Virus record (IMG/VR): IMGVR_UViG_3300029908_000004
Span: 1-43,457 of that record
Length of the DNA: 43,457 nt
DNA from: a virus
Direction: 5' to 3' (one strand)
The position numbers and the translations under genes were made by a program. The number at the start of each line of letters is the position of its first letter. The first letter of the stretch is position 1. Shown here in pieces: positions 1 to 43,457 of this stretch. Under the pieces are notes generated by a model, which had not been told where the DNA came from, made no database searches, and saw only the letters and a list, made by a program, of their open reading frames with translations.

Positions 1-841
1 CGACGTGTTCGTATAATGGTAGTTTCAACTTAGCTAACTTGTCCCGCATAGCTTTTACTTTATCTGGGTATTTCTGTAGTCTATCTTGACCTACATCCAT
101 ACTCTCAGAGTCATCAAACCACCCCTCTAAAGCGGGGTCGAAAGCCGTCCATTCATGGCGAGCCCCAGCCCCAACCATACTTAATGTGGCTTTGGAAGAT
201 AACGAAGAGGTACCTATTACAACTAAGTCTCTTCCTTCACTACCCGTGGATAGAACCATGTATCTTTCACCGGGTTTGAACTTAACGTTCGTGCTACCGG
301 GTACTTTATATTCTTTATTACAACGTAGAACTGTACCCTCACAACATCTATCAAACAGAGGTGTGTCACCAGTTACCGGTGGCGGTGGGAAAGGTGTACT
401 TTCTATCTCTTGACGTCTAGCTTCTTTCTTAGCCCAGTTAGTTAGTGTGGGAGAAATATACACTTTTATCCCATAGCTTTCGAATATCTTTGCGTAGGGG
501 TGGTCCTTAAAATCATTCTTTAGATATAACCACAACTCCATATTTAGTTGGCTGTTGTCACAGCACCCAGAAACACCATAGAAAGCAGGATTACGCATTT
601 CCATAACGTGTTTACGCTCTTCTAACTCTCTCCATATATCAACAGCTTCGAGATCATTCGGCTGTATAACTAAATATCTTCCACCCTTATGGAACGTTAC
701 TGATGGGTGTTCTACAACTAATTTTGGAGCTGGTTTAGATGATTTTACTTTCTTCTTTGGTGGCTCCGGTGTTGGATCATTTACTACACTTACGGTCTCT
801 ACCAATCCTACGACTGGAACTTGGATCTTCGTTCTCCTCAA
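1..841 (-). CDS. Unknown protein, partial (C-terminus beyond window)
   Basis: A frame stays open from a TTG at 841 to the left edge of the window, about 280 codons. The TTG is 9 nt after an AGGGGG. An alternative is a non-standard ATC start at 826, which is better placed behind AGGAG. The N-terminus is Pro/Lys-rich. A middle part has Cys-Cys pairs and FPPPPVTG, and the last visible part (LAKLKLPLYEHV) is Lys/Leu-rich. I do not recognise a family. The end resembles the lead-in to a helicase core, but that is only an impression. It follows a 43-aa membrane peptide by 5 nt, so the two are probably co-translated. Confidence 0.7.
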   Translation of the reverse strand, partial: MRRTKIQVPVVGLVETVSVVNDPTPEPPKKKVKSSKPAPKLVVEHPSVTFHKGGRYLVIQPNDLEAVDIWRELEERKHVMEMRNPAFYGVSGCCDNSQLNMELWLYLKNDFKDHPYAKIFESYGIKVYISPTLTNWAKKEARRQEIESTPFPPPPVTGDTPLFDRCCEGTVLRCNKEYKVPGSTNVKFKPGERYMVLSTGSEGRDLVVIGTSSLSSKATLSMVGAGARHEWTAFDPALEGWFDDSESMDVGQDRLQKYPDKVKAMRDKLAKLKLPLYEHV

Positions 842-846
842 CTTGA

Positions 847-978
847 CTATCCCCCTAAATTAGGGAAAAGCTGTATCTTAAATGGTAGCTTTCCCTTAGT
901 GGCTTGGTAATATAATAAAGCCACATCCATTATTACTGCAACCATTACTACTATAATGGTCACGAAAAACATTCGCAT
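847..978 (-). CDS. Small single-pass membrane peptide (43 aa)
   Basis: ATG at 978 follows the ribosome binding site AAGGAAG by a few bases. Residues 3-25 are almost entirely hydrophobic (MFFVTIIVVMVAVIMDVALL), a clear transmembrane helix, followed by a short basic tail. It starts 9 nt after the HU-like gene stops and ends 5 nt before the next gene, so it sits in the same operon. No family is recognised. Its function is unknown; an accessory membrane peptide is the only inference possible. Confidence 0.7.
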   Translation of the reverse strand: MRMFFVTIIVVMVAVIMDVALLYYQATKGKLPFKIQLFPNLGG

Positions 979-987
979 TAACTTCCT

Positions 988-1281
988 TTACATCTTATCG
1001 GGCTTGAACACTATACGTTTCTTCCCTTTGAATTGTGTTACAATCTTTCCTAATCTCCACAATCTCCTTGATGTAGGAGCTTTACGGATGGAAAGAGTCC
1101 CGAGGTTAGGGATTATTATCTCTTCACCTCGGGATATTGCTGCCTGTAAGACAGAAAATACTATGGATACAATAGCCTTAGATTTCCTGATGGGCAAACC
1201 CATCGTTGATGATACTAGCTTTGCTAGTTCTTTCTTGGTTATAGTTCTAGGCTTTTGCCCAAATGTATTCAATTGCCACAT
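988..1281 (-). CDS. HU/IHF-like DNA-binding protein
   Basis: This 97-aa protein matches the bacterial HU/IHF fold from about residue 15: TKKELAKLVSSTMG (helix 1), a second helix with VFSVLQAAISRGEEI, then the strand signature IPNLGTLSIRKAP that leads into the DNA-binding beta arm, and a C-terminal strand ending FKPDK. HU proteins are small dimeric proteins that bend and compact DNA. The first 14 residues overlap the end of the polymerase C-part by 35 nt and are not typical of HU, so the true start may be internal. As last gene of the polymerase segment it may help phage DNA packaging or replication. Confidence 0.88.
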   Translation of the reverse strand: MWQLNTFGQKPRTITKKELAKLVSSTMGLPIRKSKAIVSIVFSVLQAAISRGEEIIIPNLGTLSIRKAPTSRRLWRLGKIVTQFKGKKRIVFKPDKM

Positions 1282-2236
1282 CTACTTTATTCACAATGTC
1301 TGGAATGATATCATCGTAGGACTTTTGCATGTGTCTGCATAGTATCTCTTCGATGGGGCCTTTTACAAAGCCTCTACCATCCTTTATTCTAGCTTCTATC
1401 TCTTTATGTGTTAATATACTACCAGTCTCATCGTATCTTTCTGATAAGTCTTCTCTGGCAGACATAACTATTTCGTCATGGACGACAAATAGGATTCTAG
1501 CATCTTCAGGACCGTAGTTTTTCTCTATCAATTCGTTGTAAACGCCAGCCATTGCTGGTTTTAGCATGTCAACGTTTCCAGCTTGAATAGGTTGATTACC
1601 AGCCCATCTACGTATTTGTGCTAGTAAACCATCTGCGTCTCTATCTTCAGCGGAAGGTAAAGTATAATGTCTAATCCTACCACGAGGAGATGTAGAATAC
1701 CCATAACGTACAGCATTGTTACCTGTTTCTTCTAACCATCTCTTCAAGACATGGAATTTAGCAAAGAAAGCATTTATGAAGTCTTGCGCTGCCTCTGGTG
1801 TCATCCCAGTCATTGCTGCAATTCTAGCAGCACCGGCACCATAAGTAGTGCCAAAGGTTACAGTCTTAATGTTGTTACGGATAGTAGATAATTCTTGGTG
1901 CCTAGGATGTAACGGATCCTTACGAGCTATATTAATAGTGTCATAATCAAAATTTAGTGAGGCACCAAATACTTCTACTGAATTATAACAATGTATGTCT
2001 TTACCTGAGTTAATAGCGGCTATTAGAACTGGATCACGGCTTAGGTGAGCCATAAGCTTCACTTCTATCTGTGCATAATCAGCAGATAGAATCCTATGTC
2101 CTTCTTGTGCTCTAATAGCCTCTCTAATATCAGGAACTCTGGTATAGATATCTGGTGAAACTTTACCATTTTCTTCTATGCGCGCATAGTATTCTTTAAG
2201 GCCGATTTTACCTATTGGCTTATAATTATATTCCAA
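1247..2236 (-). CDS. DNA polymerase family A, C-terminal part (split gene)
   Basis: This 329-aa product carries the catalytic palm and fingers of a Pol I-type DNA polymerase. Motif A is DYAQIE at residues 53-58, motif B is R120, K124, F128 and Y132-G133, and motif C is VHDEIV with H253-D254-E255. The upstream half (exonuclease and first palm motif) is a separate gene at 4251-5570; together they make a full exonuclease-polymerase without a 5' nuclease domain. The start is a TTG at 2236 just after AAGGAG. Residues 1-30 have no counterpart in normal Pol I and seem to be new sequence created by the split. The two parts presumably associate as a two-subunit enzyme (inference). Confidence 0.93.
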   Translation of the reverse strand: MEYNYKPIGKIGLKEYYARIEENGKVSPDIYTRVPDIREAIRAQEGHRILSADYAQIEVKLMAHLSRDPVLIAAINSGKDIHCYNSVEVFGASLNFDYDTINIARKDPLHPRHQELSTIRNNIKTVTFGTTYGAGAARIAAMTGMTPEAAQDFINAFFAKFHVLKRWLEETGNNAVRYGYSTSPRGRIRHYTLPSAEDRDADGLLAQIRRWAGNQPIQAGNVDMLKPAMAGVYNELIEKNYGPEDARILFVVHDEIVMSAREDLSERYDETGSILTHKEIEARIKDGRGFVKGPIEEILCRHMQKSYDDIIPDIVNKVDVAIEYIWAKA

Positions 2237-2819
2237 TTGCTCCTTCTATTACTAGTTTTACTTTATCTAATGTGTCCTCTATCATTTTTCTGTATTCTAC
2301 AACAGATTTAGTATGCCCAAAACGAGAACATAATTTCATCCATATGGCTACACGAAGTACATCGTCTGGGGACCCGTTACTTTTTATTGTATTAGCTTTA
2401 TGAGATATAACCCAAGAGTTATTTTGTGTGTACCCCTCAATCGGAATGAATTTATCTATCGTTGCCGATTCCGGTACAGGTTTTTCTGTACCAATCATAA
2501 AGCTTGTTCCAAATACGGGGCATGTCTGATTTAGATACTCGTTAACAAAGTCCAATGTTATATCTATTGGAACGTTCTCCAGTCCTGAACGACGTTTAGC
2601 ATTGTTTAGTAAATATCTGGGTTGTTCAGCTTTCCTAGACTTTCTGTAATGTTCTTGTTTCTTAGCCCTCAATTCTATTGCGTTGTTGTGGTGGTGATCC
2701 CTACAGTTACAACGTCTAAGAGTTTGATGGTGTGTTAACTTCCCAGACCTATATTCCTGTAGTAAATCAGGATATTTTTCTAGTCTGGATAATAACTTGG
2801 CTTCTGATAATTTTTGCAT
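2226..2819 (-). CDS. HNH homing endonuclease, minus strand
   Basis: This 197-aa protein has a Cys/His cluster (CNCRDHHHNN) near residue 38. A C-terminal HNH-like core follows: NAKRRSGLENVPIDIT, CPVFGTSF, ATIDKFIP...GY, then NSWVISHKANTIKSNGS. That layout (CPV...; DR/DK-P..GY; N.W.IS..AN..K) is common in phage HNH endonucleases. It sits inside the broken DNA polymerase gene directly before the C-part, overlapping its start by 11 nt. It is probably a free-standing homing endonuclease that spread into the polymerase locus. A TATACTATG motif lies just upstream. Confidence 0.8.
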   Translation of the reverse strand: MQKLSEAKLLSRLEKYPDLLQEYRSGKLTHHQTLRRCNCRDHHHNNAIELRAKKQEHYRKSRKAEQPRYLLNNAKRRSGLENVPIDITLDFVNEYLNQTCPVFGTSFMIGTEKPVPESATIDKFIPIEGYTQNNSWVISHKANTIKSNGSPDDVLRVAIWMKLCSRFGHTKSVVEYRKMIEDTLDKVKLVIEGAIGI

Positions 2820-2837
2820 TGGTAATTCTCGTATACC

Positions 2838-3002
2838 TTACATAGTATAGGAGAATTGGTGAACTCTCCAAACAATTTTCTTGTATTGGGTGTTAACAAC
2901 CTCTAGGCCAGTGTCATCCTTGACCACTGGCCTTAAATCATAGTAATATTCTTTACCGTCTTTGATGCCGAGTGGTTGACGTTCGGCTACTATACTACCC
3001 AT
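2838..3002 (-). CDS. Hypothetical protein (54 aa) in polymerase insert
   Basis: The ATG at 3002 directly follows the stop of the 149-aa gene (3005). The protein is charged and soluble, begins MGSIVAERQPLGIKDGKEYY and ends with an aromatic FSYTM. No family is recognised. The DNA inside it (2905-2933) contains a perfect 9-bp inverted repeat, AGGCCAGTG and CACTGGCCT, with an 11-nt loop. It belongs to the roughly 2-kb cassette that separates the two polymerase parts. Confidence 0.55.
   Translation of the reverse strand: MGSIVAERQPLGIKDGKEYYYDLRPVVKDDTGLEVVNTQYKKIVWRVHQFSYTM
2841..2851 (-). promoter_or_regulatory. CTATACTATG motif before HNH gene
   Basis: The minus strand reads CCTATACTATG about 20 nt upstream of the HNH start at 2819. 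It matches the CTATACTATATA motif found before the other homing endonucleases in the window (3597, 27953, 41472) and before the ribonucleotide reductase (10061). I read it as a candidate phage promoter -10 or late-promoter element. It overlaps the end of the preceding small gene, so the match here may be partly due to coding. Confidence 0.35.
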
Positions 3003-3004
3003 TA

Positions 3005-3454
3005 CTATTCTTCACCCTTTGCTCCATTTGGATCTTCTGTGTCATCCTCGTACAAATCACTAGAGTTAGTGTTATCGTCATTGTTCTCAGCGAGTTGACG
3101 ACCAAGGAGTTCTTGCTGTGCCCTCATGTTATTACGTAGTAACCTCTCAGTAAATCCTTCGAAAGTAATAACACCATTGTTATCTTTGTATGGGATCCAA
3201 ACACGATCACCAGCAATTTGTGTGAAATGAGTAGCTGCAGCCATAAGTAGTTGCAATTCAGCGATTTGTGCGTTGCCCCTACGAATCTGAGCCTGACTAA
3301 CTGCTTTACCAGCTTCACGTTCTGCTGTTACAGCATCAGTCTTTGCTGCTTCTAGATTTAGGAATAGCTGTTCGATTTCCTGTTGTGCCTCTGGTGATAG
3401 TTCATTAATTCTAATCTTTGTGGTTCGAAATGCTTTGCGGAATTGGTTTCCCAT
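3005..3454 (-). CDS. Hypothetical coiled-coil protein (149 aa) in polymerase insert
   Basis: The first 80 residues are helical and charged (INELSPEAQQEIEQLFLNLEAA, then AEREAGKAVSQAQIRRGNAQ), typical of a coiled coil. The middle holds an aromatic stretch (WIPYKDNNGVITFEGF). The C-terminus is strongly acidic (ENNDDNTNSSDLYEDDTED). The start has a good AGGAG site. I cannot assign a function; an adapter or structural role would fit the composition. It is unusual to find such a gene between two halves of a polymerase, so it may be cargo brought in with the endonucleases. Confidence 0.75.
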   Translation of the reverse strand: MGNQFRKAFRTTKIRINELSPEAQQEIEQLFLNLEAAKTDAVTAEREAGKAVSQAQIRRGNAQIAELQLLMAAATHFTQIAGDRVWIPYKDNNGVITFEGFTERLLRNNMRAQQELLGRQLAENNDDNTNSSDLYEDDTEDPNGAKGEE

Positions 3455-3466
3455 AGCTATATTCTC

Positions 3467-3568
3467 CTATTGATACTTCATCCAAACATCTTTGAATTGC
3501 TTTTTAACAAATGCTAACTCTTTTGGATCTTTCACTACTGCGTAGCGCTCTTCCGGACTATCTGAGTT
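3467..3568 (-). pseudogene. Truncated gene remnant beside the + strand HNH gene
   Basis: An open frame with protein-like composition (DSPEERYAVVKDPKELAFVK, then KQFKDVWMKYQ and a TAG stop) has no upstream start: a TGA closes the frame at 3569. It abuts the promoter side of the plus-strand HNH gene at 3626. The simplest reading is the 3' end of a gene cut off when the endonuclease inserted. A short peptide starting at an internal GTG is also possible. Confidence 0.4.
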
Positions 3569-3596
3569 TCAATTTCGCTTGTTTTCGCTGGATCTA

Positions 3597-3608
3597 CTAT
3601 ACTATATA
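3597..3608 (+). promoter_or_regulatory. CTATACTATATA motif before + strand HNH gene
   Basis: The plus strand reads CTATACTATATA, followed by AAGGAG and the ATG at 3626. The same string occurs before the other plus-strand endonuclease at 41472. Because both genes run against the surrounding operon they need their own promoter, which makes this motif a good candidate. Confidence 0.5.
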
Positions 3609-3625
3609 ATAGCAAGGAGATCAAT

Positions 3626-4261
3626 ATGCGAGGTACTAAGTTAAAGTTAGTTAAAAATCAGGTATTTGGTTACCTAGAAATAATAGAGGAAGACGGATTC
3701 AAACTTCAACCTAGCAACTCTAAGAAGAACTTGAAGGGGATCCGCAAATACCTCTGGAAATGTAGATGTACAGCGCCTAGTATAAAAACCGGAATAGTTT
3801 GTAACAAAATAGTAACTATAGCCGGCTCTGATATGGTTTCTGGACGTGTTATAAGTTGTGGTTGTTGTAGGGGCCATTTCGGTATGGGTGGTTTAGGAAA
3901 AGAGTATTCAAAACGCCGTAACGGAATAGGTAATCCTGCTTTTAGGACTTTGTTACGTAGATATAAGGGTGGTGCTAAAGATCGTAGTATAAAATGGACA
4001 TTAACTGATGAAGAATTCCTGGGATTAACGAGTTCTCCTTGCTTTTATACAGGGAGGTTACCAAGTTCCGAATCCAGATCTGAGAAGTCCAATTTAGGAT
4101 TATATTTATACAATGGCATAGATAGACTAGATAGTTCTAAGGGATATACAAAGGATAATTGCGTACCTTGTTGTAAACAGGCAAACTTCGCTAAACATAC
4201 TCAATCTTTTGATGAATTCATTGAGATGTGTAATATGGTTTCAGACCGTTTTAGGAAGTAA
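3626..4261 (+). CDS. HNH homing endonuclease on the plus strand
   Basis: This 211-aa protein has the two-part build of phage HNH homing endonucleases. The N-terminal zinc-binding module has WKCRC, a further Cys-rich IVCNK, and SGRVISCGCCR at about residue 80. The C-terminal nuclease core has GGAKDRSIKWTLTDEEF, CFYTG, GIDRLDSSKGYTKDN and CVPCCKQANFAKHTQS. The start follows AAGGAG. It runs opposite to its neighbours and overlaps the 3' end of the polymerase N-part by 11 nt, tail to tail. It is a selfish gene that probably took part in splitting the polymerase. Confidence 0.88.
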   Translation: MRGTKLKLVKNQVFGYLEIIEEDGFKLQPSNSKKNLKGIRKYLWKCRCTAPSIKTGIVCNKIVTIAGSDMVSGRVISCGCCRGHFGMGGLGKEYSKRRNGIGNPAFRTLLRRYKGGAKDRSIKWTLTDEEFLGLTSSPCFYTGRLPSSESRSEKSNLGLYLYNGIDRLDSSKGYTKDNCVPCCKQANFAKHTQSFDEFIEMCNMVSDRFRK

Positions 4262-5570
4262 ACTGTTTTATCTTTTCAGAGAAGAGTTGTTGTATCTCAC
4301 TTAGCTCTTCTCCCTTCACCTCACAAAACCTTTCCGTTGGGCGAGGCATTTGCTGGAAGTCACTAGAGTATCTACCTGTAGCGATTGTTCCCTTCTTAGA
4401 TAAACTACCGTCTCCAGAACCTAGTTGATTAAATTCTGGGTGTAACCGTCCAGTCTTTGTATTGACCCTCTTTAGTAGGTTTTCACCGTAAGTCGAAGTA
4501 ACTTTCATTACGTTAGAATACTCTGCTAATGCTTTAGCAATAGGGTGATCAATAGATTCCAATGTTTCTCTCTGGACATTTTCTATATCAAAGTCTAGAT
4601 TTCTCAACGCTGCCAATTTCTGAGCAGGGGAATTAAGATCAAATACATTCTTAACTTCTGGTATTAGGGATAATTCTACTTTACCTTTGCTTTTTAGTTC
4701 CTTGTCATAAGAATTGAGTATTTCTATTTCTAATTCTTTCTGCCTACTCTCCCAATAGGAGAGAGCTAGTTTAAGAGTGTCCCTATCTAAATTAACTCCA
4801 TTGAGTTCCATGGAAGCAGTCACAGGTAGTACGTTAAACTCATCTTGTGCTACTACTTCTAGTTTCCAATGTTTCAGTTGTTCTTTTTGTTCATTCATTA
4901 CTGGAAATAGTAGAATAATATCTCTGGCAGCGTAGTAAGCCATATCTTTGGATATCTTTTCTCCACGTTCTTTGAAGTGGATAAAGTCAGCTCTAACTTC
5001 CTTTGATATCATCCTATAAGGCTTATATCTACGTGCTAGATCTGCTAATCCTACCTTTATTCCATTCAAACCAGAAGTTAGTAGTTGTTCGGCTAGCATA
5101 GTATCATACATATTATTTATATGTATTTTATACTTAACAAATAAGTATTTGAAGTCATATACTAGGTTTTGACCTAGATGTAGAAGTGTTTTATTTTCTA
5201 GGACATCGGCGAGGTAAGGCACTAGTCCGGGTTGTATTAGAAATACTTTACTTTCATTACCTAATTGCAACAGTAATAATTTAGAACCTTCCCGCCAAGG
5301 ATCTAAACCAGATTTCTTATCTTCACCAGTAGTTTCTGTGTCTAACCCAATCGTACCCATTTCAATTAGGGTATCAACTATCCAAGACAGTTGTTTACAT
5401 TCTCTACCTTCATCAATAATTATCCATTGAGAACGAGGGACGGCTTCTGTCTCGAAGCCGTCCTCTAACCATTCTTTATAGCCAACAACATAATAGTTGA
5501 TTGGTATTTTCTCTTCTATTTGATGGCTTACTATCTCTATAGATTTGCCCCGTATTGGAGCTCTACTCAT
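4251..5570 (-). CDS. DNA polymerase family A, N-terminal part with 3'-5' exonuclease (split gene)
   Basis: This 439-aa product contains the DEDDy proofreading exonuclease: Exo I DTETTG (D77, E79), Exo II NLVYDFKYL (D139) and Exo III YAARD (Y213, D217). The thumb and the start of the palm follow, ending in the conserved TGRYSS at 398-403 and QQMPRP. Motifs A, B and C are missing here and lie in the separate gene at 1247-2236. The last 20 or so residues after QQMPRP do not match Pol I, so they mark the break point. Family A enzymes of this layout replicate many lytic phages. It lies 13 nt after the dNMP kinase gene. Confidence 0.94.
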   Translation of the reverse strand: MSRAPIRGKSIEIVSHQIEEKIPINYYVVGYKEWLEDGFETEAVPRSQWIIIDEGRECKQLSWIVDTLIEMGTIGLDTETTGEDKKSGLDPWREGSKLLLLQLGNESKVFLIQPGLVPYLADVLENKTLLHLGQNLVYDFKYLFVKYKIHINNMYDTMLAEQLLTSGLNGIKVGLADLARRYKPYRMISKEVRADFIHFKERGEKISKDMAYYAARDIILLFPVMNEQKEQLKHWKLEVVAQDEFNVLPVTASMELNGVNLDRDTLKLALSYWESRQKELEIEILNSYDKELKSKGKVELSLIPEVKNVFDLNSPAQKLAALRNLDFDIENVQRETLESIDHPIAKALAEYSNVMKVTSTYGENLLKRVNTKTGRLHPEFNQLGSGDGSLSKKGTIATGRYSSDFQQMPRPTERFCEVKGEELSEIQQLFSEKIKQFTS

Positions 5571-5583
5571 TACTTAACCTCAT

Positions 5584-6159
5584 TCACTTTTCATTGAAAG
5601 GTCTATAAAATAGGGAGCTATACACAACCTGTGTTGCCATATCTCTCAATAACTCTAGATTACCTGATACCACACCAATAACTAAATCAAATGGGTACCC
5701 GTCTAATTGTGTTTCAGATGCGTGATTAGGATCTCTTGATGGGTCAATGAATTGTGTCCCATCTGGATTAAGTCTAATGATATCAATTACCAATCCACCT
5801 AATGATTTAATCCAGTTCGCTTCATTAATAAATCTTACATCCGTTATCACGGCGATTCCGGGTTCTTCTTGTAGTATTCTAGCGTTTACCTTACTTATCC
5901 AGCAATCTGGGTCTCTTGCTCTTTCTACTTCAGTACCTATGTACTGAAGCATCTTCGGATAATTATAGATTGGATCTGGTTTAGTATCCAATTCAATAAA
6001 TGGATATTTTATTACTAGACTCTCGTGGTTATCCCTACAAAAGATCTTCAATTCCTTCGCAAATGAATAAGTTCTTGCGTATGAATACTCTTCTAATATA
6101 GACTTGGCAAACGTGTCTTTACCTTGTCTAGCTTTGTGTCCTAGACCTATGATTAGCAT
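5584..6159 (-). CDS. Deoxynucleoside monophosphate kinase
   Basis: This 191-aa enzyme begins with a P-loop, GLGHKARQGKDT at residues 5-16, as in the dNMP kinases of phages T4 and T5. Conserved blocks follow: LQYIGTEVERARDPDCWI and VITDVRFINEANWIKSLGG. The family phosphorylates dNMPs with ATP, feeding dNTP synthesis. Its start overlaps the stop of the pyrophosphohydrolase gene (6159), and the polymerase follows, so nucleotide supply and replication are co-transcribed. Confidence 0.9.
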   Translation of the reverse strand: MLIIGLGHKARQGKDTFAKSILEEYSYARTYSFAKELKIFCRDNHESLVIKYPFIELDTKPDPIYNYPKMLQYIGTEVERARDPDCWISKVNARILQEEPGIAVITDVRFINEANWIKSLGGLVIDIIRLNPDGTQFIDPSRDPNHASETQLDGYPFDLVIGVVSGNLELLRDMATQVVYSSLFYRPFNEK

Positions 6160-6647
6160 TATTTATGTTTGGTTTGGTTATCAAGAACCTTTTGTATATT
6201 TGCTGGTGAGTATGTGTCTGGCGGTTTAATAACCTTACCGTCTTCCCTCTTGTGGATAGTTCCATCTGACCAGACTTTACTCATATTAGAGCGGTTCACT
6301 TCTTCGAATACTTCTTGTCCTTCTACCCCAGCTGCACTGAAGGCTCCATAAGTAACAACTAATTGGTCTGCACAAGCGTCAACGTACTCAACAAAGTCGG
6401 GTTCGAAATTGTCTGTATCAATATAAACATCCTGTGAACCAATTCTTAGGACTTGCCCAGCTCTATCATTAATGAATAAATTACATCCACAAGCTTTTAC
6501 AAATTCCATTGCCTCTTCATATACTAATCTTGCTCTGAGACGCAATGTATCTTTATCAGGCAATTCTGGGCTACTCTTAACCTCTTGGCCAAAGAGTTCC
6601 ATCATCTTATTAACATCGCCTTGTGGATTATATGGTTTTTCTGACAT
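6159..6647 (-). CDS. MazG/PRA-PH-like nucleotide pyrophosphohydrolase
   Basis: This 162-aa protein has the all-alpha NTP pyrophosphatase signature: RARLVYEEAMEFVKACG (helix with the EExxE-type acidic pair) and DACADQLVVTYGAFSAAGV (ExxD-type helix). A conserved tail follows: FEEVNRSNMSKVW...DGKVIKPPDTYSPANI, typical of phage phosphoribosyl-ATP pyrophosphohydrolase-like proteins. These hydrolyse NTPs or dNTPs to monophosphates plus PPi, either to clean the pool or to recycle host nucleotides. It overlaps the upstream gene by 20 nt. Confidence 0.85.
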   Translation of the reverse strand: MSEKPYNPQGDVNKMMELFGQEVKSSPELPDKDTLRLRARLVYEEAMEFVKACGCNLFINDRAGQVLRIGSQDVYIDTDNFEPDFVEYVDACADQLVVTYGAFSAAGVEGQEVFEEVNRSNMSKVWSDGTIHKREDGKVIKPPDTYSPANIQKVLDNQTKHK

Positions 6648-7068
6648 CCTTTAATTCCTCTTTCCAAGCTTCAGTTGCTATCCATCCTCTGGATATCCCA
6701 TCTACTGCTATGTAGGCTTCTATTACACTAGACAGCCTCTCTCCCAGTGGACGATCACTATCTTCTATTATACTAGCATGCTCATCTAATCTCAAACCAT
6801 ATTCACGAAGAATATTTTGTAGGACTGGCATTACAATACCCACTCCTAATTTTTCCAAAGACCTTACAACTCTTCCAGCATCTGTTAGATACAGTTTTTT
6901 CCCTTTAGGTTTTTGATATGCATAAACTATGATTTGTTCGTTGTCTTTTGTTTTAAAAGGTAGTTGTATTTGATAGGTAAGGACGAGATCTTTGACTTCA
7001 CTTATGATAATGTGCTTGGCGTTGTATAGTGGCAAAGCTTCTTTTAATATTTTTGCTTCACGTCTCAT
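6628..7068 (-). CDS. DUF1828-like protein
   Basis: The pattern fits the DUF1828 family: a first strand pair with LPFKTKDNEQIIVYAYQ, then KLYLTDAGRVVRSLEKLGV, and a helix ending LREYGLRLDEHASI. DUF1828 proteins are common in phages and near toxin or defence genes, but their activity is not known. The gene is 146 aa and follows a strong hairpin, so it may begin a new transcript that continues into the pyrophosphohydrolase, kinase and polymerase genes. Confidence 0.6.
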   Translation of the reverse strand: MRREAKILKEALPLYNAKHIIISEVKDLVLTYQIQLPFKTKDNEQIIVYAYQKPKGKKLYLTDAGRVVRSLEKLGVGIVMPVLQNILREYGLRLDEHASIIEDSDRPLGERLSSVIEAYIAVDGISRGWIATEAWKEELKDVRKTI

Positions 7069-7110
7069 TAGTTTCTTTGCACCAGTTGGCTATAGTTTAT
7101 CTAAACAAAT

Positions 7111-7142
7111 GGAAGCGCTAGGTATTTAATTCTAGCGCCTCC
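7111..7142 (-). terminator. Strong hairpin, probable terminator
   Basis: GGAAGCGCTAG (7111-7121) pairs with CTAGCGCCTCC (7132-7142): 11 bp with one G-U pair and a 10-nt loop. On the minus strand it follows the 88-aa gene by about 10 nt and is followed by ATTTGTTT, moderately T-rich. It fits an intrinsic terminator at the end of the ribonucleotide reductase unit. Confidence 0.6.
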
Positions 7143-7151
7143 CGTAATAGT

Positions 7152-7418
7152 TTACATACGTTTTGTTTCATTATCCCGCTCCAATGGCGGCTTCACACCT
7201 TCAATATCCAAACTTACAGTAGTGGATGTGTTTAGAGCTTCATACAGGTCTTCAGATAGTGAATCTGATATAACTAACCTAAGGGCTACTTCCATAAACC
7301 TTGGCGCTTTTTCTATCTTAATCAATTGGATACGAGCTGGTACCTTCATATCTTGAAATAGAAAACCACCATTGTTATAAACAGCGTTTACATTGACGTG
7401 TACTTTCCCATTTGCCAC
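7152..7418 (-). CDS. Hypothetical protein (88 aa)
   Basis: A small beta-rich protein (VHVNVNAVYNNGGFLFQDMK, then VALRLVISDSLSEDLYEAL and TVSLDIEGVKPP). No family is recognised. It lies between the ribonucleotide reductase gene and a strong hairpin, so it is probably the last gene of that unit. The start has an AGAGGTGA site. The 91 nt upstream of it (7419-7509) hold no convincing gene, only a 10-codon frame. Confidence 0.65.
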   Translation of the reverse strand: MANGKVHVNVNAVYNNGGFLFQDMKVPARIQLIKIEKAPRFMEVALRLVISDSLSEDLYEALNTSTTVSLDIEGVKPPLERDNETKRM

Positions 7419-7509
7419 GTGTCACCTCTGTATGCGTTTAAATTGAGGATTACTACTTTTCTACAGTCTTAATGTATTTGAGCATAGAACAATCACTCCT
7501 AAAAAATGA

Positions 7510-10032
7510 TTACTTACATTTAGAGTAACCACACAACACACTACATTCTGTGCAGCCTGATATAAATCTTAGCTGTGCCCCACAATCAGGGCATTTAGGT
7601 GTATGTTTTGTTATATTTTCATCTTTGATAGCTGCTAGCTTTGTCTCAATAACAAATGGTATATTGGAAATCTTTGAGGCGAAGTATGGTGCTGCCTTCT
7701 CAAAGATGACTTCATCTATTAGCTGAACGGCAGAAGTAAAACACTTACCGTTATACCATAAAGCAGACTGCCCACCAACTCTTCTTAGTTGTTGGCGTAT
7801 CTCTTTGGAAGACACATTGGATCTAAGCAATAAACTTATTAATCTACCTGCTAATTCTATCCATTCATTACCAGCGTTCTCACGTAGAAATACTTCTATT
7901 ACTCTACCCTCAATCTGATGATTAACGGTTACGTATAGCTTACCATCTCTACCATCTGGGATAACATAAGTTCCCCCATCTAGGAAATCTGGACGCTCAA
8001 TAACTTCTTTCTCTTGTATCGGTTTTAGTACTGTTTTAAGAGATGTGGGCTTCTTCTCTTCTCTTATTAGTACACCTTCACGACATCCGTCTCTGTATAC
8101 AGTTATTCCTTTTAGCTTAAGCTTGAATGCTAGGTTATATACATAAGCAACGTCCTCTACTGTGGACGTAGTTGGCATATTAACTGTTTTGGATATAGCG
8201 TTATCACAATACTTCTGAAATGCAGCTTGCATTCTAACGTGTTGTTCAGGGGTTACTTGACTAGCATCTACAAAATAACTAGGAAGTTTATCTTCTTTGT
8301 GTTCAGCTAACCAAGCTTCTGCCCTTGAATCATAGTACTCTCTTACACCAATTGTATCCTGTCTAGTATATTTAAAAGCAAATATAGGCTCTATACCAGA
8401 AGAACATTCATCTATAAGAGAAATAGTCCCTGTTGGGGCTATAACAGTAACGTGACAGTTTCTAACTCCATGCTTTTTGTACAACGAGTATAAGGTTTGG
8501 TTTTGAGTAATATAACGATGAGCAGGATGACAATTTATATCCTTAGATAATTGTCCCATCTTATTATCAAAGAATTCTACATTATTCTCTAGCTCTGGAA
8601 AGGGTCCAAACTCCTTGGAAAGCATAGTAGATTCAATCCAAGCGTAGTATTGTATCCACTGTCCTATCCTTTCACCCACTTCATATGATTCATCACTACC
8701 ATAAGCGATATGTAAATCTAATAGTAAATCTGCTACTCCCATTACACCTAAACCAATAGGTCTAGAAGCTTTGGTAGTGTCAGTTATCTCTTGGATAGGA
8801 TATTCGTTTTTCTCTATAACCGCATCTAGGAATCTAGCGGCCTTACGGGCTGTAATTGCTAATCTCTTCCAGTCTACATAGTTATACCAAGCATCTGATT
8901 TATCAGATGCTTTAGCTGTAAAGAATTTACTTACATTAATAGAACCAAGATTGCAAGAATTGTGATCTACTTGATAGTATTCCCCACACGGATTGGAATT
9001 ATGTATAGGTCCTAAAGACTTGACTGGGTTATCATCGTTGACAATATCATCAAACATAATTCCGGGTTCGGCAGAGGACCATGCTGATTCTAATATCCTC
9101 TGCCATAACAGCTTAGCTCTAACATATTTGATACCATCCTTCTCGACAACGATGTTAGCGTCATTGCGAGGATCCAGAACTGGACCTCTCCAGGGCTCAT
9201 AGCGTACTTGTTTTGCCCGTGGACCATTCTCCGGGTCATCTACAATAGCTCGGCGCAACATAAAGAGTCCATCTTCTTCAAGTACTTTCATGAACTCATT
9301 AGTTACTTTAACAGAGATATTGAAACCAGAGAATGGGGAATGCCAAGTATCTTGCTGAACACTGTTTCCATGGTCGGTGACGTCAAGCCAACCGACATCC
9401 TGCGCTACCTGGCGAGCTTGCTCTAGGCTCAGACCGTACTGGTTTAGCAGGGTGTTCAACAACCAAGGCCCAGTCTTGACTTTGCAATCTATAAAAGCCA
9501 AGATTTCAGGGTGCCAGACAGCTAACATCCACATCATAGCGATGCGCCTTCTGCCTCCCTGAACAATCGCTTCGCTCATAGCCTGAAATGGACCCATGAA
9601 GCTTATAACACCTGAAGCGATTCCACCTGAATTAGTTAACGCACCATATGGTCGGATTTGAGACCCGTCCATGCCAATACCACCACCAGTCTTCCCAATA
9701 ATGGCACCGTCTTGAATTGCTTTGAAGATACCTGGTATATCATCTGGTACATGGAGGATATAACAAGCAGATAAAGACTTCTTACTTACATAAGGATTCC
9801 CAGCATTAAACCATGTTGGGGAATTAGGAGAAAACTCCTGATTATACATTAGTCTGAAGAAAGATTCTTCTAGACCCTGTGGTTCCCCTGATGGATAAGC
9901 GCTGGAAATATCTTTTGCTACACGACGACAACAATGCTCCCATTCCGTCTCGATTTTATTGCCTTGTGGATCACGGAGATAGTAGCGTTCACTTAACACC
10001 TTTTCGGTGTTAGGTTTTAAAACTCTTCCCAT
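7510..10032 (-). CDS. nrdJ: Ribonucleotide reductase, class II (adenosylcobalamin-dependent)
   Basis: This 840-aa protein matches class II RNR. It shows the N-terminal LSERYYLRDPQGN, LSACYILHVPDDI with the active-site Cys at about 90, KTGGGIGMDGSQIRPYG, NPCGEYYQVDHNSCNLGSIN (finger-loop region), APTGTISLI, and a C-terminal Cys-rich tail (CPDCGAQLRFISGCTECSVLCG). The enzyme reduces ribonucleotides to deoxyribonucleotides using coenzyme B12, independent of oxygen, so it needs B12 from the host. Its length is usual and no inteins or introns are seen. The start ATG follows AGGAAGG. A TATACTATAAAG motif lies just upstream, so it may have its own promoter. Confidence 0.96.
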   Translation of the reverse strand: MGRVLKPNTEKVLSERYYLRDPQGNKIETEWEHCCRRVAKDISSAYPSGEPQGLEESFFRLMYNQEFSPNSPTWFNAGNPYVSKKSLSACYILHVPDDIPGIFKAIQDGAIIGKTGGGIGMDGSQIRPYGALTNSGGIASGVISFMGPFQAMSEAIVQGGRRRIAMMWMLAVWHPEILAFIDCKVKTGPWLLNTLLNQYGLSLEQARQVAQDVGWLDVTDHGNSVQQDTWHSPFSGFNISVKVTNEFMKVLEEDGLFMLRRAIVDDPENGPRAKQVRYEPWRGPVLDPRNDANIVVEKDGIKYVRAKLLWQRILESAWSSAEPGIMFDDIVNDDNPVKSLGPIHNSNPCGEYYQVDHNSCNLGSINVSKFFTAKASDKSDAWYNYVDWKRLAITARKAARFLDAVIEKNEYPIQEITDTTKASRPIGLGVMGVADLLLDLHIAYGSDESYEVGERIGQWIQYYAWIESTMLSKEFGPFPELENNVEFFDNKMGQLSKDINCHPAHRYITQNQTLYSLYKKHGVRNCHVTVIAPTGTISLIDECSSGIEPIFAFKYTRQDTIGVREYYDSRAEAWLAEHKEDKLPSYFVDASQVTPEQHVRMQAAFQKYCDNAISKTVNMPTTSTVEDVAYVYNLAFKLKLKGITVYRDGCREGVLIREEKKPTSLKTVLKPIQEKEVIERPDFLDGGTYVIPDGRDGKLYVTVNHQIEGRVIEVFLRENAGNEWIELAGRLISLLLRSNVSSKEIRQQLRRVGGQSALWYNGKCFTSAVQLIDEVIFEKAAPYFASKISNIPFVIETKLAAIKDENITKHTPKCPDCGAQLRFISGCTECSVLCGYSKCK

Positions 10033-10060
10033 TAAAACCTTCCTGATATTACGAGATGTA

Positions 10061-10076
10061 TACCTTTATAGTATAC
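10061..10076 (-). promoter_or_regulatory. TATACTATAAAG motif before nrdJ
   Basis: On the minus strand GTATACTATAAAGGTA ends about 28 nt before the nrdJ start. It belongs to the TATACTATA-like set seen upstream of the homing endonucleases. A promoter here would give the reductase separate expression from the clamp-loader operon. It overlaps the 3' end of the small gene at 10066-10302. Confidence 0.4.
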
Positions 10077-10302
10077 TTTTACCAGTCTCAGGCTGGTTAA
10101 TTACTCTTTTGACTTCCCATTCTAATATAGCGGTTTCCTTAGGACAGCCACAAGGGATAGGTCTACAATTACAAGTCCTCCAGAGGACTGATACCCCATT
10201 CTCAGAGGCTTTTATAGCCTCTATCAAAGGTACATAAATAAATTTACGATCTAAATTATCTTCCGCAGAAGGAAAGATATACTTACACTTTGGTTCCGGC
10301 AT
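10066..10302 (-). CDS. Hypothetical Cys-rich protein (78 aa)
   Basis: The ATG at 10302 (MPEPKCKYIF) is preferred to a TTG nine codons earlier, which would overlap the clamp loader more. Residues 43-54 carry CNCRPIPCGCPK, which could bind a metal. No family is recognised. It overlaps the end of the clamp-loader gene by 20 nt, so it is translationally coupled to it. Confidence 0.6.
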   Translation of the reverse strand: MPEPKCKYIFPSAEDNLDRKFIYVPLIEAIKASENGVSVLWRTCNCRPIPCGCPKETAILEWEVKRVINQPETGKSIL

Positions 10303-11335
10303 TCTCGGAGTCTTCCTTTTTAGCAGCAACTATCATAGAACATATTTTGTAGATACTAGCTGCTGTGGAAGACAACGTTAAGCCGTCTTCCCATGATTGA
10401 TATAAAGATAGTTCATGGATAGCATTAGCGCATCTCATAGCGCGTTTACCATCTGATTGGAGTAGTAACCATTTAAATCTATTAGCTAATACAGAACGAA
10501 TAGCTTTACCATCCCCTGTATTAGCTTTGTTTAGGATACCACGAGTCTTTATCCAATCACCAGTTACAACTGCTTGCCATAGTTCAGAGACATTAACACC
10601 AATAAGATCAACAGGTTGAGCAGCTTCTTCTGGACTAGCACCAGCTAAACACTTCTCCATAGCCATCACAGCTAACCCCGGGCTAGTTATACCATTAGCT
10701 TTGAGAGCTATTATTAGCTTATCAGAGACTTTGTCTGGTAACATAGGTTGATTAGCTGCTGCCAAATGTAGATTAACACAGGTTACCAATTCTGCTAGTC
10801 CGTCTTCATTGACCCCCGGCAGAACAAAAGTTAGACATCTCCGCTTTATCGCTGGTAATAACTTGGCAGGATTCGTGGTACAAAGTATCCATATAGTATT
10901 ACTGGATTCCTCTTCAAATGACTTCAACAACACAGTTTGAGCTGGTTCAGTCGTTTTATGAACTTCATCTAGTATAATTATCCTGTGATCACCTTCTAAG
11001 GGGTATCTCCCAGCTAAGCTAACCAATGCCCTAGCATCATCTATACCATTGTTATCTGGTACATTTTGTTCGGTGATACTAAATGAGTTCTCATCATATT
11101 TTTTTATACATTCTATACAAGGCTCACCAAACTCTTTTACATGTTTACATTGTAAAGATACAGCTATGATCCTAGCTATAGTGGTTTTCCCAGAGCCCGG
11201 CTCTCCAATGAAAAGCCAGACTTTGGGGATTCTACCATTGGCTATTTGATTACGAATTTGATCTGTTATACCACGCGTGCCAACCATCATGTCTAAACGT
11301 TTAGGTCGACACGTTATACTAAGATTTTGGTCCAC
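10283..11335 (-). CDS. AAA+ clamp loader (DnaX-like large subunit)
   Basis: The 350-aa protein starts like DnaX and RFC proteins (RPKRLDMMVG). It has Walker A GEPGSGKTT at about 43-51, a Cys cluster (C-K-H...C-I-E-C) as in the DnaX zinc module, Walker B IIILDEVH, sensor 1 CTTNP and KRRC (SRC-like). The family opens and loads the sliding clamp at primer ends using ATP, together with the beta clamp encoded at 15366-16526. The GTG start overlaps the previous stop in TAGTG, with AGAGGA upstream. Confidence 0.9.
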   Translation of the reverse strand: MDQNLSITCRPKRLDMMVGTRGITDQIRNQIANGRIPKVWLFIGEPGSGKTTIARIIAVSLQCKHVKEFGEPCIECIKKYDENSFSITEQNVPDNNGIDDARALVSLAGRYPLEGDHRIIILDEVHKTTEPAQTVLLKSFEEESSNTIWILCTTNPAKLLPAIKRRCLTFVLPGVNEDGLAELVTCVNLHLAAANQPMLPDKVSDKLIIALKANGITSPGLAVMAMEKCLAGASPEEAAQPVDLIGVNVSELWQAVVTGDWIKTRGILNKANTGDGKAIRSVLANRFKWLLLQSDGKRAMRCANAIHELSLYQSWEDGLTLSSTAASIYKICSMIVAAKKEDSENAGTKV

Positions 11336-11553
11336 TACGGTTCCTCTATATTAAAATCATCAAAATATTTAACATCAGCATCAGTTTCACTGGAAAGAGT
11401 GTCTCTATTATTAGCTATTTTTATCAAGTCGTTGAGTGATGTACCCTCAGGAATGATAATTATCTCTTCGGTGTTGTTACCTTTTATACCAATATGTACA
11501 GGTAACCCAGCTACCAATAGCATTACGTCTGCTGCAGTTATACGTATATTCAT
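11335..11553 (-). CDS. Hypothetical protein (72 aa)
   Basis: A small acidic protein (MNIRITAADVMLLVAGLPVH at the N-terminus, acidic C-terminus ending DDFNIEEP). The C-terminal stretch could be a binding tail for a partner, but nothing specific is recognised. The stop overlaps the clamp-loader start in TAGTG, so the two are coupled. Confidence 0.6.
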   Translation of the reverse strand: MNIRITAADVMLLVAGLPVHIGIKGNNTEEIIIIPEGTSLNDLIKIANNRDTLSSETDADVKYFDDFNIEEP

Positions 11554-11588
11554 TTAAACTAAACTTCTCCCTACAACTATTCCTAATC

Positions 11589-12323
11589 TTAAATGAGCGA
11601 TCTGCCTAGTATTTGTGAACTATAAGAATCTAACATAGCTGTAAATGTAGCCAATGGATTACGTTTATAAACACTTTCACTTGTAGTAACCGCTCTACCA
11701 AAACCAAAGTGTTCAGATGAGAAGCCACCTTCAGCAAAGCAGACAGCTGACCACTGTTCCTCTGTTGTTGGTATGCCCCTCTTCATTAACTCTACTGCTG
11801 TCTTTGCTTCTGGAGTAAGAATGTCATAGACATTTTCCCTATAAGTAAACACTTGTGCAGGTAGAAACTTTTTACTATTTCTCTGTCTATCTTCATCTGT
11901 AATCTCACGGTATAGCCACACCTTAGCAAAATCATGAAGGAAGATAGTTATAATTAAGTCTGTTTTAGAGAAGGTAAAGTCCCCTGGATATAGTTCCATG
12001 ATGTCTAACCCCATACCTAACATCTCACAACAGTGTTGGTCTAGTCCACCTACCCACCAGTGATGATGCTTAGCACCAGCACATAATTTTCTGAATGCTG
12101 GGTAGGCGTCATGGAGTTCTAAGTATTTCTGCTGTAGTTCTATTGGCTCTATCTGTAATAGGTACTCACGCATATTAGTTTCTAAGTACCTCTTACGGAT
12201 CAGTCTAGCATTCTCTTGCTTAAGCTTGGGTATAACCTCACGTATGTGATATTTAGTTACTTCCACTTTCTCAGGCTCCGGCTGGACTACTGGTACTACC
12301 TCTTTTTCCTTCTCATTCTCCAT
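11589..12323 (-). CDS. HD-domain phosphohydrolase
   Basis: The protein is 244 aa from the ATG at 12323, chosen because GAGGA lies 5 nt upstream; an ATG at 12347 is possible. It has a charged N-terminus, then AKHHHWWVGGLDQHCCEMLG and IITIFLHDFAKVWLYRE, the H...HD pattern of metal-dependent HD phosphohydrolases. Spacing and the KHH..GGL..H motif resemble YhaM/TraI-type HD domains acting on nucleotides or RNA ends. Its place among replication genes suggests a nucleic-acid or nucleotide substrate (inference). Confidence 0.75.
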   Translation of the reverse strand: MENEKEKEVVPVVQPEPEKVEVTKYHIREVIPKLKQENARLIRKRYLETNMREYLLQIEPIELQQKYLELHDAYPAFRKLCAGAKHHHWWVGGLDQHCCEMLGMGLDIMELYPGDFTFSKTDLIITIFLHDFAKVWLYREITDEDRQRNSKKFLPAQVFTYRENVYDILTPEAKTAVELMKRGIPTTEEQWSAVCFAEGGFSSEHFGFGRAVTTSESVYKRNPLATFTAMLDSYSSQILGRSLI

Positions 12324-12324
12324 T

Positions 12325-12507
12325 TTAATCCTCGTCCCATTCTCCATAATTCAATGGTATACATTCATCAAAGTCTGAGTAAGCATCTGATGATAAGTAT
12401 ACAGAAACTCCTTTATCCCCTATGTATGCTATGACTGCTGGTTCACCATTGAAATAAGGAGCTTTAAGATTTATGATAATTTTCTGTCCGACATAAGGCT
12501 CACACAT
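12325..12507 (-). CDS. Hypothetical small beta protein (60 aa)
   Basis: The start ATG follows AGGAG by 5 nt. The sequence GQKIIINLKAPYFNGEPAVI then YIGDKGVSVYL looks like a small SH3/KOW-type barrel that ends acidic (YGEWDED). Function unknown. The stop is one base past the start of the HD gene, so the two are coupled. Confidence 0.6.
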   Translation of the reverse strand: MCEPYVGQKIIINLKAPYFNGEPAVIAYIGDKGVSVYLSSDAYSDFDECIPLNYGEWDED

Positions 12508-12530
12508 AGCATCTCCTATTTATTGCTTAT

Positions 12531-12698
12531 CTACTCCCTACGTAATGGATAGAGGGCACCTTGGTAATCTGTATACGCTTGATCTGGGTCATCATCTACC
12601 CTTATTGTCTCATCATCTATCTCTACTGCATTGCTCTCAGCATCTACATCTTCTGAGTCAGCTACTCTTAGTGATACATTTACATAGTAGATTTTCAT
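12531..12698 (-). CDS. Hypothetical acidic protein (55 aa)
   Basis: The frame starts with MKIYYVNVSLRVADSEDVDA and ends with ALYPLRRE. The middle is very acidic (DDETIRVDDDPDQ). AATAGGAA stands directly before the ATG. It fills the gap between two annotated genes without overlap, which supports it. No family is recognised. Confidence 0.55.
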   Translation of the reverse strand: MKIYYVNVSLRVADSEDVDAESNAVEIDDETIRVDDDPDQAYTDYQGALYPLRRE

Positions 12699-12708
12699 TT
12701 CCTATTAC

Positions 12709-12963
12709 CTAATCCTTCTTCAGGGCGTCGTTTATTTGGCAGCGTAGGCACCCAGCGTCTTCATAATTATCGTGTTTAATTTCAATTAATGCCTCACGTA
12801 GAAGCTCTTCCAATCTTTCTATACGTAGCTCAGCAGCCTTGGTCTCTGCCGTCCTAGCAGCTTTTACTAGCTCTCGTAAACATGACCACTCCGCATTGTT
12901 TAGATGATCGGCATTACGATATTTCTTAAGTAAATCAGATAGTTCTTTCTCAGTAGTTTCCAT
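12709..12963 (-). CDS. Hypothetical helical protein (84 aa)
   Basis: Almost all helix with heptad-like Leu/Ala spacing (LKKYRNADHLNNAEWSCLRE then TKAAELRIERLEELLREAL). A CLRC pair lies near the C-terminus. Probably a small coiled-coil protein. It follows the ligase by 10 nt in the same operon. Confidence 0.6.
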   Translation of the reverse strand: METTEKELSDLLKKYRNADHLNNAEWSCLRELVKAARTAETKAAELRIERLEELLREALIEIKHDNYEDAGCLRCQINDALKKD

Positions 12964-12973
12964 ATTTCCAGTA

Positions 12974-13870
12974 TTATTTGTCTAACCTCAAACGATTAAA
13001 TACAGGAAATCTCATGGATTTATCTTCTGTTATTTCCTGAAACTTTACTTCAAATATTTGATCGATTAGCTTGCCTTCTTTATACATTTTCCAGAAGGTT
13101 TCCCTCTGGGTGTCATCAAAACCAGTGCCACATTCGGAGATAACGTGGTAAGATTTGTCATTCCACTCTACATCCCCTTCAAGTAGAACCTTGCCTAACC
13201 TTCCTACATGCTTACCATTACCCTCATAGGCTTCAGTAACAAATAAATCAGCGTCTGTCCATGGCTTAATCTTTAACCAATATGGGGAGCGTCTGCCTAG
13301 TTCATAAGGTCCGTCAGGATCCTTAACCATTCCACCTTCATAGCCCTTCTCTAACAAGTGAACGTACTCTTCTTGTATCTGAGCATAAGATGTAACTATT
13401 TGGTGTTCAACAAGTATCACACCATTAGGGTTAGCAGAACTCAAAGCATTTTCTAGCTTAGCATATCTATCTCGTAGTGGGGCATCTGTCCCACACAACT
13501 GGCCATGTACTAGGGGTACCATATCAAAGATATTAAACCTAATGTTAGCAGCGTCAGGATGTGGTTCTCTCTGTCTCTTCAGAATAGACATGGATTTATT
13601 CCAATTCTCACTGAAGAATTCACCATCGAGGAAATGATTAGCAAACTGTTTGCGAGTAAGTTGTTCTAGTATATGATCAATGTTCCAGAATGGCTTACCA
13701 TTACGGCTAAATCCAACTGCCTTACCTTTATTATCTACGATAACACCACGTAAACCATCTAGTTTTGGTTCCAACCACCATGGCTTGGTAATTTTAAATC
13801 TCTTTGGATTCAGTGTCTTAGCTAGCTGTGGATTTATAAGGAAAGAATGTTCTGGAGTTGTATCGCTCAT
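12974..13870 (-). CDS. ATP-dependent DNA ligase
   Basis: This 298-aa protein is a compact phage ligase. Motif I is EPKLDGLRG with the adenylated lysine (about residue 35). Motif III-like FNIFDMVP, motif IV EGGMVKDP and motif V YWLKIKP follow, then a short OB-fold part (GRLGKVLLEGD...CGTGFDD). It seals nicks with ATP during replication and repair. The length is typical of ligases with only the two core domains. It sits next to uracil-DNA glycosylase, ligase and polymerase being the last steps of the same repair route. Confidence 0.92.
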   Translation of the reverse strand: MSDTTPEHSFLINPQLAKTLNPKRFKITKPWWLEPKLDGLRGVIVDNKGKAVGFSRNGKPFWNIDHILEQLTRKQFANHFLDGEFFSENWNKSMSILKRQREPHPDAANIRFNIFDMVPLVHGQLCGTDAPLRDRYAKLENALSSANPNGVILVEHQIVTSYAQIQEEYVHLLEKGYEGGMVKDPDGPYELGRRSPYWLKIKPWTDADLFVTEAYEGNGKHVGRLGKVLLEGDVEWNDKSYHVISECGTGFDDTQRETFWKMYKEGKLIDQIFEVKFQEITEDKSMRFPVFNRLRLDK

Positions 13871-13881
13871 TTTATAACCTC

Positions 13882-14523
13882 TTAGAAAGAAATATCAATT
13901 TCTGTTATTATAGGTCCAGTACGTAGAAAGGATTCTGGAGAAAAGTCTTCTACTGTCCTAAATTCACCAATAGCTAGGTATAATGAAGAACATAGAGAAA
14001 ACACATCTACTTTTGATCCGTATATAGATATTGGGTACCCTCCACCACGAGCATTGTTATGGAAGTCAATTCTACTCATGATAGGCTTATCTAGAACCGG
14101 GATATCAGGAGAAACTAATATTCTTTTACATATAAAGTAGCTACGTCTACCTAGACCACACCTATAACATTGTATACCACATTCCTTAAGCTCAACAGAT
14201 GGTAGGTATTGTCGTTTTCTATACAAAGGCCAATTAGTTGGGGTCTCACACTTTATTTCTAACTGCATTGCGTTATACATATCATTTACAAGGTCACGGA
14301 GAGCCCAATCATTACCTTCAAAGTATACAGATGTCTCTGGTACTGACTCTTTCGAATGAAAACCTATTTGATAAAATATAGATTCGTATCTATCTTTTAT
14401 TTTTATGTGAGGCTCAACTTCATTAATAGATATGCTAGCTACTTTAAATCTATCTCTCCAATTTGTGGAGTAGTTATTTCTTTGCACAATTACATTTAGA
14501 CCAGACATATCAAGCTTATCCAT
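13882..14523 (-). CDS. Hypothetical protein (about 213 aa)
   Basis: I do not recognise this protein. It shows CGIQCYRCGLGRRSYFICKR in the middle, a possible zinc ribbon, and mixed alpha/beta composition elsewhere. The ATG at 14523 overlaps the end of the glycosylase gene by 8 nt; a GTG at 14532 is another possible start. Its place between uracil-DNA glycosylase and ligase suggests a DNA transaction, but that is inference. Confidence 0.7.
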   Translation of the reverse strand: MDKLDMSGLNVIVQRNNYSTNWRDRFKVASISINEVEPHIKIKDRYESIFYQIGFHSKESVPETSVYFEGNDWALRDLVNDMYNAMQLEIKCETPTNWPLYRKRQYLPSVELKECGIQCYRCGLGRRSYFICKRILVSPDIPVLDKPIMSRIDFHNNARGGGYPISIYGSKVDVFSLCSSLYLAIGEFRTVEDFSPESFLRTGPIITEIDISF

Positions 14524-15211
14524 TTGTTTCACTAATCTCTTTCATTAAATCTAGTATCTTATTTGAATCTAAGTATTCTCTCTTAAATAGGAGTAAGTTT
14601 TGTTCCACTCTACCAGTCTTCTCTGGAGAAGGCTCTCTAAGTAGATAAGCTGGGTGTACCATGCAGAATACAGCGATGTTTGGTAAAATAGAAGTAGTAA
14701 ACCACCGTCCTTCATGAGTGTTTCCTTTCGGTTCCCCTCCAAGTATGGTTTTAGCCGCTACCCAGCCTAAAGTTATAACCACTTCTAAGTTTGGCATAGC
14801 AGTAAGCACACGAAGGGTTCTACTACCAAAGCAGGCTTTTATTTCATCTTTATCTGGAGGTTTCTGTGAAAGTCTGCCATCTACCCTTTGTTTTCCCGGT
14901 TGACATTGAACTACATTTGTTAATAAACATCTGTTCTGGTCTAGATTTATGAATCTTGCCCACTTATCCCACTCTCTACCTGATACACCTACTAACGGCT
15001 GCCCACGTTCTGTTTCTGTATCGCCCGGCGCTTCGCCTATGACCGCTACATTTCCATCTGGGTTACCACGTAGAATTAATCCCCTATTGTCTGGGTGTAA
15101 ATAAGATAACCTACATTCATTACAGGTTTTGGATAGTTCTTTGATTACTACCCTAGGGTCCTCTTTTATATTCGATTTTGTATCTGTTACAAGGAATGTT
15201 AATTGCCCCAC
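14516..15211 (-). CDS. Uracil-DNA glycosylase, family 4/5-like
   Basis: This 231-aa protein has the UDG motif GEAPGDTETERGQPLVG (motif A, GEAPG with the family-4 E/D region) and HPAYLLR (motif B). Cysteines in CNECRL and NVVQCQP are placed as for the family-4 iron-sulfur cluster. It removes uracil from DNA. The GTG start has AGGAG 9 nt upstream. It overlaps a small membrane protein gene by 13 nt. Confidence 0.9.
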   Translation of the reverse strand: MGQLTFLVTDTKSNIKEDPRVVIKELSKTCNECRLSYLHPDNRGLILRGNPDGNVAVIGEAPGDTETERGQPLVGVSGREWDKWARFINLDQNRCLLTNVVQCQPGKQRVDGRLSQKPPDKDEIKACFGSRTLRVLTAMPNLEVVITLGWVAAKTILGGEPKGNTHEGRWFTTSILPNIAVFCMVHPAYLLREPSPEKTGRVEQNLLLFKREYLDSNKILDLMKEISETNG

Positions 15212-15366
15212 GTTCGTTTTCTCCTACCAATTGTAGCTGAAGCGTCCCAGAATATTTCGTCTCTTAATTGGAACCTCCATGACGTCATCAGCACCATTGT
15301 AAAGCTACAAAGTACAAGCATCCAGAACTTCTTTGTGGCTAGTATTGACACAATGAAGTCGATCAC
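15199..15366 (-). CDS. Small membrane protein (55 aa)
   Basis: A GTG start overlaps the clamp stop in TAGTG, the same junction type as at 11335. The frame encodes one hydrophobic segment (FIVSILATKKFWMLVLCSFT, about residues 3-30) and a basic tail (GRRKRTWGN). It exactly fills the gap between clamp and glycosylase. Function unknown; the topology is a single-pass membrane protein. Confidence 0.55.
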   Translation of the reverse strand: MIDFIVSILATKKFWMLVLCSFTMVLMTSWRFQLRDEIFWDASATIGRRKRTWGN

Positions 15367-16526
15367 TATGGTTTTATCCCCATAACAACATATTTAGTTG
15401 TTATTTCATCCTCACCATCAGTAATAACTAATGGCTGTAACGGACCAGTAATCCCAACTTTCAGAGTTAGAGACTTAGATACACTAACTATATTAGACAA
15501 GTAGTCTATACCAATAGCTATCTTTATTGGTTCCTCTGTGTTAACATCCGCTGGTAACATTACTGGTAGAACATCATAAGAGTCACCTACCCCAGAGTCA
15601 TTCTTGGTAGTTATATATAATTCCGCTTTCTTTAACTCTATGTCTACGTATCCCTTGGAGTTCCGAAAGGTATTTGCCCTATCTAAGGCAGCTTTAAAAG
15701 CCATCCTATCGATAGTGAAAGTGATATTCCCCTTCTTCTCAAACACACTAGTTAGATTAGGATATTTACCAGACAATAAGATAGTGCCATACATAGTGTC
15801 ACCACATTTAAACACTATTTTATTGTTCCCATACCTAATTATGTTTATTACTTCTGTGGATCTCTTACCTAATAGTTTACCTAAAGGGGCTAGGGAAGCT
15901 TGAGGTAACTTAATTCCTTCTAATTCCCCCGGTTGTGCTTTAGATGCTTTAACGATTACACTTACAGCTATACAGTTATCTGTAGCTTGACCTTCATACC
16001 CAGTAGATGTACTTACTACATTCAAACAACTAAATATGTTACTTTGTCCAGTGTTATCTGTTGGTATACAGAACTGAGCACGACGAATGAACTCTGCCAT
16101 GTCTTTACCATTAACCTTGAAGATAGAAGGTTCCGTAAATGGTAACTTCTTTAGCTGATTTTCAACAGCAATAACGTTTATATCTGCAGTAACATGGAAT
16201 TTAGCCTTACCAAAGGCTACCTTTATTTTCTTGCCTTCTGATTCTAACGTAAGAGCAATCTCGTCGTCTCTTGGTCTGCCTTGCAAGCCACCTATTAATT
16301 GATCTGGGTTAAGAAGAACTTTACCCTCTTCCTCAATGATAGCTGGTATTTTAGTTAGGGTTTCTGAAAGTAGATTTGTAGAATAGATATATAAAAACTG
16401 CTGATCTGCTGATTTCTTCACCGCTTGTATATACACACAAGCAGTGGAGGTAGCACGTTTATCCGCAGTAGCAAAAACCTGGTTGACAGCGTCAACCAGG
16501 CTTCCAATGTTTACTTTGAGCCTCAT
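15366..16526 (-). CDS. dnaN: DNA polymerase III beta subunit-like sliding clamp
   Basis: The 386-aa length and the three-repeat build match bacterial beta clamps. Seen in order: LKVNIGSLVDAVNQVFATAD at the N-terminus, GKVLLNPDQLIGGLQG in domain 1, IRRAQFCIPTDN in domain 2, and a C-terminus ending ITTKYVVMGIKP, like the conserved MPM(R/K) end. The ring tethers the polymerase to DNA and is loaded by the AAA+ protein at 10283-11335. A terminator-like hairpin lies within its first 20 codons. It follows the Rad52-like gene by 15 nt. Confidence 0.9.
   Translation of the reverse strand: MRLKVNIGSLVDAVNQVFATADKRATSTACVYIQAVKKSADQQFLYIYSTNLLSETLTKIPAIIEEEGKVLLNPDQLIGGLQGRPRDDEIALTLESEGKKIKVAFGKAKFHVTADINVIAVENQLKKLPFTEPSIFKVNGKDMAEFIRRAQFCIPTDNTGQSNIFSCLNVVSTSTGYEGQATDNCIAVSVIVKASKAQPGELEGIKLPQASLAPLGKLLGKRSTEVINIIRYGNNKIVFKCGDTMYGTILLSGKYPNLTSVFEKKGNITFTIDRMAFKAALDRANTFRNSKGYVDIELKKAELYITTKNDSGVGDSYDVLPVMLPADVNTEEPIKIAIGIDYLSNIVSVSKSLTLKVGITGPLQPLVITDGEDEITTKYVVMGIKP
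16473..16500 (-). promoter_or_regulatory. Terminator-like hairpin inside the start of dnaN
   Basis: On the minus strand CCTGGTTGAC, a 3-nt loop GCT and GTCAACCAGG form a perfect 10-bp stem, followed at once by TTTTT. It begins about 26 nt after the ATG of the clamp gene, inside the coding sequence. It has all parts of an intrinsic terminator, so it may attenuate clamp expression when translation is slow. The perfect pairing in coding DNA is unlikely to be an accident but function is not shown. Confidence 0.5.
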
Positions 16527-16541
16527 AAGGCTTCTCCCACT

Positions 16542-17297
16542 TTAATTACTTAGTCTATCGTGACTCTCTTGAGAAACACTTGATATATGACGTTTCTTCT
16601 GACAAGAAACACAAAGATTCGCGTTGTACTTTTGCTTACTATTCGAAAGAACTTCTGGTATAGTAAGAGTAACTTCCCTGTTATTCACGGTTAGAATTGT
16701 AGTAGTTATAGGTTCACTGCAATCTTCACACTTCTGTGTGGGTATAAAGTGATCTGGTAGCTTAGGTTCTACTACCCACTTCCTTGCATCAGAATCGTAT
16801 GGAAATTCCATTGCTTCCATCTGATAGAAGTACTTTCCCGGACCGAAGGTAGATATACATCTTTTAACAGCCTGTGCAAAGGCAGAAGTAAAGGCATTCT
16901 CATCGCTACCTTCCTTCTCTCCTGTATCGCTAGCTACGCCTAATCCATCGATCCATACGGTTACCACACAACCTATCTTGTTACCGGGGTATACCTTATC
17001 TTCTGTAGCTGGTGAGCTACCATAACCCTTCTTACCCTTAACTAACTTCTGATAGTCAGTTGGGTACATGTTTTCGATCTTTACGCCCCAGTTCCAACGA
17101 CCAACTACTTTATTAAGTCGATCGTAGTACACACGGGTATCTGCGTATGCTGCTGCTACTGCTGTCTTAGCTCTATAGTTAACACTCTGTGGTCTAAATG
17201 AAACTTCTGAAGGTTCGAAATATTCTTCTAACTTTCTTAGTACTTCTTCGCGATTCTCCTCAGTAACTTTGTCTACTGGGAATCTAATTTCTGGCAT
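16542..17297 (-). CDS. Rad52/Sak-like single-strand annealing protein
   Basis: The protein is 251 aa from the ATG at 17297 (MPEIRFPVDK); an earlier in-frame TTG would run through the preceding small gene. The Rad52-type fold is suggested by YADTRVYYDRLNKVVGRWNW and by SAFAQAVKRCISTFGPGKYFY. The C-terminal CEDC...CVSC adds a zinc ribbon. Such proteins anneal complementary single strands in phage recombination. It is placed between the RecD2-like helicase and the clamp. Confidence 0.8.
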   Translation of the reverse strand: MPEIRFPVDKVTEENREEVLRKLEEYFEPSEVSFRPQSVNYRAKTAVAAAYADTRVYYDRLNKVVGRWNWGVKIENMYPTDYQKLVKGKKGYGSSPATEDKVYPGNKIGCVVTVWIDGLGVASDTGEKEGSDENAFTSAFAQAVKRCISTFGPGKYFYQMEAMEFPYDSDARKWVVEPKLPDHFIPTQKCEDCSEPITTTILTVNNREVTLTIPEVLSNSKQKYNANLCVSCQKKRHISSVSQESHDRLSN

Positions 17298-17304
17298 CTG
17301 TTTT

Positions 17305-17475
17305 CTATGGCTCCGGGTAATTAAATAAAAACTTGGTACCTTTTCGATCTCTGATCGTGAAAGTAGCAAGTTCCCCACACTTTGAACAAGGTTCTTTTTT
17401 ATCTGTATCGTAGTGGGCCACGATTACTTCAAAGGTTTCTTTACATTTAGGGCATATATATTCGTATATAGGAAT
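17305..17475 (-). CDS. FmdB-like zinc ribbon protein with an ATT start
   Basis: The frame contains CPKC...CSKC, a small zinc ribbon (56 aa). FmdB proteins begin MPIYEYxCxxC, and here the frame reads ATT-Pro-Ile-Tyr-Glu-Tyr-Ile-Cys-Pro-Lys-Cys with no ATG, GTG or TTG in the right place. AAAAGGA stands 8 nt before the ATT, so ATT is very likely the start codon. It fills the gap between the genes at 16542 and 17481. FmdB-like proteins are regulators or small nucleic-acid binders; the role here is unknown. Confidence 0.7.
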   Translation of the reverse strand: MPIYEYICPKCKETFEVIVAHYDTDKKEPCSKCGELATFTIRDRKGTKFLFNYPEP

Positions 17476-17480
17476 TTTAT

Positions 17481-17849
17481 TTATCCTTTTACGGCTGGTT
17501 CTTCCACAGCCCCAACACTAGACACACGGTACCTAGTATTAAACTTGAACTTTCCTAGCTTCTTTACATGTTCCATAGCGCGTAGAGCTTTGGTACAAAT
17601 CTCTGTATCAATGGACCCAGAGAAGGCAGTAACAACTTCTTTACTGCCATTCCTATATTGTACCGTATTTGGGCTCTGAAAAGCAAATACTTTAGACGCT
17701 ATTTTCTTGTATGGGATACCTCTTATAGCATTCCCATCTTCCACAATACAAAGATCAACGTAAGCTAGTACACCAGTATTTTTATAGACTTCCTCTGTGC
17801 AAGTTGTTACTATTGCATGTGTTACACCTACCAATAATGGTGGCATCAT
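17481..17849 (-). CDS. Hypothetical protein (122 aa)
   Basis: I do not recognise it. The sequence is compact alpha/beta (MMPPLLVGVTHAIVTTCTEE...VLAYVDLCIVEDGN...RGIPYKKIASKVFAF). No metal or nucleotide motif is visible. It lies between the RecD2-like helicase and the FmdB-like gene in the recombination segment. Confidence 0.65.
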   Translation of the reverse strand: MMPPLLVGVTHAIVTTCTEEVYKNTGVLAYVDLCIVEDGNAIRGIPYKKIASKVFAFQSPNTVQYRNGSKEVVTAFSGSIDTEICTKALRAMEHVKKLGKFKFNTRYRVSSVGAVEEPAVKG

Positions 17850-17859
17850 ACCCTCCTAG

Positions 17860-20094
17860 TTATGGGGTTAAGGCTTTTCTTAATCTCTGCATAAGAAATG
17901 TGTTTCTTTTACGGACTTCACCATTGTTCACTGCGAAGTTAATCGCTTCTTGTGTCCCCAGAAATAAAGCCATTCTCTTAGCTCTGGTAGTAGCTGTGTA
18001 TAATAGGTTTCTCTCTAACATAGGGCGATGTTGCCATAACATAACAACTATAGTCACTGGGTATTCGCTACCTTGTGACTTATGTATAGTAGTAGCATAG
18101 GCTAACTGTAATTCCTTTTCATCTTCATCATCATAGTTTACAGTAACGTTATCTATTTCTACTTGCATAGTATCTTCAGTATGGTCATAGCCCATCACAA
18201 AGCCTATGTCCCCATTGAAAACCTCTAACTTGTAGTTGTTCTTCATCTGCATAACTCTGTCACCAATACGGAAGCCAGCTTTACCAACTAGACAACCCTC
18301 TGGGTTCAGTGCTGTTCTTAACACTTCATTTAGTTCTATTACACCAGCAGAGTTTTTCTTCATTGGTACTAGAACTTGTACATCTCTTATGGAATTAAGG
18401 AATAGTTTCTGTGGTATGTACTTAGTTACCAGTGAAATCAAAGTCTCCTTTAACCAATGGACATCTTCCATTTTCTTTCCAGCATCTTCACTATAAGTAC
18501 GTGGTACACTCATTAGATACATGTTAGATACTACATCCTTTGGAAAGAATACTGGAGCCTCACCCCTACGTATATGATGGGCATTCTTTATGATAAGAGA
18601 GCCTTCCGCTTGTCTGAATACAGTATCTAGTACTGTCATTGGGAGCTTTCCACAGTCTATGATATCACGTAGCACCATCCCGGGCCCTACAGCAGGTAAC
18701 TGATCTACATCCCCAATAATAATCACTGAACAATGAGGTGGAACAGCATCAAATAGTTTATTAGCTAGGTCAAGATCTACCATTGAGAACTCGTCTAAGA
18801 TCAATAGATCAGCATCAATAGGATCCCAAGCATTGTGTGTAAACTGTCCTGTTATCTTATTGAATCCTAATAATCTATGAATAGTAGATGCTTCTCTTTC
18901 ACTTACTTCTGCTAGCCTCTTGGCTGCTCTACCTGTGGGACAAGCTAAAACTACATTCAATCCTAGTCTCTCTGCCACACGTACAATAGTCAAGGTGGTT
19001 GTCGTTTTCCCGGTACCCGGACCACCAGTAATAATAGATCCATGGTAGGAAAAGGCTTTTAATACAGCTTCTTTCTGTTCAGAACTAAGAACCATGTTAT
19101 GTTCCTTCTGAACAGCTTGTAACCTATCTTCTAGGTTAGGATTAGGTGTAAACCTATGAGTGGCCATTTCCACCAATCTTTTGGTGAGGTCTACCTCAGC
19201 TTTATGTATCATAGGTAAGTAAAGAATCTTTAATTCATTGCCAGCTCGATCTTTAATTGTTTCTTGGATTAAAGTCCCTGAAGATATAACATTATCTAGT
19301 TCTACATTAGTAATTTCACTGCTAGCACCAGTGAATACTATTACTTCTTCTATAAGCTTACCTCTATCTAAGAAGCAATGCCCATTTACCGTGGCTTCTT
19401 GTAGTACAAAGGTGAAAGCTGCCCTAACTCTTTCTGGGGATGTAGCCCAGCTAGAACTTATTAGCAGCGCCATTTTATCAGCAGTTTTAAACCCAATACC
19501 CTCTACTTGTGTTAGTCTATAAGGGTTTTCGATGAGTGTGACCTGTGCGTTAGCTCCAAACTCATTAGTAATTTTCCTAGACCAATCAGGACTAATCCCA
19601 TGATGAGCTAGGAAAATCTTCAATGGCTGTTGTGGTACAGTCATCGCCCAGTTATCTGCTATTTTCTTTGCCTTGGCTTGTGTTATCCCGACTACTTCAG
19701 TTAACCTATTTGGGTTATTGTCCAGTATGAACTTCAGCTCACTACCGAAGTGTACAGCCATTCTTCTTGCTATGACTGGTCCTACTCCCTTTATCTCTTT
19801 GTATAGGAACTTTTCTAAACCAGCGGTAGATGTAGGAATAAGTCTAATGGAACTAGTTGCTTTAAACTGTCTTCCATATATTTTATGGTCTTCCCAATTA
19901 CCAGTAAATTCTATGCACTCATCGATATCTGCTTCTGGCATGTACCCAGTTACTGTAATCTCTTTATGCTTTGACTTACATGTAGTGTAATCTAGCTCTC
20001 TAACGACACCTATCTTCCACAATCCCTCTGGTTGTCGGTACACAACACGGAGTATGTTCCCACGAATCGTTTCTATGTTATTTGTAGTTGCCAA
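17860..20094 (-). CDS. RecD2-like DNA helicase
   Basis: This 744-aa protein matches RecD2: an N-terminal OB-like part, helix-hairpin-helix repeats (KGVGPVIARRMAVHFG and VEGIGFKTADKMAL), then the SF1B helicase core. Walker A is ITGGPGTGKTTT near residue 360; LACPTGRAAKRLAE, LILDEFSMVD, IIGDVDQLPAVG and the C-terminal YATTIHKSQGSE and LYTATTRAK follow. RecD2 moves 5' to 3' on DNA and acts in repair and recombination. Full length is kept. It is next to the annealing protein and clamp genes. Confidence 0.94.
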   Translation of the reverse strand: MATTNNIETIRGNILRVVYRQPEGLWKIGVVRELDYTTCKSKHKEITVTGYMPEADIDECIEFTGNWEDHKIYGRQFKATSSIRLIPTSTAGLEKFLYKEIKGVGPVIARRMAVHFGSELKFILDNNPNRLTEVVGITQAKAKKIADNWAMTVPQQPLKIFLAHHGISPDWSRKITNEFGANAQVTLIENPYRLTQVEGIGFKTADKMALLISSSWATSPERVRAAFTFVLQEATVNGHCFLDRGKLIEEVIVFTGASSEITNVELDNVISSGTLIQETIKDRAGNELKILYLPMIHKAEVDLTKRLVEMATHRFTPNPNLEDRLQAVQKEHNMVLSSEQKEAVLKAFSYHGSIITGGPGTGKTTTTLTIVRVAERLGLNVVLACPTGRAAKRLAEVSEREASTIHRLLGFNKITGQFTHNAWDPIDADLLILDEFSMVDLDLANKLFDAVPPHCSVIIIGDVDQLPAVGPGMVLRDIIDCGKLPMTVLDTVFRQAEGSLIIKNAHHIRRGEAPVFFPKDVVSNMYLMSVPRTYSEDAGKKMEDVHWLKETLISLVTKYIPQKLFLNSIRDVQVLVPMKKNSAGVIELNEVLRTALNPEGCLVGKAGFRIGDRVMQMKNNYKLEVFNGDIGFVMGYDHTEDTMQVEIDNVTVNYDDEDEKELQLAYATTIHKSQGSEYPVTIVVMLWQHRPMLERNLLYTATTRAKRMALFLGTQEAINFAVNNGEVRKRNTFLMQRLRKALTP

Positions 20095-20096
20095 AA

Positions 20097-20351
20097 TTAT
20101 CTAGCTTCCTCTATCCTATTAGCGCTTATTATATGCTTTGATGTTATAGACATTGGGTCTATAGCTATTTTACCATTAACTGCCCCGCCTGTCACTGGCA
20201 CGTCTATAAAGCCTTCATTATCTATGGTTTCTAACATAGCCCGTCTGGCTCTATCAACAGCCTCCAACTCTCCACTAGCACAAATATCGAAGGAGAAATC
20301 TACTATCTCTCCTTCGTCTCTGAATCTAATGTGGTATAAAAACATTGACAC
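20097..20351 (-). CDS. Hypothetical protein (84 aa)
   Basis: The protein has beta strands (FLYHIRFRDEGEIVDFSFDI) and a helix (ELEAVDRARRAMLETIDN). No family is recognised. The start may be the GTG at 20351 or the ATG at 20345; AAAGGAA is about 10 nt before the GTG. Two nt separate it from the helicase gene, so it is co-translated. Confidence 0.6.
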   Translation of the reverse strand: MSMFLYHIRFRDEGEIVDFSFDICASGELEAVDRARRAMLETIDNEGFIDVPVTGGAVNGKIAIDPMSITSKHIISANRIEEAR

Positions 20352-20368
20352 TTCTATTGGTTCCTTTC

Positions 20369-21118
20369 CTATATCTCGAACTCTGACTTTGGGTATTCTT
20401 CGTTATATAGCTCAAGTGGGTACCCAATAGCATTGCACAATAGTCTAGTATTATGCTCTGTAAAGTCTCTACGTGAATGTGTGTGTCCAAATATCCATAC
20501 ACTTGGTTCATTAGCAGTAATAATATCTTTCATATCACTTACAAAGTAGGGGCTAGTTTCGTGGTTTCTAAATTGAACCGGTTGACATTCATTGGTAGGA
20601 AGGTGATGAGTTATAACAATATCACCTTTCCTACATTCCTTACTAACCCAATTCCTAAAATCTGTGTTCTTATTATATGCCCACGGTAGTAAATCTTTGA
20701 TTAGGAAGGTGTCATTAATGCAACCTTTATTAATCTCAACCTCTGGGATATTTGGAAACCACATCGTGTCTCCTATGAAACGCTTATCTTCATATAGAAA
20801 CACCTCATTAGTTCGTAACACTTTGAGGTTTGTGAGCTCTGACTCTATCTCACTTATCCTATCATCTACATAAGCAGTTGACACAGCTTTATAATACTCA
20901 TGATTACCGGGTAGATATATTACCATTGGTGCTTGATCACAAAGATAATCCAATATTGTTTCTGGTTCCCATCTAGAATAACTAGGTGTACGAAAAGTAG
21001 TAAGATCCCCCGGTATTATCAATGGCATATCTTTACTAATCTTAAATTCTTCCAAATGTTTACGTTCACTTCCGCCCCAAAACTCAAGGTGTAGATCTGA
21101 TAGCAATGTTACAAACAA
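20369..21118 (-). CDS. Calcineurin-like metallophosphoesterase
   Basis: The protein is 249 aa from a TTG at 21118, chosen because AGGAG lies 5 nt upstream. An earlier ATG at 21142 would overlap the upstream gene. All metallophosphoesterase motifs are present: LSDLHLEF, GDL, GNHEYY, ITHHLP and GHTHS, so the two-metal centre is intact. Substrate unknown: family members hydrolyse nucleic acids, cyclic nucleotides or phosphoproteins. A second, smaller one is at 30545-31111. Confidence 0.88.
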   Translation of the reverse strand: MFVTLLSDLHLEFWGGSERKHLEEFKISKDMPLIIPGDLTTFRTPSYSRWEPETILDYLCDQAPMVIYLPGNHEYYKAVSTAYVDDRISEIESELTNLKVLRTNEVFLYEDKRFIGDTMWFPNIPEVEINKGCINDTFLIKDLLPWAYNKNTDFRNWVSKECRKGDIVITHHLPTNECQPVQFRNHETSPYFVSDMKDIITANEPSVWIFGHTHSRRDFTEHNTRLLCNAIGYPLELYNEEYPKSEFEI

Positions 21119-21126
21119 TTTAACTC

Positions 21127-21486
21127 CTATCGTGCAAACCAACTAAATCCAAGTTCGCCTTCAAACTTCTTATCAATTTCTTCAGTATGTGTATACCAAT
21201 TATAACGACATAGAATGACATAATCTTTCATTAGGGTTTTGTATAATTCAGGACTTTCTTTCTTTATCACAGAGATTACAGAGGCTCTTGGTCTTACTCT
21301 AATCTTCCTACCAGATATAACAGCTCTGATTAAAGCCAACGCTACTTCTCTTGCTTTTGGGTTCATACCACTGGTGTATCTAGTTGCTAGTATTATTCTT
21401 TCTATTAACTGATACTTTTGTTCTTCGTTTAAAGGCCGGCTTGTTACGCCTAAGTTTGTCTGGTTTTCTATTAAAGGTAGTGGCAT
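21127..21486 (-). CDS. Hypothetical protein (119 aa)
   Basis: Helical protein with a Lys/Arg-rich middle (ALIRAVISGRKIRVRPRASV) and a Tyr/Trp-rich end. No family is recognised. As drawn it overlaps the next gene upstream by 107 nt; an internal ATG at 21366 would remove the overlap but has a poorer ribosome site. Both frames read like protein, so a real overlap is possible. Confidence 0.55.
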   Translation of the reverse strand: MPLPLIENQTNLGVTSRPLNEEQKYQLIERIILATRYTSGMNPKAREVALALIRAVISGRKIRVRPRASVISVIKKESPELYKTLMKDYVILCRYNWYTHTEEIDKKFEGELGFSWFAR

Positions 21487-21739
21487 TCGTTCTTTCTAAG
21501 AGCCCACCTAAATACCTCCTAACTCTGTTGTAGTACCATATAAAATCATAATCATACGGTCTCCATAACTCAAGAGAGTACTCTAATGGGAGAGATTTAA
21601 AACAAGGGTTACATATAGTTAGGAACTCTTCTTTCCTTCCTAAGCAAACACATTTATTAGATCGTATTATTTGGATCGCCTGCTCTAGGCTGATTGACTT
21701 CTTCAAGACTTCCGCTAATGGAATTGGGATTTTCTCCAT
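21380..21739 (-). CDS. Hypothetical Cys-containing protein (119 aa)
   Basis: It has CVCLGRKEEFLTICNPC, a likely zinc-binding pair, then an aromatic stretch (YDYDFIWYYNRVRRYLGG). The last 40 residues are Lys/Arg/Asn-rich and lie in the overlap with the following gene, where they may be a by-product of that other frame. It also overlaps the previous gene by 83 nt. Function unknown. Confidence 0.5.
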   Translation of the reverse strand: MEKIPIPLAEVLKKSISLEQAIQIIRSNKCVCLGRKEEFLTICNPCFKSLPLEYSLELWRPYDYDFIWYYNRVRRYLGGLLERTNATTFNRKPDKLRRNKPAFKRRTKVSVNRKNNTSN

Positions 21740-21950
21740 TTAATAGCTCTCTTCTCTTGAGTTCTTCTTTTACCTGTTCTTGTATACTCTTTTCAACTGG
21801 TAAAGACTCAAAGATAAATAACATACCTTGAGGTGTGCTCTCAATAAACTTTAATGAGAACCCTTCTGAAGCAATGTTATTCAAGGAAGCTTCCAATGAC
21901 GTTGCTTGGGTGTTCGTATATAAAAAACGTTTATAGGTAGGTCCCTTCAT
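21657..21950 (-). CDS. Hypothetical protein, DUF4177-like start (97 aa)
   Basis: The first 50 residues (LEASLNNIASEGFSLKFIE then GMLFIFES) have the strand-helix-strand pattern of small DUF4177-type proteins (LN..G.EGW). The remaining half is polar and probably disordered. The identification is weak. It overlaps the following gene by 83 nt. Confidence 0.5.
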   Translation of the reverse strand: MKGPTYKRFLYTNTQATSLEASLNNIASEGFSLKFIESTPQGMLFIFESLPVEKSIQEQVKEELKRRELLNGENPNSISGSLEEVNQPRAGDPNNTI

Positions 21951-21960
21951 ATTATGTCCT

Positions 21961-22281
21961 TTATTCGATATCGGATCTAGTCATTTGATTATTTGTGCTG
22001 GCATGCTCGTATAGACACTCTTCAATTATTTGTTCCACGTCTACTACCGCTTGCATATAAACAAGGTCCTTAGATGTAAGAGCCATTGTCTTTCTAAGTA
22101 CCTTCCTTAGAACTTCTACAATAGCTTTATCCTTACAATCTTCCAAAGCATGATAAAGTCTAGCGCTAACGTCCGAGATACTAACTTGTTCCATCTCTGG
22201 CGAGCGTAATATCTCTCTTGCTACCTCTGGTCTGTCCTCAATGAAAGCTATTACAGCGTTCAGAGTTTTATTGTAAGACAT
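21961..22281 (-). CDS. Hypothetical helical protein (106 aa)
   Basis: All-helical (NAVIAFIEDRPEVAREIL, VSARLYHALEDCKDKAIVEV, LVYMQAVVDVEQIIEECLYE). It resembles small helical bundles but no named family is recognised. The ATG overlaps the upstream small gene closely (GGTTAAAATG), so the two are coupled. Confidence 0.6.
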   Translation of the reverse strand: MSYNKTLNAVIAFIEDRPEVAREILRSPEMEQVSISDVSARLYHALEDCKDKAIVEVLRKVLRKTMALTSKDLVYMQAVVDVEQIIEECLYEHASTNNQMTRSDIE

Positions 22282-22282
22282 T

Positions 22283-22447
22283 TTAACCTTCTTCGTCTTC
22301 TACGATATCACCAAAGAAATCATCTAATCTATCAGATAAATCTACCAATTCTTCTTCTTGTAGCTCAGTTCTCCCAAGCTCTTGCCATTTAAGGTTCAGG
22401 TATCCTATGCTCTCTTCTATAAAACTATCGAACTGTTCGTTATCCAT
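22283..22447 (-). CDS. Hypothetical acidic protein (54 aa)
   Basis: A frame from ATG at 22447 encodes a helical, strongly acidic protein (MDNEQFDSFIEESIGYLNLK then LSDRLDDFFGDIVEDEEG). It exactly fills the gap between the SSB terminator hairpin and the next gene, and its stop lies 2 nt before that gene starts. No family is recognised. Confidence 0.6.
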   Translation of the reverse strand: MDNEQFDSFIEESIGYLNLKWQELGRTELQEEELVDLSDRLDDFFGDIVEDEEG

Positions 22448-22455
22448 CTATAAAC

Positions 22456-22482
22456 GGGCAGAGAAGGCCAACTCCTCTGCCC
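22456..22482 (-). terminator. Hairpin after the SSB gene
   Basis: GGGCAGAG (22456-22463) and CTCTGCCC (22475-22482) form a perfect 8-bp stem with an 11-nt loop, placed 8 nt after the SSB stop on the minus strand and followed by GTTTATAG. It fits a weak terminator or a processing/stability element for the SSB message. The next gene starts only 9 nt later, so read-through is likely. Confidence 0.5.
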
Positions 22483-22490
22483 AATCCTCT

Positions 22491-22892
22491 CTAAAAGGGT
22501 ATATCGTCGGGTGAAATACCACCAGCAGCCCCGGTTGATGCTACTGCAGTTGCTGTTTGTTCACTTACCTTACTAGCGCCTTCTCCAGAACGAGACAAGT
22601 TCTCTACACGATTAACAATAATCTTAGGGGCAACATGCTTAACGTTGTCCTTTGTATATTCTTCAATCTTGAGTTCACCCTCGACATATACCATTGAGCC
22701 TTTCTTCAAGTTGTTGCCTATATATTCTGCAGTCTTGTTAAAAGCTACCATGTTAATCCAAGTCGTTTCTTTCTTCTCTCCGCTGCCTTTATTCACAGCT
22801 ATAGAGAAAGTACAGAAAGGCGTTCCTGATTGACTTGTCTTGAGCTCGGGATCCTTGCCTATATTCCCGATGAACGTACATAAATTTGCCAC
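22491..22892 (-). CDS. ssb: Single-stranded DNA-binding protein
   Basis: This 133-aa protein has the bacterial SSB OB-fold: CTFIGNIGKDPELKTSQSGT, FSIAVNKG...TTWINMVAFNKTAEYI, LKKGSMVYVEGELKIEEYT. A flexible linker and the acidic tip DDIPF follow, the tail that recruits repair and replication partners. It coats single-stranded DNA during phage replication. The region upstream is highly structured (22944-23062). Confidence 0.95.
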   Translation of the reverse strand: MANLCTFIGNIGKDPELKTSQSGTPFCTFSIAVNKGSGEKKETTWINMVAFNKTAEYIGNNLKKGSMVYVEGELKIEEYTKDNVKHVAPKIIVNRVENLSRSGEGASKVSEQTATAVASTGAAGGISPDDIPF

Positions 22893-22943
22893 GTAACTAC
22901 CTCATAATAAAATGTTTATTGGTTGTACTTCTTGTTGATGTTT

Positions 22944-23062
22944 ATTGTGCAGCACTGTATACAGTATGCCTTCTCGCGGCATGCACAATTTAATGACAGA
23001 TTGCCTATGTCAACTCGAACAATCTGTCCTTTAATTGTATCTAATTGACATATTAGATACAA
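22944..23062. repeat. Cluster of inverted repeats upstream of ssb
   Basis: The 229 nt between ssb and the nucleotidyltransferase gene hold no gene but a chain of inverted repeats. ATTGTGC/GCACAAT (22944-22950, 22983-22989) encloses the palindrome ACTGTATACAGT (22954-22965) and ATGCC/GGCAT (22966-22982). An 18-bp imperfect repeat (22986-23003 with 23020-23037, 16 of 18 paired) follows. Last comes a perfect 11-bp repeat TTGTATCTAAT/ATTAGATACAA (23035-23062) with a 6-nt loop. Neighbouring stems share bases, so they exclude each other. It could be a replication origin, a regulatory leader of ssb or a structured RNA. Confidence 0.6.
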
Positions 23063-23121
23063 ATTCTACGCTCTACTAACAGTCCGGATATATCGCAACG
23101 GGGTAATAGAAGCAGAAGAAA

Positions 23122-24009
23122 TTATGAATAACTGTAAGAAGACCTCTCCCTAGGTGGGGTAGGAGGCACAGGCTTAGAAAGTTTCTCAAGGGTAGGCTTG
23201 TTTCCTTGTTGCATTCTTTCTATTTCTAAGAATAATTCTGCCTTCAATGCAGACCTATCTACTTCACCTAAACACTTGATAGAACTGATACTCCACGTAA
23301 GTATATTAGCCAAGTCATTAGGACCTATGCTATAACCTCTTGCTATGAATTTAAGTAGCCTTGCTATATGCCCAGCACCTTCGTTACCGGGTACTCCACT
23401 AGAGTAGACTATCCTCTTGGCAGCTAGGTCTTGATAGTATGTATCACATACTAAACCACACCAATCACTACCATTATACCATATAACCGCTTTGGCGATT
23501 GTGAAATCAAACTTGTCTATTAAGTCCTTTGCATCTGTGAACTTCCATCGCCAAATGAATTGGATCGGGGGACAATCTAATCTCTTTGGTATAAGGAAAG
23601 AGTTTTCTGTTTCCTCAATCCCAGCTAGATCCGCAGAAGGTGACCATGTATGTAGATGACTTTGTAAATTAGCTTTGTCATAGGAAAAAAAGATATCATA
23701 ATCAGATATAGGTTCATTACCAATTACTGATCTTAAGTACCCACCAGCCAAATAAGCTTTGTTTGAATTAACTTTTAAGAAGTGAACAATCTTGTCTGGT
23801 AGAAGTAGAACAGCATTATACAAGTCTGTTTCATTCATATCTATTGTAATAGTAGCAGATGGTTTTTCTACCTCTTCCATAAAACATCTTACACATCCAC
23901 TACCTTCTCCATGAGGACAAGCGTCTTTCTTAGGCTTAACCTTTGCTTTGGCTCCAGCATTAGCTACTCTCTTTATCTCGTCTTCACTTTTCTTGTTGAA
24001 CCAAGTCAT
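23122..24009 (-). CDS. Nucleotidyltransferase, PolyA-polymerase/CCA-enzyme head-like
   Basis: This 295-aa protein has a nucleotidyltransferase signature: AYLAGGYLRSVIGNEPISDYDIFF (GG-x-x-R and D-x-D), KFDFTIAKAVIW with a third acidic position, then KRIVYS and RLLKFIARGY, as in the head and neck of class II CCA-adding enzymes and poly(A) polymerases. The N-terminus has CPHGEGSGCVRC, a likely zinc site. The C-terminal tRNA-body domain of true CCA enzymes is short or missing. Since it opens a tRNA-rich region, a tRNA 3'-end or other RNA-tailing role is likely (inference). Confidence 0.75.
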   Translation of the reverse strand: MTWFNKKSEDEIKRVANAGAKAKVKPKKDACPHGEGSGCVRCFMEEVEKPSATITIDMNETDLYNAVLLLPDKIVHFLKVNSNKAYLAGGYLRSVIGNEPISDYDIFFSYDKANLQSHLHTWSPSADLAGIEETENSFLIPKRLDCPPIQFIWRWKFTDAKDLIDKFDFTIAKAVIWYNGSDWCGLVCDTYYQDLAAKRIVYSSGVPGNEGAGHIARLLKFIARGYSIGPNDLANILTWSISSIKCLGEVDRSALKAELFLEIERMQQGNKPTLEKLSKPVPPTPPRERSSYSYS

Positions 24010-24028
24010 AATGCTGCCTCCAAAGGGA

Positions 24029-24052
24029 AAGGGAACCAGTTAAGGTTCCCTT
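24029..24052 (-). terminator. Hairpin between tRNA-Pro and nucleotidyltransferase gene
   Basis: AAGGGAACC and GGTTCCCTT form a perfect 9-bp stem with a 6-nt loop, followed on the minus strand by TCCCTTT. It lies 6 nt after the tRNA CCA end and 20 nt before the nucleotidyltransferase start. It may end or attenuate transcription after the tRNA or help process its 3' end. Confidence 0.5.
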
Positions 24053-24057
24053 ATAAA

Positions 24058-24134
24058 TGGTCGGAAAGGAGAGGCTCGAACTCCCAATTGTTCTCGGACC
24101 CAAACCGAGTGCCATACCATTAGGCGACTTTCCG
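24058..24134 (-). tRNA. tRNA-Pro (TGG)
   Basis: Acceptor CGGAAAG/CTTTCCG, anticodon stem CTCGG/CCGAG with loop TTTGGGT (anticodon TGG), T-arm with loop TTCGAGC, discriminator A and encoded CCA. All stems pair. It reads CCA/CCN proline codons. Confidence 0.93.
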
Positions 24135-24150
24135 ATTAAACTGAATAGCT

Positions 24151-24489
24151 TTAAATATGAGGAGGTATGATACTATCATAGTCTTCCATCTCATGCGTTT
24201 GTTTGAACTTCTTAGCGGTTACAAATCCAACCTTATCACCTTTGTTAACTAGGATTAGAGCCATCTTCTGCATTTGATATAGATCTGGTTTACCCTTCTC
24301 TACGTATTCAGAACACTCTTTAACATTACAAGTGATCTCCAGTGGACCACCATAAATGCCAGTGAACTCTCTACAGAAGAAGTGCCTTTCGCTCTCAGAT
24401 TCACCAATTATCTTTGAACAATGCTCACAACTCATACAAAGGCTAGATTTACTATATTGTGGAGTTCCGTCTCTAATGTGTCTTTTCAT
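24151..24489 (-). CDS. Hypothetical Cys-rich protein (112 aa)
   Basis: Start is the ATG at 24489 (MKRHIRDGTP); a longer frame would run into tRNA-Cys. It has CMSCEHCSKI, HFFCREF, ITCNVKECSEY: about six Cys spaced as in zinc or iron-sulfur proteins. The C-terminus has GDKVGFVTAKKF. No family is recognised. It lies between two tRNAs. Confidence 0.6.
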   Translation of the reverse strand: MKRHIRDGTPQYSKSSLCMSCEHCSKIIGESESERHFFCREFTGIYGGPLEITCNVKECSEYVEKGKPDLYQMQKMALILVNKGDKVGFVTAKKFKQTHEMEDYDSIIPPHI

Positions 24490-24512
24490 TGGATACTCTA
24501 ATCCTTTAATCT

Positions 24513-24589
24513 TGGAGCGAGGGGTGAGAATTGAACTCACCATTTATTAGTTTTGCAGACTAAGCCCTGAAGCCGATTGGATCCCCCGC
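24513..24589 (-). tRNA. tRNA-Cys (GCA)
   Basis: Acceptor GCGGGGG/CCCTCGC (one G-U), anticodon stem TTAGT/ACTAA with loop CTGCAAA (anticodon GCA), T-arm GTGAG/CTCAC, discriminator T as expected for Cys, encoded CCA. Its 5' end directly abuts the stop of the gene at 24590. Confidence 0.92.
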
Positions 24590-24937
24590 TTATGAAATTC
24601 TATAATACACGAGGACAGTAACCTCACTGTCCTCAGTTAGTTCGTTTCTATACGCACTCTTAAGAGAAGAAAGTAATGAGGAATAACTCCTGTCCTCTAC
24701 TATCTGTTCCATCTCCACATATCTAGCCGGTATATCCCTAAATATTCCTACCCAACGATCAAGTATCCTAGCGGTACCTATTACTTCATGTTGTTTCCCA
24801 CTAGGGGAACATATACAGATATCAACTATTTCTTCTAACCCAGCTAGCTCCAACCATTTTTGACCAAGGCGCACAGTAGAACCCTCGAACCCTACCTGAG
24901 TGTCAATGCTCCTTCTAGTGTGAAGAATCTTATTCAT
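24590..24937 (-). CDS. ASCH-like domain protein (115 aa)
   Basis: The order of elements (STVRLGQKWLELAGLEEIVD, then HEVIGTARILDRWVGIFRDI, SLLSSLKSAYRN and a final TVLVYYRIS) matches the beta-barrel ASCH/PUA-like pattern of small phage proteins that bind RNA or modified bases. The match is by pattern only. The stop abuts tRNA-Cys. Confidence 0.5.
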   Translation of the reverse strand: MNKILHTRRSIDTQVGFEGSTVRLGQKWLELAGLEEIVDICICSPSGKQHEVIGTARILDRWVGIFRDIPARYVEMEQIVEDRSYSSLLSSLKSAYRNELTEDSEVTVLVYYRIS

Positions 24938-24982
24938 GTCGTCTCCAACAAGTTATAACTACTGTGTTTATTATACCATAGC

Positions 24983-25303
24983 CTAGTAAACTTCTCTGTC
25001 TAATCTTTCATTTGTTTTAACAGAAGTCTCTTCCGCACTCTTAGCTATAAGATCCCCTACAGAATTATGTTCAGGATAGTATTTCCTAAAGTGTATTATC
25101 AATGCTTGTCTAGAAGTTTCATATTTTTTAGTGTACTCTTCTAGTTCTTTATTATACTTCGCCAAGATCTGTTGTTCTCTGCTTATTACGTCTTGTATTC
25201 TAATGATGTTAGACGCTTCTGATGATAGTGTACCTGATAGACCTTGTTCCACTTTCAGTAGGCTTACACCGTCTAATTTTACGTCCTCTTTCTTGTGAGA
25301 CAT
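24983..25303 (-). CDS. Coiled-coil protein, paralog A (106 aa)
   Basis: Helical with a central coiled coil (ISREQQILAKYNKELEEYTK). The C-terminus RLDREVY is nearly the same as that of the upstream gene (RLDREVF), so both are paralogs. The ATG overlaps the upstream stop in TAATG. Function unknown; the shared tail suggests a common partner. Confidence 0.6.
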   Translation of the reverse strand: MSHKKEDVKLDGVSLLKVEQGLSGTLSSEASNIIRIQDVISREQQILAKYNKELEEYTKKYETSRQALIIHFRKYYPEHNSVGDLIAKSAEETSVKTNERLDREVY

Positions 25304-25689
25304 TAGAACACCTCTCTATCTAGCCTGTTACTAATCTTCTGTTCTATAGCTATCACTGAGGTTTCCGTAGGTCTAAGAGGGTTAATTGAATGGAATACAA
25401 TTAATTCAGCTCGCAACTTTTCAGCTTCGTTTATTAAATCATCGAGCTCTTTCCTCTTGGTATTTAACACTTCGTTCAGTTGTGCGATCTTCTTTATGCA
25501 GGTATCCGCGTTACTCTCATACTCCGTTATAACAGCTATCTTTGTGGAAATGTTACCAAGCTTTTCATAGATGGAGCCTATCAATGCGCGCTCTTTATCA
25601 GCTATTTCTTTTAATGAGAAGGGTTTAACACTTACATCTGTGTTAGTACCCCCAGTAGGGCCCTCTGTTGCTTTGGAGTTCTCTGTCAT
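25303..25689 (-). CDS. Coiled-coil protein, paralog B (128 aa)
   Basis: Start is the ATG at 25689 (MTENSKATEG), since a longer frame would run into tRNA-Leu. The protein has a Thr/Gly-rich N-terminus, then a long coiled coil (KIAQLNEVLNTKRKELDDLI) and the tail RLDREVF shared with the next gene. No family is recognised. Confidence 0.6.
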   Translation of the reverse strand: MTENSKATEGPTGGTNTDVSVKPFSLKEIADKERALIGSIYEKLGNISTKIAVITEYESNADTCIKKIAQLNEVLNTKRKELDDLINEAEKLRAELIVFHSINPLRPTETSVIAIEQKISNRLDREVF

Positions 25690-25714
25690 GATAGACTCCT
25701 CTCTATTAATAAGT

Positions 25715-25797
25715 TGGTACTGGCGGAGGGACTCGAACCCCCAATCCCGAAGGCATCCGATCTTAAGCCGGATGTGTATGCATTCCACCACGCCAGC
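25715..25797 (-). tRNA. tRNA-Leu (TAA)
   Basis: Class II tRNA with acceptor GCTGGCG/CGCCAGT, anticodon stem TCCGG/TCGGA and loop CTTAAGA (anticodon TAA), a long variable arm (TGCCTTCGGGATTG), T-loop TTCGAGT, discriminator A and encoded CCA. Confidence 0.92.
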
Positions 25798-25803
25798 ACA
25801 TTG

Positions 25804-26124
25804 TTATAATGCTATAGTACCTGTACGGAAGGCATCCTGAGGTAAACCTTGTGCCTTTGCTCTACCTTCTTCAGCTACACCATCGTTAGGTGGTGGTGCT
25901 AATTGGAAGGAATTCCTAATCGTTTCTACTAACCCCGGTAGATCTTCAGCAGCTTGATCAACGAAAGATTGTGCTGCTTGATAATCAGATGCGTTTATAG
26001 CTATTACTGACCCATCTGAAGTATGAATACGTAGTTCAATGGCATCTCCTGATACCTTTGTTATAGTCGCTGTAACAATACAATGAAACTTTCCATTGTT
26101 TAACACTAAGTTAATAGTCTGCAT
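25804..26124 (-). CDS. Hypothetical protein (106 aa)
   Basis: Two beta strands (MQTINLVLNNGKFHCIVTAT and IELRIHTSDGSVIAINA), a helix (YQAAQSFVDQAAEDLPGLVE) and a disordered Pro/Ala tail. No family is recognised. It lies between tRNA-Leu(TAA) and an interrupted tRNA locus. Confidence 0.6.
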   Translation of the reverse strand: MQTINLVLNNGKFHCIVTATITKVSGDAIELRIHTSDGSVIAINASDYQAAQSFVDQAAEDLPGLVETIRNSFQLAPPPNDGVAEEGRAKAQGLPQDAFRTGTIAL

Positions 26125-26144
26125 TTTATCCTTTGTTTAATTTG

Positions 26145-26347
26145 TGGTGCTCACGGCGAGATTCGAACTCGCGACCCACACATTAGATTGTGTGTCTAAG
26201 TAGCTATAACGCGCTTTCCTACACATTTCAGTGATAGGAGTTAATCCTATCTCGGTTACGATGTACCTTTCGGGGCCTCCGCAACTCACTACCTATGACG
26301 AGCTTCCTAAGTTTGCTCCGCTCTTTCCATTCTAAGCTATCGTGAAC
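26145..26347 (-). tRNA. Interrupted tRNA-like gene (exon halves about 125 nt apart)
   Basis: The 5' half (GTTCACG, then a normal D-arm AGCTTAGAATGG...GAGC) and the 3' half (T-arm GCGAG/CTCGC, then CGTGAGC, discriminator A, CCA) have acceptor strands that pair over 7 bp with one G-U. About 125 nt of structured sequence separate them, including GATAGGA/TCCTATC (7 bp). The 3' half carries a stem CACAC/GTGTG with an 8-nt loop AATCTAAT, so the anticodon could be CTA or TCT; it cannot be fixed. It may be an intron-bearing tRNA or a decayed one. Confidence 0.45.
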
Positions 26348-26353
26348 AATATT

Positions 26354-26404
26354 TGGTACCGACGACGGGGATCGAACCTGCAACGGCTTTCGCCTCAACT
26401 GATT
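26354..26404 (-). pseudogene. tRNA 3'-half remnant
   Basis: A T-arm-like stretch (GCAGG, loop TTCGATC, CCCGT, one mismatch), a 3' acceptor strand CGTCGGT, discriminator A and CCA, preceded by GGC-GAAA-GCC. No 5' half exists: the intact tRNA-Leu(TAG) begins right before it. It is a truncated tRNA gene. Confidence 0.5.
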
Positions 26405-26481
26405 TGGTCCGGGAGGTCGGACTTGAACCGACAGAATCGAGTTCCTAAGACTCGCACGTTTGCCAATTACGTCACCCCCGG
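26405..26481 (-). tRNA. tRNA-Leu (TAG) with a class I body
   Basis: Acceptor CCGGGGG/CTCCCGG, D-stem ACGT/ACGT, anticodon stem CGAGT/ACTCG with loop CTTAGGA (anticodon TAG, codon CUA), variable loop of only 5 nt, T-arm GTCGG/CCGAC, discriminator A and encoded CCA. Bacterial Leu tRNAs normally have a long variable arm, so this body is unusual. Confidence 0.88.
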
Positions 26482-26508
26482 TTATTGGTTTCTATAGCAT
26501 GGCAATTT

Positions 26509-26733
26509 TTAGTTAGGTTTAGAGTATAGAAAAACTTGTTCGTTGTTCGGATTACCAAGGTTCATTAAACCATTCTGTATATTTCTCCCCAAGTCATTGG
26601 CTTCTTGGTCCGAATCGGTAGCCCATATCTTATGGGCCCATTCACCCTTACCTAATACTACCAGATGAACTTCATTCTTCAATAACTTTGTTAATTCATT
26701 ATTATTGGTATACTTGATGTGTCTAATAGACAT
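26509..26733 (-). CDS. Hypothetical protein (74 aa)
   Basis: Small alpha/beta protein (LTKLLKNEVHLVVLGKGEWA, then ATDSDQEANDLGRNIQNGL). No family is recognised. The start has AGGAG. It opens the segment between the tRNA-Leu group and the GGQ gene. Confidence 0.6.
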   Translation of the reverse strand: MSIRHIKYTNNNELTKLLKNEVHLVVLGKGEWAHKIWATDSDQEANDLGRNIQNGLMNLGNPNNEQVFLYSKPN

Positions 26734-26782
26734 TGTAGTCCTCCTAAGCGTGCGCGTCTTTCAGTTCCACCATCTGGGCTTA

Positions 26783-26974
26783 CTACGCTATCCTTATAAT
26801 TTGGAGCAATTCTTCTTTGCTTCTACAAAAATCGGTGTACAGTTTAGCAAAATCATTTGCTGCCATACAAGTACATCCAGAGAAACTACAACTTACTTTA
26901 TGAGTTCTAGTATGTATTACTTTAATAGCTAAGTCAAGAGTCTCTAGAACTTTCTCGTGTTCATCAAGTGTCAT
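26783..26974 (-). CDS. Hypothetical protein (63 aa)
   Basis: Helical protein with an internal CSFSGCTC, which might bind a metal. AGGAG lies 7 nt before the ATG and overlaps the stop of the GGQ gene, so it is coupled to it. Function unknown. Confidence 0.6.
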   Translation of the reverse strand: MTLDEHEKVLETLDLAIKVIHTRTHKVSCSFSGCTCMAANDFAKLYTDFCRSKEELLQIIRIA

Positions 26975-26983
26975 AAATAACTC

Positions 26984-27366
26984 CTAGAAGTATTCTATTT
27001 TTATATTCTCTTGGGACATCATCTGGTCTACCTTCTTCCAGATTTCTTCATCAGTCATTTCTATGATAACATTACTTTGACCTAGTCTACGTGCTACTTC
27101 TATTTTATGCCAAGCTTTGAACGCAGAGGTATTAACACACTTAACGAACGCCTGTTCTTTGTTCTTGGCTTGGTCTCTACCATCTCTATGCTCAGCTGTT
27201 GCTCCAGAATCAATGTGGATACACCTTACACCATTCTGTTTGGCGTTTCTGTGAATATAGGTCTCCCGACCTAATGCTGACCGCCGTTACCGCCCGTGCA
27301 GAAAGTCTCAAAGGTAAAATCCTTGCGAGTGAGAGTAAATAATAGGTGCTTTTCTTTTTTAGACAT
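26984..27366 (-). CDS. GGQ release-factor-like protein, frame joined by a putative ribosomal bypass
   Basis: Segment 1 (27366-27274) encodes 31 residues ending FCTGGNGGQH, the catalytic GGQ of class I release factors and ArfB-type rescue hydrolases. TAG follows at once. Segment 2 (27250-26984, 88 residues) continues the family without a gap: RNAKQNGVRCIHIDSGATAE, then RDQAKNKEQAF, as in the RF-1 domain (VRLTHIPTG, RSQHKNKAKA). The 23 nt between contain a hairpin and a second His codon. Together they give 119 aa, ArfB-like in size. The protein would release peptides from ribosomes. Alternatives are a pseudogene or a truncated 31-aa peptide. ATG overlaps the preceding endonuclease stop by 8 nt. 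Confidence 0.7.
27251..27276 (-). other. Putative translational bypass element
   Basis: Take-off codon CAT (27276-27274) is followed by TAGGTCGGGAGACCTATATT and then landing codon CAC (27253-27251). TAGGTC and GACCTA pair perfectly (6 bp) around a GGGA tetraloop, and the stop codon lies in the stem. Hopping from CAT to CAC, both read by His-tRNA(GTG), restores the GGQ protein frame. Phage T4 gene 60 has the same layout: a stop right after the take-off codon, a tetraloop hairpin and a matching landing codon. Confidence 0.6.
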
Positions 27367-27949
27367 CTTGATTCCCCTTCTTGTGTTTAGCTAGGTAAGC
27401 AATGGCTTCTTCTAGGAGATGCTCATCTTCATTCAATAAACCTATGGCTGTGTTGCATTTGCTACATAGTAATCCTCTATGCTTCCCAGAGGAGTGGCAG
27501 TGATCCAGAGACAATCTAATCAATTTACCTTGTCTTGTCTTTGTTTCTTTCTCTTTACAGATAGCACACTTGCCTTCCTGTGCTTCATGAAGGTTATTAT
27601 ATTCCTGCCTTGTGACTCCGTACTTAGTTTTCAAGCAACTATTATAAGACTGCTCATATATCTTATCTTTGTTCTTGTGTCTGTTTCTAGTTGTTATCAG
27701 TCCTGTAGACTTGCTCCAGCAGGTTTTACAGATATGCCTTTTTCCTAATCTATCCCTCCGGTCGTAAAATTCACCTGATGTTTTATCAAGCTTGCATTTA
27801 GTACATATTCTTCCGGTTGGAGTTTCCAGTATAGATTTCTGGTATAGATTAAAGCAATTAGTAGAACAGAATGATTTACGGTTTGGTTTTATTTGACTGG
27901 GCTTCTTGGGGTGTACTTTCGTACAGTAGGTACATATTACATTCATCAT
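27359..27949 (-). CDS. HNH / endonuclease VII-like homing endonuclease
   Basis: This 196-aa protein has an N-terminal zinc module (CTYCTKVHPKKP..., FCSTNCFNLYQKS), a second pair (CTKCKLDKTSGEFYDRR, CKTCW) and a C-terminal recombination endonuclease VII-type core: YGVTRQEYNNLHEAQEGKC, CAICKE, LSLDHCHSSGKHRGLLCSKC, NTAIGLLNEDEHLL. It sits between two copies of the start of the GGQ gene and overlaps the downstream copy by 8 nt. It is probably the homing endonuclease that targets this gene. A CATACTATATAGG motif precedes it. Confidence 0.88.
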   Translation of the reverse strand: MMNVICTYCTKVHPKKPSQIKPNRKSFCSTNCFNLYQKSILETPTGRICTKCKLDKTSGEFYDRRDRLGKRHICKTCWSKSTGLITTRNRHKNKDKIYEQSYNSCLKTKYGVTRQEYNNLHEAQEGKCAICKEKETKTRQGKLIRLSLDHCHSSGKHRGLLCSKCNTAIGLLNEDEHLLEEAIAYLAKHKKGNQDV

Positions 27950-28075
27950 GTACCTATATAGTATGTGACCTCCGTTACCTTTCTGTGTTGTCCACCCTTA
28001 CCGCCTGTACAGAAGGTCTGAAACTCAAAGTCTTTCCTTGTCAGAGAGAATAAGAGGTGTTTCTCCTTAGACATA
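27947..28075 (-). pseudogene. Second copy of the GGQ gene start, cut by the endonuclease gene
   Basis: The 42-codon frame begins MSKEKHLLFSLTRKDFEFQT and reaches FCTGGKGGQHRK, then leaves the family and ends at a TGA that overlaps the endonuclease ATG (ATGATG). It matches the intact start at 27366 almost residue by residue, but the DNA is clearly diverged. Here the uninterrupted sequence CAACACAGAAAG stands at the site where the other copy has the insert. It is either an upstream half-gene left by endonuclease insertion or a short expressed peptide. Confidence 0.7.
27953..27965 (-). promoter_or_regulatory. CATACTATATAGG motif before endonuclease gene
   Basis: The minus strand reads CATACTATATAGG ending 4 nt before the endonuclease ATG at 27949, and fits the TATACTATA-like motif seen before the other endonuclease genes. 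The short distance to the start makes a transcription start within or before the ribosome site necessary, so its role is less certain than at 3597 or 41472. Confidence 0.35.
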
Positions 28076-28093
28076 ACTAACTCCTGTTGGGAG

Positions 28094-28333
28094 CTAGCTT
28101 AACCCCCCAACCTTCCAGTCCGTATGTAATAAGTCTTTATGTCGTAAGGTTGTAAACATACGGGAAACTTTCCATAGACGAGAGTCATCCATAAGTGAGA
28201 TTATACTATCTACTTGATAACCTTTTGTCTTTGGCAACCATACAACCACTTTTACTCCAGTTGGTTGATAATACTTAGCATCCAATTCTTGGAGTTCACA
28301 CTGAACATATAGCTCTTCTTCTTTTCCAATCAT
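28094..28333 (-). CDS. Hypothetical protein (79 aa)
   Basis: A small protein with LYVQCELQELDAKYYQPTGV and VVVWLPKTKGYQVDSIISLM. No family is recognised. AGGAG-like bases are not obvious before the ATG, which lies 3 nt after the upstream stop, so coupled translation is likely. Confidence 0.6.
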   Translation of the reverse strand: MIGKEEELYVQCELQELDAKYYQPTGVKVVVWLPKTKGYQVDSIISLMDDSRLWKVSRMFTTLRHKDLLHTDWKVGGLS

Positions 28334-28336
28334 ACA

Positions 28337-28639
28337 CTAGCTGTCCTTATCCTTAGACATATTCTTTATGTTTTCTATTAGTTCATCCACTAAATGGATC
28401 TTCACCCCATTGTTCTTATCCATGGCAATGATCCCCGACATAACTATTTCCTGATTCTCTGTGTGTTCCTTCAGCAAGTCTTTTTTGTTTAGTAAATCTA
28501 GCATTGCCTGTCCACCAGCCTGAACACCATCCCTTATACCTATTTTAAACCCCATCAGCAACCCCCTCCTTCTACCCTCAAAGAAGCAGGCCACTCCACC
28601 TACAATGTAGATAGCCATTATCATAAATACCTGTGTCAT
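28337..28639 (-). CDS. Membrane-anchored hypothetical protein (100 aa)
   Basis: The N-terminus MTQVFMIMAIYIVGGVACFF is a transmembrane helix, then EGRRRGLLMGF (positive inside). The remaining 70 residues are helical and charged (KKDLLKEHTENQEIVMSGII). A topology with the C-terminus in the cytoplasm is likely. Function unknown. It is preceded by tRNA-Lys. Confidence 0.6.
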   Translation of the reverse strand: MTQVFMIMAIYIVGGVACFFEGRRRGLLMGFKIGIRDGVQAGGQAMLDLLNKKDLLKEHTENQEIVMSGIIAMDKNNGVKIHLVDELIENIKNMSKDKDS

Positions 28640-28659
28640 AAATTCTCCTTGGTGGAAGC

Positions 28660-28735
28660 TGGTGGGAACGAAGAGATTCGAACTCTTATGGTCGACGCTT
28701 AAAAGGCGTGTGCATCACCCTTCTGCCACGTTCCC
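28660..28735 (-). tRNA. tRNA-Lys (TTT)
   Basis: Acceptor GGGAACG/CGTTCCC, anticodon stem ACGC/GCGT with loop CTTTTAA (anticodon TTT), T-arm AAGAG/CTCTT with TTCGAAT, discriminator A and encoded CCA. Confidence 0.92.
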
Positions 28736-28761
28736 CAGTTTAAAAGAATAGTCTAGGTAGT

Positions 28762-29583
28762 CTACCACCCAAGCCATCTATCATTGTTTGATGTTTCACT
28801 TATTGAAGCGGACCTCTTACCATACTTAAGGATATATCCGCGTTCTTTCTCAAGTAGTTCTTCTATCCTTAATAGTTCTCTGGAGTTAGCCAGACGGGAA
28901 CCGACAAGAATTTTCTCCCCAACTTCATAGATACGTGATTCTCCGATATTTGGATCCCATCGCATCTCTGGCTTGGTAAGGGTTACCCAGCTATTCTTAC
29001 GCCATCTTTCTTCATTGACCTTATTAACGTAGTTGTACCCACGAATTAATCTATACTCACAAGCAGAGTCTACCCACAAGGTCCGAATGTTCTTCGCCAT
29101 CTGCTTTGTTATATTGTGGTTATCGATATAACTATACTTCTTATAGCAAAGGAGATTAGTTATTGGATGAACATAGAAACCAGAGACCTCCATTTTATGT
29201 AAATGGGAAGGTATTGCCATAACGGTTTTACCATCTTTTCCCATGAAGCAATTGGTGGTAACGTTCCATTTAATCCAGTGTAAGATAAAATTATTCACAT
29301 TGGTACGGGCGTCTACTACTTCCCGAATCTCACTGTATATTTTATCCCATGGTTTTCCAACACTCTTGTGTAAAAATCTTGTCAAAGGGGTTGTATATTC
29401 TATCTTGTCGTTACAATCCCATCCGTAGACACGGCCTCTCAAAGACAGGTGCGTGATGTTATCACTCGTACCTTCTTCATATTTTGAAACGTCTTTGGTA
29501 TCGAGCTTCTTTGCAGTCTTCGCAGTGGGGTATTTGTTGACACGACCACGTTCATAGACTATTTTGCCAAAGTCTTTACGCAT
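28762..29583 (-). CDS. Hypothetical protein (273 aa)
   Basis: I cannot name its family. Visible features are a basic N-terminus (GRVNKYPTAKTAKKLDTKDV), a conserved-looking LTRFLHKSVGKPWDKIYSEI near residue 70 that I associate with uncharacterised phage and bacterial proteins, and a charged C-terminal helix (LLRIEELLEKERGYILKYG). It stands alone between tRNA-Lys and tRNA-Arg. Confidence 0.65.
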   Translation of the reverse strand: MRKDFGKIVYERGRVNKYPTAKTAKKLDTKDVSKYEEGTSDNITHLSLRGRVYGWDCNDKIEYTTPLTRFLHKSVGKPWDKIYSEIREVVDARTNVNNFILHWIKWNVTTNCFMGKDGKTVMAIPSHLHKMEVSGFYVHPITNLLCYKKYSYIDNHNITKQMAKNIRTLWVDSACEYRLIRGYNYVNKVNEERWRKNSWVTLTKPEMRWDPNIGESRIYEVGEKILVGSRLANSRELLRIEELLEKERGYILKYGKRSASISETSNNDRWLGW

Positions 29584-29598
29584 ATTATCCTTTAAGTA

Positions 29599-29675
29599 TG
29601 GTGCCCATGACTAGATTCAAACTAGCACCCTCTGTCTTCGGAGGACAGTGCTCTATTCATTTGAGCTACACGGGC
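29599..29675 (-). tRNA. tRNA-Arg (CCG)
   Basis: Acceptor GCCCGTG/CATGGGC (one G-U), D-arm TAGCTCAAATGAATAGAGC, anticodon stem CTGTC/GACAG with loop CTCCGAA (anticodon CCG), T-stem CTAG/CTAG, discriminator A, encoded CCA. Its first 23 nt are also the last codons and stop of the gene at 29653. Confidence 0.9.
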
Positions 29676-30042
29676 GATATGGGTCAATAATGAAACGACA
29701 GTGCCCTCTTAATTCATTGGCTATGTTCATAGCACCAACTGGGTTTAGCGAGTGTATTATTATCAGTGGTGGTGGTACACCTTGCTTGTCTATAACTCTT
29801 AATAGGTACCTAGCACAATCAAGACCAGTCTTCTCATTGTAAGTGGTATATGGAACAGGTCTATTTGGGTCGCCCTCGCCCTCAATGTACTCAAAGTAAT
29901 GTTCCATAGATAAATCATGATCAAGGCTAACAATATCTGGCATCCCATTTTCATCTATAAACTTAACAAATGCTTTATAATCTCTTACCACGATCCATGT
30001 TTTATCATAGGGATCACGAATGTCATCTAGGAATAAATTCAT
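29653..30042 (-). CDS. Cyclic-phosphate processing receiver-domain protein (cpRRD-like)
   Basis: The 129-aa protein begins MNLFLDDIRDPYDKTWIVVR and has VSLDHDLSMEHY, TGLDCARYLL and IIIHSLNPVGAMNIANEL, the marks of the receiver-like family linked to cyclic phosphate and RNA-end processing. It could act on RNA ends made by tRNA-cleaving host defences (inference from family and context). The 3' end overlaps tRNA-Arg(CCG) by 23 nt: the stop TAG lies in the D-loop. Confidence 0.75.
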   Translation of the reverse strand: MNLFLDDIRDPYDKTWIVVRDYKAFVKFIDENGMPDIVSLDHDLSMEHYFEYIEGEGDPNRPVPYTTYNEKTGLDCARYLLRVIDKQGVPPPLIIIHSLNPVGAMNIANELRGHCRFIIDPYRPCSSNE

Positions 30043-30335
30043 ATTTTTACCTCTTTAAACAAACCTAATTTATTATATCCATGACAAGGACGAGTGTAGC
30101 TATGTGGTTCCCCATGACTGTGGTATGTAACAATCTTTGGGAGTTTACAGATGATATAGCGATCTTTGGAAAAGATTCCGCAAAGTACGGAATTAAAGGT
30201 AGGTGCACGCCCACGATGTTTAACTCTTTCCTTAAAGAAACAAGTATTATTTAAAACCGTAAACTTGTCTCCATCCAGTTCGATGAATAGATAACCACCA
30301 CAAGTACTACATTTTCTGCTTAGAATCGTCAGCAT
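30039..30335 (-). CDS. Hypothetical zinc-binding protein (98 aa)
   Basis: An early CSTCGG and later HSHGEPHS and CHGY suggest metal binding. The N-terminus overlaps the upstream gene by 29 nt, so the true start could be slightly later. No family is recognised. It runs into the cpRRD gene with a 4-nt overlap. Confidence 0.55.
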   Translation of the reverse strand: MLTILSRKCSTCGGYLFIELDGDKFTVLNNTCFFKERVKHRGRAPTFNSVLCGIFSKDRYIICKLPKIVTYHSHGEPHSYTRPCHGYNKLGLFKEVKI

Positions 30336-30552
30336 TTTTTATACTCTCTAAGATACCTTCCACTGAACCAGAGAAATTATACATGTAGTCAAAGAGTTTA
30401 TCATCTTGGAGGGAACCTCTTTCATTCTTCACTCCCTCTTTAATGTTTAACTCTTTACAACATTTAGAGTATATCTCATCTCGTTTCTTGGTGATACCAC
30501 GAATCTTCTTGGAATACTTACTTATGATTTTGGTTTTATCCTTCTTATCCAT
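30307..30552 (-). CDS. Hypothetical Lys-rich protein (81 aa)
   Basis: Very basic N-terminal helix (MDKKDKTKIISKYSKKIRGI), a Cys pair (YSKCCKEL) and an acidic C-terminal half. No family is recognised. Overlaps both neighbours by a few bases, typical of the operon. Confidence 0.55.
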   Translation of the reverse strand: MDKKDKTKIISKYSKKIRGITKKRDEIYSKCCKELNIKEGVKNERGSLQDDKLFDYMYNFSGSVEGILESIKNADDSKQKM

Positions 30553-31111
30553 CTATCACCTCTGGGGTGTACCCATCAAACTTAGGATGTTCCCCAATAG
30601 TTCTAGTGTCCATATAAACTTTCAACTCTTCGAAACTTACTGGAGAAAAGTTCCAACAATCAACACCTATATCACAGGACTTCCCGTATGGTGGTAACCC
30701 TCCATGAGAGTGCCCATATAGATGCCAAGTTCCCCTCAGATCATGTCGCCAAGTACGCATAGCATAGTGACACAGCACTATACTCTGAGCCCCTACTGTG
30801 ACTTCTAACATAGAGTAACAGCCAATGAAAGGACTAGTTTTAGCTCTTATCCGCATAAGTAGGTTGTCATGGTTACCATCTACCAAAATGATACGACCAT
30901 GTAGTTTACGAATTATGGGTTCTAAGTCTACTGGTTTCATCTTCATAGCAAAATCACCAAGATGATATACCAAATCGTTTGGTTTGATCTTACTATTCCA
31001 ATTTTCTATGAGCTTGCTGTTCATCTCTGATACATCAGCAAATGGGCGCTTACAAAGTCTTATGATATTTTCGTGACCGAAATGGGTATCGGCAGTGAAG
31101 AAAGTGTTCAT
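30545..31111 (-). CDS. Metallophosphoesterase (188 aa)
   Basis: A compact calcineurin-like enzyme: TADTHFGHENII, YHLGDFAM, VDGNHDN, LCHYAMRTW and LYGHSHG, so all metal ligands are present. Similar small phage and bacterial proteins act as phosphodiesterases of unknown substrate. It differs clearly from the one at 20369 (shorter, different motifs spacing). It follows the tRNA-like gene at 31145. Confidence 0.88.
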   Translation of the reverse strand: MNTFFTADTHFGHENIIRLCKRPFADVSEMNSKLIENWNSKIKPNDLVYHLGDFAMKMKPVDLEPIIRKLHGRIILVDGNHDNLLMRIRAKTSPFIGCYSMLEVTVGAQSIVLCHYAMRTWRHDLRGTWHLYGHSHGGLPPYGKSCDIGVDCWNFSPVSFEELKVYMDTRTIGEHPKFDGYTPEVIDG

Positions 31112-31141
31112 ACGAGTCTCTCAAATTCTAGATTTTTATGT

Positions 31142-31218
31142 TGGGAGCCCTAGTAGGATTCGAACCTACCTAATCCATCTACAGTAAACTGTTTAGGAAA
31201 CAGTGCTGGTATAGGGCC
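31142..31218 (-). tRNA. tRNA-like gene, unusual D-arm (possibly Tyr GTA)
   Basis: Acceptor GGCCCTA/TAGGGCT, T-arm GTAGG/CCTAC with TTCGAAT, and CCA are normal. The 5' half is odd: a hairpin CTGTTT/AAACAG stands where the D-arm should be, without the GG of a D-loop. A weak anticodon stem with loop CTGTAGA would give GTA (Tyr). An alternative arm ACTGT/ACAGT with loop TTCCTAA would give CCT (Arg). A good tRNA-Tyr is present at 31868. Confidence 0.5.
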
Positions 31219-31244
31219 TTATCAATTATTGTGGTCTCTTAGAA

Positions 31245-31321
31245 TGGTGCACCCGGAGAGAGTCGAACTCCCGGCCTTTTCGTTCGTAGCGAATTGCTCT
31301 TGTCCACTGAGCTACGGGTGC
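31245..31321 (-). tRNA. tRNA-Arg (ACG)
   Basis: Acceptor GCACCCG/CGGGTGC, anticodon stem TTCG/CGAA with loop CTACGAA (anticodon ACG, A34 probably edited to inosine by the host), T-arm GGGAG/CTCTC, discriminator A, encoded CCA. It abuts the endolysin stop. Confidence 0.9.
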
Positions 31322-31837
31322 TTATTTCTCACTACGGGCTAACCAACCAGCTAGGTACTTAGAATACTTAGCGGGATCAGTGCTTACCAGATGTTCATAG
31401 TAAACCTTTTGCTGTAGCCTAATAATTGGTAGTAAATAATTTCTTTCTAATTCAGTATATCCTATTGTAGAAGGATTTAAACTACCATCTGCTTTTATCT
31501 TGGCACCTAGTGAAATCAAAGCTTTCTGTAATATTAGTATTGCCTCCTTGGGAGAAGCATTAACAGCTATATCAAATATCTTGTTTGCTATGTCTTGCGT
31601 TGGTAATCTATTAATAGCTGTAGCTAACCAATAATCATTGGAATATATCTTCTTAGCATATTCTAATGCTTCAGCAGTGTCCATGGTATAGAAACCATCA
31701 CTAACTGCCTTAGGATGTGCACTACTGTTGATACCAAATCTAGCCTGAGCTCCATCGGGTTCTGTGGTAACTACACCAGTTCTGGCATAGTCCTCGGATA
31801 ACATCATGAAATCGAATGCTGAATCAAAGGTGTTCAT
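31322..31837 (-). CDS. GH108-like endolysin (N-acetylmuramidase)
   Basis: The 171-aa protein matches the glycoside hydrolase 108 layout: a catalytic Glu in FMMLSEDYARTGVVTTEPDG (family EGGY site), ARFGINSSAHP, then EALEYAKKIYSNDYW, and the C-terminal peptidoglycan-binding part (LPTQDIANKIFDIAVNASPK, ILILQKALISLG). It would cut the glycan strand of the cell wall at lysis. No signal peptide is seen, so a holin would be needed. The usual GGY is here DYA, a deviation near the active site. It sits alone among tRNAs. Confidence 0.75.
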   Translation of the reverse strand: MNTFDSAFDFMMLSEDYARTGVVTTEPDGAQARFGINSSAHPKAVSDGFYTMDTAEALEYAKKIYSNDYWLATAINRLPTQDIANKIFDIAVNASPKEAILILQKALISLGAKIKADGSLNPSTIGYTELERNYLLPIIRLQQKVYYEHLVSTDPAKYSKYLAGWLARSEK

Positions 31838-31867
31838 ATCTTTGATTAGTATACTTATTTCTTGATA

Positions 31868-31953
31868 TGGTGCACGCAGGAGGACTCAAACCTCCGAAGG
31901 TCTAAGACCGACGGGTTTACAGCCCGTAGTAATTGTCGCTATACGATACGTGC
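31868..31953 (-). tRNA. tRNA-Tyr (GTA)
   Basis: Class II: acceptor GCACGTA/TGCGTGC, anticodon stem ACGGG/CCCGT with loop CTGTAAA (GTA), variable arm GGTC-TTA-GACC, T-arm GGAGG/CCTCC with TTTGAGT, discriminator A, encoded CCA. Confidence 0.93.
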
Positions 31954-31957
31954 ATTT

Positions 31958-32362
31958 CTATTCCTTAACTCTATACTTTTCTATCTGGTTTTCCTGCACT
32001 ATTTTCTGTCTTGCTTCGTCTAAATATAGTAGGGCCACGGCTCGCTTTTTAAACTCATCAGGGTCCCAATAACCAACGAAGTTTGAGTTAGGGTTCATTC
32101 CTAATGAGTCTACCTCATCGTTGTTCCATTGACTTCTAGTGGGTATATGCCCACAATCCTTTAGAACGTGGATGATAGCAGCTCTACGCCCCATCTCACC
32201 AAACAATTCTTCTGCTTTGTTTATGCCTTCATCATGGTGGCGATCGAACCTATGTCTTGGCCCATATCTATCAAAAGCGGAGTCCATCCAAAGGTTTGCT
32301 TCTTCGCACCTATCACCTAGTATACGCTCACAATCTCTACAATGCTCATCAAAGTGTGCCAT
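31958..32362 (-). CDS. DUF6915-like protein (134 aa)
   Basis: The pattern MAHFDEHCRDC..., FDRYGPRHRFDRHHDEGINK, EELFG, then IHVLKDCGHIPTRSQW resembles the DUF6915 family (HRA..HH..G, D.G.IPT..DW), which is found in phages and has no known function. The His cluster suggests a metal site. It overlaps the downstream zinc-ribbon paralog by 14 nt. Confidence 0.55.
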   Translation of the reverse strand: MAHFDEHCRDCERILGDRCEEANLWMDSAFDRYGPRHRFDRHHDEGINKAEELFGEMGRRAAIIHVLKDCGHIPTRSQWNNDEVDSLGMNPNSNFVGYWDPDEFKKRAVALLYLDEARQKIVQENQIEKYRVKE

Positions 32363-32666
32363 TATTAGTCTCTTTCATTTGCTCGAACTTAGATATTGAT
32401 GCTTTCCTATTACAAGAACTACACCTCACATATTTAATAGGAACATCAATTAGCCCTAAAGATAATGGATGTTGTCTGCACTTGCCAACCACTGTCTTAT
32501 CTACCTTTGTTACACCACAACAATGAAATGCAGTGTCACCAGAGATCAAGTCTCTAGCTCGTGGTCTCCACCAGTGATATTCTACATCTATAATTATTGG
32601 ACGATAGGAGCTTATCCTTAAAATCTCTCCACAACTACATTTACGAGCGTACCATATCTTTTCCAT
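32349..32666 (-). CDS. Zinc-ribbon paralog 1 (105 aa)
   Basis: First of three tandem paralogs. Shared pattern: W-Y-A-R-K-C-S-C-G-E-I-L-R-I near the start, a central W.P and ELxTKVDKT-like element (CCGVTKVDKTV), and a final CSSC...ISKFE. The paired CxC...CxxC likely bind zinc. Start is ATG at 32666 (MEKIWYAR) by alignment with the paralogs; a GTG at 32678 is possible. Function unknown. Confidence 0.65.
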   Translation of the reverse strand: MEKIWYARKCSCGEILRISSYRPIIIDVEYHWWRPRARDLISGDTAFHCCGVTKVDKTVVGKCRQHPLSLGLIDVPIKYVRCSSCNRKASISKFEQMKETNNGTL

Positions 32667-32985
32667 GAGAGTTTTCACTATCCACCATTAATTCAAATTT
32701 AGATATATGTGCCCTCTTAGAACAAGACATACAATTTAAATTTAAGATACCTACACAAGATTTATGCATGTAATGGATCGTATTACAATCTTTAAGTGTT
32801 TTTTTATCTACCTTAGTTAATTCGCATCCATAAAAACTAATATCCCCATTTATAAGTTCTTTATGGCTAGGTATCCAAATTTTAATACCAATTAGATTTA
32901 AACGATGGAGTGATAATGGATGGGGAGTCTTTATTCTAAGAACCTCCCCACAACTACATTTACGGGCGTACCATAATTCTTTCGT
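32641..32985 (-). CDS. Zinc-ribbon paralog 2 with a probable ACG start (114 aa)
   Basis: The frame continues the family: KELWYARKCSCGEVLRI, IWIPSHKELINGDISFYGCE, LTKVDKKTLKDC, CMSCSKRAHISKFELM. No ATG, GTG or TTG exists at the alignment start. AAGGAG is followed after 6 nt by ACG, which aligns with the M of the paralogs, so ACG is the likely start codon. It otherwise would be a dead gene, but the reading frame has no damage. Overlaps paralog 1 by 26 nt. Confidence 0.6.
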   Translation of the reverse strand, partial: TKELWYARKCSCGEVLRIKTPHPLSLHRLNLIGIKIWIPSHKELINGDISFYGCELTKVDKKTLKDCNTIHYMHKSCVGILNLNCMSCSKRAHISKFELMVDSENSHGKDMVRS

Positions 32986-33001
32986 ATGATTCTCCTTAGA
33001 A

Positions 33002-33078
33002 TGGAGTTCCCGGAGAGGCTCAAACTCTCAACCTAAGGGTTAGAAACCCTTTGCTCTGTTCAATTGAGCTACGGGAAC
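33002..33078 (-). tRNA. tRNA-Arg (TCT)
   Basis: Acceptor GTTCCCG/CGGGAAC, anticodon stem AAGGG/CCCTT with loop TTTCTAA (anticodon TCT), T-arm GAGAG/CTCTC with TTTGAGC, discriminator T, encoded CCA. It reads AGA, a codon this AT-rich phage should use often. Confidence 0.92.
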
Positions 33079-33084
33079 TTATAT

Positions 33085-33384
33085 CTATACATCAGGCAAT
33101 GAGTTAAACTTTGATACCGAAACTCTACTTTTACAGCTAGAGCAAACGAAGTTAAAAAACCGATAATAACTCTCTGGGTATAGTTTATGCATTGTCTTAT
33201 CTATTTCTGTTAGTTCACAGTCAAATAGTTTAGCGTGTTTATTAAAGCTTTTCATTTCGGGTCTCCAAACACATAGTCCTTTTCTACCAGCAGTAGTGTC
33301 TAGATTACTAAATAAAGGCTCATGCATACATATTCTTATTATTTGACCACATTTACAAATAGCTGCCATCCAATGTTCTTGCAT
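33085..33384 (-). CDS. Zinc-ribbon paralog 3 (99 aa)
   Basis: Start at ATG 33384 (MQEHWMAAICKCG) by alignment; a longer frame would run into tRNA-Ser. It keeps ICKCGQIIRI, CVWRPEMKSFN, FDCELTEIDKTM and CSSCKSRVSVSKF. It is separated from paralog 2 by tRNA-Arg(TCT), so tRNA insertion followed gene duplication, or both came in together. Confidence 0.65.
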   Translation of the reverse strand: MQEHWMAAICKCGQIIRICMHEPLFSNLDTTAGRKGLCVWRPEMKSFNKHAKLFDCELTEIDKTMHKLYPESYYRFFNFVCSSCKSRVSVSKFNSLPDV

Positions 33385-33396
33385 ATAAACTCTTTG

Positions 33397-33485
33397 TGGC
33401 GGAGACACCCGGGCTCGAACCGAGACTGCCTTTACAGGTCAGGATGGGTTAGCAACCCACTGCAATGCCATTATGCCATGTCTCC
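33397..33485 (-). tRNA. tRNA-Ser (GCT)
   Basis: Class II: acceptor GGAGACA/TGTCTCC, anticodon stem TGGG/CCCA with loop TTGCTAA (GCT), long variable arm, T-arm CTCGG/CCGGG, discriminator G, encoded CCA. Its first 15 nt are also the last codons and TAA stop of the gene at 33471. Confidence 0.92.
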
Positions 33486-33851
33486 ACTTTTCTCTCTTAA
33501 GTATTGTATTTCTGGGTAAGTCTTAAACTTCTCTTCCGCTTCTAAGTATAGGTCATTAAGCTCTTTAGCTTCTTCATTAACTTTTCCTCTATACTTATCA
33601 ATATCACGTAGCATATAAGTTTTTACTATATCAGAGGTACCTTTTGCCTTTCCAGTAAGCCATAGCACCCTTACTTCAGAGACGTATATACTCATGTAGA
33701 GGTTTGTGTCCTCAGAATCAGCTGGGGTTATCCCAATTATTATCCCAATGTTCTTCTTATGAGTGGAACGACAAACATGTTTACCCATTAGACTCTGTGC
33801 GTTAGCATGGGGTATCCATCCTAATCTACATCCAGTTATCAATGTACCCAT
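33471..33851 (-). CDS. Hypothetical protein (126 aa)
   Basis: Beta-rich N-terminal half (IIIGITPADSEDTNLYMSIY, VRVLWLTGKAKG) and a charged helical C-terminal half (EEAKELNDLYLEAEEKFKTY). No family is recognised. The stop TAA lies inside tRNA-Ser(GCT). Confidence 0.65.
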   Translation of the reverse strand: MGTLITGCRLGWIPHANAQSLMGKHVCRSTHKKNIGIIIGITPADSEDTNLYMSIYVSEVRVLWLTGKAKGTSDIVKTYMLRDIDKYRGKVNEEAKELNDLYLEAEEKFKTYPEIQYLREKSGDMA

Positions 33852-33862
33852 TATATAATCCT

Positions 33863-33890
33863 TGGCTCCGACTTAGGGATTCGAACCCCA
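33863..33890 (-). pseudogene. tRNA 3'-half remnant
   Basis: A complete T-arm (TGGGG, loop TTCGAAT, CCCTA), acceptor 3' strand AGTCGGA, discriminator G and CCA. Only 10 nt separate it from the CCA of the intact tRNA-Gln(TTG), so there is no room for a 5' half. Its end GTCGGAGCCA equals that of tRNA-Gln(CTG) at 35257, so it may be a decayed relative. Confidence 0.55.
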
Positions 33891-33900
33891 ATAAACAGCT

Positions 33901-33986
33901 TGGCTGGGAAGGAGGGACTCGAACCCACACGTCTTTCGACACTGGTTCCAAAGACCAGCGCGTCTAATCCATTTCGCCACTTCCCA
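33901..33986 (-). tRNA. tRNA-Gln (TTG) with a long variable arm
   Basis: Acceptor TGGGAAG/CTTCCCA with U1-A72 and G73, both Gln identity elements, and anticodon loop CTTTGGA (TTG) on stem CTGGT/ACCAG. But the D-arm (TGGCGAAATGG...AGACGC) and the 13-nt variable arm with GTC-GAAA-GAC look like a Leu tRNA. Encoded CCA. A mosaic tRNA. Confidence 0.88.
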
Positions 33987-33990
33987 ATTA

Positions 33991-34164
33991 TTAAGGCTTC
34001 TCGCCTTTCTTCACTACTACTACAGTGAGAGGTCTATTATTCCCAAGTGCAGAGAACCTTTTCCTCTGTAAGTCTTCTAAACTACCTTCTACTATTGGTT
34101 CTGGCTTAGCAGTAGGTTCAAAGTGAACCACCTTCTTCTTCTTTTCCCTAGCCTTCTTCTTCAT
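33991..34164 (-). CDS. Small basic protein (57 aa)
   Basis: ATG at 34164 begins MKKKAREKKKKVVHFEPTAK. The rest is PEPIVEGSLEDLQRKRFSAL and a hydrophobic TVVVV near the end. Not recognised; possibly nucleic-acid binding because of its charge. It fills the gap between tRNA-Glu(TTC) and tRNA-Gln(TTG). Confidence 0.55.
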   Translation of the reverse strand: MKKKAREKKKKVVHFEPTAKPEPIVEGSLEDLQRKRFSALGNNRPLTVVVVKKGEKP

Positions 34165-34177
34165 ACACCTTCCTAAT

Positions 34178-34252
34178 TGGTAGCACTAATGAGCTTCGAA
34201 CTCATATTCTCACTGTGAAGGAGTGGCGACCTAACCCTTAGTCGATAGTGCT
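34178..34252 (-). tRNA. tRNA-Glu (TTC) with C33
   Basis: Acceptor AGCACTA/TAGTGCT, anticodon stem CACT/AGTG with loop CCTTCAC (anticodon TTC), T-arm ATGAG/CTCAT with TTCGAAG, discriminator A, encoded CCA. Loop position 33 is C instead of the near-universal U. Confidence 0.85.
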
Positions 34253-34255
34253 ATA

Positions 34256-34846
34256 TTAATGTTTCTTAACTTCTTTCACATTGACGCTGCTAACATCTAT
34301 ATCTTTAGGACACCAATTAAAGACTGGGCTTTTAGACACTTCATTTAACGCCATCATTTGGGCATGTCCTGCGTTATACGCACTTTTTATTATTACCAAA
34401 CGTGAGATAGTAGTCATTGTTTCTACAGTCACATAGTAATCACCAGTTTCCTCTGTGATTCCCATTTCTTCAAGGACACTGTTCGCCCAGTTAACTTCCT
34501 TATCAGTTGCTGTGGTAGCAGTGAACTCGAAGTAATGATCAGGAATATATTGACACTTGGGAAACTGTTCCCTAGTACGTCTCACAATTAATCTTTGATG
34601 TGGATGAGTCTTAGGATAGACATGTTCGTCTGTTGTTAAATTAGACGTCCCACTTGTATCAGACCAGTTCCAACTACTACGTGATTTACTTTTCATGAAA
34701 AATATAACTTTTACAGACTTCACCTTATGATTAATGGTGTTACCTATCGTAAGATTTAAGTCCAATATTGCCAGAGCTTTCACTCTCTTTTGTATCTCTG
34801 TACCTATCTTGATACGTTCTTCTTCAGTCATTCTTGCTATTGCCAT
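34256..34846 (-). CDS. Hypothetical protein (196 aa)
   Basis: An N-terminal helical part (MTEEERIKIGTEIQKRVKAL) and a beta-rich rest (KVKSVKVIFFMKSKSRSSWN, YYVTVETMTTISRLVIIKSA). I do not recognise it. No catalytic motif is visible. It lies between two tRNA-Glu genes. Confidence 0.65.
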   Translation of the reverse strand: MAIARMTEEERIKIGTEIQKRVKALAILDLNLTIGNTINHKVKSVKVIFFMKSKSRSSWNWSDTSGTSNLTTDEHVYPKTHPHQRLIVRRTREQFPKCQYIPDHYFEFTATTATDKEVNWANSVLEEMGITEETGDYYVTVETMTTISRLVIIKSAYNAGHAQMMALNEVSKSPVFNWCPKDIDVSSVNVKEVKKH

Positions 34847-34861
34847 GATTTCCTTTGTATC

Positions 34862-34938
34862 TGGTGGTGCTAGTGAGATTCTAACTCACATTCTGTATCT
34901 TGAGAGGATACCTACCTATCCAGTTAGTAGATAGCACC
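34862..34938 (-). tRNA. tRNA-Glu (CTC)
   Basis: Acceptor GGTGCTA/TAGCACC, anticodon stem GTATC/GATAC with loop CTCTCAA (CTC), T-arm GTGAG/CTCAC with an unusual loop TTAGAAT (A at position 56), discriminator A, encoded CCA. Confidence 0.9.
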
Positions 34939-34950
34939 TTTTATAAGAAT

Positions 34951-35025
34951 TGGTAGTCCCGGTTGGAATTGAACCAACAACCTTTCCGTTATCAGCAGAA
35001 TGCTCCACCCTTGAGCTACGGAACT
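34951..35025 (-). tRNA. tRNA-Ile (GAT)
   Basis: Acceptor AGTTCCG/CGGGACT (one G-U), anticodon stem TTCTG/CGGAA with loop CTGATAA (GAT), T-arm TTGG/CCAA with TTCAATT, discriminator A, encoded CCA. Confidence 0.9.
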
Positions 35026-35049
35026 ACGAGATTAAATAATGCTGGGGAC

Positions 35050-35250
35050 TTAAGTGTTATATCTAATTGGTAAATACCCTACATACACAGTAGTTAACTT
35101 ATTTAATTCCTCACAACAAATTGAGCAAGCGTTAACATAATAATAAATCTTAGGTTCATTGTTAAACGTACCCAAAGATTGTCTTACTATTTGTTTAGTC
35201 CCATTACACTTCCAACATATTCTTGAATGTATAGTTTTTCTATCGAACAT
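35050..35250 (-). CDS. Small zinc-ribbon protein (66 aa)
   Basis: Start is ATG 35250 (MFDRKTIHSR), as the longer frame runs through tRNA-Gln(CTG). CWKCNGT and CSICCEEL form a likely zinc ribbon. No family is recognised; the CxxCxGT pattern is like DnaJ-type or nucleic-acid ribbons. Confidence 0.6.
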   Translation of the reverse strand: MFDRKTIHSRICWKCNGTKQIVRQSLGTFNNEPKIYYYVNACSICCEELNKLTTVYVGYLPIRYNT

Positions 35251-35256
35251 AACTCT

Positions 35257-35330
35257 TGGCTCCGACCGGTGGATTCGAACTACCATAACAACTTCCAGAG
35301 AGTTGTGTCCTACCATTAAACGAGGTCGAA
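35257..35330 (-). tRNA. tRNA-Gln (CTG)
   Basis: Acceptor TTCGACC/GGTCGGA with U1-A72 and discriminator G (Gln identity), anticodon stem CAACT/AGTTG with loop CTCTGGA (CTG), T-loop TTCGAAT with one mismatch in the T-stem, encoded CCA. It abuts the RNase H stop. Confidence 0.88.
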
Positions 35331-35933
35331 TTAATTCTTTAACACAGCCCAAGCGTTTACTAATGTTTCAAATGTTTCTTCTACCCTAGTAATCTTAGAA
35401 ACTCTTGGTACTTCCTTAAGATCTTTTATAGCTTCCTCATGGGCTAGCAAAGCTTCTAGTAGCCTCTGATCAACTTCAGAACGCCTGTCAAGTGCTATTA
35501 CCTCTGGCTTCATACCTCTATCCATTGCTAGATTAGCTAATGAATCGGCATGTTTATTCTGTTCTCTAGGTACCCACTTCAATGTAAGATTAACTCCAAG
35601 CTTCTTCAGCTTGGCCATTCTAATACGGGCTGCTTTGTATAGCTCTAATAAGTCTACACTTTTAACATTCCAGTTACCGCTCAGTTGCTCGATTATTAGC
35701 TTGGAATCAGAGTGAACTACAACAATATTATAGTTCATTTCTATAGCATAATCCAGAGCTCTAATAAGTGCTGTGTACTCGGCATAGTTATTACTTTTAT
35801 CTTTAAGATAGTCGCTCTTCTCAAGGATACAAGTCTTCTTATTACCCTCTACAAGTATACCTGATACGCCTATCCCTGCTGCTCCCGGGTTAGCTCTTGA
35901 ACCACCATCACAGTAGAGCCAAAGCTCAGGCAT
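35331..35933 (-). CDS. RNase HI-like protein
   Basis: The 200-aa protein has CDGGSRANPGAAGIGV (first Asp), NNYAEYTALIRAL (Glu), VHSDSKLIIEQLSG (Asp) and VPREQNKHADSLAN (last Asp), the complete active site of RNase HI. It cuts RNA in RNA-DNA hybrids, for instance primers. A C-terminal helical extension of about 60 residues is not part of the core fold. Stop codon abuts tRNA-Gln(CTG). Confidence 0.9.
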   Translation of the reverse strand: MPELWLYCDGGSRANPGAAGIGVSGILVEGNKKTCILEKSDYLKDKSNNYAEYTALIRALDYAIEMNYNIVVVHSDSKLIIEQLSGNWNVKSVDLLELYKAARIRMAKLKKLGVNLTLKWVPREQNKHADSLANLAMDRGMKPEVIALDRRSEVDQRLLEALLAHEEAIKDLKEVPRVSKITRVEETFETLVNAWAVLKN

Positions 35934-35952
35934 CTTGTACCTCTACTTTCCT

Positions 35953-36026
35953 TGGAGAGATGTATCGGGTTCGAACCGATGATTACGCGTTGGCAACGCA
36001 TTATTTTGCCCCTAAATTAACATCTC
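35953..36026 (-). tRNA. tRNA-Gly (GCC)
   Basis: Acceptor GAGATGT/ACATCTC, anticodon stem ATGCG/CGCGT with loop TTGCCAA (GCC), T-arm ATCGG/CCGAT with TTCGAAC, discriminator T, encoded CCA. Its first 26 nt double as the end of the gene at 36001, whose TAA is in the D-arm. Confidence 0.9.
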
Positions 36027-36282
36027 GTATCTGTTCTACACTAAACTTAGATTTAAGGCGTATGACACCCTCTAAATCTGTAGTAAATTTAAAGAAGATC
36101 CCACGTCTATTCAATTTATCTATTAGGGTATCGATATGTATTTTACGAGATTCATCATCCCCACCAACATGGCTTATTACATCACGTAATGTACGTATCT
36201 CATCATAACTAAGTACAATAGAATAGAGTTCTACATTAGAATCAGCCTTAGAACGGAAGATATTTATCCTTGTACTCTTCAT
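36001..36282 (-). CDS. VGG-family paralog 1 (93 aa)
   Basis: First of three tandem paralogs with the shared core L..[DE]E...LRDV-I-S-H-V-G-G, then a basic stretch and a helix with D.L...L. This copy: MKSTRINIFRSKADSN, LSYDEIRTLRDVISHVGG, HIDTLIDKLNRRGIFFKF. Function unknown. Its 3' end lies within tRNA-Gly(GCC). Confidence 0.65.
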   Translation of the reverse strand: MKSTRINIFRSKADSNVELYSIVLSYDEIRTLRDVISHVGGDDESRKIHIDTLIDKLNRRGIFFKFTTDLEGVIRLKSKFSVEQIRDVNLGAK

Positions 36283-36330
36283 GATTAAGCCTCAGTGAAG
36301 TATATGGAATCCTTCATATCCTCTCATCCA

Positions 36331-36528
36331 CTATTGTAGATACCACTTTGAAATTCGTATGTTATCAACATACTTCCTACGACTTGTAATAGCAGACCCA
36401 CCAACAGACCCCAGTATATCACGTAATACTTGCGCTTCTTCGAAGTTGAGGGTTATAGTGTAGTAGGTTGTTTCATTAGGTATGCTTATACGAATGGAAT
36501 TGAATACATTTATTCTTATATGTTTCAT
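36331..36528 (-). CDS. VGG-family paralog 2 (65 aa)
   Basis: Start at ATG 36528 (MKHIRINVFNS) by alignment with paralog 1. Core LNFEEAQVLRDILGSVGG and RKYVDNI. It is shorter than paralog 1 at the C-terminus, so it may be truncated (ends SKWYLQ). Function unknown. Confidence 0.6.
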   Translation of the reverse strand: MKHIRINVFNSIRISIPNETTYYTITLNFEEAQVLRDILGSVGGSAITSRRKYVDNIRISKWYLQ

Positions 36529-36532
36529 AATG

Positions 36533-36796
36533 TTACCTGAAATAAATAGCGCCAAAATCCATATCAGATCTTCTGCGTCCGACGTTATCTTTTATTCCAC
36601 TTGCGTCAAGGCTTCTTAGTACCTCATCGGCATAGCACCTTCGAGTGGTGCGAGGGCCGCCGACACTCATTAAGATATCAAACAAAGTCTCAGCTTGCTT
36701 AGTATTCAACTTCAGTATAATAGGAGCTTCTTCTTTCACAGGTCTATTATTCTGCAAAAATATATTCAATCTATCGGTTAAATGTGGATTTTCCAT
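36533..36796 (-). CDS. VGG-family paralog 3 (87 aa)
   Basis: Core LNTKQAETLFDILMSVGGPR, RRCYADEVLRSLDASGI. The three copies differ widely in sequence but keep the spacing, so the duplication is old. Function unknown. Overlaps the next upstream gene by 19 nt. Confidence 0.6.
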   Translation of the reverse strand: MENPHLTDRLNIFLQNNRPVKEEAPIILKLNTKQAETLFDILMSVGGPRTTRRCYADEVLRSLDASGIKDNVGRRRSDMDFGAIYFR

Positions 36797-37029
36797 TTGT
36801 GTCCGTTTTTACAAGAACCAACCTTCGTTTTGGTTTGACATACGACTTGTGGATTCGTTTCAGGACGAGCTGGGTTACATGATGCGGGGGACTCACTTGG
36901 ACAATGAGGACAGTAGCTAACTATTCTCATTCTACCTCTTGCTCCTCCCGGGGAACTATGCGCTCTACCATTCATTTGTTTCAACTTACGTTTCGTAACC
37001 GTTGAATGTTTAACTACCCCTGCTGCCAT
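36778..37029 (-). CDS. Hypothetical basic zinc-finger protein (83 aa)
   Basis: A basic N-terminus (TVTKRKLKQMNGRAHSSPGG) and CPHC, C-N-P, C, C-K-N-G-H in the second half, which suggest one or two zinc sites. It may bind nucleic acid. No family is recognised. Confidence 0.55.
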   Translation of the reverse strand: MAAGVVKHSTVTKRKLKQMNGRAHSSPGGARGRMRIVSYCPHCPSESPASCNPARPETNPQVVCQTKTKVGSCKNGHKWKIHI

Positions 37030-37121
37030 ATTTTCCTTCCCTGTGTTAAGTCATACGGATATAGTTTGAACAAGATGTTTTTCGATGCTACCATTACACC
37101 AAGCTGGCATAAATTATTAAA

Positions 37122-37251
37122 TGGTGCCAGCCCTGGGATTTGAACCCAGACCCGTTCGTTATGAGTGAAGATAACCTTGCTCTGTCGACCCGTATGATTT
37201 GAATTTAATGATGAGGATATGGGGTGGAATTGGGTAAGCCTTTCGGCTGAC
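37122..37251 (-). tRNA. Interrupted tRNA-Met-like gene (CAT)
   Basis: The 3' part looks like elongator tRNA-Met: loop CTCATAA (CAT), CGAAC, variable GGGTC, T-arm CTGGG/CCCAG, GGCTGGC, A, CCA. The acceptor partner GTCAGCC (7 bp, one G-U) lies 127 nt upstream, about 50 nt too far, with extra sequence in the D-arm region. The 5' anticodon strand (CTTCA) no longer pairs well with CGAAC. Either an interrupted gene or a decayed one. Confidence 0.4.
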
Positions 37252-37280
37252 GGATGTTCTACCATTTGAACTACATCCAC
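37252..37280 (-). pseudogene. tRNA 5'-half remnant
   Basis: GTGGATG followed by a perfect D-arm (TAGTTCAAATGGTAGAAC) looks like the first 27 nt of a tRNA. The matching 3' half (CATCCAC end) is absent; the interrupted Met-like gene begins right after it. Confidence 0.4.
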
Positions 37281-37285
37281 TCGAT

Positions 37286-37352
37286 TGAATGGAAGATTGG
37301 ACTCGAACCAATAACATTCTGTTTGAGATAACCAATTTCTATCGACCCTCAT
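37286..37352 (-). pseudogene. Shortened tRNA-like sequence (Leu CAA-like)
   Basis: A good T-arm (ATTGG/CCAAT, TTCGAGT) and an acceptor that pairs over six of seven positions (ATGAGGG/CTTCCAT), but only 64 nt in total with a short D-region. The possible loop CTCAAAC would give CAA. The end reads TCA, not CCA. Probably decayed. Confidence 0.35.
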
Positions 37353-37359
37353 CTAATAC

Positions 37360-37824
37360 TTATTGTGTAGCTTCCTTTTCGTTCCTTGATGGTGAGGTGC
37401 ACTCCTTGCGCGTGTTGGCCACCATCTCCTCGTACATGTGACCAAGCTGCTCTGATTCTTGGGCATGAGCTTCTGCCACTTCATCTACCACTACAGCTTC
37501 TGCCTGTGGTTGAGTACGTGGTGTCTTCAGCCAAAGAAGAGCAGCTTCCTGCGTACGCTGTGGGAACTTATCGTAACACAAGATTGCAGAAAGGATATTT
37601 ACTTTGATATCCCCTTCAACCTTTACAGTATCAGAGAGCCAGCTACCATTGGTCAGTCTTGATACAGCGATATGACGCCCCAACTTCTTGTTGAAACAAT
37701 CCTTTGGGTTGTGTGTGGAAACGGCGAAGATAGCTTCGTCTTCGGTCTGGGTATAAGCAACGCAAGCAACGGGGAAGCGATTCTCGTTGCGAAGAGAAAA
37801 TACCTTTACTGTTGGTTCAGTCAT
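37360..37824 (-). CDS. Hypothetical protein (154 aa)
   Basis: Beta-rich first half (VKVFSLRNENRFPVACVAYT, EAIFAVSTHNPKD) and a helical, Glu-rich C-terminus (VVVDEVAEAHAQESEQLGHM). No family is recognised. Its local base composition is richer in G+C than the neighbours', which hints at a different origin. Confidence 0.65.
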   Translation of the reverse strand: MTEPTVKVFSLRNENRFPVACVAYTQTEDEAIFAVSTHNPKDCFNKKLGRHIAVSRLTNGSWLSDTVKVEGDIKVNILSAILCYDKFPQRTQEAALLWLKTPRTQPQAEAVVVDEVAEAHAQESEQLGHMYEEMVANTRKECTSPSRNEKEATQ

Positions 37825-37846
37825 ACTACTTCTCCTTTGGGGTTAA

Positions 37847-37920
37847 TGGTGGGACTAGGAGGAGTCGGACCTCCCTCGACGAATTAAGAATCCGCTGCAT
37901 GGCCGATGTGCTATAATCCC
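37847..37920 (-). tRNA. tRNA-Lys (CTT)
   Basis: Acceptor GGGATTA/TAGTCCC, anticodon stem GCGGA/TTCGT with loop TTCTTAA (CTT), T-arm GGAGG/CCTCC with loop TCCGACT (C at position 55), discriminator A, encoded CCA. Confidence 0.88.
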
Positions 37921-37927
37921 TTATTGT

Positions 37928-38104
37928 TTAGTCCTGTACTGCTATCACGTATTCTAAGAGACCTATTAGATCCTGAGCTATGCTTTTTAGCATAGCGGCT
38001 CCAACAACATCTCCTTTTTCTCGTAAATGTTTATCTAACAGCTCAAATCCATTGACAAACATTTCCGCTTGAGCTTCTGCTTCTTCTTGGGTTAACTCTG
38101 GCAT
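37928..38104 (-). CDS. Hypothetical helical protein (58 aa)
   Basis: AAGGA stands 6 nt before the ATG. The protein is helical (MPELTQEEAEAQAEMFVNGF, then LREKGDVVGAAMLKSIAQDL). It exactly fills the space between tRNA-Phe and tRNA-Lys(CTT). No family is recognised. Confidence 0.6.
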   Translation of the reverse strand: MPELTQEEAEAQAEMFVNGFELLDKHLREKGDVVGAAMLKSIAQDLIGLLEYVIAVQD

Positions 38105-38119
38105 ATCATATCCTTTGTA

Positions 38120-38197
38120 TGGTGGCTAGAGAGGGAGTTGAACCCCCGACACACGGATTTTCGGTCCGCTGCTCTACCGAGACTGAGCTATCTAGCC
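38120..38197 (-). tRNA. tRNA-Phe (GAA) with C33
   Basis: Acceptor GGCTAGA/TCTAGCC, anticodon stem GCGGA/TCCGT with loop CCGAAAA (GAA), T-arm GGGGG/CCCTC with TTCAACT, discriminator A, encoded CCA. Position 33 is C, not U. Confidence 0.88.
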
Positions 38198-38206
38198 ATA
38201 TTTAAA

Positions 38207-38281
38207 CTACGATTTTCTGTTAAGGAATCGTTCTAACACTACGAAAATAATGAACATAACTAATACTAAAACAATAGTCAT
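38207..38281 (-). CDS. Tiny membrane peptide (24 aa)
   Basis: AAAGG stands 5 nt before the ATG. The peptide MTIVLVLVMFIIFVVLERFL plus NRKS is one hydrophobic helix with a basic end. Lone transmembrane peptides of this size are found in many phages; a role in lysis control or host membrane change is only a guess. Confidence 0.5.
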   Translation of the reverse strand: MTIVLVLVMFIIFVVLERFLNRKS

Positions 38282-38308
38282 AATTACCTTTATGTATTAA
38301 GTCTTATG

Positions 38309-38376
38309 TTGTAGTAGTTATAGTACAGATTCTGGATGGGCCTGAGGTCTAGAATTTATAACTACAACTACTACAA
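38309..38376 (-). repeat. Long inverted repeat after the PTH2-like gene
   Basis: TTGTAGTAGTTATA (38309-38322) pairs with a right arm at 38357-38376 over 14 bp, with a 6-nt bulge that looks like a local AACTAC duplication. A second, inner stem (TCTGGA/TCTAGA) lies in the loop. It follows the PTH2-like stop and may end its transcript or shield the RNA from exonucleases. Confidence 0.45.
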
Positions 38377-38380
38377 GCTC

Positions 38381-38899
38381 TTACAAGCTCTGGCGTTGGG
38401 AGATAGGTACTGCTGAGTTACATAACCACAAAGGTAAGTAGTCTGTTATACCTACTAGCCTAGAACTTTCTATTGGTTCTGTACAAATAGCTGTTAGTAC
38501 TAGTCCATCTATTCCATATATCTTCGGATTCTGATCATGGAAGGCATGGATAGGTATAAAAGCTTTGTTTAATAATGTTACTACATGCCATAGTTCATCA
38601 CTATTTCTGGCACCTAGTATCACTGTTGTAATAGGTATTATATCATCGGCCCTAGAGAATTTCATTAAACTAATAAGTCCTGGAGCGATACCCTTCTTCT
38701 TTCCCTTAGTTCTAGCATTATGTTCTTGAACTCTATCTAGGGAAACTCTCATCTTAGATACGACATGAGCTACTTGAGCAGCCGCTCTACCCCAATCTTG
38801 AGGTATGGTTCTACGAATTCTACGTGTAGTAAGGTGAGAAAATATTTCTACTTGTACTGTCTCAGCAACCACTACTACTATTCTTTTCTCTTCTGTCAT
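38381..38899 (-). CDS. Peptidyl-tRNA hydrolase 2-like protein
   Basis: The 172-aa sequence follows the PTH2 order: a basic helix with WGRAAAQVAHVVSKMR (family GK.AAQ..HA), then PITTVILGARNSDELWHVVT (K.vl.v.se.eL..L), IPIHAFHDQNPKI (D.g.tq) and TAICTEPIESSRLVGITDYL (T..aigP...E.id.vTg.L.L). PTH2 frees tRNA from stalled peptidyl-tRNA. Some conserved residues differ, so it is a divergent member and activity is not certain. It fits the translation genes nearby. Confidence 0.65.
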   Translation of the reverse strand: MTEEKRIVVVVAETVQVEIFSHLTTRRIRRTIPQDWGRAAAQVAHVVSKMRVSLDRVQEHNARTKGKKKGIAPGLISLMKFSRADDIIPITTVILGARNSDELWHVVTLLNKAFIPIHAFHDQNPKIYGIDGLVLTAICTEPIESSRLVGITDYLPLWLCNSAVPISQRQSL

Positions 38900-38901
38900 A
38901 T

Positions 38902-39111
38902 CTAATCCTTGAAGGAAGAAGGAGAGTCAGATATTATTATTTCTGTTGGTGGTTCTACAGGATAAGCATTTACCGCGTCAAGAATAAACTTCATTACATG
39001 ACTACGATCACAGGCAAGTCCAACTGGTTCTCCATCGGCTGAAATGATTTCCATTCCTTCTTGCTTCCATGGTCGTGGTGGTACCTTAGGTAGTCGTATT
39101 GTTCTACTCAT
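38902..39111 (-). CDS. Hypothetical protein (69 aa)
   Basis: Basic, Pro-rich start (MSRTIRLPKVPPRPWKQEGM) and an acidic end. Not recognised. It ends 3 nt before the PTH2-like gene and is probably translated with it. Confidence 0.6.
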   Translation of the reverse strand: MSRTIRLPKVPPRPWKQEGMEIISADGEPVGLACDRSHVMKFILDAVNAYPVEPPTEIIISDSPSSFKD

Positions 39112-39127
39112 AAATCCTTTGAAGTAA

Positions 39128-39155
39128 TGGCGGTAGAGAGGAGAGTCGAACTCCT
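39128..39155 (-). pseudogene. tRNA 3'-half remnant
   Basis: A complete T-arm (AGGAG/CTCCT, TTCGACT), 3' acceptor strand CTCTACC, G, and CCA. The 26 nt upstream do not form a 5' half; the intact tRNA-Ser(TGA) lies directly before. Confidence 0.5.
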
Positions 39156-39181
39156 AAGTCCGGTTAGGGTACTATAGTTTA

Positions 39182-39274
39182 TGGAGGAAGCGGTCCGATT
39201 CAAACGGACGGACCCCATCATTGGGCATCGGAAGTTTTCAGGACTTCTGCATTAGTTCGCTCTGCCACGCTTCC
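39182..39274 (-). tRNA. tRNA-Ser (TGA) with C33
   Basis: Class II: acceptor GGAAGCG/CGCTTCC, anticodon stem GAAGT/ACTTC with loop CCTGAAA (TGA), long variable arm with GCCC/GGGG, T-arm GTCCG/CGGAC, discriminator T, encoded CCA. Position 33 is C. Confidence 0.87.
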
Positions 39275-39280
39275 AATAAC

Positions 39281-39372
39281 CGGTAACCTCTGTTTCTAAC
39301 TGAAAATTGGACCCCTCAGTTATGCGTCGGACTAGCTAGAACGAGTTGATGCTACGCCCCATCACCGGTTAC
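39281..39372. other. tRNA-sized three-stem structure, no gene
   Basis: GTAACC (39283-39288) pairs with GGTTAC (39367-39372). Inside are AACTGA/TCAGTT (39298-39303, 39316-39321) and GCGT/ACGC (39324-39327, 39354-39357) with the palindrome CTAGCTAG in its loop. The whole is tRNA-sized but has no T-arm or CCA. It may be a decayed tRNA or a small structured RNA. Strand is not clear. Confidence 0.35.
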
Positions 39373-39397
39373 TACAACAACTCTAATTACTTATAAT

Positions 39398-39485
39398 TGG
39401 AGGAAGGAGAGGGAGTCAGACTCTCAAGTCCCTTACGGGCACCCTGAGTTTCTAGCTCAGTTGGCTTATCGATGCCTACCCTTCC
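39398..39485 (-). tRNA. tRNA-Ser (AGA)
   Basis: Class II: acceptor GGAAGGG/TCCTTCC, anticodon stem CTGAG/CTCAG with loop CTAGAAA (anticodon AGA, unusual A34), long variable arm, T-loop TCTGACT, discriminator T, encoded CCA. Its first 10 nt overlap the end of the gene at 39476. Confidence 0.85.
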
Positions 39486-39859
39486 TTTAATTCTAATTTC
39501 TTACAATTACATTCATTACATGCAGAATTATCATAATTATGAGACCAATAGAAATGTCCACAAATACATGTGTCTATTCCTATTGACATGAATGGTGTTA
39601 TTTGATGAAGAAGCACTTGATCTTGTTTCAAGAACCTATATAGAGAAGATCGCTTCTCTGTTCGACATCTTTTTGCATTAGGATTAAGTATTGTATGCAT
39701 CAAATCTAACAAATCTAATCCTAATGTTCTAGAACCACAGAACTTTTTATCCTTACTAACTTTCTTTAACAAGTGTAAGGCTAAAGTATCCCTGTCCTCT
39801 TGTGGTAATTGTATACGCTTCTGACTATAAAAATTCGCTAATATCTCTAATCTTTTCAT
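39476..39859 (-). CDS. Zinc-tail paralog A (127 aa)
   Basis: Helical body (LALHLLKKVSK..., LLDLMHTILNPNAKRC) and a C-terminal Cys/His motif CICGHFYWSHNY...CNECNC. It is a paralog of the gene at 40414 (same order: LAL.L, IL.P, FL/QLK.D.VLL.Q..PF, C.CGH..(F/S)H(N)Y). Function unknown. The stop TAG lies in tRNA-Ser(AGA). Confidence 0.65.
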   Translation of the reverse strand: MKRLEILANFYSQKRIQLPQEDRDTLALHLLKKVSKDKKFCGSRTLGLDLLDLMHTILNPNAKRCRTEKRSSLYRFLKQDQVLLHQITPFMSIGIDTCICGHFYWSHNYDNSACNECNCKKLELKEG

Positions 39860-40167
39860 GGTGTTATAGATGTTATCTTTGGTAGAGTTGGTAGTTCTCT
39901 AGGTGATAGTGTTGGTAAACAAGGTTCATGTAATACTAATGTGGGCTGGATAAGGAGCGTCTTGTTCTTAGAGAATCGTTTGTAATATTCGATCCAAATA
40001 GCAGCATCCTGATTGGAACTTTCTAAAGCTGCATCCCAAACAAGGCTACATTCAGCCCAATGTCCGTGCCCAACGAACCCTGTGACACCTTCCATCCAAA
40101 CCACTCTGCACTTATTTTTGGCGAACGCAGAAGAACATAGTAGAAGTATAATTAATAGTTTTTTCAT
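39856..40167 (-). CDS. Exported hypothetical protein (103 aa)
   Basis: A classic signal peptide, MKKLLIILLLCSSAFA, with likely cleavage before KNKC. The mature part has a few Cys and a Pro-rich end (PTLSPRELPTLPKITSITP). It might be a periplasmic or secreted phage protein; role unknown. A lipobox is not clear. Overlaps both neighbours by 4 nt. Confidence 0.65.
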   Translation of the reverse strand: MKKLLIILLLCSSAFAKNKCRVVWMEGVTGFVGHGHWAECSLVWDAALESSNQDAAIWIEYYKRFSKNKTLLIQPTLVLHEPCLPTLSPRELPTLPKITSITP

Positions 40168-40493
40168 TTACTAGACCCTATCTTACAATCACAACCAAAT
40201 GTTTCTGGTTGTGATACCTCAGTTATGAAGCGGTCTGGGGCTCTTCTTGGTTTATCACATACCGAACAAACTTTTCCTGCTCCACAACAATCCTCGCAGG
40301 TAGTGGTCTTACCATGACAGTAGACACACACTTTTGTTGGTGGGAGTAACACGTCTAACTCATCTACTTGAATGGCAAGATTATCCAAAGTAATCCATTC
40401 ATTTTTGTCGTAGTTAGCAGGCCTCTCTGATGTACACCCACGAGCTTTCCCCCATAGATGTACTACTAAGCTGTGCATACTTTGTTTGTTCAT
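40164..40493 (-). CDS. DnaJ-like zinc-finger protein (109 aa)
   Basis: The middle CVYCHGKTTTCEDCCGAG then KVCSVCDKP follows the CxxCxGxG-like repeat of the DnaJ zinc domain, without J-domain. The family binding unfolded proteins or nucleic acid is only a resemblance. It overlaps the upstream gene by 80 nt, so a later start (ATG at 40478) is possible. Confidence 0.55.
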   Translation of the reverse strand: MNKQSMHSLVVHLWGKARGCTSERPANYDKNEWITLDNLAIQVDELDVLLPPTKVCVYCHGKTTTCEDCCGAGKVCSVCDKPRRAPDRFITEVSQPETFGCDCKIGSSK

Positions 40494-40926
40494 GAGGTTT
40501 CTCCCTAGAACCCAGACTTGATTTTGAGCTCTTCACACTTACCCTTGGCTTTACCGCGTGTTCACAACCAGTGCACTTCCATTTTTTACCTATGTAATCA
40601 TGATTAAAGGATATATGCCCACATTCACAATATGGATCGTAATCACATATGAAAGGGCTTAGTTGTCCTAATAACACTGGGTCGTCTTTCTTTAGCTGAC
40701 GGATAAAGTTAGATTGTTTAAATAATAAAACTTTACTCTGTGTTGGATCTAGTATAGCCCTCGTCGTCTCTGCTAAGTCTTTTATAGAGGCGTTGGTGTC
40801 CCAGATATGCTCGTTGGTTAAAGACCACTTGAACAAGAATAACGCTAAGGCTTCCCTAAGTGCAGTGTCCATTACTATAGTCTGTTTACTATAGTCTTCC
40901 ATAATTTGTTGATATTTAGATTTCAT
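40414..40926 (-). CDS. Zinc-tail paralog B (170 aa)
   Basis: Paralog of the 39476 gene with LALFLFKWSLTNEHIWDTNA, AILDPTQSKV, LKKDDPVLLGQLSPFICDYD and CECGHISFNHDY...CTGCEH. The last 40 residues are Ser/Lys-rich and overlap the next gene, so they may be a later extension. Function unknown. Confidence 0.6.
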   Translation of the reverse strand: MKSKYQQIMEDYSKQTIVMDTALREALALFLFKWSLTNEHIWDTNASIKDLAETTRAILDPTQSKVLLFKQSNFIRQLKKDDPVLLGQLSPFICDYDPYCECGHISFNHDYIGKKWKCTGCEHAVKPRVSVKSSKSSLGSREKPHEQTKYAQLSSTSMGESSWVYIREAC

Positions 40927-40936
40927 AATATATGTT

Positions 40937-41005
40937 TGGAGCTATCGAAGAGTCTCGAACTCTTGAGTTTTATTTGTAGATTAAAATTGTAGCTGAACTC
41001 CCTCA
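40937..41005 (-). pseudogene. tRNA-like sequence with abnormal 5' half
   Basis: A normal T-arm (AAGAG/CTCTT with TTCGAGA), 3' acceptor strand CGATAGC, discriminator T and CCA. The 5' half is wrong: no strand pairs well with the acceptor (GTTGAGG matches five of seven), and the anticodon region (around AATCTAC) lacks a proper stem. Probably a decayed tRNA. Confidence 0.4.
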
Positions 41006-41006
41006 A

Positions 41007-41270
41007 CTATAAAACCATTATCTTGTCACATTCAGCTTTGTTCTTTTCTTCTTTTAGTCTTGCATCTTCTACAAGGAATGGAAGATATAATCGTTCGGCA
41101 TATTCTAGCTTAGCATTTAGCTGGGCTATTTTGTAGTTGTACGCCTCTACTTCAAGGATATCCGGGCCTACTACACTCCATGCACTAGGATTATATAATT
41201 CTCTTATTTCTTTACGACAGTTAACTATCGTTGTTCCTAATTCTTTTCTTATTGATTCAAGTGTCCACAT
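41007..41270 (-). CDS. Hypothetical helical protein (87 aa)
   Basis: Helical, charged (MWTLESIRKELGTTIVNCRK, YNYKIAQLNAKLEYAERLYL, DARLKEEKNKAECDKIMVL). Probably a small coiled coil. No family is recognised. Confidence 0.6.
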   Translation of the reverse strand: MWTLESIRKELGTTIVNCRKEIRELYNPSAWSVVGPDILEVEAYNYKIAQLNAKLEYAERLYLPFLVEDARLKEEKNKAECDKIMVL

Positions 41271-41277
41271 ATATGTA

Positions 41278-41305
41278 TGGAGCTGAGAGTCGTGATTGAA
41301 CGGAC
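41278..41305 (-). pseudogene. tRNA 3'-half remnant
   Basis: A weak T-arm (GTCCG, loop TTCAATC, ACGAC), 3' acceptor strand TCTCAGC, discriminator T and CCA, lying 16 nt after the intact tRNA-Thr. No 5' half is present. Confidence 0.4.
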
Positions 41306-41319
41306 GCTAGCTTATAAGT

Positions 41320-41394
41320 TGGAGCTACCAGAGAGATTTGAACTCCCGATTGACTGATTACAGATCAGTTGCTGTTCCACTGAGCCATGGTAGC
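41320..41394 (-). tRNA. tRNA-Thr (TGT) with C33
   Basis: Acceptor GCTACCA/TGGTAGC, anticodon stem ACTGA/TCAGT with loop TCTGTAA (TGT), T-arm GGGAG/CTCTC with TTCAAAT, discriminator T, encoded CCA. Position 33 is C. Confidence 0.88.
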
Positions 41395-41471
41395 TAATAA
41401 GACTTTCCTTTTGGTGACCGGTGGGTTGGGGTGCATGATGGGAGTCGATTGACACTTTCGACTAAGTTATT

Positions 41472-41484
41472 CTATACTATATAG
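41472..41484 (+). promoter_or_regulatory. CTATACTATATAG motif before + strand endonuclease
   Basis: Identical over 12 bases to the motif before the other plus-strand endonuclease (3597-3608). It begins 17 nt before the ATG at 41489. It should drive this lone plus-strand gene. Confidence 0.5.
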
Positions 41485-41488
41485 TTAT

Positions 41489-42154
41489 ATGATAACCCTA
41501 AGTATGGAACAATTTACCAAACTAAATAGTCGCTCACCAGTAGAATGTAAATGTGAACAATGTAACAGTCTTTTCTACAGAGTAAAACATGATTTACAGA
41601 CAGCTATTCGTAGGAAAGAACCAATATCATTTTGTTCGCCGAAGTGTTATGGTTTATACAGAAACACTAAGACTACTGTCAAATGTTTATGGTGTAAGTC
41701 TGAAGTAGTTAGAATACCAACTACTAAGAATGTCTTCTGTTCGAGATCGTGTTCTGCAAAATATAATAACACACATAAAACATTTGGGACTAGAAGATCG
41801 AAACTTGAGAGATTTCTAGAAGAACAAATAAAATTATCGTACCCCAATTTGGAGCTTATATGCAATAGCAAATCAGTCATCGGTTCAGAGTTAGATTTCT
41901 ATTTCCCGAGGCTCAGATTGGCGATAGAACTCAATGGTATTCTGCACTACGAACCAATCTATGGGACAGATAAATTCTCTAAAATTGTTGACAATGATAG
42001 ACAAAAAGTTAGATTATGTGAAGCTATGGGTATTGAGCTAGCAGTTATTAATTCTTCGTCATGTTCACGCATGAGCGCAGTATTTAAAACTAAGTATTTG
42101 GGGATAACACGTGAATTAATAGACTCTGTTATTGATAGAGGAAATTTGGGGTAG
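41489..42154 (+). CDS. EDxHD/Vsr-like homing endonuclease on the plus strand
   Basis: This 221-aa protein has two N-terminal zinc modules (CKCEQCNSLFYRVKHDLQ...FCSPKC and CLWCKSEV...FCSRSCSAKY). A Vsr-fold nuclease follows: SKLERFLEEQIKLSYP, SELDFYFPRLRLAIELNGIL and HYEP, then DNDRQKVRLCEAMGIELAVI. The E, D..E and H pattern fits the EDxHD homing endonucleases such as I-Bth0305I. It lies alone on the plus strand between tRNA-Thr and tRNA-His and its stop overlaps the 3' end of tRNA-His. No interrupted gene is visible beside it, so it may target a tRNA or intergenic site. Confidence 0.8.
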   Translation: MITLSMEQFTKLNSRSPVECKCEQCNSLFYRVKHDLQTAIRRKEPISFCSPKCYGLYRNTKTTVKCLWCKSEVVRIPTTKNVFCSRSCSAKYNNTHKTFGTRRSKLERFLEEQIKLSYPNLELICNSKSVIGSELDFYFPRLRLAIELNGILHYEPIYGTDKFSKIVDNDRQKVRLCEAMGIELAVINSSSCSRMSAVFKTKYLGITRELIDSVIDRGNLG

Positions 42155-42221
42155 ATAGAGAGGTTCAAACTCTCGCTAAGGGAGCCACAGACCCTCGTGC
42201 TTTCATTACACTATACCTACC
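42147..42221 (-). tRNA. tRNA-His (GTG)
   Basis: Acceptor GTAGGTA/TATCTAC with an encoded G at -1 opposite C73, both His-specific; anticodon stem AGGG/CCCT with loop CTGTGGC (GTG), T-arm GAGAG/CTCTC with TTTGAAC, CCA encoded. It reads CAU and CAC, the two codons of the putative bypass at 27251. Confidence 0.88.
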
Positions 42222-42236
42222 ATACTAAAAACTCCG

Positions 42237-42285
42237 TCGTCAGAGGTGCCACAGACCAGCGCCTCACCGTTTGGCTTCACGCACC
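42237..42285 (-). pseudogene. Partial tRNA-His-like 5' fragment
   Basis: A D-arm-like GCC...GGC and the loop CTGTGGC (same as in the intact tRNA-His next to it) follow GGTGCGT. The T-arm and 3' acceptor are missing. GGTGC can also pair with GCACC at its end. A truncated neighbour of tRNA-His. Confidence 0.35.
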
Positions 42286-42288
42286 ATG

Positions 42289-42492
42289 TTAATATTTTGA
42301 AAGTTGTTCCATATTTCTATGTACTATTGACTTATTTGTTAGTTTAACATAACAGTAACCCGGATTACTGGAATAGTACATAACCTTACCTACCCGACCC
42401 CTCAGATTATCATTGTCACCTATGAGTATTACGTCATCACTAATATTTAGCTTGGGGAGTATTGGATTAGTCCAAATTATTATACGATCAAT
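42289..42492 (-). CDS. MDR-family paralog 1 with an ATT start (67 aa)
   Basis: The three intact relatives downstream begin M-D-R-[IM]-C-[IL]; here the frame reads ATT-Asp-Arg-Ile-Ile-Ile-Trp with AAAAAGG 6 nt upstream, so ATT is the likely start. The upstream TTG at 42510 would add MPKRYN and lies inside the previous gene. The body (VILIGDNDNLRGRVGKVMYY) looks like a KOW/SH3-type barrel. Function unknown. Confidence 0.65.
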   Translation of the reverse strand: MDRIIIWTNPILPKLNISDDVILIGDNDNLRGRVGKVMYYSSNPGYCYVKLTNKSIVHRNMEQLSKY

Positions 42493-42493
42493 G

Positions 42494-42724
42494 TTATACC
42501 TTTTTGGCAATGGAACTCAAATATTCTATACAATCTTTGTCAAGTTCTACTGCGTATTGATAAGCAAACAAAGCTAATACGTGGGACAGCCTTTGTTCAT
42601 TATCAGTCCCTTCATGTCTTATAACTAAATCCCTTATACCGCCTCGCTTTAAGAAAGATTCTGCTTCTTTTATTAACTTACCTTCTAAAACTGTGGTAGG
42701 AAATGGTTCGCCTAGTCTCCACAT
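42494..42724 (-). CDS. Hypothetical helical protein (76 aa)
   Basis: Start is ATG 42724 (MWRLGEPFPT) with AGGA 5 nt upstream; the longer frame to 42805 overlaps the next gene by 74 nt. Helical protein (LEGKLIKEAESFLKRGG, VLALFAYQYAVELDKDCIEY). Not part of the MDR family. Function unknown. Confidence 0.6.
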   Translation of the reverse strand: MWRLGEPFPTTVLEGKLIKEAESFLKRGGIRDLVIRHEGTDNEQRLSHVLALFAYQYAVELDKDCIEYLSSIAKKV

Positions 42725-42731
42725 ATCTATC

Positions 42732-42974
42732 CTATATTCTCTCCAGAAATTCTTCTGGGACACAATATACCTTTGAATTAAAGAATGCATCATAGTACTC
42801 AACATAATAGTTACAATTTAAGTTGATTGGACCATTGTATGTAGGAGAGTAGGTACGAGAACATATAATCTTTACTAGTGAGTGTGATGGTATTTGTGTA
42901 TATCCTGTTTTCGTTAACGCGAAGGCACCATAACGAAAGGGTTCAGGCTTGATTAATATACATATCCTATCCAT
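42732..42974 (-). CDS. MDR-family paralog 2 (80 aa)
   Basis: MDRICILIKPEPFRYGAFAL at the start and VPEEFLERI at the end, the family ends. The middle (YTQIPSHSLVKIICSRTYSP, YYVEYYDAF) is beta-rich. Small beta barrel likely; function unknown. Overlaps the next upstream paralog by 8 nt. Confidence 0.65.
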   Translation of the reverse strand: MDRICILIKPEPFRYGAFALTKTGYTQIPSHSLVKIICSRTYSPTYNGPINLNCNYYVEYYDAFFNSKVYCVPEEFLERI

Positions 42975-43185
42975 GGCACGCCCTCTCTAACTGTTCAGCC
43001 GCCACCAAGAGACACCTTCCTGTCCGTAATTCTTCAATCAAGAAAAGAATATTACTAATACTATCATTGAGGGGAAATTGTACTATAAAAATACTGCCTT
43101 TATTAGGTCCACTTATAAAAGTTACTGCTTCTCCAGCTTCCAGTTTGGTAGGTCTTGGACCATTATATAAACAAATTCTATCCAT
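42967..43185 (-). CDS. MDR-family paralog 3 (72 aa)
   Basis: Begins MDRICLYNGPRPTKLEAGEA, then VTFISGPNKGSIFIVQF (KOW-like turn) and ends AAEQLERA. Same pattern as its neighbours: a short conserved head, a variable barrel, and an E-x-L-E-R end. Confidence 0.65.
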   Translation of the reverse strand: MDRICLYNGPRPTKLEAGEAVTFISGPNKGSIFIVQFPLNDSISNILFLIEELRTGRCLLVAAEQLERACHG

Positions 43186-43186
43186 A

Positions 43187-43393
43187 TCACAATCTTTCTA
43201 TATACTTAGATGGAATAATATACCTCTGGCCATTTCTTATGATTTCACAGCATTCATCATTTAAATATATGAGGCCCTTTAGATAAATGTCTGTTATTAC
43301 CCCAGTAAATTCATAGCCAGATCCTGCTCGTACGTTTACTCTAAGACCAACTTCAAGATTCTTCGGTATATGCCAGATACACATACGGTCCAT
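43187..43393 (-). CDS. MDR-family paralog 4 (68 aa)
   Basis: Begins MDRMCIWHIPKNLEVGLRVN, then VRAGSGYEFTGVITDIYL (KOW-like) and ends IIPSKYIERL. The family members sit head to tail with 1-8 nt between or overlapping, the sign of tandem duplication. Confidence 0.65.
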   Translation of the reverse strand: MDRMCIWHIPKNLEVGLRVNVRAGSGYEFTGVITDIYLKGLIYLNDECCEIIRNGQRYIIPSKYIERL

Positions 43394-43406
43394 AGCATGC
43401 CTCTGG

Positions 43407-43457
43407 TTACCTCTTTTGCAAGTCCTTAATCAGTGAGTTTAAGGCTTTATTCTCGAA
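43407..43457 (-). CDS. Unknown protein, C-terminal end only
   Basis: A frame open at the right edge of the window ends FENKALNSLIKDLQKR and TAA. It is helical, like a coiled-coil C-terminus. Too little remains to identify it. The next gene starts 14 nt after. Confidence 0.5.
   Translation of the reverse strand, partial: FENKALNSLIKDLQKR

What the first reader, a model, noticed from the sequence alone, without database searches (positions are those of the whole stretch)
34178..41394. Four tRNAs with C33 instead of U33
tRNA-Glu(TTC) CCTTCAC, tRNA-Phe(GAA) CCGAAAA, tRNA-Ser(TGA) CCTGAAA and tRNA-Thr(TGT) TCTGTAA all have C at loop position 33. U33 is almost universal in elongator tRNAs and makes the U-turn. 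All other parts of these tRNAs fold well. One idea is escape from host anticodon nucleases that recognise the loop; phage tRNAs with altered loops have been proposed to resist such enzymes.
Basis: partly seen in the sequence, partly recalled or inferred. Interest (0 to 1): 0.65.

Follow-up and report, generated by a model that had tools for sequence, protein, structure and literature searches.

The report
Phage tRNAs with cytosine at position 33

Summary
Exactly 4 of the 30 ARAGORN tRNAs in this 215-kb phage have C33 (Glu-UUC, Phe-GAA, Ser-UGA, Thr-UGU), and an independent assembly is identical there. All closest isolate relatives have U33, so the change is derived. It is not unique: C33 recurs, mostly in other isoacceptors, in a relative with 48% terminase identity (4 of 30, or 6 of 33 with weaker calls), in KVP40 and phiCbK tRNA-Ile, and in bacterial tRNA arrays. 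It makes up 3.4% of tRNAs in tRNA-rich viral loci, against 0 of 298 sampled Pseudomonadota genomes for a matched tRNA class. C33 is also in the only Val-GAC or Thr-GGT copy found in one Sulfuricurvum and one Treponema genome, so it is compatible with translation. The tRNAs do not look dead: CCA is encoded, stems are mostly good, tRNA-Ser has a compensated elbow pair, and they read major codons. Most likely they are working tRNAs in which U33-to-C was tolerated. Evasion of anticodon nucleases or other U33-reading enzymes is possible but untested; the host is unknown. Side finding: the phage encodes Ro60 and two Y-RNA candidates.

The parts
34178..34252 (-). tRNA-Glu(UUC), loop CCTTCAC, C33 at 34220; CCA encoded; reads GAA, the most used codon of the phage (37.1 per 1000)
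   Evidence: ARAGORN; Rfam tRNA 45.3 bits; identical in G001; closest phage relative, Aeromonas phage 4_4572 tRNA-Glu, has CTTTCAA; codon use
38120..38197 (-). tRNA-Phe(GAA), loop CCGAAAA, C33 at 38163; the only tRNA-Phe found in the record
   Evidence: ARAGORN; Rfam tRNA 64 bits, among the best of the record; closest phage relatives TTGAAAA or CTGAAAA
39182..39274 (-). tRNA-Ser(UGA), loop CCTGAAA, C33 at 39241; elbow pair A19-U56 instead of G19-C56
   Evidence: ARAGORN; elbow analysis; closest phage relatives (Karamvirus) CTTGAAA
41320..41394 (-). tRNA-Thr(UGU), loop TCTGTAA, C33 at 41363
   Evidence: ARAGORN; Rfam tRNA 58.6 bits; closest phage relative phiPMW tRNA-Thr TTTGTAA; Thr-UGU also has C33 in relative G035

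Best explanation
The four genes are working elongator tRNAs of the phage's own near-complete tRNA set. In each, U33 has changed to C, the pyrimidine least harmful to the U-turn, and the change has persisted because the anticodon loop still works well enough on the ribosome. Shown: the sequence, its confirmation in a second assembly, the derived state, intact or compensated tRNA structure, encoded CCA, a phage CCA-adding enzyme, recurrence in other tRNA-rich mobile elements, and C33 in chromosomal bacterial tRNAs. Inferred: expression, charging, decoding, and that the change is tolerated or only weakly selected rather than a specific adaptation.
For: Stems, T-loops and CCA are intact in all four apart from single deviations. 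Deviations in this phage concentrate at 33 and 56 and not at T-loop positions 54 and 58 (0 of 30 each), unlike generic decay. In tRNA-Ser(UGA), A19-U56 replaces G19-C56, a compensated pair also seen in three U33 tRNAs of this phage and in all five U56 tRNAs of the neutral viral sample. The tRNAs read GAA (37.1/1000, top codon), UUU+UUC (35), ACA (25) and UCA (15.8). All closest isolate relatives have U33. C33 recurs in G035 (4 of 30, 6 of 33 with weaker calls), G054 5/34, G055 3/24, G056 2/28 (these three were picked because they carry C33), and tRNA-Ile of KVP40 and phiCbK. The only Val-GAC found in one Sulfuricurvum genome and the only Thr-GGT found in one Treponema genome have C33. The phage encodes a CCA-adding enzyme. 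Published precedents: metazoan initiator tRNA (PMC9023262), Sulfolobales tRNA-Cys (PMC7668247), and t6A37 formation not significantly affected by U33C in human mitochondrial tRNA-Thr (PMC7102964).
Against: U33C lowers performance in some tests: yeast tRNA-Gln(CUG) U33C gave a phenotype attributed to poor CAG decoding or charging (PMC3664417), and SUP4 U33C lost ochre suppression because U34 was not modified (PMC11096365). A tolerated change does not by itself explain enrichment in tRNA-rich mobile elements over cells or the frequency of C33 in phage tRNA-Ile(GAU). No expression data exist. Glu (27:43 mismatch) and Ser (low Rfam score) could be weakening genes.
Confidence: 0.6

Rival explanations
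1. C33 is selected because it hides the phage tRNAs from host enzymes that read U33, either anticodon nucleases directly or wobble-modifying enzymes whose products such nucleases need. The phage keeps translating while host tRNAs are cut.
For: Phage anticodon-loop changes have been tied to predicted nuclease insensitivity (PMC10264068) and phage tRNAs rescue phages from tRNA-depleting defences (PMC11555353). C33 is enriched in tRNA-rich viral loci (3.4%) over Pseudomonadota genomes (0 of 298). U33 is read by Elongator in eukaryotes and U33C blocks U34 modification (PMC11096365). Three of the four tRNAs have U34.
Against: No host, no nuclease and no shared target are known. C33 sits on mostly different isoacceptors in the related phage. 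It also occurs in bacterial chromosomal tRNAs. Sf14 work rejected nuclease escape (PMC12482277).
Confidence: 0.17
2. The C33 tRNAs are genes in decline, part of relaxed selection on redundant phage tRNAs, and some are no longer used.
For: Glu and Ser have further deviations. For eukaryotic genomes, tRNA genes departing from conserved positions are usually low-scoring pseudogenes (PMC9023262).
Against: Phe and Thr score 64 and 58.6 bits, CCA is intact, the Ser elbow pair is compensated, and they read major codons.
Confidence: 0.15
3. Position 33 is edited from C to U after transcription, so the working tRNA is ordinary.
For: C-to-U editing of tRNA is known in other systems (own knowledge); editing would restore the usual loop.
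Against: No bacterial or phage C33-to-U activity is known to me, and no candidate deaminase was found in the proteins scanned, which was not an exhaustive search.
Confidence: 0.05
4. Assembly or sequencing error at position 33.
For: The record is a single metagenome contig.
Against: A second assembly agrees at every tRNA, and four independent T-to-C errors at the same structural position are implausible.
Confidence: 0.02

Closest known systems
Mycobacteriophage cluster C1 tRNAs with anticodon-loop changes (van den Berg et al. 2023, PMC10264068)
   Same: Large tRNA set in a phage; loop bases differ from those of cellular tRNAs.
   Different: There, changes were matched to known VapC sites in a known host; here host and nuclease are unknown, and the change is always U33 to C. 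That paper's text does not mention U33 or position 33.
tRNA-Ile(GAU) of Vibrio phage KVP40 and Caulobacter phage phiCbK
   Same: Phage tRNA with C33 (loop CCGATAA).
   Different: One per phage, and a different isoacceptor; in the present phage tRNA-Ile(GAU) has U33.
Chromosomal C33 tRNAs of bacteria (Val-GAC in Campylobacterota, Thr-GGT in Treponema and Lachnospiraceae)
   Same: C33 in an otherwise standard elongator tRNA.
   Different: Repeated in one isoacceptor across a group, whereas here C33 is scattered over four isoacceptors.
Metazoan initiator tRNA-Met (C33) and Sulfolobales tRNA-Cys (C33)
   Same: Published natural C33 tRNAs (PMC9023262, PMC7668247).
   Different: Not phage; one is an initiator.

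Membership tests
Functional elongator tRNA | Cloverleaf with 7-base anticodon loop, T-loop, discriminator and CCA | tested here: met
   ARAGORN structures; Rfam above gathering for Glu, Phe and Thr. Ser was found by ARAGORN only.
Functional elongator tRNA | U33 | tested here: not met
   C33 in all four. C33 also occurs in chromosomal bacterial tRNAs, so this does not exclude function.
Functional elongator tRNA | Transcribed, charged and used on ribosomes | not testable with these tools
   No RNA data.
Phage tRNAs that evade anticodon nucleases | Loop differs from the host isoacceptor at a known nuclease site | not testable with these tools
   Host unknown; only distant relatives in IMG/VR and no close isolate.
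Phage tRNAs that evade anticodon nucleases | Resistance to cleavage compared with the unchanged tRNA | not testable with these tools
   Needs an experiment.
Pseudogene tRNA | Broken stems, lost CCA, generic loss of conserved positions | tested here: not met
   0 of 30 deviations at 54 and 58; the Ser elbow change is compensated; CCA present in all four.
Natural C33 initiator tRNA | CAU anticodon and initiator features | tested here: not met
   Anticodons are UUC, GAA, UGA and UGU.

The most novel reading that the evidence does not exclude
C33 is a recurrent signature of tRNAs carried by mobile elements: phages and tRNA arrays repeatedly replace U33 with C in varying isoacceptors to hide from bacterial enzymes that read U33, while keeping decoding.
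Probability: 0.15. Interest if true: 0.75.

Novelty: new variant of a known kind. Interest (0 to 1): 0.42.

Why it matters
U33 is treated as invariant in bacterial elongator tRNAs. If the phage C33 tRNAs work, they show how much of the U-turn is dispensable, and a C33/U33 pair of one tRNA would be a clean probe of which bacterial enzymes read position 33. If C33 proves protective, it would be a simple and searchable mark of phage escape from tRNA-targeting defence. If it is only tolerated, it warns against reading every loop change in phage tRNAs as nuclease escape.

Tried and rejected
Sequencing error: rejected, a second assembly agrees. Uniqueness to this phage: rejected, C33 is in relatives, isolates, bacterial arrays and chromosomes. 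Inheritance of C33 from a common ancestor with G035: only Thr-UGU is shared and the two genes are diverged. Generic decay: not supported. Host identification: no DNA match in phages, terminase at most about 29% identical to isolates; host not found. IMG/VR G042 turned out 100% identical to G035 over the region compared and adds no independent evidence. A bias of C33 to tRNAs with U36 was seen in the pooled viral set (83/117 against 541/1408), but the set was partly selected by a C33 pattern and is dominated by Ile-GAU, so no weight is placed on it. G054, G055 and G056 were also found through the C33 pattern, so their counts are illustrations and not a rate.

Full report
What was checked. The window is bases 1-43457 of a 215,291-base IMG/VR virus record. 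ARAGORN finds 20 tRNAs in the window and 30 in the record, all on the - strand; weaker calls add His-GUG (50 bits in Rfam) and Ser-AGA. Exactly four of the 30 have C at loop position 33: Glu-UUC, Phe-GAA, Ser-UGA and Thr-UGU, at the stated coordinates. The C33 bases are window 34220, 38163, 39241 and 41363. An independent contig (IMGVR_UViG_3300031524_001640) covers the tRNA region at 99.98% identity with the same four C33; its three substitutions and one small gap lie outside tRNAs.

Is it more than chance? In an IMG/VR sample taken with a pattern neutral at position 33, C33 is 9 of 552 tRNAs; in loci of that sample with 8 or more tRNAs it is 11 of 327, and 2 of 256 in the rest (which also counts four loci shared with the C33 scan that the neutral pattern hit as well). 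Against these, 4 of 30 gives Fisher p = 0.003 and 0.029, so the enrichment is real but modest for a tRNA-rich phage. In cells it is much rarer for the tRNA class tested: 0 of 298 independently drawn Pseudomonadota genomes match the class-I pattern with C33 (the one match is the genome used as centre, chosen because it had C33), while the U33 version occurs 338 times in 60 of those genomes. In other bacterial groups C33 recurs in one isoacceptor: Val-GAC in Sulfuricurvum and other Campylobacterota, Thr-GGU in Treponema and Lachnospiraceae. It is in the only Val-GAC found among 32 tRNAs of a Sulfuricurvum genome and the only Thr-GGU found among 29 of a Treponema genome. The Sulfuricurvum list rests on 30 fetched loci out of 36 matches and may lack a few tRNAs.

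Relatives. The phage belongs to an uncultured group of large tailed phages (tail sheath, portal and major head protein hits); terminase relatives are at most 53% identical in IMG/VR, apart from contigs of the same phage, and under 30% in isolates. The relative with the most sequence, G035 (IMGVR_UViG_3300018004_000004, 215,395 bases, terminase 48%), has C33 in Gln-UUG, Thr-UGU, Asn-GUU and Ile-GAU, and in the weaker calls Tyr-GUA and Ser-CGA. Two fragments of closer kin have one A33 tRNA-Lys in 10 tRNAs (G047) and one C33 tRNA-Val in 2 (G049); a distant relative (G051) has no C33 in 21. Only Thr-UGU is shared between G000 and G035. Isolates KVP40 and phiCbK each have a C33 tRNA-Ile(GAU); T5 has no C33. 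Bacterial contigs with long tRNA arrays (L500, 10 of 26; L496; L462 from Acidithiobacillus ferrivorans) also carry several.

Direction of change. The best matches of the four tRNAs among isolate phages that were inspected, about 75 to 84% identical, all have U33: phiPMW Thr TTTGTAA, Aeromonas phage Glu CTTTCAA, Karamvirus Ser CTTGAAA, Ruegeria and Bacillus phage Phe TTGAAAA and CTGAAAA. So U33-to-C is derived in this lineage. For Thr and Ser, and for Phe against the Bacillus phage, C33 is the only loop difference; Glu also differs at 38, where its C matches the Shigella tRNA-Glu loop CTTTCAC tabulated in PMC12482277.

Do they work? What is visible says they can. CCA is encoded; Phe and Thr score 64 and 58.6 bits in the Rfam tRNA model. 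Deviations from conserved bases in this phage's tRNAs lie at 33 (4 of 30) and 56 (5 of 30; p = 5e-5 against the neutral sample), and not at 54 or 58 (0 of 30). Four of the five 56 changes are U56 and come with A19, so the G19-C56 elbow pair has become A19-U56; one of these is the C33 tRNA-Ser. All five U56 tRNAs of the neutral viral sample also have G18-A19. Compensation of a tertiary pair indicates selection for folded tRNA. The four read GAA (the most used codon), UUU/UUC, ACA and UCA. The phage also encodes a CCA-adding enzyme. Expression, charging and decoding are inferred, not shown.

Mechanism. The best reading is that C33 is a tolerated substitution: a pyrimidine that keeps most of the turn, with some cost. 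Published tests point both ways: t6A37 formation is not significantly affected by U33C in human mitochondrial tRNA-Thr (PMC7102964), whereas U33C harms yeast tRNA-Gln(CUG) function (PMC3664417) and prevents Elongator modification of U34 (PMC11096365). Natural C33 exists in metazoan initiators (PMC9023262) and Sulfolobales tRNA-Cys (PMC7668247). It is kept as a rival at 0.17.

Literature. The paper searches made here found no open-access paper that reports C33 in phage tRNAs; most subscription papers are not held, so absence is not shown.

Side findings are listed separately; the most notable is a Ro60 protein with two candidate Y RNAs inside the tRNA region.

Noticed in passing
window 37047-37195 and 37206-37354, - strand: Two tandem candidate YrlA-type Y RNAs: closing stem of 5' and 3' ends, then T-arm, capped acceptor stem and D-arm (a permuted tRNA shape). 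RF02553 hit of 26.6 bits on the second (below its gathering score of 69), fold z-scores -3.35 and -2.58.
   Followed up: partly
G000:56987-58687 (L092:13987-15687, - strand), outside the window: Full-length Ro60/Rsr protein: TROVE (1.3e-39) plus Ro60 vWA domain (2.3e-47), near the tRNA cluster; TROVE also in phages G051 and G056. TROVE proteins in some jumbo phages are published (PMC7824862).
   Followed up: partly
window 29599-29675, 31868-31953, 33002-33078, 39182-39274: Four tRNAs (Arg-CCG, Tyr, Arg-TCT, Ser-TGA) have A19-U56 instead of the near-invariant G19-C56 elbow pair; the same compensated change is in all five U56 tRNAs of an unrelated viral sample.
   Followed up: partly
whole record G000, mainly 24-65 kb: With weaker calls (His-GUG at 42147-42220, Ser-AGA at 39398-39485) the phage tRNA set covers all 20 amino acids.
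   Followed up: partly
window 40938-41013, 41279-41320, 39128-39181: Further 3' tRNA-like pieces (T-arm plus CCA) without a matching 5' half, seen by eye; possibly remnants or more tRNA-like RNAs.
   Followed up: no
L161:18138-18483 (G035) and L558:3130-3478 (G051): Two related tRNA-rich phages encode a tmRNA (150 and 71.7 bits); none reached the threshold in the stretches of the present phage searched that way (63-203 kb; 43-63 kb).
   Followed up: no
KVP40 and phiCbK tRNA-Ile(GAU); many IMG/VR contigs: In phages C33 is common in tRNA-Ile(GAU) (loop CCGATAA) while in bacteria the C33 hits are mostly Thr-GGU and Val-GAC; the isoacceptor spectrum differs and is unexplained.
   Followed up: no
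L500 (JACQVO010000002.1, 5240 bases): A short contig binned as Methylomirabilota with 26 tRNAs, 10 of them C33: a dense tRNA array, perhaps from a phage or other mobile element.
   Followed up: no
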